A stretch of 50,968 bases of DNA, taken from assembly GCA_902567785.1 (NCBI GenBank), contig CACFOR010000006.1:1-50968 (forward strand), written 5' to 3'. A program made the translations under genes and the position numbers. The notes under the pieces are model-generated. The model saw only the letters and a program-made list of their open reading frames with translations, was not told the origin of the DNA and did not search any database. Positions 1 through 50,968 of this stretch are shown here, in pieces (position 1 is the stretch's first letter; every line of letters begins with the position of its first letter). The stretch is from an uncultured Pelagibacteraceae bacterium. GTDB taxonomy: Bacteria > Pseudomonadota > Alphaproteobacteria > Pelagibacterales > Pelagibacteraceae.

Positions 1-1848
1 ATTAACCTTGTTATGGCTTTTTATAGAGCCCAAGGATTTTATTTTGCTAAAATTGATGCCGAGATCGAAAAATTAAAAAATAATAAAGTAAATATAATTT
101 ATACAATTGATAAAGGAGAAAAAGCAAAAATTGCAAAAATATATTTTTTAGGAGATAAAAAAATTAGAGAGAAAAAGCTAAGAGATGTTATTACTTCTCA
201 AGAAAACCAGTTTTGGAAATTTATTTCAAGAAGTGTTTATTTAAGCAAGGAAAGAATAGAATTAGACAAAAGATTATTAAAAAATTATTACAAAGACAAA
301 GGGTACTACGAAGTTGATGTTAAATCTACCAATGTTGAATATTCTGAAGGAGAAGGTTTTGTTTTAACTTTTAACATTAATGCTGGAACAAGGTATAAAT
401 TTAGAAAAATTTTTGCAAATATTGCAAAAACGCTTGATGAAAAAGCATTTCTTGGTTTAGAAAATGAATTTAATAAACTAGCAGGATCTTTTTATTCACA
501 AAAAAAATTAAAACTTGTATTAGATAAGATTGATGAGTTAAGTGAACAAAAAGAATTACAATTTATAAATCATAATGTTGTTGAAACATTAGACGGTAAT
601 GGAGTAGATGTTAAAATCAATATTTTTGAAGGCGATAAAGTTATAATAGAAAGAGTTAATATTATAGGAAATTCTGTTACAAATGATTCTGTTATAAGAA
701 GTGCTCTTCTAGTTGATGAGGGAGATCCATTCAGTACTTTGTTAGTTAATAAATCAATTAATAAAATTAAAGCAAGAAATATTTTTGGAAAAGTTTCTCA
801 TGAGATTTTACCAGGTTCTAATGAAGACTTTAAAGTTTTAAATATTACTGTTGAAGAAAAGGCAACTGGTGAAATTATGGCAGGCGCAGGTATTGGTACT
901 GATGGAACTAGTTTTCAATTTTCTGTTACTGAAAATAATTGGTTAGGAAGAGGTATTAAGCTTCAATCATCTTTAAATGCTTCCCAACATAAAATTAGTG
1001 GTGATATTTTCGTAAATAATCCAAATTATAATTTTTCGGGTAATGCTGTAAACGCAGGACTAGACGTTTCATCAACTGACAGATCAACTACTTCTGGTTT
1101 TAAGAGTTCAAGAACTGGAGGTGAAATAGGAACTAGTTTTGAACAATATCAAAATGTATTTATTGCCCCAACAATAACAATTGCACTAGAAGATGTAGAG
1201 GTGGATGAGGATGCTTCAGATTCGATAAAAAAAATGGAAGGAAATTTCTTTAATTCTGATTTGGGTTACTCAATTACTTTTGATAAAAGAAATCAGGCTT
1301 TTAAACCCACAAGAGGTCACAAATTAGTCTGGAGACAAAAATTGCCAATAATTCAAGATTCTTCATCAATTATGAATGGTATAGATTTTAATAAGTATCA
1401 CGATTTTTCAGATGATTTAATTGGGTCATTCAAAATTCATGCGAGATCAATCAATGGGGTTGATGATGATGTGCGGTTAACAAATCGGCTTTATGTCCCG
1501 CGAGCAAGACTTCGGGGCTTTAATCCTCATAAGGTTGGACCAAAAGATGGAGATGACTATATAGGAGGAAACTACATAACAGGATTAAGTGCTGAAGCTC
1601 AATTACCGAATCTTTTGCCTGAATCCTATAGAACAGATGTTAGCTTGTTTATAGATTCAGCCAATATATGGGGAGTTGACTACAGTGATGATATTGAAGA
1701 AACCAATAAAATTAGGTCAGCAGTAGGAATAAGTGCTAACGTGTTTACAACAATTGGTCCCCTTAGTTTTACTATAGCACAAGATTTAGCTAAATCAGAA
1801 AATGATGAAACAGAAACATTTAACTTTAGATTGGGCACATCATTCTGA
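1..1848 (+). CDS. bamA: Outer membrane protein assembly factor BamA (5' partial)
   Basis: BamA (Omp85 family) is the outer-membrane pore-forming core of the BAM complex that folds beta-barrel proteins into the outer membrane. The frame is open from base 1, so the true start lies upstream; a Met codon at 13 is internal. About 615 residues remain of a family usually near 750-800, so the signal peptide and first POTRA domain or more are missing. The N-terminal part visible is a run of POTRA repeats (for example a GNSVTNDSVIRSALLVDEGD segment near residues 219-238), followed by the beta-barrel from about residue 290. The barrel carries an RGF motif (residues 507-509 region) and ends in Phe, as BAM substrates and BamA do. 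It overlaps the next gene by one base (TGATG), which suggests one transcript with skp and the lpx genes. Confidence 0.95.
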   Translation: MNLVMAFYRAQGFYFAKIDAEIEKLKNNKVNIIYTIDKGEKAKIAKIYFLGDKKIREKKLRDVITSQENQFWKFISRSVYLSKERIELDKRLLKNYYKDKGYYEVDVKSTNVEYSEGEGFVLTFNINAGTRYKFRKIFANIAKTLDEKAFLGLENEFNKLAGSFYSQKKLKLVLDKIDELSEQKELQFINHNVVETLDGNGVDVKINIFEGDKVIIERVNIIGNSVTNDSVIRSALLVDEGDPFSTLLVNKSINKIKARNIFGKVSHEILPGSNEDFKVLNITVEEKATGEIMAGAGIGTDGTSFQFSVTENNWLGRGIKLQSSLNASQHKISGDIFVNNPNYNFSGNAVNAGLDVSSTDRSTTSGFKSSRTGGEIGTSFEQYQNVFIAPTITIALEDVEVDEDASDSIKKMEGNFFNSDLGYSITFDKRNQAFKPTRGHKLVWRQKLPIIQDSSSIMNGIDFNKYHDFSDDLIGSFKIHARSINGVDDDVRLTNRLYVPRARLRGFNPHKVGPKDGDDYIGGNYITGLSAEAQLPNLLPESYRTDVSLFIDSANIWGVDYSDDIEETNKIRSAVGISANVFTTIGPLSFTIAQDLAKSENDETETFNFRLGTSF

Positions 1849-2372
1849 TGAAATATTTAGTAAGATTTTTTGTAGTTACTTTTTTATTATTTGTTTGTAC
1901 ACATTCTTTTGCAGAGCAAAAAATAGTTATATTAGATTTAAAATATGTATTAAATAACAGCAAAGCAGGAAAAGGTGCGCAAGATTATTTAAAAAAATCA
2001 TTTAATGATAATGTAAAAAAATTTACTGATATGGAACAAGCATTAAAAAAAGAAGAAAATGATCTTTTAACAAAAAAAACAGTTTTAAGTAAGGAAGAAT
2101 ATACAAAAAAAACAGATGGTCTAAGAAAAAAAGTTATTGATTATCAGTCTCAACGAAGAGCTTCTTTAGATAAAATTGCTGCGCTAAGAGAAAAATCAAG
2201 AGAAACTTTGCTCAAACAAATCGAGCCGATTTTAAACACATATATTAAAGAAAATAATATTTCCCTAGTAGTTGATAAAAATTATACTCTGGGCGGAAAT
2301 CCGGCGAATGACATTACAACAATTATTGTTGAAAAATTAGACAAGGTACTCCCATCATTAGATTTGAAATAA
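1848..2372 (+). CDS. skp: Skp/OmpH-family periplasmic chaperone
   Basis: This is a 174-residue secreted protein. Residues 1-22 form a Sec signal peptide ending SFA, followed by the typical OmpH start (KIVILDLKYVLNNSKAGKGA). The middle, about residues 45-120, is highly charged and helical, fitting the coiled-coil tentacles with which Skp trimers hold unfolded outer-membrane proteins. The C-terminal segment (SLVVDKNYTLGG) returns to the beta body as in the family. It starts on the last base of the bamA stop and ends one base before lpxD, the usual bamA-skp-lpxD order of proteobacteria. Family assignment is strong; chaperone function is inferred from family and neighbours. Confidence 0.9.
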   Translation: MKYLVRFFVVTFLLFVCTHSFAEQKIVILDLKYVLNNSKAGKGAQDYLKKSFNDNVKKFTDMEQALKKEENDLLTKKTVLSKEEYTKKTDGLRKKVIDYQSQRRASLDKIAALREKSRETLLKQIEPILNTYIKENNISLVVDKNYTLGGNPANDITTIIVEKLDKVLPSLDLK

Positions 2373-2373
2373 A

Positions 2374-3375
2374 ATGACTAAAAATCATTTTTATGAAAAA
2401 AAAGGACCCTTCCCTTTAGATGAAATAGTAAAAACTATTGGGTGTTCAAATTTACTTGGTAATAAAAGTAACATTAATATATATGGATTTGAATCCCTGG
2501 ATAATGCTACTAAAAACGATATAACTTTTTTGAATTCTAACAAGTATAAGAATTTGTCCTTAGATACCAAAGCTGCGGCGTGCATTACATCACCTAATCT
2601 TATTAAATTTTTACCAGACCAATGTATTAAACTAGAAGTGAAAAATGTGCTTTTTGCCGTTACACAAGCATCTAAACTGTTTTATCCCAGTGCAGACTTA
2701 GATGTGCCCGACGAAAGTCTGTTAAAATCAGAAAATCTAAAAAAATTATATCCAGATGTTAAATTCGGAGAAAATGTTCTCATTGGGAAAGATGTTAAGA
2801 TTGGAAAAAAAACTTATGTAGGGAGTAATACAATAATTGAAAGCAATGTTATATTGGGAGAGAAATGTGTGATTGGTTCGTTTATAACTATAAGAAATTC
2901 AATAATTTCGGATAATGTACACATACAAGATGGAACGAAAATTGGAACCAAGGGTTTTGGTTTTATACCAATAAAAAATAAAAATATTAGAAGCCCTCAT
3001 ATAGGAAAAGTTATATTAGAAGAAGGAGTCGAAATCGGAGCTAACAGTACTATAGATAGAGGATCTCTCTCTGACACAATTATCGGAAAAAATACTTTTT
3101 TAGATAACCAAGTACACATAGCACACAATGTTCAAATTGGAAAAAATTGCATGATTGCTGGCCAAGTGGGTTTCGCTGGAAGTACTATAGTGGGAGATAA
3201 TGTTATTATAGGAGGTCAAGCAGGTATATCCGGTCATCTAAAAATTGGAAATAATGTAAAGATCGGTGGAGGAAGCGGTGTGATTAATGATATTTATGAC
3301 AACCAACAAGTTATGGGTTATCCAGCTATTTCTTTAAAAGAATTTGTTAAGCAAAGAAAAAAAAATGAAAAATAA
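2374..3375 (+). CDS. lpxD: UDP-3-O-acylglucosamine N-acyltransferase LpxD
   Basis: LpxD adds the N-linked hydroxyacyl chain in the third step of lipid A synthesis, using acyl-ACP at the inner face of the cytoplasmic membrane. The 333-residue protein has an N-terminal uridine-binding domain (about 1-110) and a left-handed beta helix of hexapeptide repeats (about 115-310) with many I-G-x-x-V steps. The catalytic histidine sits in HIAHNVQIGKN near residues 249-259. Length is normal for the family (about 330-350). It lies one base after skp and its end overlaps fabZ by 11 bases. Confidence 0.95.
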   Translation: MTKNHFYEKKGPFPLDEIVKTIGCSNLLGNKSNINIYGFESLDNATKNDITFLNSNKYKNLSLDTKAAACITSPNLIKFLPDQCIKLEVKNVLFAVTQASKLFYPSADLDVPDESLLKSENLKKLYPDVKFGENVLIGKDVKIGKKTYVGSNTIIESNVILGEKCVIGSFITIRNSIISDNVHIQDGTKIGTKGFGFIPIKNKNIRSPHIGKVILEEGVEIGANSTIDRGSLSDTIIGKNTFLDNQVHIAHNVQIGKNCMIAGQVGFAGSTIVGDNVIIGGQAGISGHLKIGNNVKIGGGSGVINDIYDNQQVMGYPAISLKEFVKQRKKNEK

Positions 3376-3820
3376 TTCTATTGATAAAAAAAAAATTGAA
3401 AGTTTACTTCCACACAGAGAACCAATGTTATTAATTGATAGATTAATAAATATTGTTCACCTAAAATCAGCCACTGCAGTTGTCAATGTAAAGAAAAATT
3501 CATTTTTTGTACAAGGACATTTTCCTGGTCAACCAGTTATGCCAGGAGTGCTTATTGTTGAAGCTTTTGGTCAATCAGCAGCAGCTTTAACGGCTTATGG
3601 TATTGATCCAAAGGAATATGAAAATAAGCTGGTTTATTTAATGAGTATTGAAAAAGCAAAATTTAGAAAACCAGTTTTACCAGACTGCGAACTCCATTTA
3701 GAGATAGAAGCTGTAAGATCACACGGTCGTGTATGGAAATATAAGGGAGTAGCCAAAGTTAATAATGAAATAATGGCTGATGCTGAATGGGCAGCCACCA
3801 TAGTTGATAGAAAAAAATAA
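3365..3820 (+). CDS. fabZ: 3-hydroxyacyl-ACP dehydratase FabZ
   Basis: FabZ removes water from 3-hydroxyacyl-ACP in type II fatty acid synthesis and competes with LpxA/LpxD for the same acyl donor, which explains its place between lpxD and lpxA. The hot-dog fold protein shows the start motif LLPHREPMLLIDR and the catalytic loop HFPGQPVMPGVLIVEA with its His and Glu. I chose the ATG at 3365 (151 residues) over a TTG at 3344, which would add only seven lysine-rich residues. The start lies inside the lpxD end, an overlap of 11 bases. Confidence 0.95.
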   Translation: MKNNSIDKKKIESLLPHREPMLLIDRLINIVHLKSATAVVNVKKNSFFVQGHFPGQPVMPGVLIVEAFGQSAAALTAYGIDPKEYENKLVYLMSIEKAKFRKPVLPDCELHLEIEAVRSHGRVWKYKGVAKVNNEIMADAEWAATIVDRKK

Positions 3821-3822
3821 TA

Positions 3823-4605
3823 ATGATTCATAATTCAAGTGTTATAGATAAAAAAGCAAAAATTGGAAAAGAAGTAAAAATAGGACCTTTTTGTTATATA
3901 GGTCCAAATGTGGAGATCAACGATTCTGCCGAGTTAGTTTCTAACGTTCATATAGAAGGAAATACCAAAGTAGGAAAAGGAACTAAAATATTTCCGTTTG
4001 CTAGTATTGGGACACAACCACAAGATTTAAAATATAAAGGAGAAAGCAACAGTCTCGAAATTGGAGAAAATAATATTATAAGAGAATATGTAACAATAAA
4101 TCCAGGAACAAAAGGTGGAGGAGGAAAAACCAAAATAGGAGATAAATGTTTATTTATGATCTCTAGTCATGTTGCTCATGACTGTCATATTGGAAACAAC
4201 GTGGTAATTGCAAACAACGTGCCGTTGGGTGGTCATGTTACAATAGAAGATTCAGTTGTCATTGGAGGAAATTCAGCAGTACAGCAATTCACCAGAATCG
4301 GTAGACTAGCCATGATAGGAGGAATGACCGGTGTATTAAAAGATGTAATTCCATTTGGTTTATCTTTTGGGAATAGAAATTATTTAAGAGGTATTAACCT
4401 TATAGGTTTAAAAAGAAAAAAATATGATAATAAAAAAATAATGGAACTTGATTCAGCTTTTAAAAAAATTTTTGCTTCCAAAAATCTTCATGAAAATTTA
4501 AGTAAAATTAATGGCGAATATAAAGATAACGATTTAGTAAAAGAGGTCATAAATTTTATTGGTAAAGATAAAAAAAGACCTATTTGTGCACCACTAAACG
4601 AATAA
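3823..4605 (+). CDS. lpxA: UDP-N-acetylglucosamine acyltransferase LpxA
   Basis: LpxA performs the first committed step of lipid A synthesis, O-acylation of UDP-GlcNAc. The 260-residue sequence is a left-handed beta helix of hexapeptide repeats (residues about 10-190) followed by a helical tail. The catalytic His lies in SHVAHDCHIGNN (near residues 109-120) and the NYLRGIN-type segment that follows the helix is present (NRNYLRGINLIGLKR). Length matches the family (about 262). It starts two bases after fabZ and shares one base with lpxI. Confidence 0.96.
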   Translation: MIHNSSVIDKKAKIGKEVKIGPFCYIGPNVEINDSAELVSNVHIEGNTKVGKGTKIFPFASIGTQPQDLKYKGESNSLEIGENNIIREYVTINPGTKGGGGKTKIGDKCLFMISSHVAHDCHIGNNVVIANNVPLGGHVTIEDSVVIGGNSAVQQFTRIGRLAMIGGMTGVLKDVIPFGLSFGNRNYLRGINLIGLKRKKYDNKKIMELDSAFKKIFASKNLHENLSKINGEYKDNDLVKEVINFIGKDKKRPICAPLNE

Positions 4606-5399
4606 TGATTGGCTTAATATTTGGAGAATCAGATTTTCCAATTCAAATTTTAAAAAAAATTAAAAAAAAACGTATAAAATATTTAGTAATAGATTTAACT
4701 AAAGGAAAAAAATTTAAAAAAGATAAACACTCTCATTGTGTTTCCATAGGTCAATTTGGTAAAATTATTAGAATACTTAAAGATAATAAATGTAAAAAAG
4801 TTTTGTTTGCTGGAAAAGTTGAAAAACCAAACTTTTCTAAAATGAGACTAGATTTTAAAGGTGTGTATTATATTTCAAGAATTATTAGAAGTTCCAAGTT
4901 AGGTGATGCAGCTATATTAAGAGAGATTATAAAAATTTTAAAACAAGAGAGAATTAAAACTCTAAATTCATTAACTTATAATCCCGAGTTAAGTTTAAAA
5001 AAAGGAAACTATTCAAAAATAAAACCTAACATGGAGGACAAATTTGATATTAAAAAAGCTATCAAAACATTAAATAGTTTAGGAAAATATAATTTTAGTC
5101 AAGGAGTTGTGGTAAGAAATAGAAAAATATTAGCAATTGAAGGAAGGGGTGGCACAAAAATAATGCTCAAGAAATGCAAAAGTAAGCAAATTAGAAACAA
5201 AGGGGTTTTAGTAAAATTTCCAAAGAAAAAACAGGATTTAAGAATAGATTTACCTGCCGTTGGATTGAAAACTTTAATTCAATGCAAGGGTGCTGGATTA
5301 AAAGGAATAGTCTTGAAAAGTAAAAAAAATGTTTTTTTGGAGAGAAAAAAATCCATAAATTTTGCAAATGAAAATAAAATGTTTATTACGGTTAAATGA
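4605..5399 (+). CDS. lpxI: UDP-2,3-diacylglucosamine diphosphatase LpxI
   Basis: LpxI (formerly DUF1009) hydrolyses UDP-2,3-diacylglucosamine to lipid X, replacing the unrelated LpxH used by enterics; alphaproteobacteria commonly use LpxI. The protein has an N-terminal Rossmann-like part starting IGLIFGESDFPIQIL and a C-terminal catalytic part with QGVVVRNRKILAIEGRGGT and an LPAVGLKTL segment typical of the family. The ATG at 4605 overlaps the lpxA stop (TAATG); an upstream GTG-type extension at 4584 would run into lpxA and adds nothing conserved. It overlaps lpxB by four bases (ATGA). The sequence is very lysine-rich, like its neighbours. Confidence 0.93.
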   Translation: MIGLIFGESDFPIQILKKIKKKRIKYLVIDLTKGKKFKKDKHSHCVSIGQFGKIIRILKDNKCKKVLFAGKVEKPNFSKMRLDFKGVYYISRIIRSSKLGDAAILREIIKILKQERIKTLNSLTYNPELSLKKGNYSKIKPNMEDKFDIKKAIKTLNSLGKYNFSQGVVVRNRKILAIEGRGGTKIMLKKCKSKQIRNKGVLVKFPKKKQDLRIDLPAVGLKTLIQCKGAGLKGIVLKSKKNVFLERKKSINFANENKMFITVK

Positions 5400-6523
5400 A
5401 AAAAATATTCGTATTAACAGGAGAACCATCGGGGGACAAATTAGCTTCAAAAGTTGTTTCTAAACTAAAAATATCCAGATCTGATATAGAGTATTTATCA
5501 GTTGGAGGAGAATACTTAAAGTCTCTAGGAATTAAATCAATTTATGATTTAAACAAAGTTACATATCTGGGATTTACTAAGGTTTTAATGAATTTATTTA
5601 AAATTAAAAAAAATATAAACGATACTGCGAGAAAAATTATTGAATTTAATCCAGATATTTTATTTTCAGTCGATAGTCCAGATTTTACTTTAAGAGTTGC
5701 AAAAAAAGTTAAAAAAATAAACTCCAATATTAAGATAATACATTTTGTTTCACCAAAAATATATGTCTGGAGAAAAAACAGAATTAAAAAATTTAAATAT
5801 TTCTTGGATCATATTTTGTTATTATTTCCTTTCGAAAAAAAATTTTATGAAGAAGAGAAAATAAAATGCACATTTACAGGCCATCCACTTCTTGAGGATA
5901 ATGGAAAAAGCAAAGTTGATTTGAATCAATTTATTAAAAAAGATAAAAAGATAATTTCAATTTACCCAGGAAGCAGATTATCCGAAATAAATATTTTAAT
6001 GCCAATATTGTCTAAGTTTGTTAAATTAATGAATGATAAATACAAGGATTTATTATTTATCTTTCATTCAACGTCTGAGTTTAACCAAATTGTTCAAAAA
6101 GAAATCTTGAAAGAAGGTTTTAAAAATTGTGAAACTATATGTGATGAAAAAATTAAATCCCAATTATTAAAACAATCTATTTTTGCAGTCGCCAAGTCAG
6201 GAACAATCTCATTAGAAATATCTAACTTCAAAGTTCCTTCTATTATTATTTATAAAATGAATATTATTAATTTTTTTATTGTTAAATTATTAGCCAAAGT
6301 AAAATTTGCAAATATTATAAATATTGCAGCCAATGAAGAGATTATTCCCGAATTATTACAATCTAAATGTAATGCAAAAAATATATTTAATACTGTTGTT
6401 GAACTTTTAAATGATGAAAAAATCTTAAAAGAGCAAATTAACAAATCCCAAAAAATAATAAATAACTTTAAAACTAATAAATCTTCAGAAATAGCTACTT
6501 CAGTTTTAATTAATAGCCTTTAA
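5396..6523 (+). CDS. lpxB: Lipid-A-disaccharide synthase LpxB
   Basis: LpxB is a GT-B fold glycosyltransferase (family GT19) that joins lipid X to UDP-diacylglucosamine. Seen: the N-terminal LTGEPSGDKLASKV motif (residues about 6-19), SVDSPDFTLR, HFVSPKIYVWRKNR, the FTGHPLLED motif, and the donor-site segment IYPGSRLSEI. The C-terminal region holds AKSGTISLE, normal for LpxB. Length (375) is typical. It is the last gene of the plus-strand block and its 3' end overlaps the end of the convergent gltX by 18 bases. Confidence 0.95.
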   Translation: MKKIFVLTGEPSGDKLASKVVSKLKISRSDIEYLSVGGEYLKSLGIKSIYDLNKVTYLGFTKVLMNLFKIKKNINDTARKIIEFNPDILFSVDSPDFTLRVAKKVKKINSNIKIIHFVSPKIYVWRKNRIKKFKYFLDHILLLFPFEKKFYEEEKIKCTFTGHPLLEDNGKSKVDLNQFIKKDKKIISIYPGSRLSEINILMPILSKFVKLMNDKYKDLLFIFHSTSEFNQIVQKEILKEGFKNCETICDEKIKSQLLKQSIFAVAKSGTISLEISNFKVPSIIIYKMNIINFFIVKLLAKVKFANIINIAANEEIIPELLQSKCNAKNIFNTVVELLNDEKILKEQINKSQKIINNFKTNKSSEIATSVLINSL

Positions 6524-7900
6524 TCTTTTTGTGATTTCATTTTTATCAAGTGATAAAATAATATTGTATATTCCTGGACCAAACTTAGATCCCGTTAAAG
6601 CAATTCTTAAGGGTTGACCAACGCCTTTAAAGTTTGTTTTATGCTTAGCAATCAATGTGTTCATCATTTCTTCAAGATTTTTTTTATTAATTTCAGAGTT
6701 TTTTTCAAACTCAGCAAGGAAGTCCTTTATAATATTTTTAGAAGATACATCTAGAAGTTTAAAGTCTTCACTAGAAATCTGAATTTTTTCCTGGAGAATG
6801 TATTGGGAGTTTTGATAAATATCCTCAAGAGTTTTGGCTTTATTTTTTAGAAAATTCATTGATTTTATAAGAGAATTTTCTTTAGAAGGATCAATCTTTT
6901 TTTTAAATTTTTCAGAATAAATTTTAAAAAATTTAAATAATTTTTTTTCTTCAATATGTTTAATATAGTATTCATTAATTGATAGTATCCTAGACATATC
7001 TAATTTAGATGGAGATTTCCCAATACCTTTTAAATCAAAAAGTTTAATACTTTCATCAAGTGTGAAAATTTCTTTATCTTTATGAGCCCAACCAAGACGT
7101 AAAAGATAATTTCTTAATGCATCAGACAAGATGCCTATTTTAATAAAATCATCAATGGTCGAGGCCTTATCTCTTTTTGAAAGTTTAGAACCTTCTTCGC
7201 TATGAATAAGAGGTATATGGGCAAACTGGGGAATATCCCATTTCATTGCTTCATAAATTTGTTTTTGTTTAAATGTATTTATTTTATGATCATCTCCTCT
7301 TATGACATGAGTAATTTTCATTATATGATCATCAACAACAGCAGATAATTGATAAGTTGGTGATCCATCTTTTCTTAAAATAACAAAATCTTCAATAATT
7401 GAGTTTGTAATATTAATCTCGCCTTGAACCAGGTCATTGACAGTTGAGTTACCAGGAATCTTACTTTTAAATCTAATTACAGGTTCAACATTACTTGGAA
7501 TTTCCAAATCTTTTGAATCTCTCCATTTTCTATTATATATATAAGGTATTCCTTGTTTTTTACATTTTTCCTTTTGTTTTTTAATTTCTTCTTCAGAGCA
7601 ATAGCATTTATATGCAAAACCTTTTTTTAAAAGCTCATCAACAATTTCTTTATGCTTTTTAATGTTTTTTGATTGGACGTATTCTTTGTCATCATGATTT
7701 ATTCCAATCCAATCAAGTGAATCTATAATTTGTTTTTTAAATTCTTCTTTTGATCTTTCTTTATCAGTATCTTCTATTCTTAAATAAAATTTACCTTTAT
7801 TATTTTTTGAAAAAAGCCAATTAAAAAGTGCAGTTCTAACACCACCTATATGAAGTGGCCCAGTAGGAGAGGGAGCAAATCTTGTTGCTACTAAACTCAT
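6506..7900 (-). CDS. gltX: Glutamyl-tRNA synthetase (class I)
   Basis: GltX charges tRNA with glutamate (and in many alphaproteobacteria, which lack GlnRS, may also misacylate tRNA-Gln). The 464-residue protein carries the class I signature FAPSPTGPLHIGG at residues 8-20 (HIGH motif as HIGG) and the second motif KLSKR near residue 240. A cysteine cluster (CYCSEEEI...EKC) resembles the zinc site of the family. It is the last gene of the minus-strand run, 19 bases after lexA. In many alphaproteobacteria gltA follows gltX towards lpxB; it is absent here. Confidence 0.95.
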   Translation of the reverse strand: MSLVATRFAPSPTGPLHIGGVRTALFNWLFSKNNKGKFYLRIEDTDKERSKEEFKKQIIDSLDWIGINHDDKEYVQSKNIKKHKEIVDELLKKGFAYKCYCSEEEIKKQKEKCKKQGIPYIYNRKWRDSKDLEIPSNVEPVIRFKSKIPGNSTVNDLVQGEINITNSIIEDFVILRKDGSPTYQLSAVVDDHIMKITHVIRGDDHKINTFKQKQIYEAMKWDIPQFAHIPLIHSEEGSKLSKRDKASTIDDFIKIGILSDALRNYLLRLGWAHKDKEIFTLDESIKLFDLKGIGKSPSKLDMSRILSINEYYIKHIEEKKLFKFFKIYSEKFKKKIDPSKENSLIKSMNFLKNKAKTLEDIYQNSQYILQEKIQISSEDFKLLDVSSKNIIKDFLAEFEKNSEINKKNLEEMMNTLIAKHKTNFKGVGQPLRIALTGSKFGPGIYNIILSLDKNEITKRLKAIN

Positions 7901-7919
7901 GAATTATTATTAGACTATT

Positions 7920-8600
7920 TTATTGGAAGTTTCTATATAAAGATACAAGTACGCCCTGAACTTTTACTCTGTCAGGACCAAAAATCTTAGTTTCATATCT
8001 TTTGTTTGCACTTTCAAGAGCTATGACTTTACCTTTTTTTCTTATTCTTTTTAACATAGCTTCATGGTCATCAATTAAAGCAACAACAATTTGACCATTA
8101 TCAGCAGAATTAGTTTTTTTAACAATTACAGTATCTCCATCATTTATCCCAGCTTCAATCATAGAATCTCCCGAAACCTTTAATCCAAAATGATCTCCTC
8201 CCTTGCTAAGTTCTTCTGGAATTGCAACTCTACTTACTTCATTTTGAATAGCTTCAATAGGAGTACCAGCAGCTATTTTACCTAATACAGGAATTTCATG
8301 AACGCTTCTTTTGGTTTTTTCAGAATCTAGCCCCCCTTTTATTACACTAGGTGAAAAAGAGTTATATATATCATTTGCACTTGCTGTTTCTGGTAATTTT
8401 AAGACTTCCAATGCCCTAGCCTTGTGAGCTAATCTTTTTATAAATCCTCTTTCTTCTAAAGCAGAAATTAGTCTATGAATCCCAGATTTTGATTTGAGGT
8501 TTAAAGAATTTTTCATTTCTTCATAGGAAGGTGACACACCTGATGATCTGATTTTTTTATTTATAAATAAAAGTAGGTTTTTTTGTTTTTTAGTAAGCAT
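7920..8600 (-). CDS. lexA: LexA repressor, SOS regulator
   Basis: LexA represses SOS genes and cleaves itself when RecA is activated by DNA damage. Counting from the ATG at 8600 (226 residues), the winged-helix DNA-binding domain covers about 1-65. The self-cleavage bond is Ala111-Gly112 in [11 protein letters not shown], and the serine/lysine catalytic pair is Ser146 (VSGDSM) and Lys184 (EAMLKR), so all parts for autoproteolysis are present. An in-frame ATG at 8618 would add MYDICS, but it falls where transcription should begin given the promoter described below, and family proteins start MLT-KQ. A GTTC-N7-GTTC operator lies 24 bases upstream, so the gene is probably autorepressed. Confidence 0.94.
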
Positions 8601-8623
8601 AGAACAAATATCGTACATCTACT

Positions 8624-8652
8624 GTTCTACAAAAGTTCTCTTTTAATATCAA
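8624..8652 (-). promoter_or_regulatory. lexA promoter with alphaproteobacterial SOS box
   Basis: Two GTTC words at 8624-8627 and 8635-8638 are separated by exactly seven bases, the direct-repeat SOS box known from alphaproteobacteria (GTTC-N7-GTTC); on the lexA strand it reads GAAC-N7-GAAC. On that strand I also see a sigma70-like promoter: TTGATA at 8652-8647, a 17-base spacer, then TAGAAC at 8629-8624, so the operator covers the spacer and the -10 element. An imperfect half-pair (GAAC at 8602-8605, GTAC at 8613-8616, again seven bases apart) lies between the operator and the start codon. The site match is seen; repression is inferred. Confidence 0.8.
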
Positions 8653-8670
8653 TGCAAAATAAGCCTTTAT

Positions 8671-9465
8671 TTATGGGGCTATTTTGATGATTTCTTCTAA
8701 CATATTAGATTTTTCCTCTAGATCCTTAAGGAGTGATTCACCAATAAGAAAGTTATTTATTTTTGTTTTATTGAATATTTCCTCTACATCTTTCGCATTT
8801 TTAATCCCACTCTCACAAACTATAGGTCCAGAATGATTATTTAATATTTTGTATAAATTATAAGTAGTATTAATGTCTGTTTTAAGAGTTTTAAGATTTC
8901 TATTATTAATTCCAACTATTGCATTTTTATAATTTAGAGCAAGTTTAGCTTCATCATCTGTATGAACCTCAACTATCGTGCTCATATTTAATTTATTAGC
9001 AATTTGATAAATTTCGTTAGCTACTTTGTCACTAACTATTGATAAAATAATCAAAATAGCATCAGCACCAAAACTTTTTGCAAGATATACTTGATAGGGA
9101 TCTATAAAAAAATCTTTGCATAAAACAGGTAATTTAACTTCTTTTTTAACATCTTCTATATGTTTCAGTTTTCCCAAAAAATACATTTCTTCTGTTAAAA
9201 TAGATAGACAAGAAGCTCCCGAATGAAGATATTGTTTTGCTATTGATTTTGGATCATAATTTTCAATAATAATTCCTGCTGATGGACTACTTTTTTTTAT
9301 TTCGGCAATTACAGATATTTTTTTTTCTAATAACTTTGATTTGAAATCAAGGTAATTATTGTATGAAGATATTTTTTTACTAAGATCTTTAATTGAAAAG
9401 GAATTTTTATATTTTTCTAAACTATCTTTTTTTGCATTAATTATTTTTTCTAGAGCATTTGTCAT
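8671..9465 (-). CDS. trpC: Indole-3-glycerol phosphate synthase TrpC
   Basis: TrpC closes the indole ring in tryptophan synthesis. The 264-residue TIM barrel shows the family motifs in order: IAEIKKSSPSAGII, LSILTEEMYFLG, LCKDFFIDPYQ, VGINNRNLKT and VCESGIK, with the expected Lys, Glu and Asn active-site residues. There is no fused TrpF domain. It starts inside the trpD stop (ATGA overlap of four bases). A 70-base gap follows before lexA, where moaC and moeA stand in many alphaproteobacteria. Confidence 0.96.
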   Translation of the reverse strand: MTNALEKIINAKKDSLEKYKNSFSIKDLSKKISSYNNYLDFKSKLLEKKISVIAEIKKSSPSAGIIIENYDPKSIAKQYLHSGASCLSILTEEMYFLGKLKHIEDVKKEVKLPVLCKDFFIDPYQVYLAKSFGADAILIILSIVSDKVANEIYQIANKLNMSTIVEVHTDDEAKLALNYKNAIVGINNRNLKTLKTDINTTYNLYKILNNHSGPIVCESGIKNAKDVEEIFNKTKINNFLIGESLLKDLEEKSNMLEEIIKIAP

Positions 9466-10454
9466 TTCATTAGTTTTGAAATATGGTTAATAACATTACC
9501 TGAAAGAATATGATCCCTTAATTTTTTGTAAGCTTCATTAAAATTATTTGATTTTTCTGAAACAATTAAACCTGCCGCAGCATTTAAACAAACAGCAATT
9601 GAAAAATCGTTATCTTTACCCTGAAAAATTTCTCTTATTTTTTCAGCATTATATACTGGATCTTTCCCTACAATATGTTCAAAACTCTTTGATTTAATAT
9701 TTAAATCTTTGGGGTTTAATATAAATTCTTTAATTTTTCCATTATTTAATTCTACAATCTTGGTATTAGCATAAGGAGAAATCTCATCAAGACCGTCTTC
9801 ACTATTTACAATTAAAGCTTTTTTTAAATTTAAATTTTTGAGTGCGTGAGCAAAAATATTTAGTAGTTTTTTATCAAAGACACCAACAACTTGTCTGTTG
9901 ACTTTTGCAGGACTGCTTAAGGGTCCTATTAAATTAAATATTGTTCTTTTTCCAATTTTTTTTCTAACTGGTCCAACATATTTCATAGCTGAATGGTAAC
10001 CTTGCGCAAACATGAATCCAAAATTATTAATATTTATACTTGATTCTACTTCTCTAGGCTTAAGATTGATGTTAATATTTAATTTTTCCAAAACATCGGC
10101 AGAACCACATTTTGACGATACGGATTTATTTCCATGTTTTGCAACTTTTACTCCAAAACTTGATAATAATAATGCTGCAGCTGTAGAAATATTCAAGGTA
10201 TTTTTTCCATCTCCACCGGTTCCACAAGTATCTATCGTATTATTTGGTACATTTACGGAAGTGGCTTTGTTTCTCAACACATGTACTCCGCCAGCTATTT
10301 CATCAGATGTTTCACCTTTTTCAGATGAAAGTATTAAAAAATTAAAAATTTCATCTTCTTTTAATTTTCCTGACATCATATTTTCAAAAGCATATTTACT
10401 TTCCTCAAAACTTAAATTTTCTTTATTTCTTAGTTTTTTTAATAAATGATCCAT
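9462..10454 (-). CDS. trpD: Anthranilate phosphoribosyltransferase TrpD
   Basis: TrpD transfers the phosphoribosyl group of PRPP to anthranilate. The 330-residue sequence shows the PRPP-binding GTGGDGKNTLNIST motif (residues about 82-95), KHGNKSVSSKCGSADVLE, and the NLIGPLSSPA segment. Length is normal. It abuts trpG with no spacer and overlaps trpC by four bases, so it is part of a tight trpE-G-D-C transcript. Confidence 0.96.
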   Translation of the reverse strand: MDHLLKKLRNKENLSFEESKYAFENMMSGKLKEDEIFNFLILSSEKGETSDEIAGGVHVLRNKATSVNVPNNTIDTCGTGGDGKNTLNISTAAALLLSSFGVKVAKHGNKSVSSKCGSADVLEKLNININLKPREVESSININNFGFMFAQGYHSAMKYVGPVRKKIGKRTIFNLIGPLSSPAKVNRQVVGVFDKKLLNIFAHALKNLNLKKALIVNSEDGLDEISPYANTKIVELNNGKIKEFILNPKDLNIKSKSFEHIVGKDPVYNAEKIREIFQGKDNDFSIAVCLNAAAGLIVSEKSNNFNEAYKKLRDHILSGNVINHISKLMK

Positions 10455-11024
10455 TTAATTATAATTTAAAAAATTTTTTAATAACTTCATCCCTTCAAGA
10501 GTTTTGATGCTTTCTGGATGAAATTGGACACCGTGGACATTGTATTTTTTGTGCATTATTCCCATGATTAATTTATCTTTGGTTTCCGCTGTAATTATTA
10601 AGTCTTTACCAAGTGTTTTTCTATCAATAATTAAACTATGATATCTAGTGGCAGTAATAGTTTTTTTTATACCTTTAAAAATACCTCTGCCGTTGTGTCT
10701 TACAAGGCTAGTTTTTCCATGCATCAATTTTTTAGCACCTATTATTTTTGATTTAAAAACTTGACCAATGATTTGATGCCCAAGACAAACTCCTAATATT
10801 GGAGTACTTCTGTAAAAATTTTTAACTATATTTATACAATTTCCAGCTTCATTAGGATTTCCCGGTCCTGGAGAAATTACTATTTTTTTATATTTATTTT
10901 TTTTAATTTTATTTATTTGAATTTTATTATTTCTATAAACTTCAACCTTACATTTAAGAGATGAAAAATAGTGATATAAGTTGTAAGTGAAACTATCATA
11001 GTTATCTATTAACAAAATTTTCAT
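10455..11024 (-). CDS. trpG: Anthranilate synthase glutaminase subunit TrpG
   Basis: TrpG is the class I glutamine amidotransferase that feeds ammonia to TrpE. It opens LLIDNYDSFTYNL, has the oxyanion segment SPGPGNPNEAG, the nucleophile in GVCLGHQIIG (Cys near residue 79) and the HPES motif (GVQFHPES) near the end. The 189-residue length fits. As in many bacteria this subunit may also serve PabB; no pabB is in the window. One base separates it from trpE. Confidence 0.96.
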   Translation of the reverse strand: MKILLIDNYDSFTYNLYHYFSSLKCKVEVYRNNKIQINKIKKNKYKKIVISPGPGNPNEAGNCINIVKNFYRSTPILGVCLGHQIIGQVFKSKIIGAKKLMHGKTSLVRHNGRGIFKGIKKTITATRYHSLIIDRKTLGKDLIITAETKDKLIMGIMHKKYNVHGVQFHPESIKTLEGMKLLKNFLNYN

Positions 11025-11025
11025 T

Positions 11026-12492
11026 TTAATTTAATGAACTTATTAAAGCTTTTGCTTTGTTCACTGTTTCAGCATATTCTTTTTCTGGAATACTGTCAGC
11101 AACTATACCAGCACCAGACTGTATATAGAATTTATTATTTTTTATTAGAGCAGTTCTTAAAGCTATACAAGTATCAAAATTTTTATCAGCCGAAAAATAT
11201 CCTATAGAACCTGCGTACATTTTCCTTTGTGATTTTTCAAGTTCATCTATTATTTCCATAGCACGGATTTTAGGAGCTCCAGTAACAGTACCAGCGGGAA
11301 ATCCAGATAACATTGTATCTAATAAAGTGTGTTTTTTATCAAATTTTCCCTCAACATTTGATACTATGTGCATTACGTGAGAATATTTTTCTATTTTAAA
11401 TTTTTCAGTAACTTTTACAGTATTTATTTTAGAAACCTTCCCTACATCGTTTCTTCCAAGATCTAAAAGCATAAGATGTTCAGCTAATTCTTTTTTATCA
11501 TTTAATAATTGTTTCTTATAAAACATATCCTTTTGAGGATTTGTGCCTCTGGGTCGAGTTCCAGCTATAGGTCTTATAGTTATTTTGTTATCTCTTAATC
11601 TAACTAATATTTCTGGACTACTACCAATTATTTGAAAATCATCAAAATTAAAAAAAAACATAAATGGTGAAGGATTATTTATTCTTAATTTTTTATATAT
11701 TTCCAAAGGAGATTTTGTAAGTTTTGCTTCAAATCTTTGGCTTAAGACAACCTGAAAAATATCACCTTTTTTAATATATTTTTTTGCTTTTAAAACTATT
11801 TCTTTAAATTTATTTTTTGATATGTTCGATTTAACCTTTAATTTATTAATTTTATCAACTTTATTAATTGGCTTCTTATGTATGTTCATAAAAGCTAGTT
11901 TTTTTAATAACTCAATATATTGAATTTGCTCTAAATAATATCTCCTATAATTTGTAATATTCTCATCACCATAGCAATTAACTATAAAATAAATTTTTTT
12001 AAGCATGTTGTCATGAATAATTATTGTTTTTGGTCTTATTAATCTTATATCTGGAATTTTTAGATCATCTTTGCATTGCCTGGGAATTTTTTCAATATAT
12101 CTAATAATATCATATGAAAAATATCCAGCTAACAGTGAGGAAATTTTTGGCAAATTTTTTGGTAATTTAAAATTAAAATTTTCAATAAGTTTTTTTAAAT
12201 AAGGATAGGGTTTTCCACCAACTATTCTCTTTTTTTTATTTTTTATTATATATATTTTATTCCTATTAAATTCCCAAATTATATCTGGATCGGCTCCTAA
12301 AATAGTATATCTACCTCTAATTCTTCTTTTTTCTACAGATTCAAAAATAAAACTATTTTTTTTAACTAAAAAATTATTAATTATGTTTTCAACTATTTTA
12401 TTATTTTTGCAATTAACTTTTTTAAATAATATTTGGTTTTTTTTGTTTTTATGTTTTTTTTTAAAGGTATTAAAATTTTTATTTATATTCAT
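11026..12492 (-). CDS. trpE: Anthranilate synthase component I TrpE
   Basis: TrpE makes anthranilate from chorismate in the first committed step of tryptophan synthesis. The C-terminal chorismate-binding domain shows FQVVLSQRFEAKL, SSPEILVRL, the PIAGTRPRG motif, HLMLLDLGRNDVG, GAPKIRAMEII and YAGSIGYFS. The N-terminal region carries FESVE with RGRYTILGADPD, corresponding to the LLES tryptophan feedback site. The first 30 residues are unusually lysine/asparagine-rich. Length 488 is normal. No leader peptide or attenuator is visible upstream; the gene overlaps the ppiD-like stop by one base, so it seems to depend on that gene's promoter. Confidence 0.96.
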   Translation of the reverse strand: MNINKNFNTFKKKHKNKKNQILFKKVNCKNNKIVENIINNFLVKKNSFIFESVEKRRIRGRYTILGADPDIIWEFNRNKIYIIKNKKKRIVGGKPYPYLKKLIENFNFKLPKNLPKISSLLAGYFSYDIIRYIEKIPRQCKDDLKIPDIRLIRPKTIIIHDNMLKKIYFIVNCYGDENITNYRRYYLEQIQYIELLKKLAFMNIHKKPINKVDKINKLKVKSNISKNKFKEIVLKAKKYIKKGDIFQVVLSQRFEAKLTKSPLEIYKKLRINNPSPFMFFFNFDDFQIIGSSPEILVRLRDNKITIRPIAGTRPRGTNPQKDMFYKKQLLNDKKELAEHLMLLDLGRNDVGKVSKINTVKVTEKFKIEKYSHVMHIVSNVEGKFDKKHTLLDTMLSGFPAGTVTGAPKIRAMEIIDELEKSQRKMYAGSIGYFSADKNFDTCIALRTALIKNNKFYIQSGAGIVADSIPEKEYAETVNKAKALISSLN

Positions 12493-13940
12493 TATTTGAA
12501 ATAATTTTTAGCAATATTTAAAGCCTTATAATTAATATCAATCTTATATTTTTTTTTAATATAACTGTCGTATGCATTAAATAAATTAGTTGTAATATTA
12601 ATTTTAGACAAGTTAAAATATTTTTCATAATTTTCTGCTTCTTTATCAATATTTACATTAGTAACATTATCAATAAAAATTAGGTAGTTTTGACTTAGAT
12701 CTAAATCATGTATTAAAATAACTTTTTTTATCGGAGCTTTGTAAATTTCATTAAGCATTTCCTTTTTAAGCAAACTTGTATCATTTTGATTTTTTATTTT
12801 TATTTTTTGTATAGAAATGTTTTTTTCAGATGAAAATTTATTAAAGTCAGACTTATTAAAATTATTTCCATTAATTTTTTTAATAATTTCATTGACAAAT
12901 TTTCCTTTGGTTTCGGATCCTAATTCGGAAATTATTCTTTTTCTTAAAGATTCATTTTTAATATTTTTCTCCACTATTTCAGTTTTTACGATTTCTAACA
13001 CAAAGTATTTATCTTGATCTTCAGCAAAAACAGTTTTTGTGTCATTAGAAATACTAAATATTCTTTTTATTATATTTTTAGAAAATATACTTTTTGACTT
13101 TAGGTCAATATCAAAACCTTCTTTATTTACAATAATAGCTTTTGTTTTTTCCAAGTTAAATTTTTGCTCAATGGAATTTAAATTTTCACCTTCCATTATC
13201 AAATCATCTATTTCATCTATTCTTTTAAAGAAAATATCGTTAAATTCATTTGTCCCAGTTATTTTTTCAGGAGTTAGCTCTAATACTTTTGCAGTTATAT
13301 GAGTCTCATTAAATCTTACTTTATTTTTTTCGTAATAATCTTTTATTTCATCATTTGTAAAATTTAATTGTTCGTTAAAAATTTTTTTTAGATTTATAAG
13401 TTGAATTTCTCTTTTTTGATTTATTTTATCATAAGAGTTATTCACTAAAAATTCTGAAGGAACTACACCTCCAGCAATAAATTCCATAAGTTGCTTTTTT
13501 TTTTCTTGTTCTGATAACCTATATTCAAAATTTGCAGCTGTAACATTGTTTTGAACAAGAAATTTTTCATACATAGTTCGAGAAAATTTTCCATCTTTTT
13601 TAAATTCTTTTTGATTCTTAATTAATTGACCTAAAGAATTATCAGATAGTTTTATTTTAAAATCTGTTATTTCTTTTTGAATTAATTTTTCACCAATGAA
13701 AACAGAAAGTAAATTTTCAATTTCTTTATCATCAACTGAACTGGGAACAGAGGTATATTTTTGTATAAAGTCAACAAACTCTTGAACAGAATATTTTTCT
13801 TTATCAATAACTACAACAACATTTTTGCTACCTCCTTTAAGTGAACTTCCCATGCCCCAAAATACAAAAGGGATAACAACAATACCCAAAAGTATTTTGG
13901 CGTAAATCGAAGATGAAAATTTTCTTATTGAACTTAGCAT
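12492..13940 (-). CDS. ppiD: PpiD/SurA-type membrane-anchored periplasmic folding factor
   Basis: The protein begins with a short cytoplasmic stretch and one membrane helix (about residues 14-34, AKILLGIVVIPFVFWGMGSS), then a large periplasmic part with the SurA_N-like chaperone region (YSVQEFVDFIQKY...EFEYRL-type helices, residues about 45-200). A parvulin domain should lie around 230-330, but its hallmarks are weak, as in E. coli PpiD, whose parvulin domain is inactive. At 482 residues it is shorter than enteric PpiD (about 620). A PpiD-type gene upstream of trpE is common in alphaproteobacteria. It is the first gene of the minus-strand run and diverges from tpiA with a 60-base shared promoter region. 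Confidence 0.82.
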   Translation of the reverse strand: MLSSIRKFSSSIYAKILLGIVVIPFVFWGMGSSLKGGSKNVVVVIDKEKYSVQEFVDFIQKYTSVPSSVDDKEIENLLSVFIGEKLIQKEITDFKIKLSDNSLGQLIKNQKEFKKDGKFSRTMYEKFLVQNNVTAANFEYRLSEQEKKKQLMEFIAGGVVPSEFLVNNSYDKINQKREIQLINLKKIFNEQLNFTNDEIKDYYEKNKVRFNETHITAKVLELTPEKITGTNEFNDIFFKRIDEIDDLIMEGENLNSIEQKFNLEKTKAIIVNKEGFDIDLKSKSIFSKNIIKRIFSISNDTKTVFAEDQDKYFVLEIVKTEIVEKNIKNESLRKRIISELGSETKGKFVNEIIKKINGNNFNKSDFNKFSSEKNISIQKIKIKNQNDTSLLKKEMLNEIYKAPIKKVILIHDLDLSQNYLIFIDNVTNVNIDKEAENYEKYFNLSKINITTNLFNAYDSYIKKKYKIDINYKALNIAKNYFK

Positions 13941-13941
13941 T

Positions 13942-13971
13942 TTGATTAAGACTATTTTATTGTTATATATT
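13942..13971 (+). promoter_or_regulatory. Possible sigma70 promoter for tpiA
   Basis: In the 60-base divergent spacer, TTGATT (13942-13947) is followed 18 bases later by TATATT (13966-13971), 30 bases before the tpiA ATG. In DNA this AT-rich, such matches are common by chance, so this is only a likely position. Confidence 0.35.
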
Positions 13972-14000
13972 TAGATACTCTATAAATTAATTTTTAAATC

Positions 14001-14759
14001 ATGACAAATAAATTAAAATATTTTGTTGGAAATTGGAAAATGTTTGGTGATTTTACGTCATTTAAAACAGTTAACAAAATTAATCAATTTAGTAGAAAGT
14101 ATAAAAAACTACATAAAAACAAAATTATTTTATGTGTTCCCAATACATTAATTTTTTTCTTCAACAAAAAACTTCAATCTAAAAACATTTCACTTGGGGC
14201 TCAAAATTGTCACTATTATCAAAACTATGGTCCTTTTACAGGTTCAGTGAATTCTCAGATGTTAAAAAAGACAGGAGCTGAATATATTATACTCGGACAC
14301 TCAGAGAATAGATCTGAGGGAGACACTGATAAAATAATAGAAAAAAAAATAAATTCTTCTATTAAAAATAAATTAAATGTAATTTTTTGCATAGGAGAAA
14401 GTTATAAACAGAAAAAAAATGGAAAAACTTTTTCAACACTTAGAAAACAAATGAAAAATTCATTAAAAAAAATTTCAAATTTAAATAAAATTATTTTAGC
14501 TTATGAACCTATATGGTCAATTGGAACTAATAATATACCCAAAGCTTCACAATTAAAAAAAACTATAAAATTTATTAAAAATGAATCAAAAAAAATACTT
14601 AAAATAAAAAAACCTATAAAAGTTTTATACGGTGGCTCTGTGGATCCAAATAATGCAAGATCTTTTTCTTTTATTAAAGAAATTGATGGTTTTTTAATAG
14701 GAAGAGCTTCACAATCGGCAAAAAAATTTATTGATATAATTGAAAACTACTATAAATAA
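14001..14759 (+). CDS. tpiA: Triosephosphate isomerase
   Basis: TpiA interconverts dihydroxyacetone phosphate and glyceraldehyde 3-phosphate. Motifs seen in order: GNWKM near residue 10 (catalytic Lys), LGHSENR (catalytic His near residue 95), AYEPIWSIGT (catalytic Glu) and YGGSVDPNNA (phosphate loop). Length 252 is typical. It would receive the product of the glycerol cassette located later in the window. It precedes secG by five bases; tpiA-secG-pyrG is a common alphaproteobacterial order. Confidence 0.96.
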   Translation: MTNKLKYFVGNWKMFGDFTSFKTVNKINQFSRKYKKLHKNKIILCVPNTLIFFFNKKLQSKNISLGAQNCHYYQNYGPFTGSVNSQMLKKTGAEYIILGHSENRSEGDTDKIIEKKINSSIKNKLNVIFCIGESYKQKKNGKTFSTLRKQMKNSLKKISNLNKIILAYEPIWSIGTNNIPKASQLKKTIKFIKNESKKILKIKKPIKVLYGGSVDPNNARSFSFIKEIDGFLIGRASQSAKKFIDIIENYYK

Positions 14760-14764
14760 CAATC

Positions 14765-15064
14765 ATGGAAAATTTAATATTAGTAATTAACATTATTTTG
14801 GCTGTCGTATTAATAGGAATTATACTTATTCAGAAATCAGAAGGAGGAGCGTTAGGACTAGGAGTTTCACAAGAAAGTTTTGTCTCCTCAAGATCAGCAA
14901 GCAGTTTTTTAACTAAAGCAACAGCAATAATTGCTACTTTTTTTATAATTACCAGTGTTTCTCTAACAATTATGTCAAAAGATCAGTTTTCTAGTTCTTC
15001 GGTTTTGGAAAAAATAGAAGAAGAGGAAGGTTCATCTGAACCAGAAATTCCAAAATCTGAATAA
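14765..15064 (+). CDS. secG: Protein-export membrane protein SecG
   Basis: SecG is the small accessory subunit of the SecYEG translocon. The 99-residue protein has two membrane helices (about residues 4-22 and 52-72) around the conserved cytoplasmic loop IGIILIQKSEGGALGLG, and a short acidic/serine-rich tail. Position after tpiA agrees with the usual order. Confidence 0.92.
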   Translation: MENLILVINIILAVVLIGIILIQKSEGGALGLGVSQESFVSSRSASSFLTKATAIIATFFIITSVSLTIMSKDQFSSSSVLEKIEEEEGSSEPEIPKSE

Positions 15065-15110
15065 AAATTTACCTTTAATTATAATAAAAAATTTAGTATA
15101 AAATACTTCC

Positions 15111-16736
15111 ATGGCGCGATATGTATTTGTCACTGGCGGCGTGGTTTCATCACTAGGAAAAGGTCTCTCTTCAGCTTCTCTAGCGGCATTGCTGCAACTA
15201 AGAGGTTTTAAAGTAAGAGTTAGAAAGTTAGACCCATATTTAAATGTTGATCCAGGAACAATGAACCCATTTCAACATGGAGAAGTTTTTGTAACTGATG
15301 ATGGAGCAGAAACTGATTTAGATATAGGGCATTACGAAAGATTTACAGGAATTTCTGCTACTCAGTCTGATAATATAACAACAGGTGGAATTTATAGTGA
15401 TATAATAAAAAGAGAGAGAAGAGGAGATTACCTGGGAGGAACAGTTCAAGTTGTCCCGCATGTTACAGATCGTATAAAAAAATTTATTTCCTACAATGTT
15501 AAAAAAGAAGATTTTATTATTTGTGAAATAGGAGGAACAGTTGGCGATATAGAAAGTTTGCCATTTCTTGAAGCAATCAGACAGTTTTCGAATGATATAG
15601 GAAGAAAAAATAGTTTGTTCATTCATTTAACTTTAGTTCCTTTTCTTAAAGCTTCAGGAGAACTCAAAACTAAACCAACTCAACATTCTGTTAAAGAATT
15701 AAGAAGTTTAGGAATTCAACCAGATATAATAATTTGTAGATCGGAAAAAGAAATTCCAAAAGCAGAAAGAAAAAAAATATCCTTGTTTTGTAATGTTCCT
15801 ATTGATAATGTTATAGAAACAGTTGATGTAAGAACTATATATGAAGCACCAATCAGTTTTCACAAAGAAAAACTTGATGATCAAGTGTTGTCTTATTTTA
15901 ATATAAAAAATAAAAAATCACCAAATCTTAGCAAATGGAAAAATATTACTTCAAAAGTTTTAAATCCAAGAAAAAATGTAAACATAGGTATTATAGGGAA
16001 ATATGTTAACCTTAAAGACGCATACAAATCTTTAGATGAGGCTTTAATTCATGGGGGAATATCAAATAATCTCAAAGTAAATTTAAAAAGAATAGATTCA
16101 GAAAATTTGAAACCCGAAAATATCAAACCACTGCTAAAAGATGTGTCTGGAGTTCTTATTCCCGGTGGGTTTGGAAAAAGAGGCAGTGAAGGTAAAATTG
16201 CTGCCATAAAATATGCTAGATTAAACAATATACCTTTCTTCGGCATTTGTTTTGGCATGCAAATGGCAGTTATTGAGGCTGCTAGAAATTTATTGAATAT
16301 AAAAAACGCTTCAACCAGCGAATTTGGGAATAATTGCACACCAGTTGTTGGATTACTTGAAGAGTGGCAAAAAGGAAAGAAAAAAATTAAAGGAAGTGAA
16401 AAAAATTTAGGTGGAACAATGAGATTAGGCTTATACGACGCTGTATTAAAAAATAATTCCTTGATATCAAAAATATATTCTGAGAGAAAAATTAAGGAAA
16501 GACACAGACATAGATATGAAGTAAATATTGAATACAGGAAAGATTTTGAGAAAAAAGGTTTTATTTTTTCTGCTTTGTCGCCAGACGGCATGCTTCCTGA
16601 GATAATAGAATTAAAAAATCATCCTTGGTTTGTTGGTGTTCAGTTTCATCCAGAGTTTAGATCGAGACCCTTTACACCTCATCCTCTATTTTCATCATTT
16701 ATTAAAGCAGCAGAATTAAATAAAAGGAGAAACTAA
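15111..16736 (+). CDS. pyrG: CTP synthase
   Basis: PyrG aminates UTP to CTP with glutamine as ammonia donor. The N-terminal synthetase domain (1-270) starts [16 protein letters not shown] and carries [21 protein letters not shown]; the C-terminal class I glutaminase domain has PGGFGKRG, the nucleophile in [11 protein letters not shown] and the HPEF triad motif ([12 protein letters not shown]). Length (541) is normal. The stop overlaps the kdsA start by one base (TAATG). Confidence 0.97.
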
Positions 16737-17569
16737 TGACAAATAAATTAGTTAAATGTGGAAAATTAATTATATCTAATAATAGTCCTTTTACATTGAT
16801 AGCGGGACCTTGCCAATTAGAAAGTGAAAAACATGCATTAGATGTTGCTACGGAATTGAAAAAAATTACTGAGAAACTTAATCTAGGCTTGATTTATAAA
16901 ACTTCTTTTGACAAAGCTAACAGAACTAGCTTAAAAGGAAAAAGAGGTGCAGGACTTGAAAAGTCTCTTCCAGTTTTTGATAAAATACGTAAAGATTTAG
17001 AAATTCCAGTTTTAACCGATGTTCACACTCCTGAGCAATGTTCAATTGTATCTAAACATGTTGATGTTTTACAAATACCAGCTTTTTTATGCAGACAGAC
17101 AGATTTATTAGTTGCTGCAGCAAAGACTGGTAAAATCATAAATGTTAAAAAAGGACAATTTTTAGCTCCATGGGATATGACAAATGTTACGAAAAAAATT
17201 GAGGACTCTGGTAATAAAAATATTTTAGTTACAGAAAGAGGTGCCAGTTTTGGTTATAACACTTTGGTTTCTGACATGAGATCATTGCCCATTATGGCAA
17301 AGAGTGGTTACCCAGTAGTTTTTGATGCCACTCATTCTGTTCAACAACCTGGAGGAATGGGTGATAAAAGTGGAGGTCAAAGAGAATTTGTAGAATATCT
17401 TGCACGGGCAGCTATCGCTGTAGGTGTTGCCGCAGTTTTTATGGAAACTCATCCAGATCCAGACAATGCACCTTCGGATGGACCAAACATGGTCCCATTG
17501 TCAAAAATGCCAAGTTTGTTAAACCAACTGGTAGAAATTGATAAACTAATAAAGAATGGCAAAAATTAA
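16736..17569 (+). CDS. kdsA: 3-deoxy-8-phosphooctulonate (Kdo-8-P) synthase
   Basis: KdsA condenses phosphoenolpyruvate with arabinose 5-phosphate to give Kdo-8-phosphate for the lipopolysaccharide core. Seen: IAGPCQLES (near residues 23-31), [61 protein letters not shown] and the [14 protein letters not shown] segment. Length 277 is typical. It lies between pyrG (one-base overlap) and eno (14-base overlap), a standard arrangement in alphaproteobacteria. Confidence 0.96.
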
Positions 17570-18755
17570 AAAAATCAAAGGCCGACAGGTTTTTGACAGC
17601 AGAGGAAATCCGACAGTAGAAGCAGAAATTTTTATTGAAGATGGTCATTATGCTTCCGCAATAGTTCCTTCTGGTGCCTCAACAGGAACTCATGAAGCTT
17701 TCGAATTAAGAGATATTGAAAATAAGAATTACCTTGGCAAAAGTGTTTTTAAAGCTGTTGAAAATATAAATGGACCAATCACAAAGGCTCTTAAAAATAT
17801 AGATATAAAAGATCAAGAAAAGATAGATAAAACTTTAATAGATTTAGATGGTACTGAAGAAAAGAAAAAACTTGGTGCTAATGCAATTTTAGCTGTTTCA
17901 ATAGCTTCATGTAAACTGGCGGCTATAGAAAAAAATGTTTCTTTATTTAAATATTTAGGAAATTCAAAAAAATACCAATTACCAATTCCACTTTTAAATA
18001 TTATAAACGGAGGTGTTCATGCAAAAAATAATTTAGATATACAGGAATTTATGATTAGACCTGAAAAAGTTAATACATTTTCTGAAGCCATGAGAAGAAG
18101 TTTTTTGATAATCCAGAATTTGAAAAAGATGCTTGAAAATACCAATGTTGGTGATGAAGGAGGTTTTGCTCCAAATTTAAAAAATAACGAGGAAGCAATC
18201 AAATTAATAATTGATGCTATTGAAAAATCTGGATTTAGTCCAAATGAAGATATTTCGATTTGCTTGGATGTTGCTGCAAATGAATTAAGAGAATCAAAGA
18301 CAATGGATTATTATTCTGAGTTAATCAAAAAATTTCCTATTAAATCAATTGAAGATCCATTTGCCGAAGATGATTGGGAATCATGGAAAAAAATTACAAA
18401 AAATACAAATATCCAGATAGTGGGTGATGATTTATTTGCTACCAATATTAAAAGATTAAAAAGGGGAATAGACGAAAAATCAGCTAATGCCATATTAATT
18501 AAATTAAATCAAATAGGTACAGTAACCGAAACTTTAAATGTTATTAATCTGGCTCAAAAAAATAATTTTAAAACAATAATATCACATAGATCTGGCGATA
18601 CAGAAGATACCTTTATAGCTGATTTGGCAGTTGCTACAAATTCCTCTCAAATTAAGACAGGTTCCCTAGCCAGATCTGAAAGAGTGGCTAAATATAATCG
18701 TTTATTAAGGATCGAAGAGGAACTTGGAAATTCTATAAAAATGGCTAAAGTTTAA
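17556..18755 (+). CDS. eno: Enolase, short form
   Basis: Enolase converts 2-phosphoglycerate to phosphoenolpyruvate. All catalytic landmarks are present: [18 protein letters not shown], the metal ligands in [19 protein letters not shown] and VGDDLF, the lysine in [18 protein letters not shown] and [10 protein letters not shown]. At 399 residues it is shorter than the usual 420-435. The main missing piece, about 15 residues, lies between the first metal-ligand Asp region and SIEDPF, where others have a longer hairpin. The C-terminal tail is also short. It should still be active. The start is inside the kdsA 3' end, confirmed by the [17 protein letters not shown] opening. Confidence 0.95.
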
Positions 18756-18760
18756 AATAG

Positions 18761-19057
18761 ATGAGATTTTTAGAAATTATAAACCAAAAAAAATTTACTT
18801 TAATTACTATTTTTTTATTTCTTTACATTATATTGAATCTTTTAGATGGTGAGAGGGGGCTTATTTCTTTTTATAAAAAACAAAATATTAAAAAAAACTT
18901 ACTATCAGAGAAGGAAACTCTTATGAAAAATTTAAATTCTATAGAAAAGAAAAATATATTATTAACTGAATCTATAGATTTAGATTATTTAGAAACATTA
19001 TATCGGAAAAAATTTATGGCAGGAAAAACAACCGAAAGAGTTTATGTTTATAAATAA
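18761..19057 (+). CDS. ftsB: FtsB/DivIC-family septum formation protein
   Basis: This 98-residue protein has one membrane helix near the N-terminus (about residues 13-29) followed by a lysine-rich coiled-coil region (residues 38-72) and a short C-terminal part ([18 protein letters not shown]), the layout of FtsB/DivIC. It probably acts in the FtsQLB divisome complex. Position right after eno matches the alphaproteobacterial order eno-ftsB-pdhA; here pdhABC and lpd do not follow and lipA starts inside its last codons. Family call is from architecture and context more than from sharp motifs. Confidence 0.78.
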
Positions 19058-19997
19058 AATTTCAGTAAGGCATCCAGAAAAAATTAAAAATCCGATAAAT
19101 CCAATTAAAAAAAAACCTAAATGGATAAGAACAAAAATTTTAGATACGCAGAACTATTTTAAAACTAAAGAGATAATTAATAAAAATAAATTACACACTG
19201 TTTGCGAAGAAGCTAGTTGCCCAAATATTTCGGAATGTTGGAATAAAAGACATGCAACATTTATGATACTTGGAGATATATGTACGCGAGGATGTTCATT
19301 TTGTAATGTAAAAACAGGTAAGCCTAAATATCTAGATCCTTTTGAACCAAAAAAAATAGCAGAGGCTACAAAAGAATTAAATTTAAAACACGTAGTTATT
19401 ACTTCTGTAGATAGAGATGATCTTGCTGATGGTGGAGCAAACCACTTTTCCAAAGTAATTTTTGAAACAAGAAAATTAAATCCCAATACAACAATAGAAG
19501 TTTTAACCCCTGACTTTTTAAAAAAAGGAGAATCTTATAAATTAGTTGTTGATTCTAATCCTGATGTTTTTAATCATAATATTGAAACTGTTCCAAGTCT
19601 CTATAGAAGTGTGAGACCAGGCTCAAGGTACTTTGCTTCAGTCAATTTATTACGATCTGTAAAAGAAATTAATAAAAAAATATTTACAAAATCTGGAATG
19701 ATGCTAGGTCTTGGAGAAACTAGAGATGAAGTAATTCAAGTCATGGATGATTTGCTATCAGCAAAAGTAGATTTTTTAACCATAGGTCAATATCTGCAGC
19801 CATCAGTAAAGCATTACCCACTGAAACGTTATGTTCACCCAAATGAATTTAAAGAATTAAAAAAAATAGGATTATCAAAAGGTTTTTTAATTGTTGCATC
19901 CTCTCCACTCACAAGATCTTCTTATCATGCAGATGAAGATTTTTATGAAATGAAAAAATTGAGAGAAAAACAATCTAAATGCCATCAGCTTCAATAA
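19044..19997 (+). CDS. lipA: Lipoyl synthase
   Basis: LipA is a radical SAM enzyme that inserts two sulfurs into protein-bound octanoyl groups. The auxiliary cluster motif is [13 protein letters not shown] and the radical SAM motif is CTRGCSFCN (near residues 86-94). GLGETRDEV and [14 protein letters not shown] are also family landmarks, and the RSSYHADE near the C-terminus holds the serine ligand of the auxiliary cluster. Length 317 fits. It starts 14 bases before the end of the ftsB-like gene and overlaps the following gene by 19 bases. Confidence 0.96.
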
Positions 19998-20428
19998 AAA
20001 AAGAAATACCCTGTTCTAAAGAAAATTTAATAAAAATGGTACTTGATATAGAAAAATATCCCCAATTTGTTCCTTGGTGTATTCAGGGAAAGATTCATAA
20101 TAAAAACGATAAAGGAAATACAATTGAGATTATAGCTGACCTTACCATAGGAAAAAATTTTTTTAACGAAACTTATAAAAGTTTTGTTATTTATAACAGA
20201 TCTTCAGATTCAATTCATGTTACTAATATGGATGGACCTTTAAAATACCTTGAAAATAAATGGTTTTTTAAACAAAAAGAAGAAAATAGTGAAATTGATT
20301 TTCGCATAAATTTTGAATTAAAAAGTAAAATATTAAATATATTAATGACTAAGTTTTTTGATAAAGGCCTTAAAAAAATAGCTGATGCTTTTGAAAAAAG
20401 AGCAATTGAATTATTTAAGAGTTCTTAG
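19979..20428 (+). CDS. Coq10/RatA-family START-like protein
   Basis: The 149-residue protein belongs to the polyketide cyclase/START-like fold. It has the typical signature [15 protein letters not shown] near residues 19-33, [14 protein letters not shown] in the middle, and [10 protein letters not shown] towards the end. In eukaryotes Coq10 binds ubiquinone and supports respiration; the E. coli homologue RatA has been described as a ribosome-association toxin. In alphaproteobacteria this gene usually follows lipA, as here, which favours a role in quinone or membrane physiology, but the sequence alone does not decide. Its 3' end overlaps the convergent cinA-domain gene by 18 bases. Confidence 0.88.
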
Positions 20429-20884
20429 AATTAATTTAAGAGACTTTTCAACAGCCGATTTCTGAATCTGATATCGACCTTTTTTTTTAAAAATATGCTT
20501 TTCTATATTAATTTTATTCCCTTTTTTTAGACCTATATAAACTAGACCCACAGGTTTTTTCTTATTTCCTCCTTTAGGACCAGCTATACCTGTAATAGAA
20601 ATAGACATACTAGTTTTACCGATTTTACTTATATTATTAACCATAGCTAAACAAACTTCTCTACTCACAGCACCATACTTTTTAATTGTTTTTTTAGAAA
20701 CTTTAAGAATATTAATTTTTGATTGGTTAGAATAAGTTACCAACCCTAACTTAAAAACTTTAGATGATCCACTAATTGATGTAATCATACTAGACAGAAG
20801 TCCTCCGGTGCATGATTCAGCAAAAGAAATTTTTATTTTTTTTTTAATTAATCTGTTAATAGTTTCTTTAGCAAGTGGTTTCAT
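20411..20884 (-). CDS. pncC: CinA C-terminal domain protein (PncC-type NMN amidase)
   Basis: This is the stand-alone C-terminal domain of CinA (157 residues), corresponding to the nicotinamide mononucleotide amidase that recycles NMN in the pyridine nucleotide cycle. It shows SFAESCTGGLLSSMIT near residues 19-34, GLVTYSNQSKINIL, and SITGIAGPKGGNKKKPVGLVYIG. The N-terminal MoCF-like domain of full CinA is absent. Position next to the Coq10/RatA-family gene and ispDF is conserved in alphaproteobacteria. Activity is inferred from family. Confidence 0.9.
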   Translation of the reverse strand: MKPLAKETINRLIKKKIKISFAESCTGGLLSSMITSISGSSKVFKLGLVTYSNQSKINILKVSKKTIKKYGAVSREVCLAMVNNISKIGKTSMSISITGIAGPKGGNKKKPVGLVYIGLKKGNKINIEKHIFKKKGRYQIQKSAVEKSLKLILRTLK

Positions 20885-20888
20885 TTAT

Positions 20889-21374
20889 TTATCCACCTAA
20901 AAAGAAAAATAATATACACAATACAATTATAGAATAAAAACTCGCTAATATATCATCCAACATAATTCCCAAAGTACCCTTGATGTTGTTATCTACGTAA
21001 TTGATAGGAAAGGGTTTCCAGATATCAAAGAGTCGAAATAATAAAAAAGCTGCAATACAATAATAAATAGAATGAAGTAAAAACAAAGTTTCATAAATTG
21101 GAATGGCTAAAAGAACTAACATTTGACCAACTACTTCATCTATGACTATTTCTTGTGGATCATCAGAATTAAAATTTTCAAAGGAATTATTTATAGCAAT
21201 AAAAGAATAAGAAAAAATTATTAATGTGATTAAAAATATATAAGTGATATTAGAAACTTCCATTAATAATAAAAAAATAATACACGTAAAAAAAGAAGAG
21301 ATTGTTCCTGGGGCATGTTTCATTTTTCCAATGAAAAAAAATGTCACAAAAAATAAATTAAAATTCTTAATCAT
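20889..21374 (-). CDS. pgpA: Phosphatidylglycerophosphatase A
   Basis: PgpA dephosphorylates phosphatidylglycerol phosphate to phosphatidylglycerol at the inner membrane. The 161-residue hydrophobic protein shows the family motifs: KHAPGTISSF near residues 18-27, the acidic VIDEVVGQML, and FRLFDIWKPFPI, with three or four membrane helices. It lies between ispDF (overlap of eight bases) and the cinA-domain gene (gap of four). Its substrate is built from glycerol 3-phosphate. Confidence 0.92.
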   Translation of the reverse strand: MIKNFNLFFVTFFFIGKMKHAPGTISSFFTCIIFLLLMEVSNITYIFLITLIIFSYSFIAINNSFENFNSDDPQEIVIDEVVGQMLVLLAIPIYETLFLLHSIYYCIAAFLLFRLFDIWKPFPINYVDNNIKGTLGIMLDDILASFYSIIVLCILFFFLGG

Positions 21375-22503
21375 ATTTTTTAACTGAAGCTATTACTTCT
21401 GATGCTATAGCTTTTTCTTTTCCAATTAAACCAAGTTTTTCCGTAGTTTTCCCTTTTATGTTTATTTGATTAGAATTTATTTCACATAATTTAGATATTA
21501 TATTTGTCATTTTCTTGGAATATTTTTTTATTTTTGGTTTTTGAGCAATAATATTTATATCAATATTATTAATATAAAAGTTTTTAGATTTAATTAATTT
21601 AATTATTTTTTTAAGCAAGATTGTTGATCTAATGTTTTTGTATTTTTTTTTTTTATTTGAAAATAATTTTCCAATGTCACCCAATCCGCAGGCACCAAGC
21701 AAGGCATCAATTAGAGAATGAAGAACAGGATCAGCATCAGAATGTCCTATCAATCCTAATCTAAAAGGTATTTTTACCCCTCCCAGATATAGCTTCTCAT
21801 TTTTTCCTAATCTGTGAATATCAAATCCAATACCATAGTAGATTCTTTCTTTTTTAAATGAATTAAATATATTCAAATCTTCTTGATCTGTAATTTTTAA
21901 ATTTTTTTTACTACCAGGTATAACCAAAACTTTTTGATAATTTTCTGTAAATAAAGAACTATCATCATCAAAAAAAGAATTTTTATTTTTATTATGCTCA
22001 TGATATATTTTTTTATAGGTAAAACCTTGAGGAGTTTGTGCAAATCTCAATGTATTACGTTCAATATTTTTAAATATAAAATTTCCATGCGATCTTTTTG
22101 TTGCGTCATTTGTTTTTATTACAGGAATTACTGCATCATTATTTTGAAGCTTATTTAACAAGTTATTTATAAGATTTTTAGATGCGTTAGGTCTAGCAAC
22201 ATCATGAATTAGTACCTTTTTGCAGTTCATATTTTTAATTTTTTTTAGAGCTTTAAAGACAGATATCTGTCTAAGCTTTCCACCCTCAACTTTAATTATA
22301 TTTTTTAAATTTATTTTTTTTAAATATTTTTTGTGTTTTTTATTATAGACGATTATAGTTTTTTTAATTTGATCAAAATCTTTATATGTATTTAAGGAAT
22401 GTTCTAATAGGGTCTTACCGTTTACCTCAATGAAAGGCTTAGGTACCTTATAATTTAGTCTTTTACTCTCTCCAGCAGCCAATAGTATAAGAAATAATCT
22501 CAT
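21367..22503 (-). CDS. ispDF: Bifunctional IspD/IspF isoprenoid synthesis enzyme
   Basis: This is a fusion of two MEP-pathway enzymes, as common in alphaproteobacteria. Residues 1-215 are the IspD cytidylyltransferase: LLAAGESKRLNYKVPKPF at the nucleotide site, HDVARPNASKNLI, and the TPQGF segment. Residues about 222-378 are IspF, opening GIGFDIHRLG, with GHSDADPVLHSLIDALLGA (metal-binding Asp and His) and GKTTEKLGLIG. IspE, which acts between them, is not in the window. It is divergent from ntrY. Confidence 0.96.
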   Translation of the reverse strand: MRLFLILLAAGESKRLNYKVPKPFIEVNGKTLLEHSLNTYKDFDQIKKTIIVYNKKHKKYLKKINLKNIIKVEGGKLRQISVFKALKKIKNMNCKKVLIHDVARPNASKNLINNLLNKLQNNDAVIPVIKTNDATKRSHGNFIFKNIERNTLRFAQTPQGFTYKKIYHEHNKNKNSFFDDDSSLFTENYQKVLVIPGSKKNLKITDQEDLNIFNSFKKERIYYGIGFDIHRLGKNEKLYLGGVKIPFRLGLIGHSDADPVLHSLIDALLGACGLGDIGKLFSNKKKKYKNIRSTILLKKIIKLIKSKNFYINNIDINIIAQKPKIKKYSKKMTNIISKLCEINSNQINIKGKTTEKLGLIGKEKAIASEVIASVKKYD

Positions 22504-22555
22504 TTTTGTTAAATTTGTATTATATTCATTTAAAATGTTAATTAATATTTAGCAA

Positions 22556-24340
22556 ATGATTCATATCATTAAAAATTATAAATGGGTAATAGCATCATCT
22601 TTTATATGTATAATATTTGGTCTATTAACATTTTTTACATTCATCAATCAAAGTTTTATTAGTTTAAATGATTTTAATCTGCAAATATTGCTGATTATAG
22701 ATTTAGTCCTATTAATATCGTTTTTTTGTTTAGTTATATATCAAACATATAAGATTCTGAGAGAAAAGAAAAAAGGAAAATTAGGTTCGGAAACAAGTTT
22801 AAGATATATAATTTTTTTTTCTACCACTACTTTATTACCTTCAATTTTGATAGCAGTTTTTTCATTAATTTTATTTAATGTTGGTCTTCAAAAATATTTT
22901 GATAGAAAAATTAAAACTGTAGTAAATAATTCTGCCGAAGTAGCAACAAATTATGTTGAGCAAGCAAGAAATTCCATAGAAGCCGACATATTATTAATGA
23001 TGCTTGATGTTAATAGTAAACCACATATTTTTTATGAAAAACCTAAAAGATTTTCAAATCTATTGGCGTCACAAAGATTACTAAGAAGATTAGATGAAGT
23101 TCACTTATTAGATAGTTCGGGCAACATAATAATGTCTAATATAATTGATCCTACTAAAGATTTTATCCCACCTCCCGAAGAAGCCTTTTTAAAATCCTTA
23201 AATGGTAAACCTGTTAAGATAATTGATTCTAGAACAAATAGAACATCTGCACTCGTGAAACTAAGCAATTTTATAGATACGTATTTATACATAGTAAAAT
23301 TTATGGATCCAAAATTAATCAGTTATCTTAAACAGACTGGTGATGCAGTTAGCTTTTATTACAGCGTTCAAGATAGCAGAACTGGAATAAAAATTTCATT
23401 TGCAATTATTTATTTACTGATAGTTTCATTGTTACTTTTTCTTTCAATTATCATTTCAATTAATTTTGCATCCAGGTTAACTTTGCCAATTATAAATTTA
23501 ATTAATGCTTCAGAGAAAATTAGCTCTGGAAACTTGGATGCTAAGGTACCCCAAATTGAAGCAGATAAAGAATTACAGAAATTAAATGAAAATTTTAATT
23601 TAATGATTGATAAATTAAAAATGCAGCAAGAAAAACTACTTGTTACAGAAAGATATGCGGCATGGGAAAGTGTTGCAAGAAAATTAGCTCACGAAATAAA
23701 AAATCCTCTTACACCCATTCAATTATCTATTGAAAGAATAAGAGAAAAATATTTAACCAAAATAGATGATGCCGATAATAGATTTGCAAACTATTTAAAT
23801 ACTATTACCAAGCAAATTAAAGATATAGAACATTTGATTAATGAATTTTCTGATTTTGCGAGAATGCCTAAACCAATATTTAAAAAATTAGATTTAAATA
23901 AATTGATATCAAGATCTTTAAATTTACATGAGCTTTCAGAAAGGGAACTAAGTTTTATTTTTTCAAAAGGAAAATCTTCAAATTTTATCAAAGGTGATGA
24001 AGAGCAACTTAATAGAGTTTTTATAAATTTAATAAAAAATTCAATAGAGTCTATTAACGAAAAGAAAAGTAAAAGTACTGATTTTAAAGGAAAAATTAAC
24101 GTAGATATTAAGAGAGATAGTGACTATATATACGTTACTATACTTGATAACGGCATAGGTTTTGATCAGGTTGATAAAAAAAAAATGACTACACCTTACT
24201 TTACTACCAAAAAAGAAGGAACTGGACTGGGCCTATCTATAGTTACCAAGATTATTAGTGATCACAATAGTACTATTTTGTTTAATTCTATAAATGATGG
24301 AGCTAAAGTAGAAATTACAATACCAAAATATTATGACTAA
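22556..24340 (+). CDS. ntrY: NtrY-type membrane sensor histidine kinase
   Basis: The 594-residue kinase has membrane helices at about 12-30, 42-64, 85-107 and 281-303, with an extracytoplasmic sensor region of about 170 residues between the last two. A HAMP-like linker follows (SRLTLPIINLINASEKISSGN), then the phosphoacceptor His379 in KLAHEIKNPLTPIQLS, and an ATPase domain with NLIKNSIES (N box), LDNGIGFD (G1) and KEGTGLGLSIV (G2). The PAS domain present in many NtrY proteins is not evident here. NtrY proteins act with NtrX in control of nitrogen metabolism, redox or envelope processes depending on species; the signal here is unknown. It overlaps ntrX by eight bases. Confidence 0.92.
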   Translation: MIHIIKNYKWVIASSFICIIFGLLTFFTFINQSFISLNDFNLQILLIIDLVLLISFFCLVIYQTYKILREKKKGKLGSETSLRYIIFFSTTTLLPSILIAVFSLILFNVGLQKYFDRKIKTVVNNSAEVATNYVEQARNSIEADILLMMLDVNSKPHIFYEKPKRFSNLLASQRLLRRLDEVHLLDSSGNIIMSNIIDPTKDFIPPPEEAFLKSLNGKPVKIIDSRTNRTSALVKLSNFIDTYLYIVKFMDPKLISYLKQTGDAVSFYYSVQDSRTGIKISFAIIYLLIVSLLLFLSIIISINFASRLTLPIINLINASEKISSGNLDAKVPQIEADKELQKLNENFNLMIDKLKMQQEKLLVTERYAAWESVARKLAHEIKNPLTPIQLSIERIREKYLTKIDDADNRFANYLNTITKQIKDIEHLINEFSDFARMPKPIFKKLDLNKLISRSLNLHELSERELSFIFSKGKSSNFIKGDEEQLNRVFINLIKNSIESINEKKSKSTDFKGKINVDIKRDSDYIYVTILDNGIGFDQVDKKKMTTPYFTTKKEGTGLGLSIVTKIISDHNSTILFNSINDGAKVEITIPKYYD

Positions 24341-25697
24341 AGAAATTTTAGTTATCGATGATAATTCAGATATAAGAGTATTAATTTGCGAAATTTTAAG
24401 AGAAAAAAGTTTTAATGTAAGAGAAGCTGCAAATTTTGATCAAGCCGTATTGGAAATTAATAAAAAATTACCTGATGTTGCGATTATAGATGTGAAGCTA
24501 GATAAGGGAGATAACGACGGAATAGATTTATTAAAAAAAATTAAAAAAATTGACGATGATGTGCCTGTAATAATGATATCAGGTCATGCAAATGTTCAGA
24601 TGGCCGTAGATTCGTTAAAACTTGGAGCTTTTGAATTTATACAAAAACCGTTTTCGCCCGAAAGATTATTAAATTTTCTTAATAGAGCTATAGAGAATGC
24701 TGATCTTAAAAAGGAGAAAAAAGATTTAGAAAATAAGCTTTTCCATTCATATGAAATTATAGGAAAAAGTCAATCTATGGAAAAGATAAGAAGTTTGATT
24801 AGTAAGTTAGGTAATACAGAAAGCAGAATTTTTATTTCAGGACCGGCTGGATCAGGGAAGGAATTAGTAGCTAGACAAATTCATAAAAAATCAACTAGAT
24901 CAGAAAAACCTTTTGTCGTTGTTAACGGAGCTTTACTCGACCCAAAAAAATATGAACTAGAGTTATTTGGATCAGAAAATGAAAATGAAACGAAAAATTA
25001 TGGTTTTTTTGAAAAAGCAAAAGGAGGGACATTATTAATAGACGAAGTTACAGAAATTCCCTTGGAGACACAGGCAAAAATTCTAAGAGTTTTAATTGAT
25101 CAGAAATTTAAACGAGTAAATGGTTCCGAAGAGATAAATGCCAGTGTAAGAATAATTAGTACTTCTAGTAAAAATATTCGTGAAGAGGTTGATCAAGGAA
25201 ATTTTAGAGAAGACTTATATCATAGACTTAATGTTGTTCCAATATTTTTGCCCCCATTAAAAGATAGAACAGAAGATATCCCAGAATTACTAAACTATTT
25301 TTCTAAAAAAATTTCTGAATTGAATGGTATTACAGAAACAAAGCTAGATACCAATTTTAATTTATTCTATGAATATGATTGGCCTGGTAATGTTAGAGAA
25401 TTAAGAAATTTAGTTGAAAGAATATCAATATTGTCATTAAATGAAAACATAAGTAATATTAATCTACTAGTTCAGGATTCATTATCAAACAAGAATGAAT
25501 TAAGTGATAACTCTGATTATGAAAATGTTTTATCTTACCCTCTCAAAGAAGCTAGAGAAAAATTTGAAAAAAATTATTTAACTTCCCAATTAAAAAAACA
25601 TAAAGGAAATATATCTAAAACAGCTGAATTTATTGGAATGGAAAGATCTGCACTTCATAGAAAACTTAAAACTTTAGGCGTAAAAGGCGTAAACTAA
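24333..25697 (+). CDS. ntrX: NtrX response regulator without GAFTGA loop
   Basis: The 454-residue protein has a receiver domain (1-120, phosphoacceptor Asp53, Lys105), an AAA+ ATPase domain (about 140-370; Walker A GPAGSGKE at 170-177, Walker B GGTLLIDEV at 231-239, EDLYHRLNVVP downstream) and a Fis-type helix-turn-helix at the end (NISKTAEFIGMERSALHRKL). Where sigma54 activators have ELFGHEKGAFTGA, this one reads ELFGSENENETKNYGFF, so the GAFTGA loop that contacts sigma54 is missing. It therefore probably regulates through the standard RNA polymerase as a conventional activator or repressor. Immediate neighbours are ntrY and the potassium transporter genes. Confidence 0.93.
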   Translation: MTKEILVIDDNSDIRVLICEILREKSFNVREAANFDQAVLEINKKLPDVAIIDVKLDKGDNDGIDLLKKIKKIDDDVPVIMISGHANVQMAVDSLKLGAFEFIQKPFSPERLLNFLNRAIENADLKKEKKDLENKLFHSYEIIGKSQSMEKIRSLISKLGNTESRIFISGPAGSGKELVARQIHKKSTRSEKPFVVVNGALLDPKKYELELFGSENENETKNYGFFEKAKGGTLLIDEVTEIPLETQAKILRVLIDQKFKRVNGSEEINASVRIISTSSKNIREEVDQGNFREDLYHRLNVVPIFLPPLKDRTEDIPELLNYFSKKISELNGITETKLDTNFNLFYEYDWPGNVRELRNLVERISILSLNENISNINLLVQDSLSNKNELSDNSDYENVLSYPLKEAREKFEKNYLTSQLKKHKGNISKTAEFIGMERSALHRKLKTLGVKGVN

Positions 25698-27073
25698 TGA
25701 ATATAATTATCTGTGGAGCCGGACGAGTAGGCTTTTCAATTTCAAAACAACTATCAGCACAAGGTCATTCAATTACAGTTATAGATCAATCAAGTGAATT
25801 TATTCAAAAAATAAATGATACCCAGGATGTCAGAGGAATTGTTGGAAGAGCTACATATCCTTCGGTTTTAGAAAAAGCTGGAGCAGAAGATGCTGATATG
25901 ATTATTGCAGTTACTCAAAATGACGAAACAAACATGGTTATATGTCAGGTAGCCTATTCACTTTTTAAAATTAATAAAAAAATTGCTAGAATAAGAGGTC
26001 AAGAATTTTTGGGTGGAAAATGGGGTAAACTATACGGAGAATCTAACTTACCAATTGATGTTATTATTTCTCCCGAAATTGAAGTAGCCAAAGCATTACA
26101 AAGAAAATTAGAAGCACCAGGAGCTTTAGATAGCGTCCCTTTTGTTGATGGAAAAATAAAAGTTCTCGAAATCAATATTGATAAGAATTGCCCTTTAGCA
26201 AATATTGAGCTAACAAAGCTCACTGAAAAATTCCCTGAACTTAAAGCAAATATTCTTGGCGTTATTAGAGGAGACAAATTTGTAATTCTTAAAAAAAAGG
26301 ACAAAATGCTTATAGATGATAAGGCTTTCGTAGTTGTTAATGCTACTCAGATTAACATTACATTATCAGCATTTGGCCATGATGAGAAAATGGCAAAAAA
26401 AATTCTTATAGTTGGAGGAGGAAATATAGGTTTTAATTTAGCTAAAAATTTAGAAACTCAAACGGAAGGAGTGCGAGTTAAAATTATTGAAAAAAATAAA
26501 GATAGGGCAGAATTCATAGCTAATGAACTTAACAATACTATTGTTATTAATGGAGATGGTTTAGACGAAGATGTTTTAAAAGAAGCTAATCTTGAGGAAA
26601 TTGAAACTGTTTTGGCTCTAACTAATGATGATGAAAATAATATTATGGTGAGTGTATTGGCAGAAAAAAACACTCCAAACAAAAGAACAATAGCTTTAGT
26701 TAATAAACATAATTATAGTTTGTTACAATCATCTCTTAAAATTGATGATTTAGTTGACCCTAGACTTACTACGATTTCTACAATTTTAAAACACGTTCAC
26801 AAAGGTACAATAGAAACTGTTTATACACTTTTAGATGGTGAATATGAATTTATTGAGGCTGAAATATTAGAAACATCAGAGCTTATTAGTAAATCAATTA
26901 AAGATTCTAACCTTCCAAAAGAAATTAGAATAGGAGCTATTGTTCGAGGCAAAGAAGTAATTATACCTAAAACAGATTTTAAGTTTGAAAAAAAAGATTT
27001 AGTCGTTTTTCTAACAAAAAGAGAGCATTTAGAAAAAGTAGAAAATTTATTTAGAATAAGTTCATTGGTCTAA
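25697..27073 (+). CDS. trkA: Trk potassium uptake regulatory protein TrkA
   Basis: TrkA is the cytoplasmic gating subunit of the Trk potassium channel. It consists of two tandem RCK modules, each opening with a Rossmann NAD-binding motif: GAGRVGFSISKQL at residues 5-17 and GGGNIGFNLAKNL near residues 238-250. Each is followed by a TrkA_C subdomain (for example EAEILETSELISKSI). Length 458 is normal. It shares one base with ntrX and one with trkH (TAATG in both cases), so the three are probably co-transcribed. Confidence 0.95.
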   Translation: MNIIICGAGRVGFSISKQLSAQGHSITVIDQSSEFIQKINDTQDVRGIVGRATYPSVLEKAGAEDADMIIAVTQNDETNMVICQVAYSLFKINKKIARIRGQEFLGGKWGKLYGESNLPIDVIISPEIEVAKALQRKLEAPGALDSVPFVDGKIKVLEINIDKNCPLANIELTKLTEKFPELKANILGVIRGDKFVILKKKDKMLIDDKAFVVVNATQINITLSAFGHDEKMAKKILIVGGGNIGFNLAKNLETQTEGVRVKIIEKNKDRAEFIANELNNTIVINGDGLDEDVLKEANLEEIETVLALTNDDENNIMVSVLAEKNTPNKRTIALVNKHNYSLLQSSLKIDDLVDPRLTTISTILKHVHKGTIETVYTLLDGEYEFIEAEILETSELISKSIKDSNLPKEIRIGAIVRGKEVIIPKTDFKFEKKDLVVFLTKREHLEKVENLFRISSLV

Positions 27074-28494
27074 TGAATTATAAAAGCATACTTTTTTTTT
27101 TGGGAGTTTTTACATTAATCGTATCTTTATTTTCTCTATTAAATATTTTTTATTCAATTTATTTTAATTTTATTATAGGGTTGAATTCTTATATAATAAC
27201 TTTTTCAATTTCTTTGGTCATAGGTTTATTCTTTTTTTATTTGGGCCGTAATAATTTTAGAGATATTAATTTATTAGACCAAATCTTACTTATTGTTCTA
27301 AGCTATCTTTTTATACCATTGTTAATTAGCATTCCATATGCACAAAGTATTTATAATATAAGTTTTATTAACTCTTATTTTGAATCTATATCAGGATTCA
27401 CCACAACAGGTTTTTCTGTTATACAAGATATTAATAATATTGATGAACCACTTTTGCTATGGAGATCTAGTTCGCAATGGATTGGCGGATTATTATTTTT
27501 ATTGGTTGTAATTGGAACTATTGGATCAAAACAAATAAGAATAACACCCGCACATTTGATCTCAGGAGGTGCTTCAGGAAGAAATTTTTATAATAATTTT
27601 TATTACAACTTTACTAAAATTTTTTTAATATATTTATTTTCAACTATTTTTGTTATTTTTTTATATAATTTGGCTGATTTAAGATTATTAGATGCATTTA
27701 ATTTAGCTTTTACAACTATTTCATCAGGCGGATTTTTACCAACAGATGATTTATCTAATATACTAAGAAATAATTTACAAATTATAGTTTTATCAATTAC
27801 TTTACTTTTCCCAATATTAAATTTTTTTTTAATTTATGATTTAATTACTAGAAAATTTTCAATAAAAAATTACCAAGAAGATTTTCATTTAGGATTATTA
27901 ATTATTTTATCAACTTTTTTTATATATTTTTTTATTGTTCCGGAAGAAGGTTTTCACAATGTATTTTTTGCCATCATTTCCTCAATCTCAACATCGGGTA
28001 TAACTACATATTCATCAACTTTAGATTTATCTTTATTTTTTATATTATTAACAATAATTGGAGGTTCCCTTATATCGACTTCTTCTGGATATAAATATAC
28101 TCGTATTTATATTCTTCTTAAAATATCGTACCAAGAAATTTATAGATTGGTTAAACCAATTAATATTATTGATAAAAATTTGTACAATTCAGAAATTAAG
28201 ATTGACGATCAGGATGTAAGGATAGCTTTTTTAGTTTTTCTTTTTTTTATTATTTCAGTATTTATTTTATCAAGTATACTAGCTTTAGATTATTTGAGTT
28301 TTGATAATTCTTTTAAATTATCTATATTGACACTCACTAATACTGTAAGTTCTGATTTGTATACTATGGATGATATAATTTTTTTAGATTTAAATAATTT
28401 TACAAAAATGTCTTTAATGTTCTTTATGGTGTTGGGTAAAATTGAAATTATTACAGTTATTTATTTAATTAAAAGATTTATTTTTAGAGGGTAG
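27073..28494 (+). CDS. trkH: Trk potassium uptake channel TrkH
   Basis: TrkH forms the potassium-conducting membrane pore. The 473-residue protein is very hydrophobic with about ten membrane helices and has four pore-loop filter segments of the SKT superfamily: SGFTTTGFSV, ISSGGFLPTDD, SISTSGITTYS and NTVSSDLYTMDD; the last is less canonical, as usual. It ends three bases before the GpsA-like gene, so read-through is possible. Confidence 0.94.
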   Translation: MNYKSILFFLGVFTLIVSLFSLLNIFYSIYFNFIIGLNSYIITFSISLVIGLFFFYLGRNNFRDINLLDQILLIVLSYLFIPLLISIPYAQSIYNISFINSYFESISGFTTTGFSVIQDINNIDEPLLLWRSSSQWIGGLLFLLVVIGTIGSKQIRITPAHLISGGASGRNFYNNFYYNFTKIFLIYLFSTIFVIFLYNLADLRLLDAFNLAFTTISSGGFLPTDDLSNILRNNLQIIVLSITLLFPILNFFLIYDLITRKFSIKNYQEDFHLGLLIILSTFFIYFFIVPEEGFHNVFFAIISSISTSGITTYSSTLDLSLFFILLTIIGGSLISTSSGYKYTRIYILLKISYQEIYRLVKPINIIDKNLYNSEIKIDDQDVRIAFLVFLFFIISVFILSSILALDYLSFDNSFKLSILTLTNTVSSDLYTMDDIIFLDLNNFTKMSLMFFMVLGKIEIITVIYLIKRFIFRG

Positions 28495-28497
28495 TTT

Positions 28498-29529
28498 ATG
28501 GCAAATATATTAATTTTAGGAGCGGGTGCCATGGGTACAGCTTTTGGATATCCCTGCTCCGACAACAATCATAATGTTAGTGTTATAGGTACTCATTTAG
28601 AAAACAAAGCTGTTGAAGAGATAAATAAAAATCGTTTTCATCCAGGCCTTAATCTAGAAGTAACAAATGCAATTAAATTTTTTAAACATGAATCTATCGA
28701 AAAAGTTTTTAAAACCAATCCAGACTTGATTGTTATAGGTGTAAGCTCAAAAGGTATTGATTGGATTTCTGAAGAATTAAAAAAAGTTTCAAAAAAAGGA
28801 GAGTTGCCCAAACTATTAATGCTAACCAAAGGTTTAAGTATAAATGGTAAAAAATATGAACTTTTAGTTGATAAATTGCAAAGACTTCTATCTGAAAAGG
28901 GAATCAAGAATATAAACCTTTCAGCTGTTGGAGGTCCATGTTTAGCACCAGGATTGGCCAACAGAGTTTATAGTGGAGTCGTAATCGCTAATAAAAATTT
29001 GGATACCGCTAGACTCTTAAGCAAAATGTTATCTACAGAATATTATCATGTATCAACATCTTCAGATATAAATGGAGTAGAAGTTTGTGCTGCAATTAAA
29101 AATATATTTTCTATGGTGATAGGAGCTGCATCAGGATTAAACAAAACAAAGTCAAAAGGAAATTTTTATTTAAATACTTCAGCGGCTTTAATGAAACAAT
29201 CTGTCTATGAGATGGAAATATTTGCTGAATTTTTAAAAGGAAAAAAAGAAACTGTAAAAGGACTCGCTGGACTCGGAGATTTATATGTCAGTTCTGCTGG
29301 CGGAAGAAATAGTAAGATGGGAGCATTTATAGGAGAAGGTTTAGTTTTTTCAGAGGCCAAAAAGAAAAAAATGCCCAATGTTACAATTGAAGGAGCTGAG
29401 TTAATTTTTGAAATTGGCAAGCAAGTAAAAGAAGATTTTGATGTTAAAAAACTACCTTTAATGATTGCAATGATCAATGCTATTCTTGAAGATAAAAAAT
29501 TAGAAATTAAATGGGAATATTTTAATTAA
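28498..29529 (+). CDS. gpsA: Glycerol-3-phosphate dehydrogenase (GpsA-like, NAD(P)-dependent)
   Basis: The 343-residue soluble dehydrogenase has an N-terminal Rossmann fold (LGAGAMGTAFG at 7-17) and a C-terminal helical domain with the GpsA active-site landmarks: Lys201 in EVCAAIKNIFSM, GLAGLGDLYVS with Asp261, and Arg270-Asn271 in GGRNSKMG. Some conserved GpsA features are altered: the usual G-S-W-G-T start is GAMGT and the SGPxFA loop is VGGPCLAPG. GpsA normally reduces dihydroxyacetone phosphate for lipid synthesis. Here it overlaps glpK by one base and heads a glycerol-uptake cassette, which suggests it may run in the oxidative direction. Whether it is the only GpsA in the genome cannot be told. 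Confidence 0.85.
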   Translation: MANILILGAGAMGTAFGYPCSDNNHNVSVIGTHLENKAVEEINKNRFHPGLNLEVTNAIKFFKHESIEKVFKTNPDLIVIGVSSKGIDWISEELKKVSKKGELPKLLMLTKGLSINGKKYELLVDKLQRLLSEKGIKNINLSAVGGPCLAPGLANRVYSGVVIANKNLDTARLLSKMLSTEYYHVSTSSDINGVEVCAAIKNIFSMVIGAASGLNKTKSKGNFYLNTSAALMKQSVYEMEIFAEFLKGKKETVKGLAGLGDLYVSSAGGRNSKMGAFIGEGLVFSEAKKKKMPNVTIEGAELIFEIGKQVKEDFDVKKLPLMIAMINAILEDKKLEIKWEYFN

Positions 29530-31010
29530 TGGCAGATTTTATTATATCTATAGATCAGGGAACAACTTCAACCAGATCAATTTTATTTAGTTTAAAAGGA
29601 AAACCTATATATTCATCACAGAAAGAATTTACACAATATTTTCCTAAAAGCGGCTGGGTCGAACATAATCCAGAAGAAATATGGAATACGACTAAAAAAA
29701 CTCTTAAAAAGGTTATTGATAAAGTTAGAGATTTTAGAGGAAATGTTTTAGCAATTGGAATAACAAATCAAAGAGAAACAACTGTTTTATGGGATAAAAA
29801 AACAGGGAAAACTCTTTATAATGCAATTGTTTGGCAAGATAGAAGAACAGAAGAATTTTGTAAAAAACTGCGTAGGCAAAATAAAGAAACAATGATTTTT
29901 AACAAAACTGGTCTACTTATTGATTCTTATTTTTCAGGTACAAAAATTAAATGGATATTGGATAATATTCCCCAAGCTAGAAAGCTGATGAATAGTAAAA
30001 GACTTCTTTTTGGAACCATAGACAGTTTTTTAATTTGGAAACTTACAAAAGGAAAAGTGCATGCTACCGATGCCACAAATGCAAGCAGAACAATGATTTA
30101 CAATATTAGTTCAAATAAGTGGGACGATACTATTTTAAAACTTTTTAAGATAAAAAAACATATTCTTCCAGAAGTAAAAAATTGTGCTGACGATTATGGA
30201 AAAACTCATCCTTCGATTACAGGGAAATCTATACCTATTACAGGAGTTGTTGGGGATCAACAGTCAGCAACAATTGGACAGTGTTGTTTTGAACCCGGTT
30301 CCTTGAAAAGTACATATGGTACCGGAGCATTTATCTTATTAAACACAGGTTCAAGAAAAATTTATTCTAAAAATAGATTACTAACAACAATCTGTTATAG
30401 ATTAAATGGAAAAACAACTTATGCTCTCGAAGGATCTATTTTTATTGCGGGAGCAGGCGTGCAATGGCTTAGAGACAAAATGAAGTTTATAAATAAAGCA
30501 TCTGATAGTGAAAAAATTGTAAAATTATTAAAAGATAATGCTGGAATTTATTTAGTTCCTGCTTTTACTGGAATTGGAGCTCCATATTGGAATGCAAATG
30601 CTAGAGGTGTTTTGAGTGGAATTACTAGAGATACGGGACCCAAAGAAATTGTAAGAGCGGTTATAGAGTCCGTTGCTTATCAAACGTATGATTTATTTGA
30701 AGCAATGAGACATGATGGATTGAGACCTAAATTAGTAAAAGTCGATGGGGGTATGGTTATGAATAATTGGTTTTCTCAATACCTAGCTGATATGATTAAT
30801 GTAAAGGTTTTAAGACCTAAAGTTCATGAAACGACTGCTTTAGGGGCAGCTTTTATGGCTGGTTTAAAAATAGGAATATATAAATCACTTAAAGATATAT
30901 CCAAACAATGGAGTTTAGATAAAAAATTTTCTCCCAAAGTTAATAGCAAATTTAGAAAAAAGGTAATTAAAGGTTGGAATGTTGCTATTAAAAGAACTTT
31001 AATGAATTAA
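29529..31010 (+). CDS. glpK: Glycerol kinase
   Basis: GlpK phosphorylates glycerol to glycerol 3-phosphate, trapping it in the cell. The FGGY-family sequence opens SIDQGTTSTRSILFSLKGKP, has ITNQRETTVLWDKKTGK, the NAIVWQDRRT substrate segment, the VGDQQSATIGQCCF segment, and the phosphate-binding YGTGAFILLNTG. GMVMNNWFSQYLAD near residue 410 is the adenosine-site motif. Length 493 is typical. It follows the GpsA-like gene with a one-base overlap and precedes the transporter genes by a 121-base spacer holding a promoter. Confidence 0.96.
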   Translation: MADFIISIDQGTTSTRSILFSLKGKPIYSSQKEFTQYFPKSGWVEHNPEEIWNTTKKTLKKVIDKVRDFRGNVLAIGITNQRETTVLWDKKTGKTLYNAIVWQDRRTEEFCKKLRRQNKETMIFNKTGLLIDSYFSGTKIKWILDNIPQARKLMNSKRLLFGTIDSFLIWKLTKGKVHATDATNASRTMIYNISSNKWDDTILKLFKIKKHILPEVKNCADDYGKTHPSITGKSIPITGVVGDQQSATIGQCCFEPGSLKSTYGTGAFILLNTGSRKIYSKNRLLTTICYRLNGKTTYALEGSIFIAGAGVQWLRDKMKFINKASDSEKIVKLLKDNAGIYLVPAFTGIGAPYWNANARGVLSGITRDTGPKEIVRAVIESVAYQTYDLFEAMRHDGLRPKLVKVDGGMVMNNWFSQYLADMINVKVLRPKVHETTALGAAFMAGLKIGIYKSLKDISKQWSLDKKFSPKVNSKFRKKVIKGWNVAIKRTLMN

Positions 31011-31061
31011 TTAATACAATTTTTAATTGAATTAACTCATTTCGGGTTTTTTTAAACCAAT

Positions 31062-31098
31062 ATTGGAATTTGACATCAAAACTCCAATTCGATTTAAT
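31062..31098 (+). promoter_or_regulatory. glpV promoter with overlapping dyad (possible operator)
   Basis: TTGACA (31070-31075) is followed by exactly 17 bases and TTTAAT (31093-31098), the best sigma70-type promoter in the window, 34 bases before the start codon. A dyad with ATTGGA at 31062-31067 and TCCAAT at 31083-31088, plus inner TTTGA/TCAAA arms, is centred on the -35 hexamer. This is the position expected for a repressor site. The regulator is unknown; no GlpR or other local regulator gene is in the cassette. Confidence 0.65.
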
Positions 31099-31131
31099 AT
31101 TTACTTTAAACAACAAATTAAGGGGGAAATA

Positions 31132-32850
31132 ATGTTAAAAACATTACGAACGATCTTAACTGTTGCTGTATCCTTTACATTATTAGCTTCATCTGCACAC
31201 GCAGATGCAATTAGTACATGGGCGAAGGGTGAGTTTAGTCTTTCTACGCTATCTGAAAAAGATAGAGTTAAAGAACTTAAATGGTTTCAAAAGGCTGCTC
31301 AGCCTTTTAAAGGAATGGAAATAAACGTTCTTTCAGAAACTATTCCAACTCATACTTACGAATCTAAAACTCTTACCAAAGCATTTGAAGAAATAACTGG
31401 AATTAAAGTAAATCACCAGTTGCTTGGAGAGGGTGAGGTTGTACAGGCAGTTCAAACACAAATGCAAACAGGAAGAAACTTGTATGATGCTTATATCAAT
31501 GATTCTGATTTAATTGGTACGCACTCAAGACTTCAGCTTGCAGTTAATTTAACAGATTGGATGGCTGGAGAAGGAAAAGATGTTACTTTGCCAACTCTAG
31601 ATGTTGATGATTTTATAGGTAAATCATTTACAACCGGTCCAGATGGTAAATTATATCAGTTACCAGACCAACAATTTGCAAACCTTTATTGGTTTAGAAA
31701 AGACTGGTTTGATAGACCTGATCTAAAGAAAAAGTTTAAAGCTAAATACGGTTATGACCTAGGTGTACCAGTTAACTGGTCTGCTTACGAAGACATCGCT
31801 GCTTTCTTTACTAATGATGTAAAGACTATCGACGGTGTAAGAGTATACGGTCACATGGACTACGGTAAAAGAGCTCCTGACTTAGGTTGGAGAATGACAG
31901 ACGCGTGGTTATCAATGGCTGGAGCAGGAAGTGTTGGTAAACCGAATGGTGTACCAGTTGACGAATGGGGAATAAGAATGGAAAAAGGTTCTTGTAACCC
32001 AGTAGGTGCTTCAGTAACTCGTGGTGGTGCCGCTAACGGACCAGCAGCAGTTTATGCAATTAGAAAATGGGATGAGTGGTTAAGACAATACGCTCCTCCA
32101 GGTGCAGCTGCTATGGACTTTTATCAGTCATTACCAGCTTTATCATCAGGAAACGTTGCTCAGCAAATTTTCTGGTATACAGCATTTACCGCATCGATGG
32201 TTGCTCCTAAGAGTGAAGGAAATAAAACTGTGGATGATAATGGAGTTCCACTTTGGAGAATGGGTCCATCACCAAAAGGACCTTATTGGGATGAAGGTAT
32301 GAAGCTTGGATATCAAGATGCTGGATCTTGGACTTTATTTAAGTCTACACCAGTTGACAGAAGAAAAGCTGCATGGTTATACGCTCAGTTTGTAGTTTCA
32401 AAAACTGTATCTTTAAAGAAAAGTCACGTTGGTTTAACAATTATTCGTGATAGCGATATAAATCATAAATCGTTTACCGAAAGAGCTCCAAAACTTGGTG
32501 GACTTGTAGAATTCTACAGATCTAAAAACCGAGTAATGTGGTCACCAACTGGAATTAACGTTCCAGACTATCCAAAACTTGCCCAAATTTGGTGGCAACA
32601 AATTGGAGATGTAAACTCTGGTGCATTTACACCTCAACAAGCTATGGACCGTCTTGCAGAAGAGATGGACTTAGTAATGTCTCGTATGGAAGCTGCTGAT
32701 AAAGCAAACAAAACATACGGTGGTTGTGGTCCTCGTCTTAATAAAGAGAGAAAAGCATCATATTGGCTTGAAAAAGCTGGTTCGCCAAAAGCGAAGCGTA
32801 ATGAGAAGCCACAAGGTAAAACTGTTCCTTACGAAAAAGCTTGGAACTAA
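31132..32850 (+). CDS. glpV: Glycerol ABC transporter substrate-binding protein (GlpV-like)
   Basis: This large (572-residue) extracytoplasmic solute-binding protein resembles GlpV of the Rhizobium leguminosarum glycerol importer. I start it at the ATG at 31132, eight bases or so after a strong AGGGGG ribosome-binding site; a TTG at 31063 lies inside the promoter. Residues 1-23 are a signal peptide (LLASSAHA). The mature part shows the family's PEB/sugar-binding type features such as HTYESKTLTKAFEEITGIK, TGPDGKLYQLPDQQ and PVDRRKAAWLYAQF. Codons ending in C are more frequent here than in neighbouring genes, which suggests high expression. The glycerol assignment rests on glpK next door and on the full set of partners downstream. 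Confidence 0.88.
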   Translation: MLKTLRTILTVAVSFTLLASSAHADAISTWAKGEFSLSTLSEKDRVKELKWFQKAAQPFKGMEINVLSETIPTHTYESKTLTKAFEEITGIKVNHQLLGEGEVVQAVQTQMQTGRNLYDAYINDSDLIGTHSRLQLAVNLTDWMAGEGKDVTLPTLDVDDFIGKSFTTGPDGKLYQLPDQQFANLYWFRKDWFDRPDLKKKFKAKYGYDLGVPVNWSAYEDIAAFFTNDVKTIDGVRVYGHMDYGKRAPDLGWRMTDAWLSMAGAGSVGKPNGVPVDEWGIRMEKGSCNPVGASVTRGGAANGPAAVYAIRKWDEWLRQYAPPGAAAMDFYQSLPALSSGNVAQQIFWYTAFTASMVAPKSEGNKTVDDNGVPLWRMGPSPKGPYWDEGMKLGYQDAGSWTLFKSTPVDRRKAAWLYAQFVVSKTVSLKKSHVGLTIIRDSDINHKSFTERAPKLGGLVEFYRSKNRVMWSPTGINVPDYPKLAQIWWQQIGDVNSGAFTPQQAMDRLAEEMDLVMSRMEAADKANKTYGGCGPRLNKERKASYWLEKAGSPKAKRNEKPQGKTVPYEKAWN

Positions 32851-32872
32851 AAGAACAGTTATCTAAATAATT

Positions 32873-32904
32873 AAAAAAATGGGGGCGTTTATCGCCCCCT
32901 TTTT
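32873..32904 (+). terminator. Rho-independent terminator after glpV
   Basis: GGGGGCG at 32881-32887 pairs perfectly with CGCCCCC at 32893-32899 around a five-base loop, followed by TTTTT and preceded by an A run. It lies between the binding-protein gene and the ATPase genes, so it probably lets only part of the transcripts continue and keeps binding protein in excess. The hairpin may also protect the upstream mRNA end. Confidence 0.9.
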
Positions 32905-32924
32905 AAATCAGGTTTATAATAATT

Positions 32925-33992
32925 ATGAGTTTAGAACTTAAAAATGTAGAAAAAAAAGTTGGGTTAGATACTCATATATACTCGACAAATTTACGTTTTG
33001 AAAAAAATACAATCAATATTTTACTAGGTTCAACGTTAGCAGGCAAAACAACTTTAATGCAAATTATGGCCGGCTTGCACAAACCGACAAACGGAGAAAT
33101 ATGGTTTAATGAAAAAAATGTCACTGGAGTTGCTGTTCAAAAAAGAAATGTTTCTATGGTCTACCAGCAATTTATTAATTATCCAAATTTTACTGTCTTT
33201 GACAATATTGCATCTCCATTAAAAATCACTGGTATTTCTTCAGATGAAATTAAAAAAAAAGTAATTGAAGTTTCTGATTTATTAAAATTATCTGGAATGC
33301 TAGATAAAAAACCAAACGAACTATCAGGTGGTCAGCAACAAAGAACAGCTTTAGCAAGAGCCTTAATCAAAGATTCTGGTCTGATACTATTAGATGAACC
33401 TTTGGCTAATCTTGATTTTAAATTGAGAGAAGAATTGAGAGAAGAACTTCCTAAATTATTTGAAAATAGAGATTGCATCGTAGTTTATGCAACAACAGAA
33501 CCTTCAGATGCTTTATTAATTGGTGGCAATACAGCAACCTTAGAAGAAGGAAAGATCGTACAATATGGAAAAACCATCGATGTTTATAACAAACCAACCA
33601 ACCTAGTTTCAGCAAGAGTTTTTAGTGACCCACCGATAAATATTTCTGATGTAAAAAAAAATGGTGATACTTTTTCTTTATCCCACGACTCTGTTAAATG
33701 GAAAAGTAAAAGTATTAGTTTAAAAGATGGTAATTACAAAGTTGGAATTAGACCCCATAATATCACCACATACAAAGAAGGTGCTAATAGTATCGAAATA
33801 AAAGGAAAAGTTTTAATATCAGAACTTAGTGGATCTGAAAGCTTAATACATTTTAGAAATTCAAATATGAACTGGGTATCACTTTCAAATGGAACGCATC
33901 AAATGAATGTTGGACAAGAAGCAAAATTATATATGAACGTTGATGAATTTATGTATTTTGATCAAAATAATAAATTGGTGAGCAATGTCTAA
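32925..33992 (+). CDS. glpS: Glycerol ABC transporter ATPase GlpS-like (lacks switch histidine)
   Basis: This is the first of two ATPase subunits (355 residues) of the putative glycerol importer. Walker A is GSTLAGKT (35-42), the Q loop is VYQQF (Gln81), the signature is a full LSGGQ (133-137), and Walker B is LILLDEP with Glu158. The H loop, normally VTHD, reads YATTEP, so the switch histidine is Thr191. A C-terminal regulatory TOBE/OB-like domain (about 240-350) follows as in MalK-type ATPases. With the companion ATPase it should form a heterodimer with one sound ATP site. It overlaps that gene by eight bases. Confidence 0.88.
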   Translation: MSLELKNVEKKVGLDTHIYSTNLRFEKNTINILLGSTLAGKTTLMQIMAGLHKPTNGEIWFNEKNVTGVAVQKRNVSMVYQQFINYPNFTVFDNIASPLKITGISSDEIKKKVIEVSDLLKLSGMLDKKPNELSGGQQQRTALARALIKDSGLILLDEPLANLDFKLREELREELPKLFENRDCIVVYATTEPSDALLIGGNTATLEEGKIVQYGKTIDVYNKPTNLVSARVFSDPPINISDVKKNGDTFSLSHDSVKWKSKSISLKDGNYKVGIRPHNITTYKEGANSIEIKGKVLISELSGSESLIHFRNSNMNWVSLSNGTHQMNVGQEAKLYMNVDEFMYFDQNNKLVSNV

Positions 33993-35049
33993 AATTACTT
34001 TAAGTGATTTAAGTCATAGCTATTTAGATAAACAAAATTCTGACTCTGACTGGGCATTAAGAGATATAAATCTTGATTGGCAAGATGGAGGAGCCTACGC
34101 TCTACTTGGTCCTTCAGGATGTGGAAAAACAACTTTGTTGAATATAATTTCTGGTCTATTAAATCCAACAAAAGGCAAAGTTTTATTTGATGACAAAGAT
34201 GTTACCACTCAATCTCCTGTAGAAAGAAATATTGCACAAATTTTTCAATTTCCTGTTATCTACGACACAATGACAGTTTATGCCAATTTAGCATTTCCTT
34301 TAAAAAATCGTGGGATGACAGATGCGGAAATAGATAGAAGAGTAAAAGAAATTGCGGATATGTTAGAACTTACAAAAACTTTAAACAACAGAGCATCAGG
34401 ATTGACAGCAGACGGAAAGCAGAAAATATCCTTAGGAAGAGGTTTAGTTAGATCTAATGTAAATGTGATTATGTTTGATGAACCATTAACAGTTATAGAT
34501 CCTCATTTAAAATGGGTTTTACGTTCAAAACTAAAAGAACTTCATCAAAAAATTAACAGAACAATGATCTACGTAACACATGACCAAACTGAAGCTTTGA
34601 CATTTGCAGATCAAGTTGTGGTTATGCACGAAGGTCAAATTGTTCAAACAGGTACACCAGTTGAATTATTTGAAAAACCAAAACATACTTTTGTTGGACA
34701 TTTTATAGGGTCACCAGGGATGAATATATTACCTTGTCAAATTAAGAATGGGTATGCAGCAATAGATGGTGTTGAAATATCTACAAATACACAAATTAAA
34801 AAATCAAATTTTTCTAAAACTGAAATAGGAATTAGACCTGAGTTTGTATCATTTGATAAAAAAGGTATACCAGCAAAAATTTTAAAAGTTAGCAATACAG
34901 GAAGACATAAAATTATCGATACGCAATGTAATAGCGGAAAGATAAAAGTTCTTTCACATTCGTCAAAAGAAATACCTAGCGGAAGTGTATTTTTGTCATT
35001 TAATAAAAAATATACTTATGCGTATGGAGATAGTTGGATAATCGAATAA
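33985..35049 (+). CDS. glpT: Glycerol ABC transporter ATPase GlpT-like (degenerate signature)
   Basis: This is the second ATPase (354 residues) of the importer. Walker A GPSGCGKT (42-49), Q loop Gln88, Walker B VIMFDEP with Glu166, and the H loop YVTHD with His199 are all intact. The ABC signature is not: where LSGGQ is expected it reads LTADG (140-144), followed by KQKISLGRGL in place of QQQRVALARAL. Together with the sister ATPase, its Walker motifs would face that protein's intact LSGGQ. A C-terminal regulatory OB-like domain is present. The stop overlaps the next start (TAATG). This GlpT is not the antiporter of the same name in E. coli. Confidence 0.88.
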   Translation: MSKITLSDLSHSYLDKQNSDSDWALRDINLDWQDGGAYALLGPSGCGKTTLLNIISGLLNPTKGKVLFDDKDVTTQSPVERNIAQIFQFPVIYDTMTVYANLAFPLKNRGMTDAEIDRRVKEIADMLELTKTLNNRASGLTADGKQKISLGRGLVRSNVNVIMFDEPLTVIDPHLKWVLRSKLKELHQKINRTMIYVTHDQTEALTFADQVVVMHEGQIVQTGTPVELFEKPKHTFVGHFIGSPGMNILPCQIKNGYAAIDGVEISTNTQIKKSNFSKTEIGIRPEFVSFDKKGIPAKILKVSNTGRHKIIDTQCNSGKIKVLSHSSKEIPSGSVFLSFNKKYTYAYGDSWIIE

Positions 35050-35915
35050 TGAATAAAACTGAATATCAAAAAGCCTGGCTCTTCGTTATACCTGTTTTTA
35101 TTTTGGTAGCTTTTAATGCGGCTGTTCCATTAATGACTGTTGTTAATTATTCTTTTCAGGAAACCTTTGGTAATAATGTTTTTACATGGGAAGGAACAAG
35201 ATGGTTTAAACAAATACTTCAGTCAGATAGATTTCATGCAGCTTTAGGGAGGCAATTTTTATTTACAGGTATAATACTTTTTATTCAAATACCACTTGGA
35301 ATCTTTATAGCTTTAACAATGCCAAAAGAGGGAATTGGTGTTTCCGTTTGCTTAGTATTGATGTCTATGCCTTTGCTTATACCTTGGAACGTAGTTGGTG
35401 CTATGTGGAATATATTTGCTTTACCCGAGATTGGATTTTTAGGTCATACATTAAATGATTTAGGATTTGATTATAATTTTACTCAACAAACAGGAGATGC
35501 GTGGTTTACAACAGTATTGATGGATGTCTGGCACTGGACATCTTTAGTGGTTCTTCTTTCTTACGCAGGTCTTAGATCTATACAGCCTGCTTACTATCAA
35601 GCTGCTGAAATTGATGGTGCAAGCAGATGGGCAGTTTTTAGATACATAGAGTTACCAAAAATGAAAAAAGTTTTAACCATAGCTATTCTTTTAAGATTTA
35701 TGGACAGTTTTATGATTTATACCGAACCGTTTGTTTTAACGGGTGGAGGCCCGGGTAATGCCACAGCTTTTTTATCAATTGATTTAGTCAAGATGGCTTT
35801 AGGACAATTTGATTTGGGTCCAGCTGCAGCAATGTCTTTAATTTACTTTTTTATAGTCCTTTTGGTTTGTTGGGTTTTTTATAATTTGATGATGAGAAAT
35901 GAGGAACAATCATGA
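35049..35915 (+). CDS. glpP: Glycerol ABC transporter permease GlpP-like
   Basis: This is a MalF-type permease of 288 residues with about six membrane helices (first at about residues 8-29, FVIPVFILVAFNAAVPLMTV). The EAA loop that docks on the ATPase is AAEIDGASRWAVFRYIELP. The ATG at 35049 overlaps the previous stop; a TTG at 35034 would add only five residues. It pairs with the next gene (ATGA overlap) to form the heterodimeric pore. Substrate is inferred from the neighbourhood. Confidence 0.88.
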   Translation: MNKTEYQKAWLFVIPVFILVAFNAAVPLMTVVNYSFQETFGNNVFTWEGTRWFKQILQSDRFHAALGRQFLFTGIILFIQIPLGIFIALTMPKEGIGVSVCLVLMSMPLLIPWNVVGAMWNIFALPEIGFLGHTLNDLGFDYNFTQQTGDAWFTTVLMDVWHWTSLVVLLSYAGLRSIQPAYYQAAEIDGASRWAVFRYIELPKMKKVLTIAILLRFMDSFMIYTEPFVLTGGGPGNATAFLSIDLVKMALGQFDLGPAAAMSLIYFFIVLLVCWVFYNLMMRNEEQS

Positions 35916-36712
35916 AAAAATATAAGTGGTTAGTACCTACAATCTATATTTTATTTTTGATGTTGCCTATCTATTGGCTGTTAAATATGTCGTTTAAAAC
36001 AACTACAGAAATTATTAATACTTATTCATTATGGCCACAAAAATTTACATTTGAAAATTATATAACTATTTTTACAGATAGCACTTGGTACACTGGATAT
36101 TTAAATTCACTTTATTATGTAGTCATGAATACTGTTTTATCCGTAGCAGCAGCTTTACCTGCGGCATATGCATTTTCGAGATATAAATTTTTAGGAGATA
36201 AACATTTATTTTTTTGGTTGTTAACTAATAGAATGGCACCACCTGCAGTTTTTGCTTTACCATTCTTTCAATTTTACTCATCTATTAACTTATTTGATAC
36301 TCACGTAGCTGTAGCTCTATCACATTGCTTATTTAATATTCCTTTAGCTGTATGGATTTTAGAAGGATTTATTTCAGCTGTTCCTAAAGAATTAGATGAA
36401 ACGGCATATGTCGATGGTTATAAATTTTGGAGATTTTTCTTTAGAATATTTATTCCAACTATAACCGCAGGAATTGGTATTACTATGTTCTTCTGTTTTA
36501 TGTTTTCTTGGGTTGAGCTATTATTAGCAAAAACATTAACAGCGGTAGCAGCAAAACCAATAGCAGCTACAATGACCAGAACGGTTAGTACATCAGGATA
36601 TGAATTAGGATTACTTGCAGCAGCAGGAAGCTTAACAATAATTCCGGGCGCTGTAGTGATTTATTTTGTTAGAAATTATATAGCGAAAGGCTTTGCATTA
36701 GGTAGAGTATGA
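35912..36712 (+). CDS. glpQ: Glycerol ABC transporter permease GlpQ-like
   Basis: This is a MalG-type permease of 266 residues with about six membrane helices, beginning WLVPTIYILFLMLPIYWLLN. Its EAA loop is DETAYVDGYKFWRFFFRIFIP, in the position expected near residue 160. It is translationally coupled at both ends by four-base overlaps. It is unrelated to the phosphodiesterase called GlpQ in E. coli. Confidence 0.88.
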   Translation: MKKYKWLVPTIYILFLMLPIYWLLNMSFKTTTEIINTYSLWPQKFTFENYITIFTDSTWYTGYLNSLYYVVMNTVLSVAAALPAAYAFSRYKFLGDKHLFFWLLTNRMAPPAVFALPFFQFYSSINLFDTHVAVALSHCLFNIPLAVWILEGFISAVPKELDETAYVDGYKFWRFFFRIFIPTITAGIGITMFFCFMFSWVELLLAKTLTAVAAKPIAATMTRTVSTSGYELGLLAAAGSLTIIPGAVVIYFVRNYIAKGFALGRV

Positions 36713-37074
36713 TTATTACTCCTTCAAATAAGGTATTATTATTGGGATGGGAATCTGTTTCCGAATCTAGAGAAAAAGGTTTTTTTGATTTTGAATTTAT
36801 TACTTGGATGGCCTGGACTTGGCAAACAGCACTTTTTTTTGTTTTTATAGCTTTATGTTTAACAGCTATGGTTTTATGGGAAAAGAAAGTTCCTGGAGGA
36901 ACTCCTAGAAGAGGAGTTCTTGGATTAGACACTACAAGAGGTGATAGATTATTTATTTCTTTATTAAGTGCAGCCTTTATTCATTTAGCTTGGTTAGGCA
37001 TAGTTGGAAGTATTTTATGGATAGCTACAATTATATCCATAATTTTTTCAGTTTTCGTATTTAGATATTTTTAA
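36709..37074 (+). CDS. glpU: DUF2160 small membrane protein (GlpU-like)
   Basis: The 121-residue membrane protein has about three helices (about 31-55, 82-98, 101-118) and the family's conserved core: MAWTWQTALFFVFIAL, PGGTPRRGVLGLDTTRGDRLF, and SAAFIHLAWLGIVG. Proteins of this family sit next to glycerol ABC transporter genes in Rhizobium and relatives, where the gene is called glpU. Its function is not known. The start overlaps the permease stop (ATGA). The first 28 residues are not hydrophobic and look poorly conserved; a later start at the Met of MAWTW is possible but less well coupled. It converges on the PiT-like gene with a nine-base gap. Confidence 0.8.
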   Translation: MIITPSNKVLLLGWESVSESREKGFFDFEFITWMAWTWQTALFFVFIALCLTAMVLWEKKVPGGTPRRGVLGLDTTRGDRLFISLLSAAFIHLAWLGIVGSILWIATIISIIFSVFVFRYF

Positions 37075-37083
37075 TTTTAAAAT

Positions 37084-38055
37084 CTATAAACCAAAGCCAG
37101 TAGGAATAATTATATAGTGAATAGCTAATACAATTCCAACCGAAATACTTAATCCAAACACCATTTTAATAAAGTCTTTACCAATTAATGGAAACACGTA
37201 TTTGAATTTATATTCTTTATTCATCGTAGAGATTGCAAGTTCTCTTCCACATAATAATCCTACAAAAACCCAAGTTGTTGACATTGGTAGATCGTTTAAT
37301 TCTTTAAAGTAATAAAGGACAGCTGCATAAATGGTATTAATAATAGTTGCTGATCGTGCATATCTTGTTCCAGTTTTCTCCAAAACTACTGTTTGGATCC
37401 GTCCGCCCTGTATGTAGAAAATATAAAAAAGAAGAATTGTAAAATAAGTTACAACAACTAATAATAATGTAAGATCAAGTTGTCTTGGAAGATATACTGC
37501 AATATTTGCAACATCATGAGAAAGCCAAGCTGCCCATAAATAGGCTGAACTTACCCAAACCGCATTTCGCCAAAAAGAAATTTTCCAGCCAGTGGTAATT
37601 TCATCAAATTTTTCATTAATAAATTTAGAAATAACAATCCAGCAAACATAAGCAGCAACTGCAGCAAGACCATAGCCTACAACACTCTTTAAAAGCATTT
37701 TTTCTAAAACAACCGTTGAGGCAAACGCTGAAAGAACTAAGAAAGTAGTTGATACTGGTATTCCAATTCTTGTTAGCAATAATAATATTCCAGGTGCTAC
37801 AGCGTGATACCATTGAATTTCTTGGTAAGGAATTCTTGTTAATCTTCCAAACGAAATATCTCCATCATAAGCCCACCAGCCATAAATCAATACAACAGCC
37901 ATCATAAAAGATGCAGAGGCTGCCAACGTATACCATTTAAACCACTTCTTTTTTGAAGCAATAAAAGTACCTAGTGTTTGAATTGAGTCGTTAGCAATTA
38001 CAGACCATCCCGCTAAACCGAAGCCTACAATTGTGTACAATAATGTTAGTTCCAT
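37084..38055 (-). CDS. Divergent PiT-family inorganic phosphate transporter
   Basis: The 323-residue protein has about nine or ten membrane helices and the internal duplication of PiT transporters. The first half has VIANDSIQTLGTF (Asn22-Asp23) and GIPVSTTFL (98-106); the second half repeats WLSHDVANIAV (Asp181) and LPMSTTWVFVG (256-266). These match the PiT GANDVANA and PVSTT motifs, though altered. Its location, divergent from phoR with 80 bases between, supports a role in phosphate uptake, probably the low-affinity partner to Pst. Length is shorter than enteric Pit (about 500) because the large central loop is missing. Transport of another anion cannot be excluded. Confidence 0.75.
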   Translation of the reverse strand: MELTLLYTIVGFGLAGWSVIANDSIQTLGTFIASKKKWFKWYTLAASASFMMAVVLIYGWWAYDGDISFGRLTRIPYQEIQWYHAVAPGILLLLTRIGIPVSTTFLVLSAFASTVVLEKMLLKSVVGYGLAAVAAYVCWIVISKFINEKFDEITTGWKISFWRNAVWVSSAYLWAAWLSHDVANIAVYLPRQLDLTLLLVVVTYFTILLFYIFYIQGGRIQTVVLEKTGTRYARSATIINTIYAAVLYYFKELNDLPMSTTWVFVGLLCGRELAISTMNKEYKFKYVFPLIGKDFIKMVFGLSISVGIVLAIHYIIIPTGFGL

Positions 38056-38135
38056 TTTTTTAATATTTGTATATTTTTTGATTACTATTACAATTTAAAT
38101 ATTAGTAATTTATGCTACCTAAGGTTTAACTTAAT

Positions 38136-39179
38136 ATGAGCAATTTGTCAGAAATACAGATACAGGAAATAAAATTTCTTGATGAGCTTTTAGATCAAGT
38201 AATTATTTTAGATAAATCCAAAAATATATGCTGTGCTAATAAAAGTGCTTATAATCGATTTGGATCGAAGTTAGAAGGAAAAAATATATCTAGCATTTTA
38301 AGAGATGCAAAATTATTAGATAGCATTGAAACTTCTATCAATCAAAAAAAAACTCAAATAGTAGATGTTGAGGTAAAAAAACCAAATTTTCAATTCTATA
38401 AAGCTAGTATTATTCCCGGACCATCAAAGCTTTGCAATCAAGAGCAATCTGTAATTATTTTTTTAAAGGATTTAACGGAAGTATTCAAAACACAAAAATT
38501 TAAATCAGACTTTGTTGCTAATGTATCCCATGAACTAAGAACCCCTCTGCAATCTATTAAATTGGGTTTAGAAACTATTAACCAAGGACACGCAACTAAT
38601 GATTTTGAAAGTCAAAAGAAATTTTTACCAATCTTACTTCAACAAACTTCAAGAATGGAAACCTTAGTTAGTGATTTACTATCTTTGTCTAAAATTGAAT
38701 TAGAAGAGCATATAAGACCCACTGACAAACTTGATCTAAAAGAAATTATTTTACACGTAGTAGAAATACATAAGCAAATAATTAAGAAAAATGACATCTC
38801 TGTAGATATAAAAGGAGAAGAATCAAAATATATAATACTCGGTCACAGAGATAGATTAGTCGAAGTTTTTACAAATTTAATTGATAATGCAATTAAATAT
38901 AGTCCAAAAGGTAAAAAAATTTATATTTCTTTAGTTAATAATAATGAAAGTATAACAGTATCTATAAGAGACGAGGGCATTGGAATACCCAAAAAATACA
39001 TACCTAGAATTACAGAAAGATTTTTTAGAGTAGATCCTGCTAAAAGCAAAGAGGTGGGTGGAACTGGTTTGGGTTTAGCTATTGTAAAACATATAGCAAA
39101 TCAACATAGAGCAGAAACAGATATTAAAAGTGAAGAGGGAAAAGGAACGGAGTTTATATTAACATTTCCAAATAGCTAA
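38136..39179 (+). CDS. phoR: PhoR-type sensor histidine kinase lacking membrane anchor
   Basis: The 347-residue kinase has a PAS domain (about 12-115), a HisKA domain with phosphoacceptor His132 in ANVSHELRTPLQSIK, and an ATPase domain with NLIDNAIKYSPKG (N box), RDEGIGIP (G1) and GGTGLGLAIVKH (G2). No hydrophobic segment long enough to cross the membrane exists at the N-terminus; E. coli PhoR has two membrane segments there. It heads the Pho gene set and presumably phosphorylates PhoB. Signal input would have to come through contacts of the PAS domain with PhoU/PstB. Confidence 0.9.
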   Translation: MSNLSEIQIQEIKFLDELLDQVIILDKSKNICCANKSAYNRFGSKLEGKNISSILRDAKLLDSIETSINQKKTQIVDVEVKKPNFQFYKASIIPGPSKLCNQEQSVIIFLKDLTEVFKTQKFKSDFVANVSHELRTPLQSIKLGLETINQGHATNDFESQKKFLPILLQQTSRMETLVSDLLSLSKIELEEHIRPTDKLDLKEIILHVVEIHKQIIKKNDISVDIKGEESKYIILGHRDRLVEVFTNLIDNAIKYSPKGKKIYISLVNNNESITVSIRDEGIGIPKKYIPRITERFFRVDPAKSKEVGGTGLGLAIVKHIANQHRAETDIKSEEGKGTEFILTFPNS

Positions 39180-39204
39180 TTTTAATACAACCAAAAAGTT
39201 ATAT

Positions 39205-39233
39205 CTTTAACAAAACTTTAACATTCTTGTAAT
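39205..39233 (+). promoter_or_regulatory. Tandem Pho boxes upstream of pstS
   Basis: Three seven-base half-sites lie at exact 11-base steps: CTTTAAC (39205-39211), CTTTAAC (39216-39222) and TTGTAAT (39227-39233), each separated by four bases. A weaker fourth (CTTAAAC, 39238-39244) continues the phase. This is the direct-repeat geometry of PhoB binding sites (consensus CTGTCAT-N4-CTGTCAT). The sites lie 59 bases before the pstS start, where PhoB would replace a -35 element. Confidence 0.75.
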
Positions 39234-39291
39234 AATTCTTAAACTTAGATCACATATTTAACAGACAGTTAAACAAAAAAAGGAAATAAAA

Positions 39292-40317
39292 ATGAAAAAG
39301 TTAAATATTATATTATCAGTCTTGGTACTTTTGGTGTTTGCATCATCAGTTCAAGCTAGAGACCAAATAAAAATAGTAGGATCTTCTACAGTTTATCCAT
39401 ATGCGACAGTTGTAGCTGAAACATTTGGAAAAGGTGGAAAATTTAAAACACCTGTTATTGAAAGCACTGGTACGGGTGGTGGAATGAAATTATTCTGTGC
39501 AGGAGTAGGTACACAACATCCGGATATTACTAATGCATCTAGAGCAATTAAATCTAAAGAAAAAGCATTATGTGAAAAAAATGGAGTAACTGAAATTATT
39601 GAAATCGTAGTAGGTAATGATGGTATAGCTTTTGCTCACTCTGTTAATGCACCAGACGCTGATTTTACTAAAGAACAACTTTGGAGAGCTTTAGCTCATG
39701 AAGTGGATGTAGATGGAAAATTAGTTGCTAATCCATATAAAAAATGGAGTGATATTGATTCAAGTCTTCCCTCTAAAAAAATTGAAATACTAGTTGCGCC
39801 ACCAACATCTGGAACAAGAGATGCATGGAATTCATTAGTTATGGGTAAAGGATGTTCAAAAGCAGCAAAATCTCTTTACGAAGCTGATGGAAAAAAAGCT
39901 AAAAAAGAATGTGCAAAAATGAGAGAAGATGGATACGCGGTTGAAGCAGGGGAAAATGATACTTTAATAGTACAAAAACTAGCTTCTAATCCTGATGCTT
40001 TCGGTTTCTTTGGTTACAGCTATTTAGTTGCAAATAAAGATAAAATTAAAGCTTCTGCAATAAATGGCGTCGAGCCAAGCCTTGAAGGAATTCAAGATTA
40101 TTCTTATCCAATTGCTAGACCATTATTTTTCTATGTAAAAAAAGCACATATTGGAGTAGTGCCTGGTATAAAAGAATTTATCAAAGCATTTACTTCTAAA
40201 AAAGCGATGGGATCAAATGGTTATCTGACTGATATTGGTCTCGTTCCATTAGCAAAAGATAAATACAAAATAGTTAGAACTGCAGCTACTGAGTTGCAAG
40301 TTATTAACATTAAATAA
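39292..40317 (+). CDS. pstS: Phosphate ABC transporter substrate-binding protein PstS
   Basis: PstS is the periplasmic high-affinity phosphate-binding protein. Residues 1-22 form a signal peptide (ending SVQA). The mature N-terminus IKIVGSSTVYPYA contains the first phosphate loop, TGTGGGMKLFCAG the second, and APPTSGTRDAWNSL the third, each with expected Ser/Thr/Arg ligands. Length 341 fits. It follows phoR by 112 bases with Pho boxes between and is followed by a terminator, a layout that allows it to be made in excess over the membrane subunits. Confidence 0.96.
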   Translation: MKKLNIILSVLVLLVFASSVQARDQIKIVGSSTVYPYATVVAETFGKGGKFKTPVIESTGTGGGMKLFCAGVGTQHPDITNASRAIKSKEKALCEKNGVTEIIEIVVGNDGIAFAHSVNAPDADFTKEQLWRALAHEVDVDGKLVANPYKKWSDIDSSLPSKKIEILVAPPTSGTRDAWNSLVMGKGCSKAAKSLYEADGKKAKKECAKMREDGYAVEAGENDTLIVQKLASNPDAFGFFGYSYLVANKDKIKASAINGVEPSLEGIQDYSYPIARPLFFYVKKAHIGVVPGIKEFIKAFTSKKAMGSNGYLTDIGLVPLAKDKYKIVRTAATELQVINIK

Positions 40318-40337
40318 TTTTAATAAACCCTCTTAAT

Positions 40338-40366
40338 AAAAGGCCAGGATAAATTCCTGGCCTTTT
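40338..40366 (+). terminator. Rho-independent terminator after pstS
   Basis: AGGCCAGGA (from 40341) pairs with TCCTGGCCT around a five-base loop and is followed by a run of T; flanking A bases extend the stem. It lies 20 bases after the pstS stop. The next gene has its own Pho boxes, so pstS and pstCAB-phoUB can be expressed separately. Confidence 0.9.
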
Positions 40367-40398
40367 TTCTTTATTTTTACTCAATTATAGGTTTAGGT

Positions 40399-40427
40399 TT
40401 GTAATAAAACTGTAACACTATTGTAAT
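40399..40427 (+). promoter_or_regulatory. Tandem Pho boxes upstream of pstC
   Basis: Three half-sites at exact 11-base steps: TTGTAAT (40399-40405), CTGTAAC (40410-40416) and TTGTAAT (40421-40427), with four-base spacers. They closely resemble the set before pstS. The last half-site ends only 14 bases before the pstC ATG at 40442, so either the transcript is nearly leaderless or the true pstC start lies further downstream. Confidence 0.75.
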
Positions 40428-40441
40428 AATGTTTGGTCAAA

Positions 40442-41845
40442 ATGAATTTGGCCATAATTGTATTAATAGTTCTTTTTAGCATTTCTTCTTTTTTCTTTGC
40501 CAGAACAAAAGTAAAAAAAATTGCAATTTCAAATCAAACAAAATTAAATGCATTACCAGATTATTATGGGTTCTATCTTTCTTTGTGGTGTGCGCTGCCA
40601 GCTTTGCTGATACTTATTGTTTGGACAATTTTTGAACCATCAATTATTAAAGCATTTATTTTTCAAGGAATAAGCGGAGAAAATGCTCAAACATATAATA
40701 ATTCTGAATTAAATTTAATATACCAACAAATTAAGTCTTTTCATTTTGGTTATTTTACTGGAACTATAACTGAAGAAATAATAAGGGGGGCAGAAAGCTA
40801 TAAATCTTTCTTATCTATAGCTCAAGGGTCGAAGATAGTTTTACTAGCAACAATAATAATATTTACAACTCTTTATGCCCTTAAAAAAATATTAAATAAT
40901 AATAAAGCACGAGAGGATGTAGAAAAAATTTTTAAGGGACTCCTTTTTGTATGTTCTCTAGTAGCAATTTTGACTACGATTGGTATTATATTTGCTCTAT
41001 TATTTGAAAGTATTAAATTTTTTTCAGTAATTAATATCTTTGATTTTTTATTTGGCACCTCGTGGAGCCCACAACGAGCATTTGTTAGAGATGCTTCTAC
41101 CATTACAGCAGAAGAATATGCAGATTTAAAAAATGCATTTGGTACGGTGCCATTATTTGCTGGTACAGCTTTTATTGCGTTGATTGCGATGATAGTTGCA
41201 GTCCCTATTGGTTTATTTTCTGGAATTTACATGGCTGAATATGCAAATACAAAAGTTAGAAAATATTCAAAACCAATCATTGAAATTCTTGCTGGTATTC
41301 CTACTGTTGTTTATGGTTTTTTTGCAGCTTTAACCGTTGGACCTTTTTTTAGAGAAATAGGGGAAAAATTTGGTTTAGAAGTATCTTCCGAAAGCGCCTT
41401 AGCGGCGGGTTTAGTAATGGGAGTTATGATTATACCTTATATTAGTTCATTGTCGGACGATGTAATTAATGCTGTACCTCAGTCATTACGAGATGGTTCT
41501 TATGCGATTGGTGCCACAAAATCTGAAACTATTAAAAGAGTTGTCTTTCCAGCAGCCCTTCCTGGAATTGTAGGATCTGTACTTCTTGCTGTTTCAAGGG
41601 CGATAGGAGAAACAATGATCGTTGTTATGGCTGCTGGCTTAGCAGCTAATTTAACTTTAAATCCATTAGAATCGACAACAACTATCACAACACAAATTGT
41701 AATGATTTTAGTTGGAGATCAAGAATTTGATAGTCCTAAAACTCAATCTGCCTTTGCGTTAGGTCTTACATTATTCTTTGCTACTTTAGTTTTAAACTAC
41801 ATAGCTCTAAGAGTTGTTAAAAAATATAGAGAGAAATATGAATAA
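40442..41845 (+). CDS. pstC: Phosphate ABC transporter permease PstC
   Basis: PstC is one of two pore subunits of the Pst importer. The 467-residue protein is the long alphaproteobacterial form: an N-terminal helix, two further hydrophobic regions (about 40-65 and 130-200), then the core permease domain from about residue 230 (FIALIAMIVAVPIGLFSGIYMAE) with the EAA loop DGSYAIGATKSETIKRVVFPAALPG. I used the ATG at 40442; a TTG at 40433 is three codons upstream and overlaps the promoter region even more. It overlaps pstA by eight bases. Confidence 0.94.
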   Translation: MNLAIIVLIVLFSISSFFFARTKVKKIAISNQTKLNALPDYYGFYLSLWCALPALLILIVWTIFEPSIIKAFIFQGISGENAQTYNNSELNLIYQQIKSFHFGYFTGTITEEIIRGAESYKSFLSIAQGSKIVLLATIIIFTTLYALKKILNNNKAREDVEKIFKGLLFVCSLVAILTTIGIIFALLFESIKFFSVINIFDFLFGTSWSPQRAFVRDASTITAEEYADLKNAFGTVPLFAGTAFIALIAMIVAVPIGLFSGIYMAEYANTKVRKYSKPIIEILAGIPTVVYGFFAALTVGPFFREIGEKFGLEVSSESALAAGLVMGVMIIPYISSLSDDVINAVPQSLRDGSYAIGATKSETIKRVVFPAALPGIVGSVLLAVSRAIGETMIVVMAAGLAANLTLNPLESTTTITTQIVMILVGDQEFDSPKTQSAFALGLTLFFATLVLNYIALRVVKKYREKYE

Positions 41846-43100
41846 AGATCAGTTACTTAAAAAAAGATACCGCGCTGAAAAAAGATTTAAGTTTTATGGG
41901 TTAGTATCAATTACATTAGCAATTTTATTTGTAATTTTTTTAGTAAATGTAATTTTTTCTAAAGGAAGAGCAGCTTTCCAGAGAACAACCATTGCTGTTG
42001 AAGTAAATTTCAATACAGAAGAACTGGAGTTAAGTTCAAACGCTTCTATAGAAGAAATCCAGGATGCTGATTTTTATGATTTATCGATTAATAGTTTACT
42101 TAAGCTTTATAAAACTGAAGGAGCGAAACAAGAAAAAGAATTATTAAGAGTTTTTAGCCCCGATCATGATATCGAGATTAAAAATTTTTTAATTAAAAAT
42201 TTAGATAATTTAAACAAAAATGTCATAGTTAATTTAACTACCTCAGATGATATTGATCAGCTCCATAAAGGAAATTATCCAAGACATTTGCCAGAAGAAA
42301 GAAGAAGAATATCAGATTTTCAACTTTTAATTTACGATCAATTAGTAAAGGAAAATAAAGTTAATAAAGTATTTAATACTTTCTTTTTTACTAATGGAGA
42401 CTCAAGAAATCCTGAAGTAGCTGGTATAGGTGGTTCTTTATTTGGATCATTTTTTACTATAATTATTACATTAATACTTTCTTTTCCAATTGCTATTTTT
42501 GCATCAATATATTTAGAAGAGTTTGCTCCAAAAAATCGTATTACAGATTTTATTGAAATAAATATTAATAATTTGGCAGCTGTACCATCAATTGTTTTTG
42601 GTTTATTGGGTTTAGGAATTCTTTTAGGAACATTTGATTTGCCCAGATCAACCCCATTAGTTGCGGGAATTACATTATCTTTAATGACTTTACCAAGAAT
42701 TATTATTCCATGTAGAGCTTCATTAAAAGCTGTCCCACCATCTATTAGAGAGGGTGCGCTTGCAGTTGGAGCATCGAAAGTTCAATCAGTTATGCATCAT
42801 GTTGTTCCTTTAAGTATTCCTGGAACATTATCCGGAACTATTATTGGTCTTGCTCAGGCTTTAGGAGAAACTGCTCCTTTAATACTTATTGGTATGGTTG
42901 CGTTTGTTGTAGATATACCAGCAACTCCTATTGATCCATCTGCATCATTACCTGTTCAAGTCTATCTTTGGTCAGAACAAGCTGAACGAGGATTTGTTGA
43001 AAAAACTTCAGCTACTATTATGGTTTTGCTGAGCTTTTTAATTGTAATGAATTTCATAGCAGTTTATTTAAGGCAAAAATTTGAGAAAAAATGGTCATGA
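41838..43100 (+). CDS. pstA: Phosphate ABC transporter permease PstA
   Basis: PstA is the second pore subunit. The 420-residue form carries a long insertion after the first helix (residues about 45-190, hydrophilic and probably periplasmic), as in other alphaproteobacterial PstA proteins. The core permease domain starts near residue 195 ([20 protein letters not shown]) and includes the EAA loop [25 protein letters not shown]. The ATG at 41838 lies inside the pstC end; an upstream non-ATG start at 41814 is unlikely. It overlaps pstB. Confidence 0.94.
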
Positions 43101-43864
43101 TAAATAATAAAGTTAAAATAAAAACTACAAACCTTAATGTTTATTATGGAGATAAACAGGCACTTAATGATGTGAATTTAGAAATTCACAGTAAAGAAGT
43201 TACAGCACTAATCGGGCCATCTGGATGTGGAAAATCTACATATATAAGATGTATTAATCGTATGAATGATGTAATCGATATTTGTAGAGTTACTGGTTCC
43301 ATCGAAATTGATGGTAATGAAATAAATAAAAAAGAAATTGATGTTGTAAGCTTAAGAGAGAAAATAGGAATGGTTTTTCAAAAACCTAATCCATTTCCAA
43401 AAAGTATCTATGACAATGTTTCTTACGGACCAAATATTCATGGTTTAGCAGAAAACAAAGTTAAGATGGACGAAATTGTTGAAACTAGTTTAAAAAAAGC
43501 AGCACTATGGAATGAGGTTAAAGATCGATTAAACGAGCCGGGTACAAGTTTATCTGGTGGCCAACAACAAAGATTATGTATAGCAAGAGCAATATCGGTA
43601 AATCCTGAAGTTATTTTAATGGACGAACCCTGTTCAGCGCTTGATCCTATCGCTACTGCTAAAATAGAAGAATTAATGGACGAATTAAAAAAGAGTTATA
43701 CAATAGTAATAGTTACGCATTCTATGTCCCAAGCCGTTAGGGTTTCGCAAAGAACAGGATTTTTCCATCTCGGTAAGCTCATAGAAGTTGATACAACAGA
43801 AAAAATATTTAAAAATCCCAACAATAAAATGACACAAGATTATATTACAGGGAGGTTCGGATAA
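43091..43864 (+). CDS. pstB: Phosphate ABC transporter ATPase PstB
   Basis: PstB drives phosphate import and takes part with PhoU in signalling to PhoR. It shows Walker [14 protein letters not shown], the PstB-typical [15 protein letters not shown], signature [14 protein letters not shown], Walker [14 protein letters not shown] and the switch His in VTHSMSQA. Length 257 is normal. Two ATG codons are possible, 43091 and 43097; the second forms an ATGA overlap with the pstA stop, and the first is better spaced from a GAG-type ribosome site. Confidence 0.96.
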
Positions 43865-43866
43865 TT

Positions 43867-44565
43867 ATGTCAGATGAAGCACATATAGTTAAGTCTTATG
43901 AAGAAGAGCTACAAAACTTAAACGATAGTTTGATTAAGATGGGAAGTCTAACTGAAAGTCAATTAGCTGATTCAATGGAAGCTATAATAAAAGTAGATAA
44001 AGAATCAGCAGATAAAATTATTGCAAATGATGCGAAGATTAATGAATTAAGAGCAAAAATTGATAATCAAATAATGACTGTTTTAGTCAAAAGAGCTCCT
44101 ATGGCAATTGATTTAAGAATAACAATATCAACCTTAAAAATTTCACACGATTTAGAAAGAATAGGAGATTTAGCCAAAAGTGTTGCAAAAAAAATTAAAC
44201 CTTTACCCCATGATTTACCCAAAGAACTTATTGGCAGCCTAAGAAGATTGGGAGATTTAGTTCAAAAACAATTAAGAAATGTATTAGATGCTTATCTTAA
44301 CAAATCAAAAGAAAGTGCTATAACCATTTGGAAAAATGATGAACAAGTAGATGATCTTACTAATACTGCAATGAACGAGGTAGCTGATTTTTTAGGAAAA
44401 AGTAAAAAAAATTTAGAATTAGCTACTCATTTATTATTTGTTACTAAAAATATTGAAAGAGCAGGGGATCACATTACTAATATCGCTGAGTCCTTATACT
44501 ATTTAATTGAAGGTGAGTATTTAGAAGGAGCTAGACCTAAGGGTAAAGATATAGAGAAAAATTAA
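43867..44565 (+). CDS. phoU: Phosphate signalling complex protein PhoU
   Basis: PhoU is the peripheral protein that shuts down PhoR signalling and modulates Pst when phosphate is sufficient. The 232-residue all-helical protein has two PhoU repeats, each with a metal-binding E/DxxxD-type motif: ISHDLERIGDLAKSVA (about 96-111) and TKNIERAGDHITNIAE (about 197-212). It lies two bases after pstB and shares one base with phoB. Confidence 0.96.
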   Translation: MSDEAHIVKSYEEELQNLNDSLIKMGSLTESQLADSMEAIIKVDKESADKIIANDAKINELRAKIDNQIMTVLVKRAPMAIDLRITISTLKISHDLERIGDLAKSVAKKIKPLPHDLPKELIGSLRRLGDLVQKQLRNVLDAYLNKSKESAITIWKNDEQVDDLTNTAMNEVADFLGKSKKNLELATHLLFVTKNIERAGDHITNIAESLYYLIEGEYLEGARPKGKDIEKN

Positions 44566-45245
44566 TGAATGCTAAAATATTTATAGTAGAAGATGAAAAG
44601 TCTATTATAACTTTAATTAAATATAATTTAGAAAAAGAAGGTTACAAAGTTTCTTCTTCAGAAAACGGTGAAGAGGCACTTAAAGAGATAAAGGAAAGCG
44701 CTCCAGATCTTGTTTTATTAGATTGGATGTTACCTAATTTGTCAGGAATAGAGATTTGTAAACAACTTAAAAAAAGTGCTCAATATAAAAGTATACCAAT
44801 CATTATGCTGACGGCTAAAGGAGAAGAAGAGGATAAAGTTAGAGGATTAAATGTTGGCGCAGATGATTATGTAACTAAACCATTTAGCTATCCTGAATTG
44901 CTCGCAAGAATAGAAGCTTTGCTTAGAAGATCTAAACCTTCAGTGGCACAAGATGTTATTTCTTTTGAAGATTTAAAAATTGATAGAATTACAAGGAGAG
45001 TTTACAGAGGAAAAAAAGAGATTTCTTTAGGTCCTACCGAATATAATTTGTTAGACTTTTTTATAAAAAATCCAAAGAGAGTTTATTCTAGAGAGCAATT
45101 ACTTGAAAATGTTTGGGGAAACGATATTAACGTAGAATCCAGAACCGTTGATGTTCATATACGCAGGTTAAGACAAGCAATTAATATAGCAGGCAGTAAA
45201 GAACTGATAAGAACAGTAAGATCTGCTGGTTATTCCTTAGACTAA
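44565..45245 (+). CDS. phoB: Phosphate regulon response regulator PhoB
   Basis: PhoB has a receiver domain (1-120) with the acidic pocket at residues 9-11, phosphoacceptor Asp53 (LLDWMLP) and Lys near 106 (VTKPFS), and an OmpR-type winged helix (about 130-226) with the transactivation/recognition segment REQLLENVWGNDINVESRTVDVHIRRLRQ. It should bind the Pho boxes at pstS and pstC. It closes the phoR-pstSCAB-phoU-phoB set and converges on zur with a 17-base gap. Confidence 0.95.
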   Translation: MNAKIFIVEDEKSIITLIKYNLEKEGYKVSSSENGEEALKEIKESAPDLVLLDWMLPNLSGIEICKQLKKSAQYKSIPIIMLTAKGEEEDKVRGLNVGADDYVTKPFSYPELLARIEALLRRSKPSVAQDVISFEDLKIDRITRRVYRGKKEISLGPTEYNLLDFFIKNPKRVYSREQLLENVWGNDINVESRTVDVHIRRLRQAINIAGSKELIRTVRSAGYSLD

Positions 45246-45262
45246 AATTTATGAAATTAATT

Positions 45263-45664
45263 TTATTTGTTTTTGCACTTTTTGCACAAACCAAAGAATT
45301 CTAAGTTGTATTTGCTATATTTCATTCCTGAGTTGTCTTCAAAATTACTTAGATATTTAGAAAGTTTTGAATTGTTTATTTCAGTTACTTTTTCACAACT
45401 TTCGCAAATTGAAAAAGCTGTTGCATTAGAAACTACGCAATTTGAATTTTTACACGCTACAAAAGCGTTTCTACTTTCAATTTTATGAATTTTACCTATT
45501 TCAACTAATTTATCTAAAGCTCTATATACTTGCAGAGGTGCTTTTAATCCTTTTTTTTGAACATTATATAATATCGAATAAGCCTTAAGAGGTTGATTGG
45601 CTTTTTCAACGTGGTCTAAAACTATTTTTTGATTTTTTGATAAGTATTCTTGTTTTTGTACCAT
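45263..45664 (-). CDS. zur: Fur-family zinc uptake regulator Zur
   Basis: A Fur-superfamily repressor of 133 residues from the ATG at 45664; a TTG at 45679 would add five residues. It has the winged-helix domain (about 5-75, with LQVYRALDKLVEIGKIHKIE as the wing-helix region) and a dimerisation domain with two CxxC pairs, CESC and CKKC, that form the structural zinc site. The His-rich regulatory segment usual in Fur proteins is replaced by ACKNSNCVVSN, with cysteines and no histidine. Assignment to Zur rather than Fur or PerR rests on the neighbouring znuB, znuC and znuA and on the Zur-like palindromes. It is the last gene of the znuC-znuB-zur unit. Confidence 0.85.
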   Translation of the reverse strand: MVQKQEYLSKNQKIVLDHVEKANQPLKAYSILYNVQKKGLKAPLQVYRALDKLVEIGKIHKIESRNAFVACKNSNCVVSNATAFSICESCEKVTEINNSKLSKYLSNFEDNSGMKYSKYNLEFFGLCKKCKNK

Positions 45665-45686
45665 AAGTTCTTTTATCAATCGTTTA

Positions 45687-46490
45687 TTAATTATTCAATT
45701 GAGACAACCTCTTTATTTTAATTAAAGATAATATAAATAATATTAATCCAGCAGTTATTATTGATGGACCTGAAGGCGTGTTAATTTGCAGCGATCCAAA
45801 CAAACCCATTACTACAGATAACAAACCACCTACGACTGAAAATAAAACCATTTGTTTTGGATTGTTTGAAATATTTCTTGCCATTGCTGCTGGGATTATC
45901 AGCATTCCCGTTATTAGCAATAAACCTACCATTTTAATTGAAATTGCAATTATAGCTGCCATTAAAATTGTAAATATTGCATTAACTCTTTCTGGTTTCA
46001 TTCCCTCAGCTTCTGCTAATTCATAATTAACAGTTGATGCAAATAAAGGTTTCCAAATTAATTTCAGTACAAATAAAATTATTGCACCACCAACCCATAT
46101 AATAATTAAATCATTCTCGGTAACTGCTAATATATCTCCAAATAATAAGCCCATAATATCAAACCTTATAAATGACAAAAATCCTATAACCACTAATCCC
46201 ACAGCAAGAGAAGAGTGGGCTAAGAGACCAAGTAAAGCATCACCAGGTAAATTAGTTGTTTTTTGTAATTTTAATAAAATTAATGCAATTGCAGATGAGA
46301 TAATAAAGACTGAGAAGGCTATATTTATATCAAAAGAAAAAGCTAAGGTTACTCCCAATAAAGCAGAATGAGCTAATGTATCACCAAAGAATGATAGTCG
46401 TCTCCAAATTATAAAACATCCAAGTGGACCTGTTACAAGTGCAACGCCAAGACCTGCCACTAAAGCTCTTATAAAAAAATCATCAAACAT
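45687..46490 (-). CDS. znuB: Zinc ABC transporter permease ZnuB
   Basis: ZnuB is the membrane pore of the zinc importer (ABC-3 family). The 267-residue protein has about eight membrane helices. It starts with the typical FFIRALVAGLGVALVTGPLGC segment and contains RRLSFFGDTLAHSALLGV, the ABC-3 motif with conserved His, and GLLLITGMLIIPAAMAR. It directly abuts znuC. The family also transports manganese and iron, but zur and the His-rich ZnuA favour zinc. Confidence 0.93.
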   Translation of the reverse strand: MFDDFFIRALVAGLGVALVTGPLGCFIIWRRLSFFGDTLAHSALLGVTLAFSFDINIAFSVFIISSAIALILLKLQKTTNLPGDALLGLLAHSSLAVGLVVIGFLSFIRFDIMGLLFGDILAVTENDLIIIWVGGAIILFVLKLIWKPLFASTVNYELAEAEGMKPERVNAIFTILMAAIIAISIKMVGLLLITGMLIIPAAMARNISNNPKQMVLFSVVGGLLSVVMGLFGSLQINTPSGPSIITAGLILFILSLIKIKRLSQLNN

Positions 46491-47243
46491 TTATTGTTTC
46501 CTTTTAATTGTTCCATCAGGTGAATGAGTATGATCGTGGCGATGTTCGTATACTGACAAAATTGTCGATGCACGATCTCCAAACAATTCTTTATATTTAT
46601 TATTATTTGCAACAGCTTGTGGTGTTCCTGAACAACAAACATGTCCGTTTAGGCATACAACATAATCAGTTGCTGACATAACTACATGCAAATCATGGGA
46701 AATTAATAATATTCCGCAGTTTAATTTATCAGATATTGTTTTGATTAATTCATACAAAGCAATTTCTCCTTTAAAATCTACGCCTTGCACAGGTTCATCT
46801 AATACTAAAAGATCTGGTTTTTTTGCTATAGCTCTTGCAATTAAAACTCTTTGAAATTCACCGCCTGATAAATTCCTTAAATTATTATTTTTTAAATGCT
46901 CTACCCCAGTTAAATTTAAAGCATCAGTTATTTCATCATCAGTTAGATTTTGGGTTAACAACATAAAATCTAACACTCGAATAGGTAGGGTCCAATCTAT
47001 TGAAATTTTTTGAGGAACGTATCCAATTTTTTTTGTAAATTTATCAACTTTACCTTGTATATTTTTGTACAGTCCAAGTGCAATTTTTGCTGTCGTTGTT
47101 TTTCCAGATCCATTAGGACCAATCAAAGTAACTATTTTTCCTTTTTCAACTTCAAGCGAAACACCTTTAACCAACCATTTGTTGTTTTGAAACACACCAG
47201 TATTTTCTAATTTTACTAGAAATTTGTTATTTTCTAAGCCCAT
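46491..47243 (-). CDS. znuC: Zinc ABC transporter ATPase ZnuC
   Basis: ZnuC is the ATPase of the zinc importer. It shows Walker A IGPNGSGKTTTAK, the Q loop in IGYVPQKI, signature LSGGEFQRVLIARA, Walker B LLVLDEPVQGVD and the switch His in LLISHDLHVVM. The C-terminal tail is His-rich (YEHRHDHTHSPDG), as in many ZnuC proteins. It is first in its transcript, diverging from znuA. Confidence 0.95.
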   Translation of the reverse strand: MGLENNKFLVKLENTGVFQNNKWLVKGVSLEVEKGKIVTLIGPNGSGKTTTAKIALGLYKNIQGKVDKFTKKIGYVPQKISIDWTLPIRVLDFMLLTQNLTDDEITDALNLTGVEHLKNNNLRNLSGGEFQRVLIARAIAKKPDLLVLDEPVQGVDFKGEIALYELIKTISDKLNCGILLISHDLHVVMSATDYVVCLNGHVCCSGTPQAVANNNKYKELFGDRASTILSVYEHRHDHTHSPDGTIKRKQ

Positions 47244-47266
47244 TTTAATTCTTGTTTTCTTTCAAT

Positions 47267-47281
47267 TGTTACATTATAACG
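47267..47281. promoter_or_regulatory. Zur-type box 1 (znuCB-zur side)
   Basis: TGTTACATTATAACG is an imperfect copy (two changes) of the TGTTATA-N-TATAACA palindrome of proteobacterial Zur sites. On the minus strand it contains a perfect TATAAT (47278-47273) that could be the -10 of the znuC transcript, which begins translation at 47243. Its centre is 18 bases from that of box 2. Confidence 0.65.
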
Positions 47282-47284
47282 CAT

Positions 47285-47299
47285 TGTTATATTATAACA
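47285..47299. promoter_or_regulatory. Zur-type box 2, perfect palindrome (znuA side)
   Basis: TGTTATATTATAACA is a perfect 15-base palindrome with a central T, the form of proteobacterial Zur operators. It overlaps TATATT (47288-47293), which has a TTGTTA 16 bases upstream and would be the znuA promoter. The znuA ATG is 21 bases further on. Confidence 0.75.
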
Positions 47300-47320
47300 T
47301 TATTATTACACAATAAAAAC

Positions 47321-48346
47321 ATGACAAATTTAAAAAAATTACCCCTTGTTATCTCTATAATTGCTTTATTTAGTTTTATTGCAACAGCTAAAGCTGAAAT
47401 TAAAGTTGTAACATCTATTAAACCAATTCATTCATTGGCCAGTTATATTATGGATGGAGTAGGATCTCCTGACGTAATCGTTGATGGCTATAGTTCTCCA
47501 CATGGTTTCCAACTTAAACCTTCTCATGCAAAAATGCTTGAAAATGCAGATATAATTTTTTGGATTGGAGAAGGGTTAGAAAATTTTTTAGAAAAACCTC
47601 TAGATACAATATCTAAAAAGGCAAAAAAAATAGAGTTTTTAGAAGTTAAAGGGATAAACAAATTAAAATTTAGAGAAAAAAACATTTTTGATGAACACGA
47701 CCACGATGAACATAAACACGAAGAAGACGAACATAAACACGAAGAAGACGAACATAAACACGAAGAAGATGAACATAAACACGAAGAAGACGAACATAAA
47801 CACGAAGAAGATGAACATGATGGGCATGATGATCATGGACATGGTGAGTATGATCCCCACATATGGCTTGATCCAGAAAATGCAAAATTAATGGTAAAAG
47901 TAATTACAAAAGAATTATCTGAGTTAGACTCAAAAAATGCATCAATTTATGAAAAAAATTCTAAAAAAGCTTTATCAGATCTTGATAAATTAATTAAAAA
48001 AGTAAAAAAAGATACAAATAAAGATCTTAGATTTGTAGCTTTTCATGATGCTTATCATTATTACGAAGATAGATTTGGTATAAATCTTTTAGGTGCATTG
48101 ACAGTTAATCCTGATGTACTGCCTGGAGCTGAACAATTAGCTGAAATAAGAGAAGTTATAGAGCATGAAAAAGTAAATTGTATATTTTCAGAACCACAAT
48201 TTAATCCTGATATAATTAAATCAATTGCTAAAGATACAGGGATAAAAACTGGAGTTTTAGACCCACTAGGTGCCAACTTAGATAAAGGTAAAAACTTATA
48301 TTTTGATTTAATTAAAAATATTTCAACATCATTCAAAGGTTGCTAA
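47321..48346 (+). CDS. znuA: Zinc ABC transporter substrate-binding protein ZnuA
   Basis: ZnuA captures zinc in the periplasm (cluster 9 binding proteins). I start at the ATG at 47321 (341 residues), giving a normal signal peptide (1-23, ending TAKA); an upstream start at 47252 would cover the Zur boxes. The mature protein opens VVTSIKPIHSLASYIM (first His ligand) and has SSPHGFQLKPSHAKML, GEYDPHIWLDPENAK and FVAFHDAYHYYEDRFG with the other ligand positions. Between them is a long His/Asp/Glu-rich loop (about 124-176) built from five tandem DEHKHEE units, as in ZnuA proteins that recruit zinc with a flexible loop. It converges on the Ldh-type gene. Confidence 0.94.
   Translation: MTNLKKLPLVISIIALFSFIATAKAEIKVVTSIKPIHSLASYIMDGVGSPDVIVDGYSSPHGFQLKPSHAKMLENADIIFWIGEGLENFLEKPLDTISKKAKKIEFLEVKGINKLKFREKNIFDEHDHDEHKHEEDEHKHEEDEHKHEEDEHKHEEDEHKHEEDEHDGHDDHGHGEYDPHIWLDPENAKLMVKVITKELSELDSKNASIYEKNSKKALSDLDKLIKKVKKDTNKDLRFVAFHDAYHYYEDRFGINLLGALTVNPDVLPGAEQLAEIREVIEHEKVNCIFSEPQFNPDIIKSIAKDTGIKTGVLDPLGANLDKGKNLYFDLIKNISTSFKGC
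47705..47809 (+). repeat. Five tandem 21-base repeats in znuA coding the His-rich loop
   Basis: Five head-to-tail 21-base units encode DEHKHEE (residues 129-163 of ZnuA). They differ only in the third base of the first codon (GAT, GAC, GAC, GAT, GAC). Near identity at synonymous positions indicates recent expansion, and unit number may vary between relatives. The unit length is a multiple of three, so copy-number changes keep the frame. Confidence 0.95.
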
Positions 48347-48379
48347 AAAAAGGATTTGAAAAGAAAACATAAATAAAAA

Positions 48380-49387
48380 TTATACCACTAAAGCTTTAAT
48401 TTTATTAATTAAGTCTGAATTTATGTTTCTTGGACCTTTGTCTAAACGATTTTTGTGACGTCTTTCACCAGGTAGTCTTACTCCATCCATTGATTTCATT
48501 TTATTAAAAAATGTATTTGAATGCTTATCCCAATTAGAACCTGTTATTTTTTTGGGATCTATTGCTAGAATAAATTCTCCTCCGCTTGGCGGACCCCCAT
48601 CTTTATTATCATTTGCAGCTGTTTCAAAACTAAAAGTTTCTCCAACAAGAGCACCCGCAAGCAATTCTACCATCATTGCAATAGCAGAACCTTTATATCC
48701 AGCAAAAGGTAATAAAACACCACCACTTCCTTTTGTAATTTCATTTGGATCAGTTGTTTCTTTTCCGTCTTTGTTTATGCCTGTACCTAAAGGAATTTTT
48801 TTTCCGTCTCTGGCAGCAACCATGACATCACCCATAGCCATAGCTGATGTTGCCATATCATAAACTACCGGGGTCTTTCCTAATCGTGGCCAAGCAAATG
48901 AAATGGGATTTGTTCCAAATAAAGCTTTCTTTGCTCCTGCTGGAGCTACAAGAGGCATGTAAGATGTGCAAGCAAAACCAACTAATCCTTCTTCTGCAAT
49001 CGCCTCTGTTTCAGGCCACAGAGCTGCCATATGATGTGATTTAGTAATTGCTAATACTGCAACACCAGTTTCTTTAGCTAATTTAATTAATTCTGGTAAA
49101 CCAACCTTTAATACCATTGGTGCAAAAGCATTATTACCTAAAATCTTAATGATGCTTGGTGAAATTTTTTTTAATTCTGGTCTTGCTTTACCATTTACTT
49201 TTTTACTCTTTAATGCAGCAACATAGGCAGGCAGTCTAAATAAACCATGAGAATGAGAACCATCTCTTTCGGCTCTCATTATTGTATCTGATAAAATATT
49301 TGCGTTTTCTTCATCACAACCATTAAACAAAAGTGTTTTTTTAGTTAAATCAAAAATATCATTTAAAGATAAAGAGACTGTTTTCAT
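48380..49387 (-). CDS. Ldh_2/malate dehydrogenase-family NAD(P) oxidoreductase
   Basis: The 335-residue protein belongs to the MDH/LDH2 family (YlbC, YiaK, sulfolactate, ureidoglycolate and piperideine-carboxylate enzymes), distinct from Rossmann-type dehydrogenases. Typical segments: ERDGSHSHGLFRLPAYV near residues 51-67 (catalytic His region), AITKSHHMAALWPETEAIAEEG, LFGTNPISFAWPR, VYDMATSAMAMGDV and LLPFAGYKGSAIAMMVELLAG. It should reduce a 2-oxo acid or imino acid, or oxidise the 2-hydroxy form, with NAD(P). The substrate cannot be read from the sequence, and the neighbours (znuA, an outer-membrane protein) do not help. Confidence 0.85.
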   Translation of the reverse strand: MKTVSLSLNDIFDLTKKTLLFNGCDEENANILSDTIMRAERDGSHSHGLFRLPAYVAALKSKKVNGKARPELKKISPSIIKILGNNAFAPMVLKVGLPELIKLAKETGVAVLAITKSHHMAALWPETEAIAEEGLVGFACTSYMPLVAPAGAKKALFGTNPISFAWPRLGKTPVVYDMATSAMAMGDVMVAARDGKKIPLGTGINKDGKETTDPNEITKGSGGVLLPFAGYKGSAIAMMVELLAGALVGETFSFETAANDNKDGGPPSGGEFILAIDPKKITGSNWDKHSNTFFNKMKSMDGVRLPGERRHKNRLDKGPRNINSDLINKIKALVV

Positions 49388-49733
49388 TGAAATAAAATTT
49401 ATAAAACCTTTAAATTAAAGCCATATTTATTTTGAAAAGACTAATAGAATCGATAAAAATAAACATTGTTAAAACGAATGATTCAACCCCCGGTTATTTT
49501 ATGAAATATGCGATTTTTTTGATGTGTTGCAAAAATACCTCACTAAAAAATATCAATAAAATCAATGCTTTAAGAGCCAATCAGGGTCTTTTTTGTGATT
49601 TTTGACTAATTTTCAAATATTAGGAAAATTTATCCTATTTATTAAACACGAATTTGGTTAGAGTGTTCCTTGTAATATTACGAAAAAGAGTACGCAAAGA
49701 TTAAGATTAACGTTTAAACGAAGAGGAAAGTTT
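49388..49733. other. 346-base intergenic region upstream of the outer-membrane protein gene
   Basis: This is by far the longest stretch without a gene in the window. It has no convincing open frame. I see a short hairpin (TAGGA/TCCTA arms around 49620-49636), a GC-richer patch near 49487-49497 (AACCCCCGGTT), and a good ribosome site (AGAGGAAAG) just before the start at 49734. It should hold the divergent promoters of the two flanking genes and may encode a small RNA, but I cannot place promoters with confidence. Confidence 0.5.
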
Positions 49734-50429
49734 ATGCATAAGTTTAACAAGTTCTTGGTAGCTATAGCTGTTTACCTAACATTTACGTTTGGTTCAGCCT
49801 TCGCTTTCGGAGGTTTCAGTTTTGGTGTATCAGGATCAACTGTGGATTTCGAAACAGACGGTCGAGAAGAAGAAACTAGTGGTGACAATGAAACTACTAA
49901 AACTTCTGTTTCTAAGACTGTTGAAGTTCCAGGTTTCTTCCTTGAGTACACAGGAGGAGGCGATGGATCAGGTCCGGGATTTACAATTGGTTTAGAGTTT
50001 ATACCAGGTGAAGCTAGTATTGGAACTAAATCTAGAACAGATGCTAACGATATAAGTACAGACGATGGTACTTATACCGGTAAAGCGGAAGTACAAGATC
50101 ATGCTACGTTATATATAGAGCCGACTTACTTTTTTAGCGACAGTATGGGAATGTACTTAAAGGCAGGTATATCTGCGGTTACAGTTAATTCACTAGAAAG
50201 CATCTCAAACGGAGATGATGACTCAGCATACGGAAATAAAGATGTCTTAGGTGCTATGGGTGGTTTAGGATTTAAAGCTAGACATGCTAGTGGTTTGTTT
50301 ATGAAATTGGAAGGTACGAAGACAGTGTACGAACACATTACATTACAATCAACAACTGGTAACAAGAATAGAATTACAGCAGAACCTGAAGCTACTGCTC
50401 TTAAATTAGCGATTGGATATAATTTCTAA
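49734..50429 (+). CDS. Small outer-membrane beta-barrel protein, function unknown
   Basis: The 231-residue protein has a signal peptide (1-24, ending SAFA) and a mature part of alternating hydrophobic/polar strands rich in Gly, Ser and Thr, ending ALKLAIGYNF with the C-terminal Phe of outer-membrane barrels. Acidic Ser/Thr-rich stretches (about 38-55 and 100-118) look like surface loops. The length suggests an eight-stranded barrel of the OmpA/OmpW type. I recognise no specific family. It has a strong ribosome site, a long upstream region and its own terminator, so it is probably a well-expressed single gene. Codons with C in third position are commoner than in most neighbours. Confidence 0.8.
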   Translation: MHKFNKFLVAIAVYLTFTFGSAFAFGGFSFGVSGSTVDFETDGREEETSGDNETTKTSVSKTVEVPGFFLEYTGGGDGSGPGFTIGLEFIPGEASIGTKSRTDANDISTDDGTYTGKAEVQDHATLYIEPTYFFSDSMGMYLKAGISAVTVNSLESISNGDDDSAYGNKDVLGAMGGLGFKARHASGLFMKLEGTKTVYEHITLQSTTGNKNRITAEPEATALKLAIGYNF

Positions 50430-50454
50430 TTTATAAAATTTTATAGAAAATAAG

Positions 50455-50499
50455 AAACCCACTTGGTTATTAAATTGATCAGGTGGGTTTTTTTTTATT
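50455..50499 (+). terminator. Rho-independent terminator after the outer-membrane protein gene
   Basis: AAACCCACTTG (50455-50465) pairs with CAGGTGGGTTT (50480-50490) over 11 base pairs with one G-T wobble, loop of 14 bases, followed by a run of T to 50499. It ends the outer-membrane protein transcript before the tRNA gene. Confidence 0.92.
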
Positions 50500-50536
50500 T
50501 GATTATAAAAAAAATATGATATTTAAGTAGTATAAT

Positions 50537-50613
50537 GCGCCCTTAGCTCAGCTGGATAGAGCATCGGTTTTCTAAACCGAGGGTCGGAGGTTCGAATCCT
50601 TCAGGGCGCGCCA
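50537..50613 (+). tRNA. tRNA-Arg (anticodon TCT)
   Basis: A complete 77-base cloverleaf: acceptor GCGCCCT pairs with AGGGCGC (50603-50609), D arm GCTC...GAGC, anticodon stem TCGGT/ACCGA with loop TTTCTAA giving anticodon TCT (reads AGA, the dominant Arg codon in this AT-rich DNA), T arm GGAGG/CCTTC with TTCGAAT loop. Discriminator base G and an encoded CCA end (50611-50613) follow. Confidence 0.97.
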
Positions 50614-50628
50614 CTAGGAATTAAAACA

Positions 50629-50968
50629 ATGATTATCTGGCTTGCTTCTTACCCCAAAAGCGGAAATACATGGTTAAGGTCACTACTGAGCTATTATTTG
50701 TACGCTGAAGAAGAAAATTTTAAATTTTCTTTACTTAATAATATTAAACAATTTCCAAGCAGAAAGTATTTAGAATATTTTTTAAATGATTTTAGTAATG
50801 AAAAAAGAGTATCTGAGTTTTGGATAGCAGCTCAAGACAAAATTAACCTATACAATGACAAACCTATTTTTATGAAAACTCACAGTGCATTATGTACTTT
50901 AGAAAATAATGCTTTTACAAATAAGGAGAACACTATGGCAGCTATATACATAGTAAGAGACCCAAGAA
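50629..50968 (+). CDS. Sulfotransferase-family protein (3' partial)
   Basis: An open frame from the ATG at 50629, 15 bases after the tRNA, runs to the window end (113 codons) without a stop. It has the PAPS 5'-phosphosulfate loop WLASYPKSGNTWLRSLL at residues 4-20, a FMKTHSAL segment with the likely catalytic His (residue 85) and the start of the 3'-phosphate-binding motif IYIVRDPR (107-113). These are the hallmarks of cytosolic-type sulfotransferases, which move sulfate from PAPS to a hydroxyl group. The acceptor is unknown; surface glycan is a reasonable guess. Confidence 0.85.
   Translation, partial: MIIWLASYPKSGNTWLRSLLSYYLYAEEENFKFSLLNNIKQFPSRKYLEYFLNDFSNEKRVSEFWIAAQDKINLYNDKPIFMKTHSALCTLENNAFTNKENTMAAIYIVRDPR

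Follow-up and report, generated by a model that had tools for sequence, protein, structure and literature searches.

The lexA gene of this SAR11 bacterium is preceded by two conserved LexA-type boxes, and we propose, with a probability of about 0.9, that they form the operator of an autoregulated promoter controlling lexA, probably gltX, and in parallel recA, umuDC and nrdA elsewhere. The boxes lie in a window of 50,968 nucleotides (the whole stretch of DNA analysed), which is contig C6 of a source assembly of 820 kb that is 63% complete. LexA is predicted to bind box 1, which overlaps the spacer and the -10 hexamer of the lexA promoter, and box 2, which covers the leader and the expected start of transcription; its presence on both boxes would block RNA polymerase. 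RecA filaments would trigger the self-cleavage of LexA at Ala111-Gly112, which would derepress lexA, probably with gltX as the next gene of a likely transcript. The genes recA, umuDC and nrdA, which carry the same kind of box upstream in relatives, would be derepressed alongside lexA.

Analysis of the minus strand placed the lexA promoter and box 1 within the 70-bp gap between trpC (8671–9465, same strand, upstream of lexA) and lexA. Box 1, a GTTC-N7-GTTC direct repeat at 8624–8638 (GTTCTACAAAAGTTC on the plus strand, GAACTTTTGTAGAAC as read on the lexA strand), overlaps the spacer and the -10 hexamer of a promoter of the form TTGATA-N17-TAGAAC, as the first-pass annotation had described and as the sequence confirms. 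The putative -35 hexamer TTGATA occupies 8647–8652 on the minus strand, with its first base at 8652, and the putative -10 hexamer TAGAAC occupies 8624–8629 on the same strand, with its last base at 8624. A GTTC-N7-GTTC direct repeat is thus present at the lexA promoter, as is characteristic of an alphaproteobacterial SOS box. Read on the lexA strand from 8652, the -10 hexamer is followed by six bases, the putative box 2 TGTACGATATTTGTTCT (8601–8617, minus strand), and then directly the start codon ATG at 8600. Box 2, which is of the recA type and is located in the expected 5' leader abutting the start codon, had been noted earlier as an imperfect second site; the site is indeed present, but it has the GTAC-N7-GTTC form seen at recA and is conserved rather than imperfect. 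When the 79 full-length rows are aligned with MAFFT, the three TTG columns of the -35 hexamer are invariant; in 44 of 80 rows, the TTG placed 14 nt ahead of GAAC is the last one. The lexA promoter is absent from the four promoter-like sites given by a stricter consensus scan of the region. With a matrix built from recA and umuD boxes only, box 2 is narrowly the top-scoring 17-mer of the window (12.1 versus 11.4 for the runner-up), and box 1 falls outside the top eight.

Counting of the exact motif left some room for the repeat being a chance match in AT-rich DNA. The window holds two exact copies of GTTC-N7-GTTC against 0.62 expected, a count that is uninformative because at least two copies occur in 13 of 100 shuffles, and eight of the ten exact matches in the genome fall within open frames (one of them, L004, in a frame of 86 amino acids). 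Scaling of the window rate to the 70-bp trpC-lexA gap gave a chance expectation of approximately 0.001 sites there, and the position of the box is less likely to arise by chance than the raw window count. Comparison of the lexA upstream regions of relatives then renders a chance match exceedingly improbable: GAAC-N7-GAAC and GTAC-N7-GTTC (lexA strand) are both intact in all 80 scorable rows, comprising 79 SAR11 relatives and the window. Of 532 relatives found, the best 80 were compared, L043 being unscorable as its operator is lost at its contig end. This conservation refutes a chance origin, and we regard it as the decisive evidence for a real lexA operator. The inner half-sites are 6 nt apart in 57 rows, 7 nt in 22 rows (the window included) and 5 nt in one row, a variation more in keeping with a pair of separate sites than with a single rigid array.

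With both half-sites kept in every scorable row, the second site is a box in its own right. Its position in the expected leader, abutting the ATG, together with the lack of a visible Shine-Dalgarno sequence there, could also reflect a constraint on the 5' leader or on the start of translation instead of LexA binding. This explanation is improbable, because the recA-type half-sites are retained in every row while the seven bases between them take six forms, and because the pair of boxes recurs, 6 nt apart, in the alphaproteobacterium L250, where it is located 105–126 nt before the lexA match and thus off the start codon. Box 2 is therefore best read as a LexA site, and its relation to the leader depends on the choice of start codon. 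The longest lexA frame opens at ATG 8618, inside box 2; of 80 rows, 59 have this ATG in frame and 21 lack it, and in seven rows GTTC and ATG are separated by two bases rather than one, with a shift of the frame. Given the 21 rows that lack ATG 8618, ATG 8600 is the better start, from which box 2 would fill the expected leader of lexA. Read from 8600, lexA has a short leader with no visible ribosome-binding site (8598–8618).

The lexA gene (7920–8600, minus strand), with its start chosen by comparison with relatives, encodes a protein of 226 amino acids from ATG 8600. In the 232-residue reading, the protein matches the curated model TIGR00498 over its full length with 177.5 bits (cut-off 110.95), and the Pfam domains LexA_DNA_bind and Peptidase_S24 are both present. 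Alignment to solved LexA chains revealed that Ala111-Gly112, Ser146 and Lys184 (226-residue numbering) are kept, which we take to be the cleavage bond and the catalytic dyad, respectively; the retention of an Ala-Gly cleavage site and a Ser/Lys dyad, claimed earlier, is thereby borne out. Among named records, the closest LexA relatives come from uncultured Pelagibacteraceae, the best being 95% identical, which places the source genome in SAR11.

GTTC-N7-GTTC is stated as the LexA motif for Alphaproteobacteria in an excerpt of PMC3323433 and for Caulobacter in an excerpt of PMC12700426. We compared the SAR11 operator with lexA loci across the class, taken from the 30 best-matching genomes among the 99 that gave a match (114 searched), with 29 loci in the box count. 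The half-sites, the spacing and the gene of the alphaproteobacterial operator are the same as in SAR11 lexA, and the orientation is the same in 25 of the 29 other alphaproteobacteria. SAR11 lexA differs in having two boxes in opposite directions, 5–7 nt apart, a second, sense box being seen in two of the 29 others (L250 and L233). Box 2 in turn has the same form as the alphaproteobacterial recA operator GAAC-N7-GTAC, but on lexA it is inverted and located at the start codon. Among the recA loci of the class, GAACAAA-N4-GTAC was found in 14 of 30, and any of the sought box forms in 23 of 30. Both box forms occur across the class, so neither is new; the SAR11 lexA operator looks conserved and ordinary in kind, and the surrounding regulon looks small and partly rewired. 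A search of the open-licence literature found no description of LexA boxes in SAR11.

Downstream of lexA, gltX (6506–7900, minus strand), encoding glutamate-tRNA ligase (TIGR00464, 488.9 bits), follows after 19 nt. The minus-strand order is trpE-trpG-trpD-trpC-lexA-gltX, in which lexA, gltX and trpC were assigned by NCBIfam and the other trp names were read from translations. All 80 relatives have gltX next after lexA, with a gap of 19–22 nt, and a trpC motif is located upstream of lexA in 76 of 80; three of the remaining four have less than 160 bp of upstream DNA, and the fourth, L015, has enough DNA and no motif. An excerpt of a Sargasso Sea survey also describes lexA as adjoining and following trpC (PMC2395257). 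Twenty regions were also fetched from other alphaproteobacteria, and 13 of them have gltX on the lexA strand, downstream of lexA (L304, one of the seven regions without that order, ends at a contig end), so the order is probably inherited. The distance between the lexA and gltX motifs in these 13 regions is 0.3–0.4 kb in two, 0.7 kb in one and 2.2–5.2 kb in nine, the lexA motif being unrecognised in L314. The gene between lexA and gltX in other alphaproteobacteria is presumably comEC, and this spacer was probably lost in SAR11 while the order was kept.

The short gap in all relatives makes a shared lexA-gltX transcript likely, and some induction of gltX is therefore expected. No terminator was found when the trpC-lexA gap was scanned on the trp strand, so that read-through from the trp genes may also feed gltX. 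The chances are about even that gltX is not meaningfully SOS-regulated, its place behind lexA being an inherited order and most of its expression coming from trp read-through or from a separate promoter within lexA. The same-strand order in 13 of the 20 other regions and the lack of a detected terminator speak for such independence, as do promoter-like sites at 8125–8097 and 7935–7906, although these are not above shuffles (4 in the region versus 5.4). In addition, a literature search by title or abstract start found no link between gltX and LexA, and gltX is missing from the main text of two SAR11 expression papers (PMC2864753 and PMC12753301). The 19–22 nt gap of all 80 relatives, on the other hand, favours a shared transcript and thus some induction of gltX. 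In the first-pass annotation, the lexA promoter separated lexA-gltX from the trp genes and, if SOS-regulated, would link a tRNA synthetase to DNA damage. A promoter does lie in the 70-bp gap and gltX does follow it, but the trp strand has no detected terminator at which the units would part, and the link of gltX to DNA damage, which derives from its position, is weak.

The same annotation had suggested a genome scan for GTTC-N7-GTTC as a check, which proved misleading: the exact motif is not enriched in the genome, with 10 matches versus 12 for the control, and the count was rejected as a test of the regulon. The two matches outside the open frames are located at lexA and nrdA. When one mismatch was allowed, the search was likewise swamped by chance, with 60 matches versus 71 for the control. 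The extended pattern TGTWC-N7-GTTCT has four exact matches in the genome, two at lexA, one within a frame and one approximately 108 bp upstream of nrdA. Profile searches found recA, umuD and uvrA absent from the 63%-complete assembly, so the boxes shown for this genome itself are those of lexA and nrdA, and the other genes were analysed in relatives.

Analysis of the recA upstream regions revealed TGTACAYATTTTGTTCT (also given as AGAACAAAATRTGTACA), which has the form of box 2, in 30 of 30 loci, the best-scoring 30 of 75 genomes with recA. A GTTC-N7-GTTC box is present upstream of umuD in 30 of 30 loci, the best 30 of 65 genomes with a match over the cut-off. Within the genus of the source genome, every region fetched has the box, 9 of 9 for recA and 10 of 10 for umuD (L151–L160). 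At recA (L091–L120), a GANTC sequence, which we take to be a CcrM methylation site, begins 10–12 nt past the box in 30 of 30 loci, the GANTC density there being 2.7 per kb. Across 79 genomes of the family, the pattern TGTWC-N4-TTT-GTTCT gave 194 matches versus 10 for a reversed-pattern control. Among the 150 matches listed, 60 belong to recA, 44 to umuD, 34 to lexA, 11 to mraZ and 1 to an unrelated frame, so that 149 lie within 800 bp of one of the four genes and one is intragenic. Because the pattern was derived from recA, umuD and lexA box 2, the matches at these genes are partly by construction, and only the specificity and the mraZ matches are independent. One match resembling lexA box 2 (G047:C2:772) was rejected, as it lies within an unrelated frame.

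None of the 30 uvrA loci of relatives analysed, drawn from 36 genomes over the cut-off, has a LexA box in the approximately 300 nt upstream that were covered (less in L401). The uvrA gene and a divergent ssb-like gene, named from its sequence, share this box-less upstream region (L374–L403). The core SOS regulon of alpha- and beta-Proteobacteria comprises, according to an excerpt of PMC3323433, lexA, recA, an inducible translesion polymerase, uvrA and imuA-imuB-dnaE2. SAR11 resembles this core regulon in that lexA, recA and the translesion polymerase genes umuDC carry boxes, and differs from it in that uvrA lacks a box in the 30 loci and nrdA has one.

The nrdA gene is preceded by GTTC-N7-GTTC in 44 of 44 loci from 12 genera, including the source genome, where the box is located on another contig (C7, 3721–3737; L010/L354). 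The loci (L354, L355–L372 and L404–L428, with the partial locus L373 dropped) come from 20 of 20 matching genomes of a genus search and 30 of 37 of a family search, the two sets overlapping. The full TGTTC-N7-GTTCT is present in 38 of the 44 loci, and TATAAT is located inside the box in 21; the source genome reads TGTAAT. It is unlikely that the box serves a regulator other than LexA. In favour of such a regulator, the seven inner bases are unlike those of the recA and umuD boxes, a matrix built from recA and umuD only ranks the box first in 35 loci and not in the other nine, and repeats resembling an NrdR box, as we presume from that motif, adjoin it. However, the outer bases match TGTTC-N7-GTTCT in 38 of 44 loci, and a matrix built from lexA, recA and umuD places the box first in all 44. 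The assignment of the nrdA box to LexA is thus preferred, and it sets SAR11 apart from E. coli, in which ribonucleotide reductase genes also rise under DNA stress. An excerpt of PMC2500167 describes the induction of E. coli nrdAB by replication-fork arrest as independent of LexA, whereas the putative SAR11 nrdA promoter carries a LexA-type box.

Published expression data are consistent with a common response of these genes. In an excerpt on Ca. P. ubique, a late iron-stress cluster is marked by lexA, recA and mucA (PMC2864753), and in an excerpt on infection by phage HTVC027P, recA, lexA, umuD, umuC, nrdAB and three excinuclease subunits rise (PMC12753301). These two sources describe iron limitation and phage infection as the stressors rather than an agent that damages DNA, and the rise of the excinuclease subunits is unexplained by a LexA box, as uvrA has none in the 30 loci. 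A retained SOS switch with the targets named above would explain the co-induction of lexA, recA and umuD/mucA under both stresses. LexA control of ribonucleotide reductase, if true, would bear on phage infection, where nrdAB also rose (PMC12753301). A functional SOS switch kept in a streamlined genome, as originally suggested, is supported by the conserved operator, by the recA, umuD and nrdA boxes of relatives and by the published co-induction, with the source genome itself contributing only the lexA and nrdA boxes; a working switch in this bacterium is very likely. SAR11 genomes are known for few regulators. The balance tips slightly towards a stripped and rewired SAR11 regulon, in which LexA would act family-wide on lexA(-gltX), recA, umuDC and, at the box of its putative promoter, nrdA, the last for dNTP supply, and excision repair, represented by uvrA and the ssb-like gene, would have left its control. 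In some lineages, LexA would have taken over a site ahead of mraZ-ftsZ and would tie division genes to damage without a dedicated division inhibitor.

Analysis of the mraZ region revealed a box between the RNase P RNA gene and mraZ in 23 of 23 loci of the genera g5, g7, g9 and g12 (L257, L259, L264, L266, L268–L273, L279, L282, L285–L290 and L299–L303). The box has the form GAAC-N7-GAAC in 21 of these loci and GTAC-N7-GAAC in two. A search of five loci with Rfam RF00010 identified the RNase P RNA gene in all of them, and ftsZ directly follows mraZ in the mapped loci. Neither of the two forms occurs upstream of mraZ in the 27 loci of other genera, the source genome included; one of them, L281, has GTTC-N7-GTAC in this region. 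The sample consists of 50 loci out of 65 genomes with a match, and nine loci without a recognised mraZ start, checked by match coordinates, have no box. In Corynebacterium, mraZ mRNA drops after ciprofloxacin, in a passage that gives no LexA site there (PMC5055667). Loci of other genera, including the source genome, have in the mraZ region the sequence TGTTC-N7-GATTC, which is half LexA-box-like and ends in GANTC. It is located 224–234 nt before mraZ in L277, L278, L283, L284, L292 and L293, and further copies are present in L254, L274, L275, L294 and L298.
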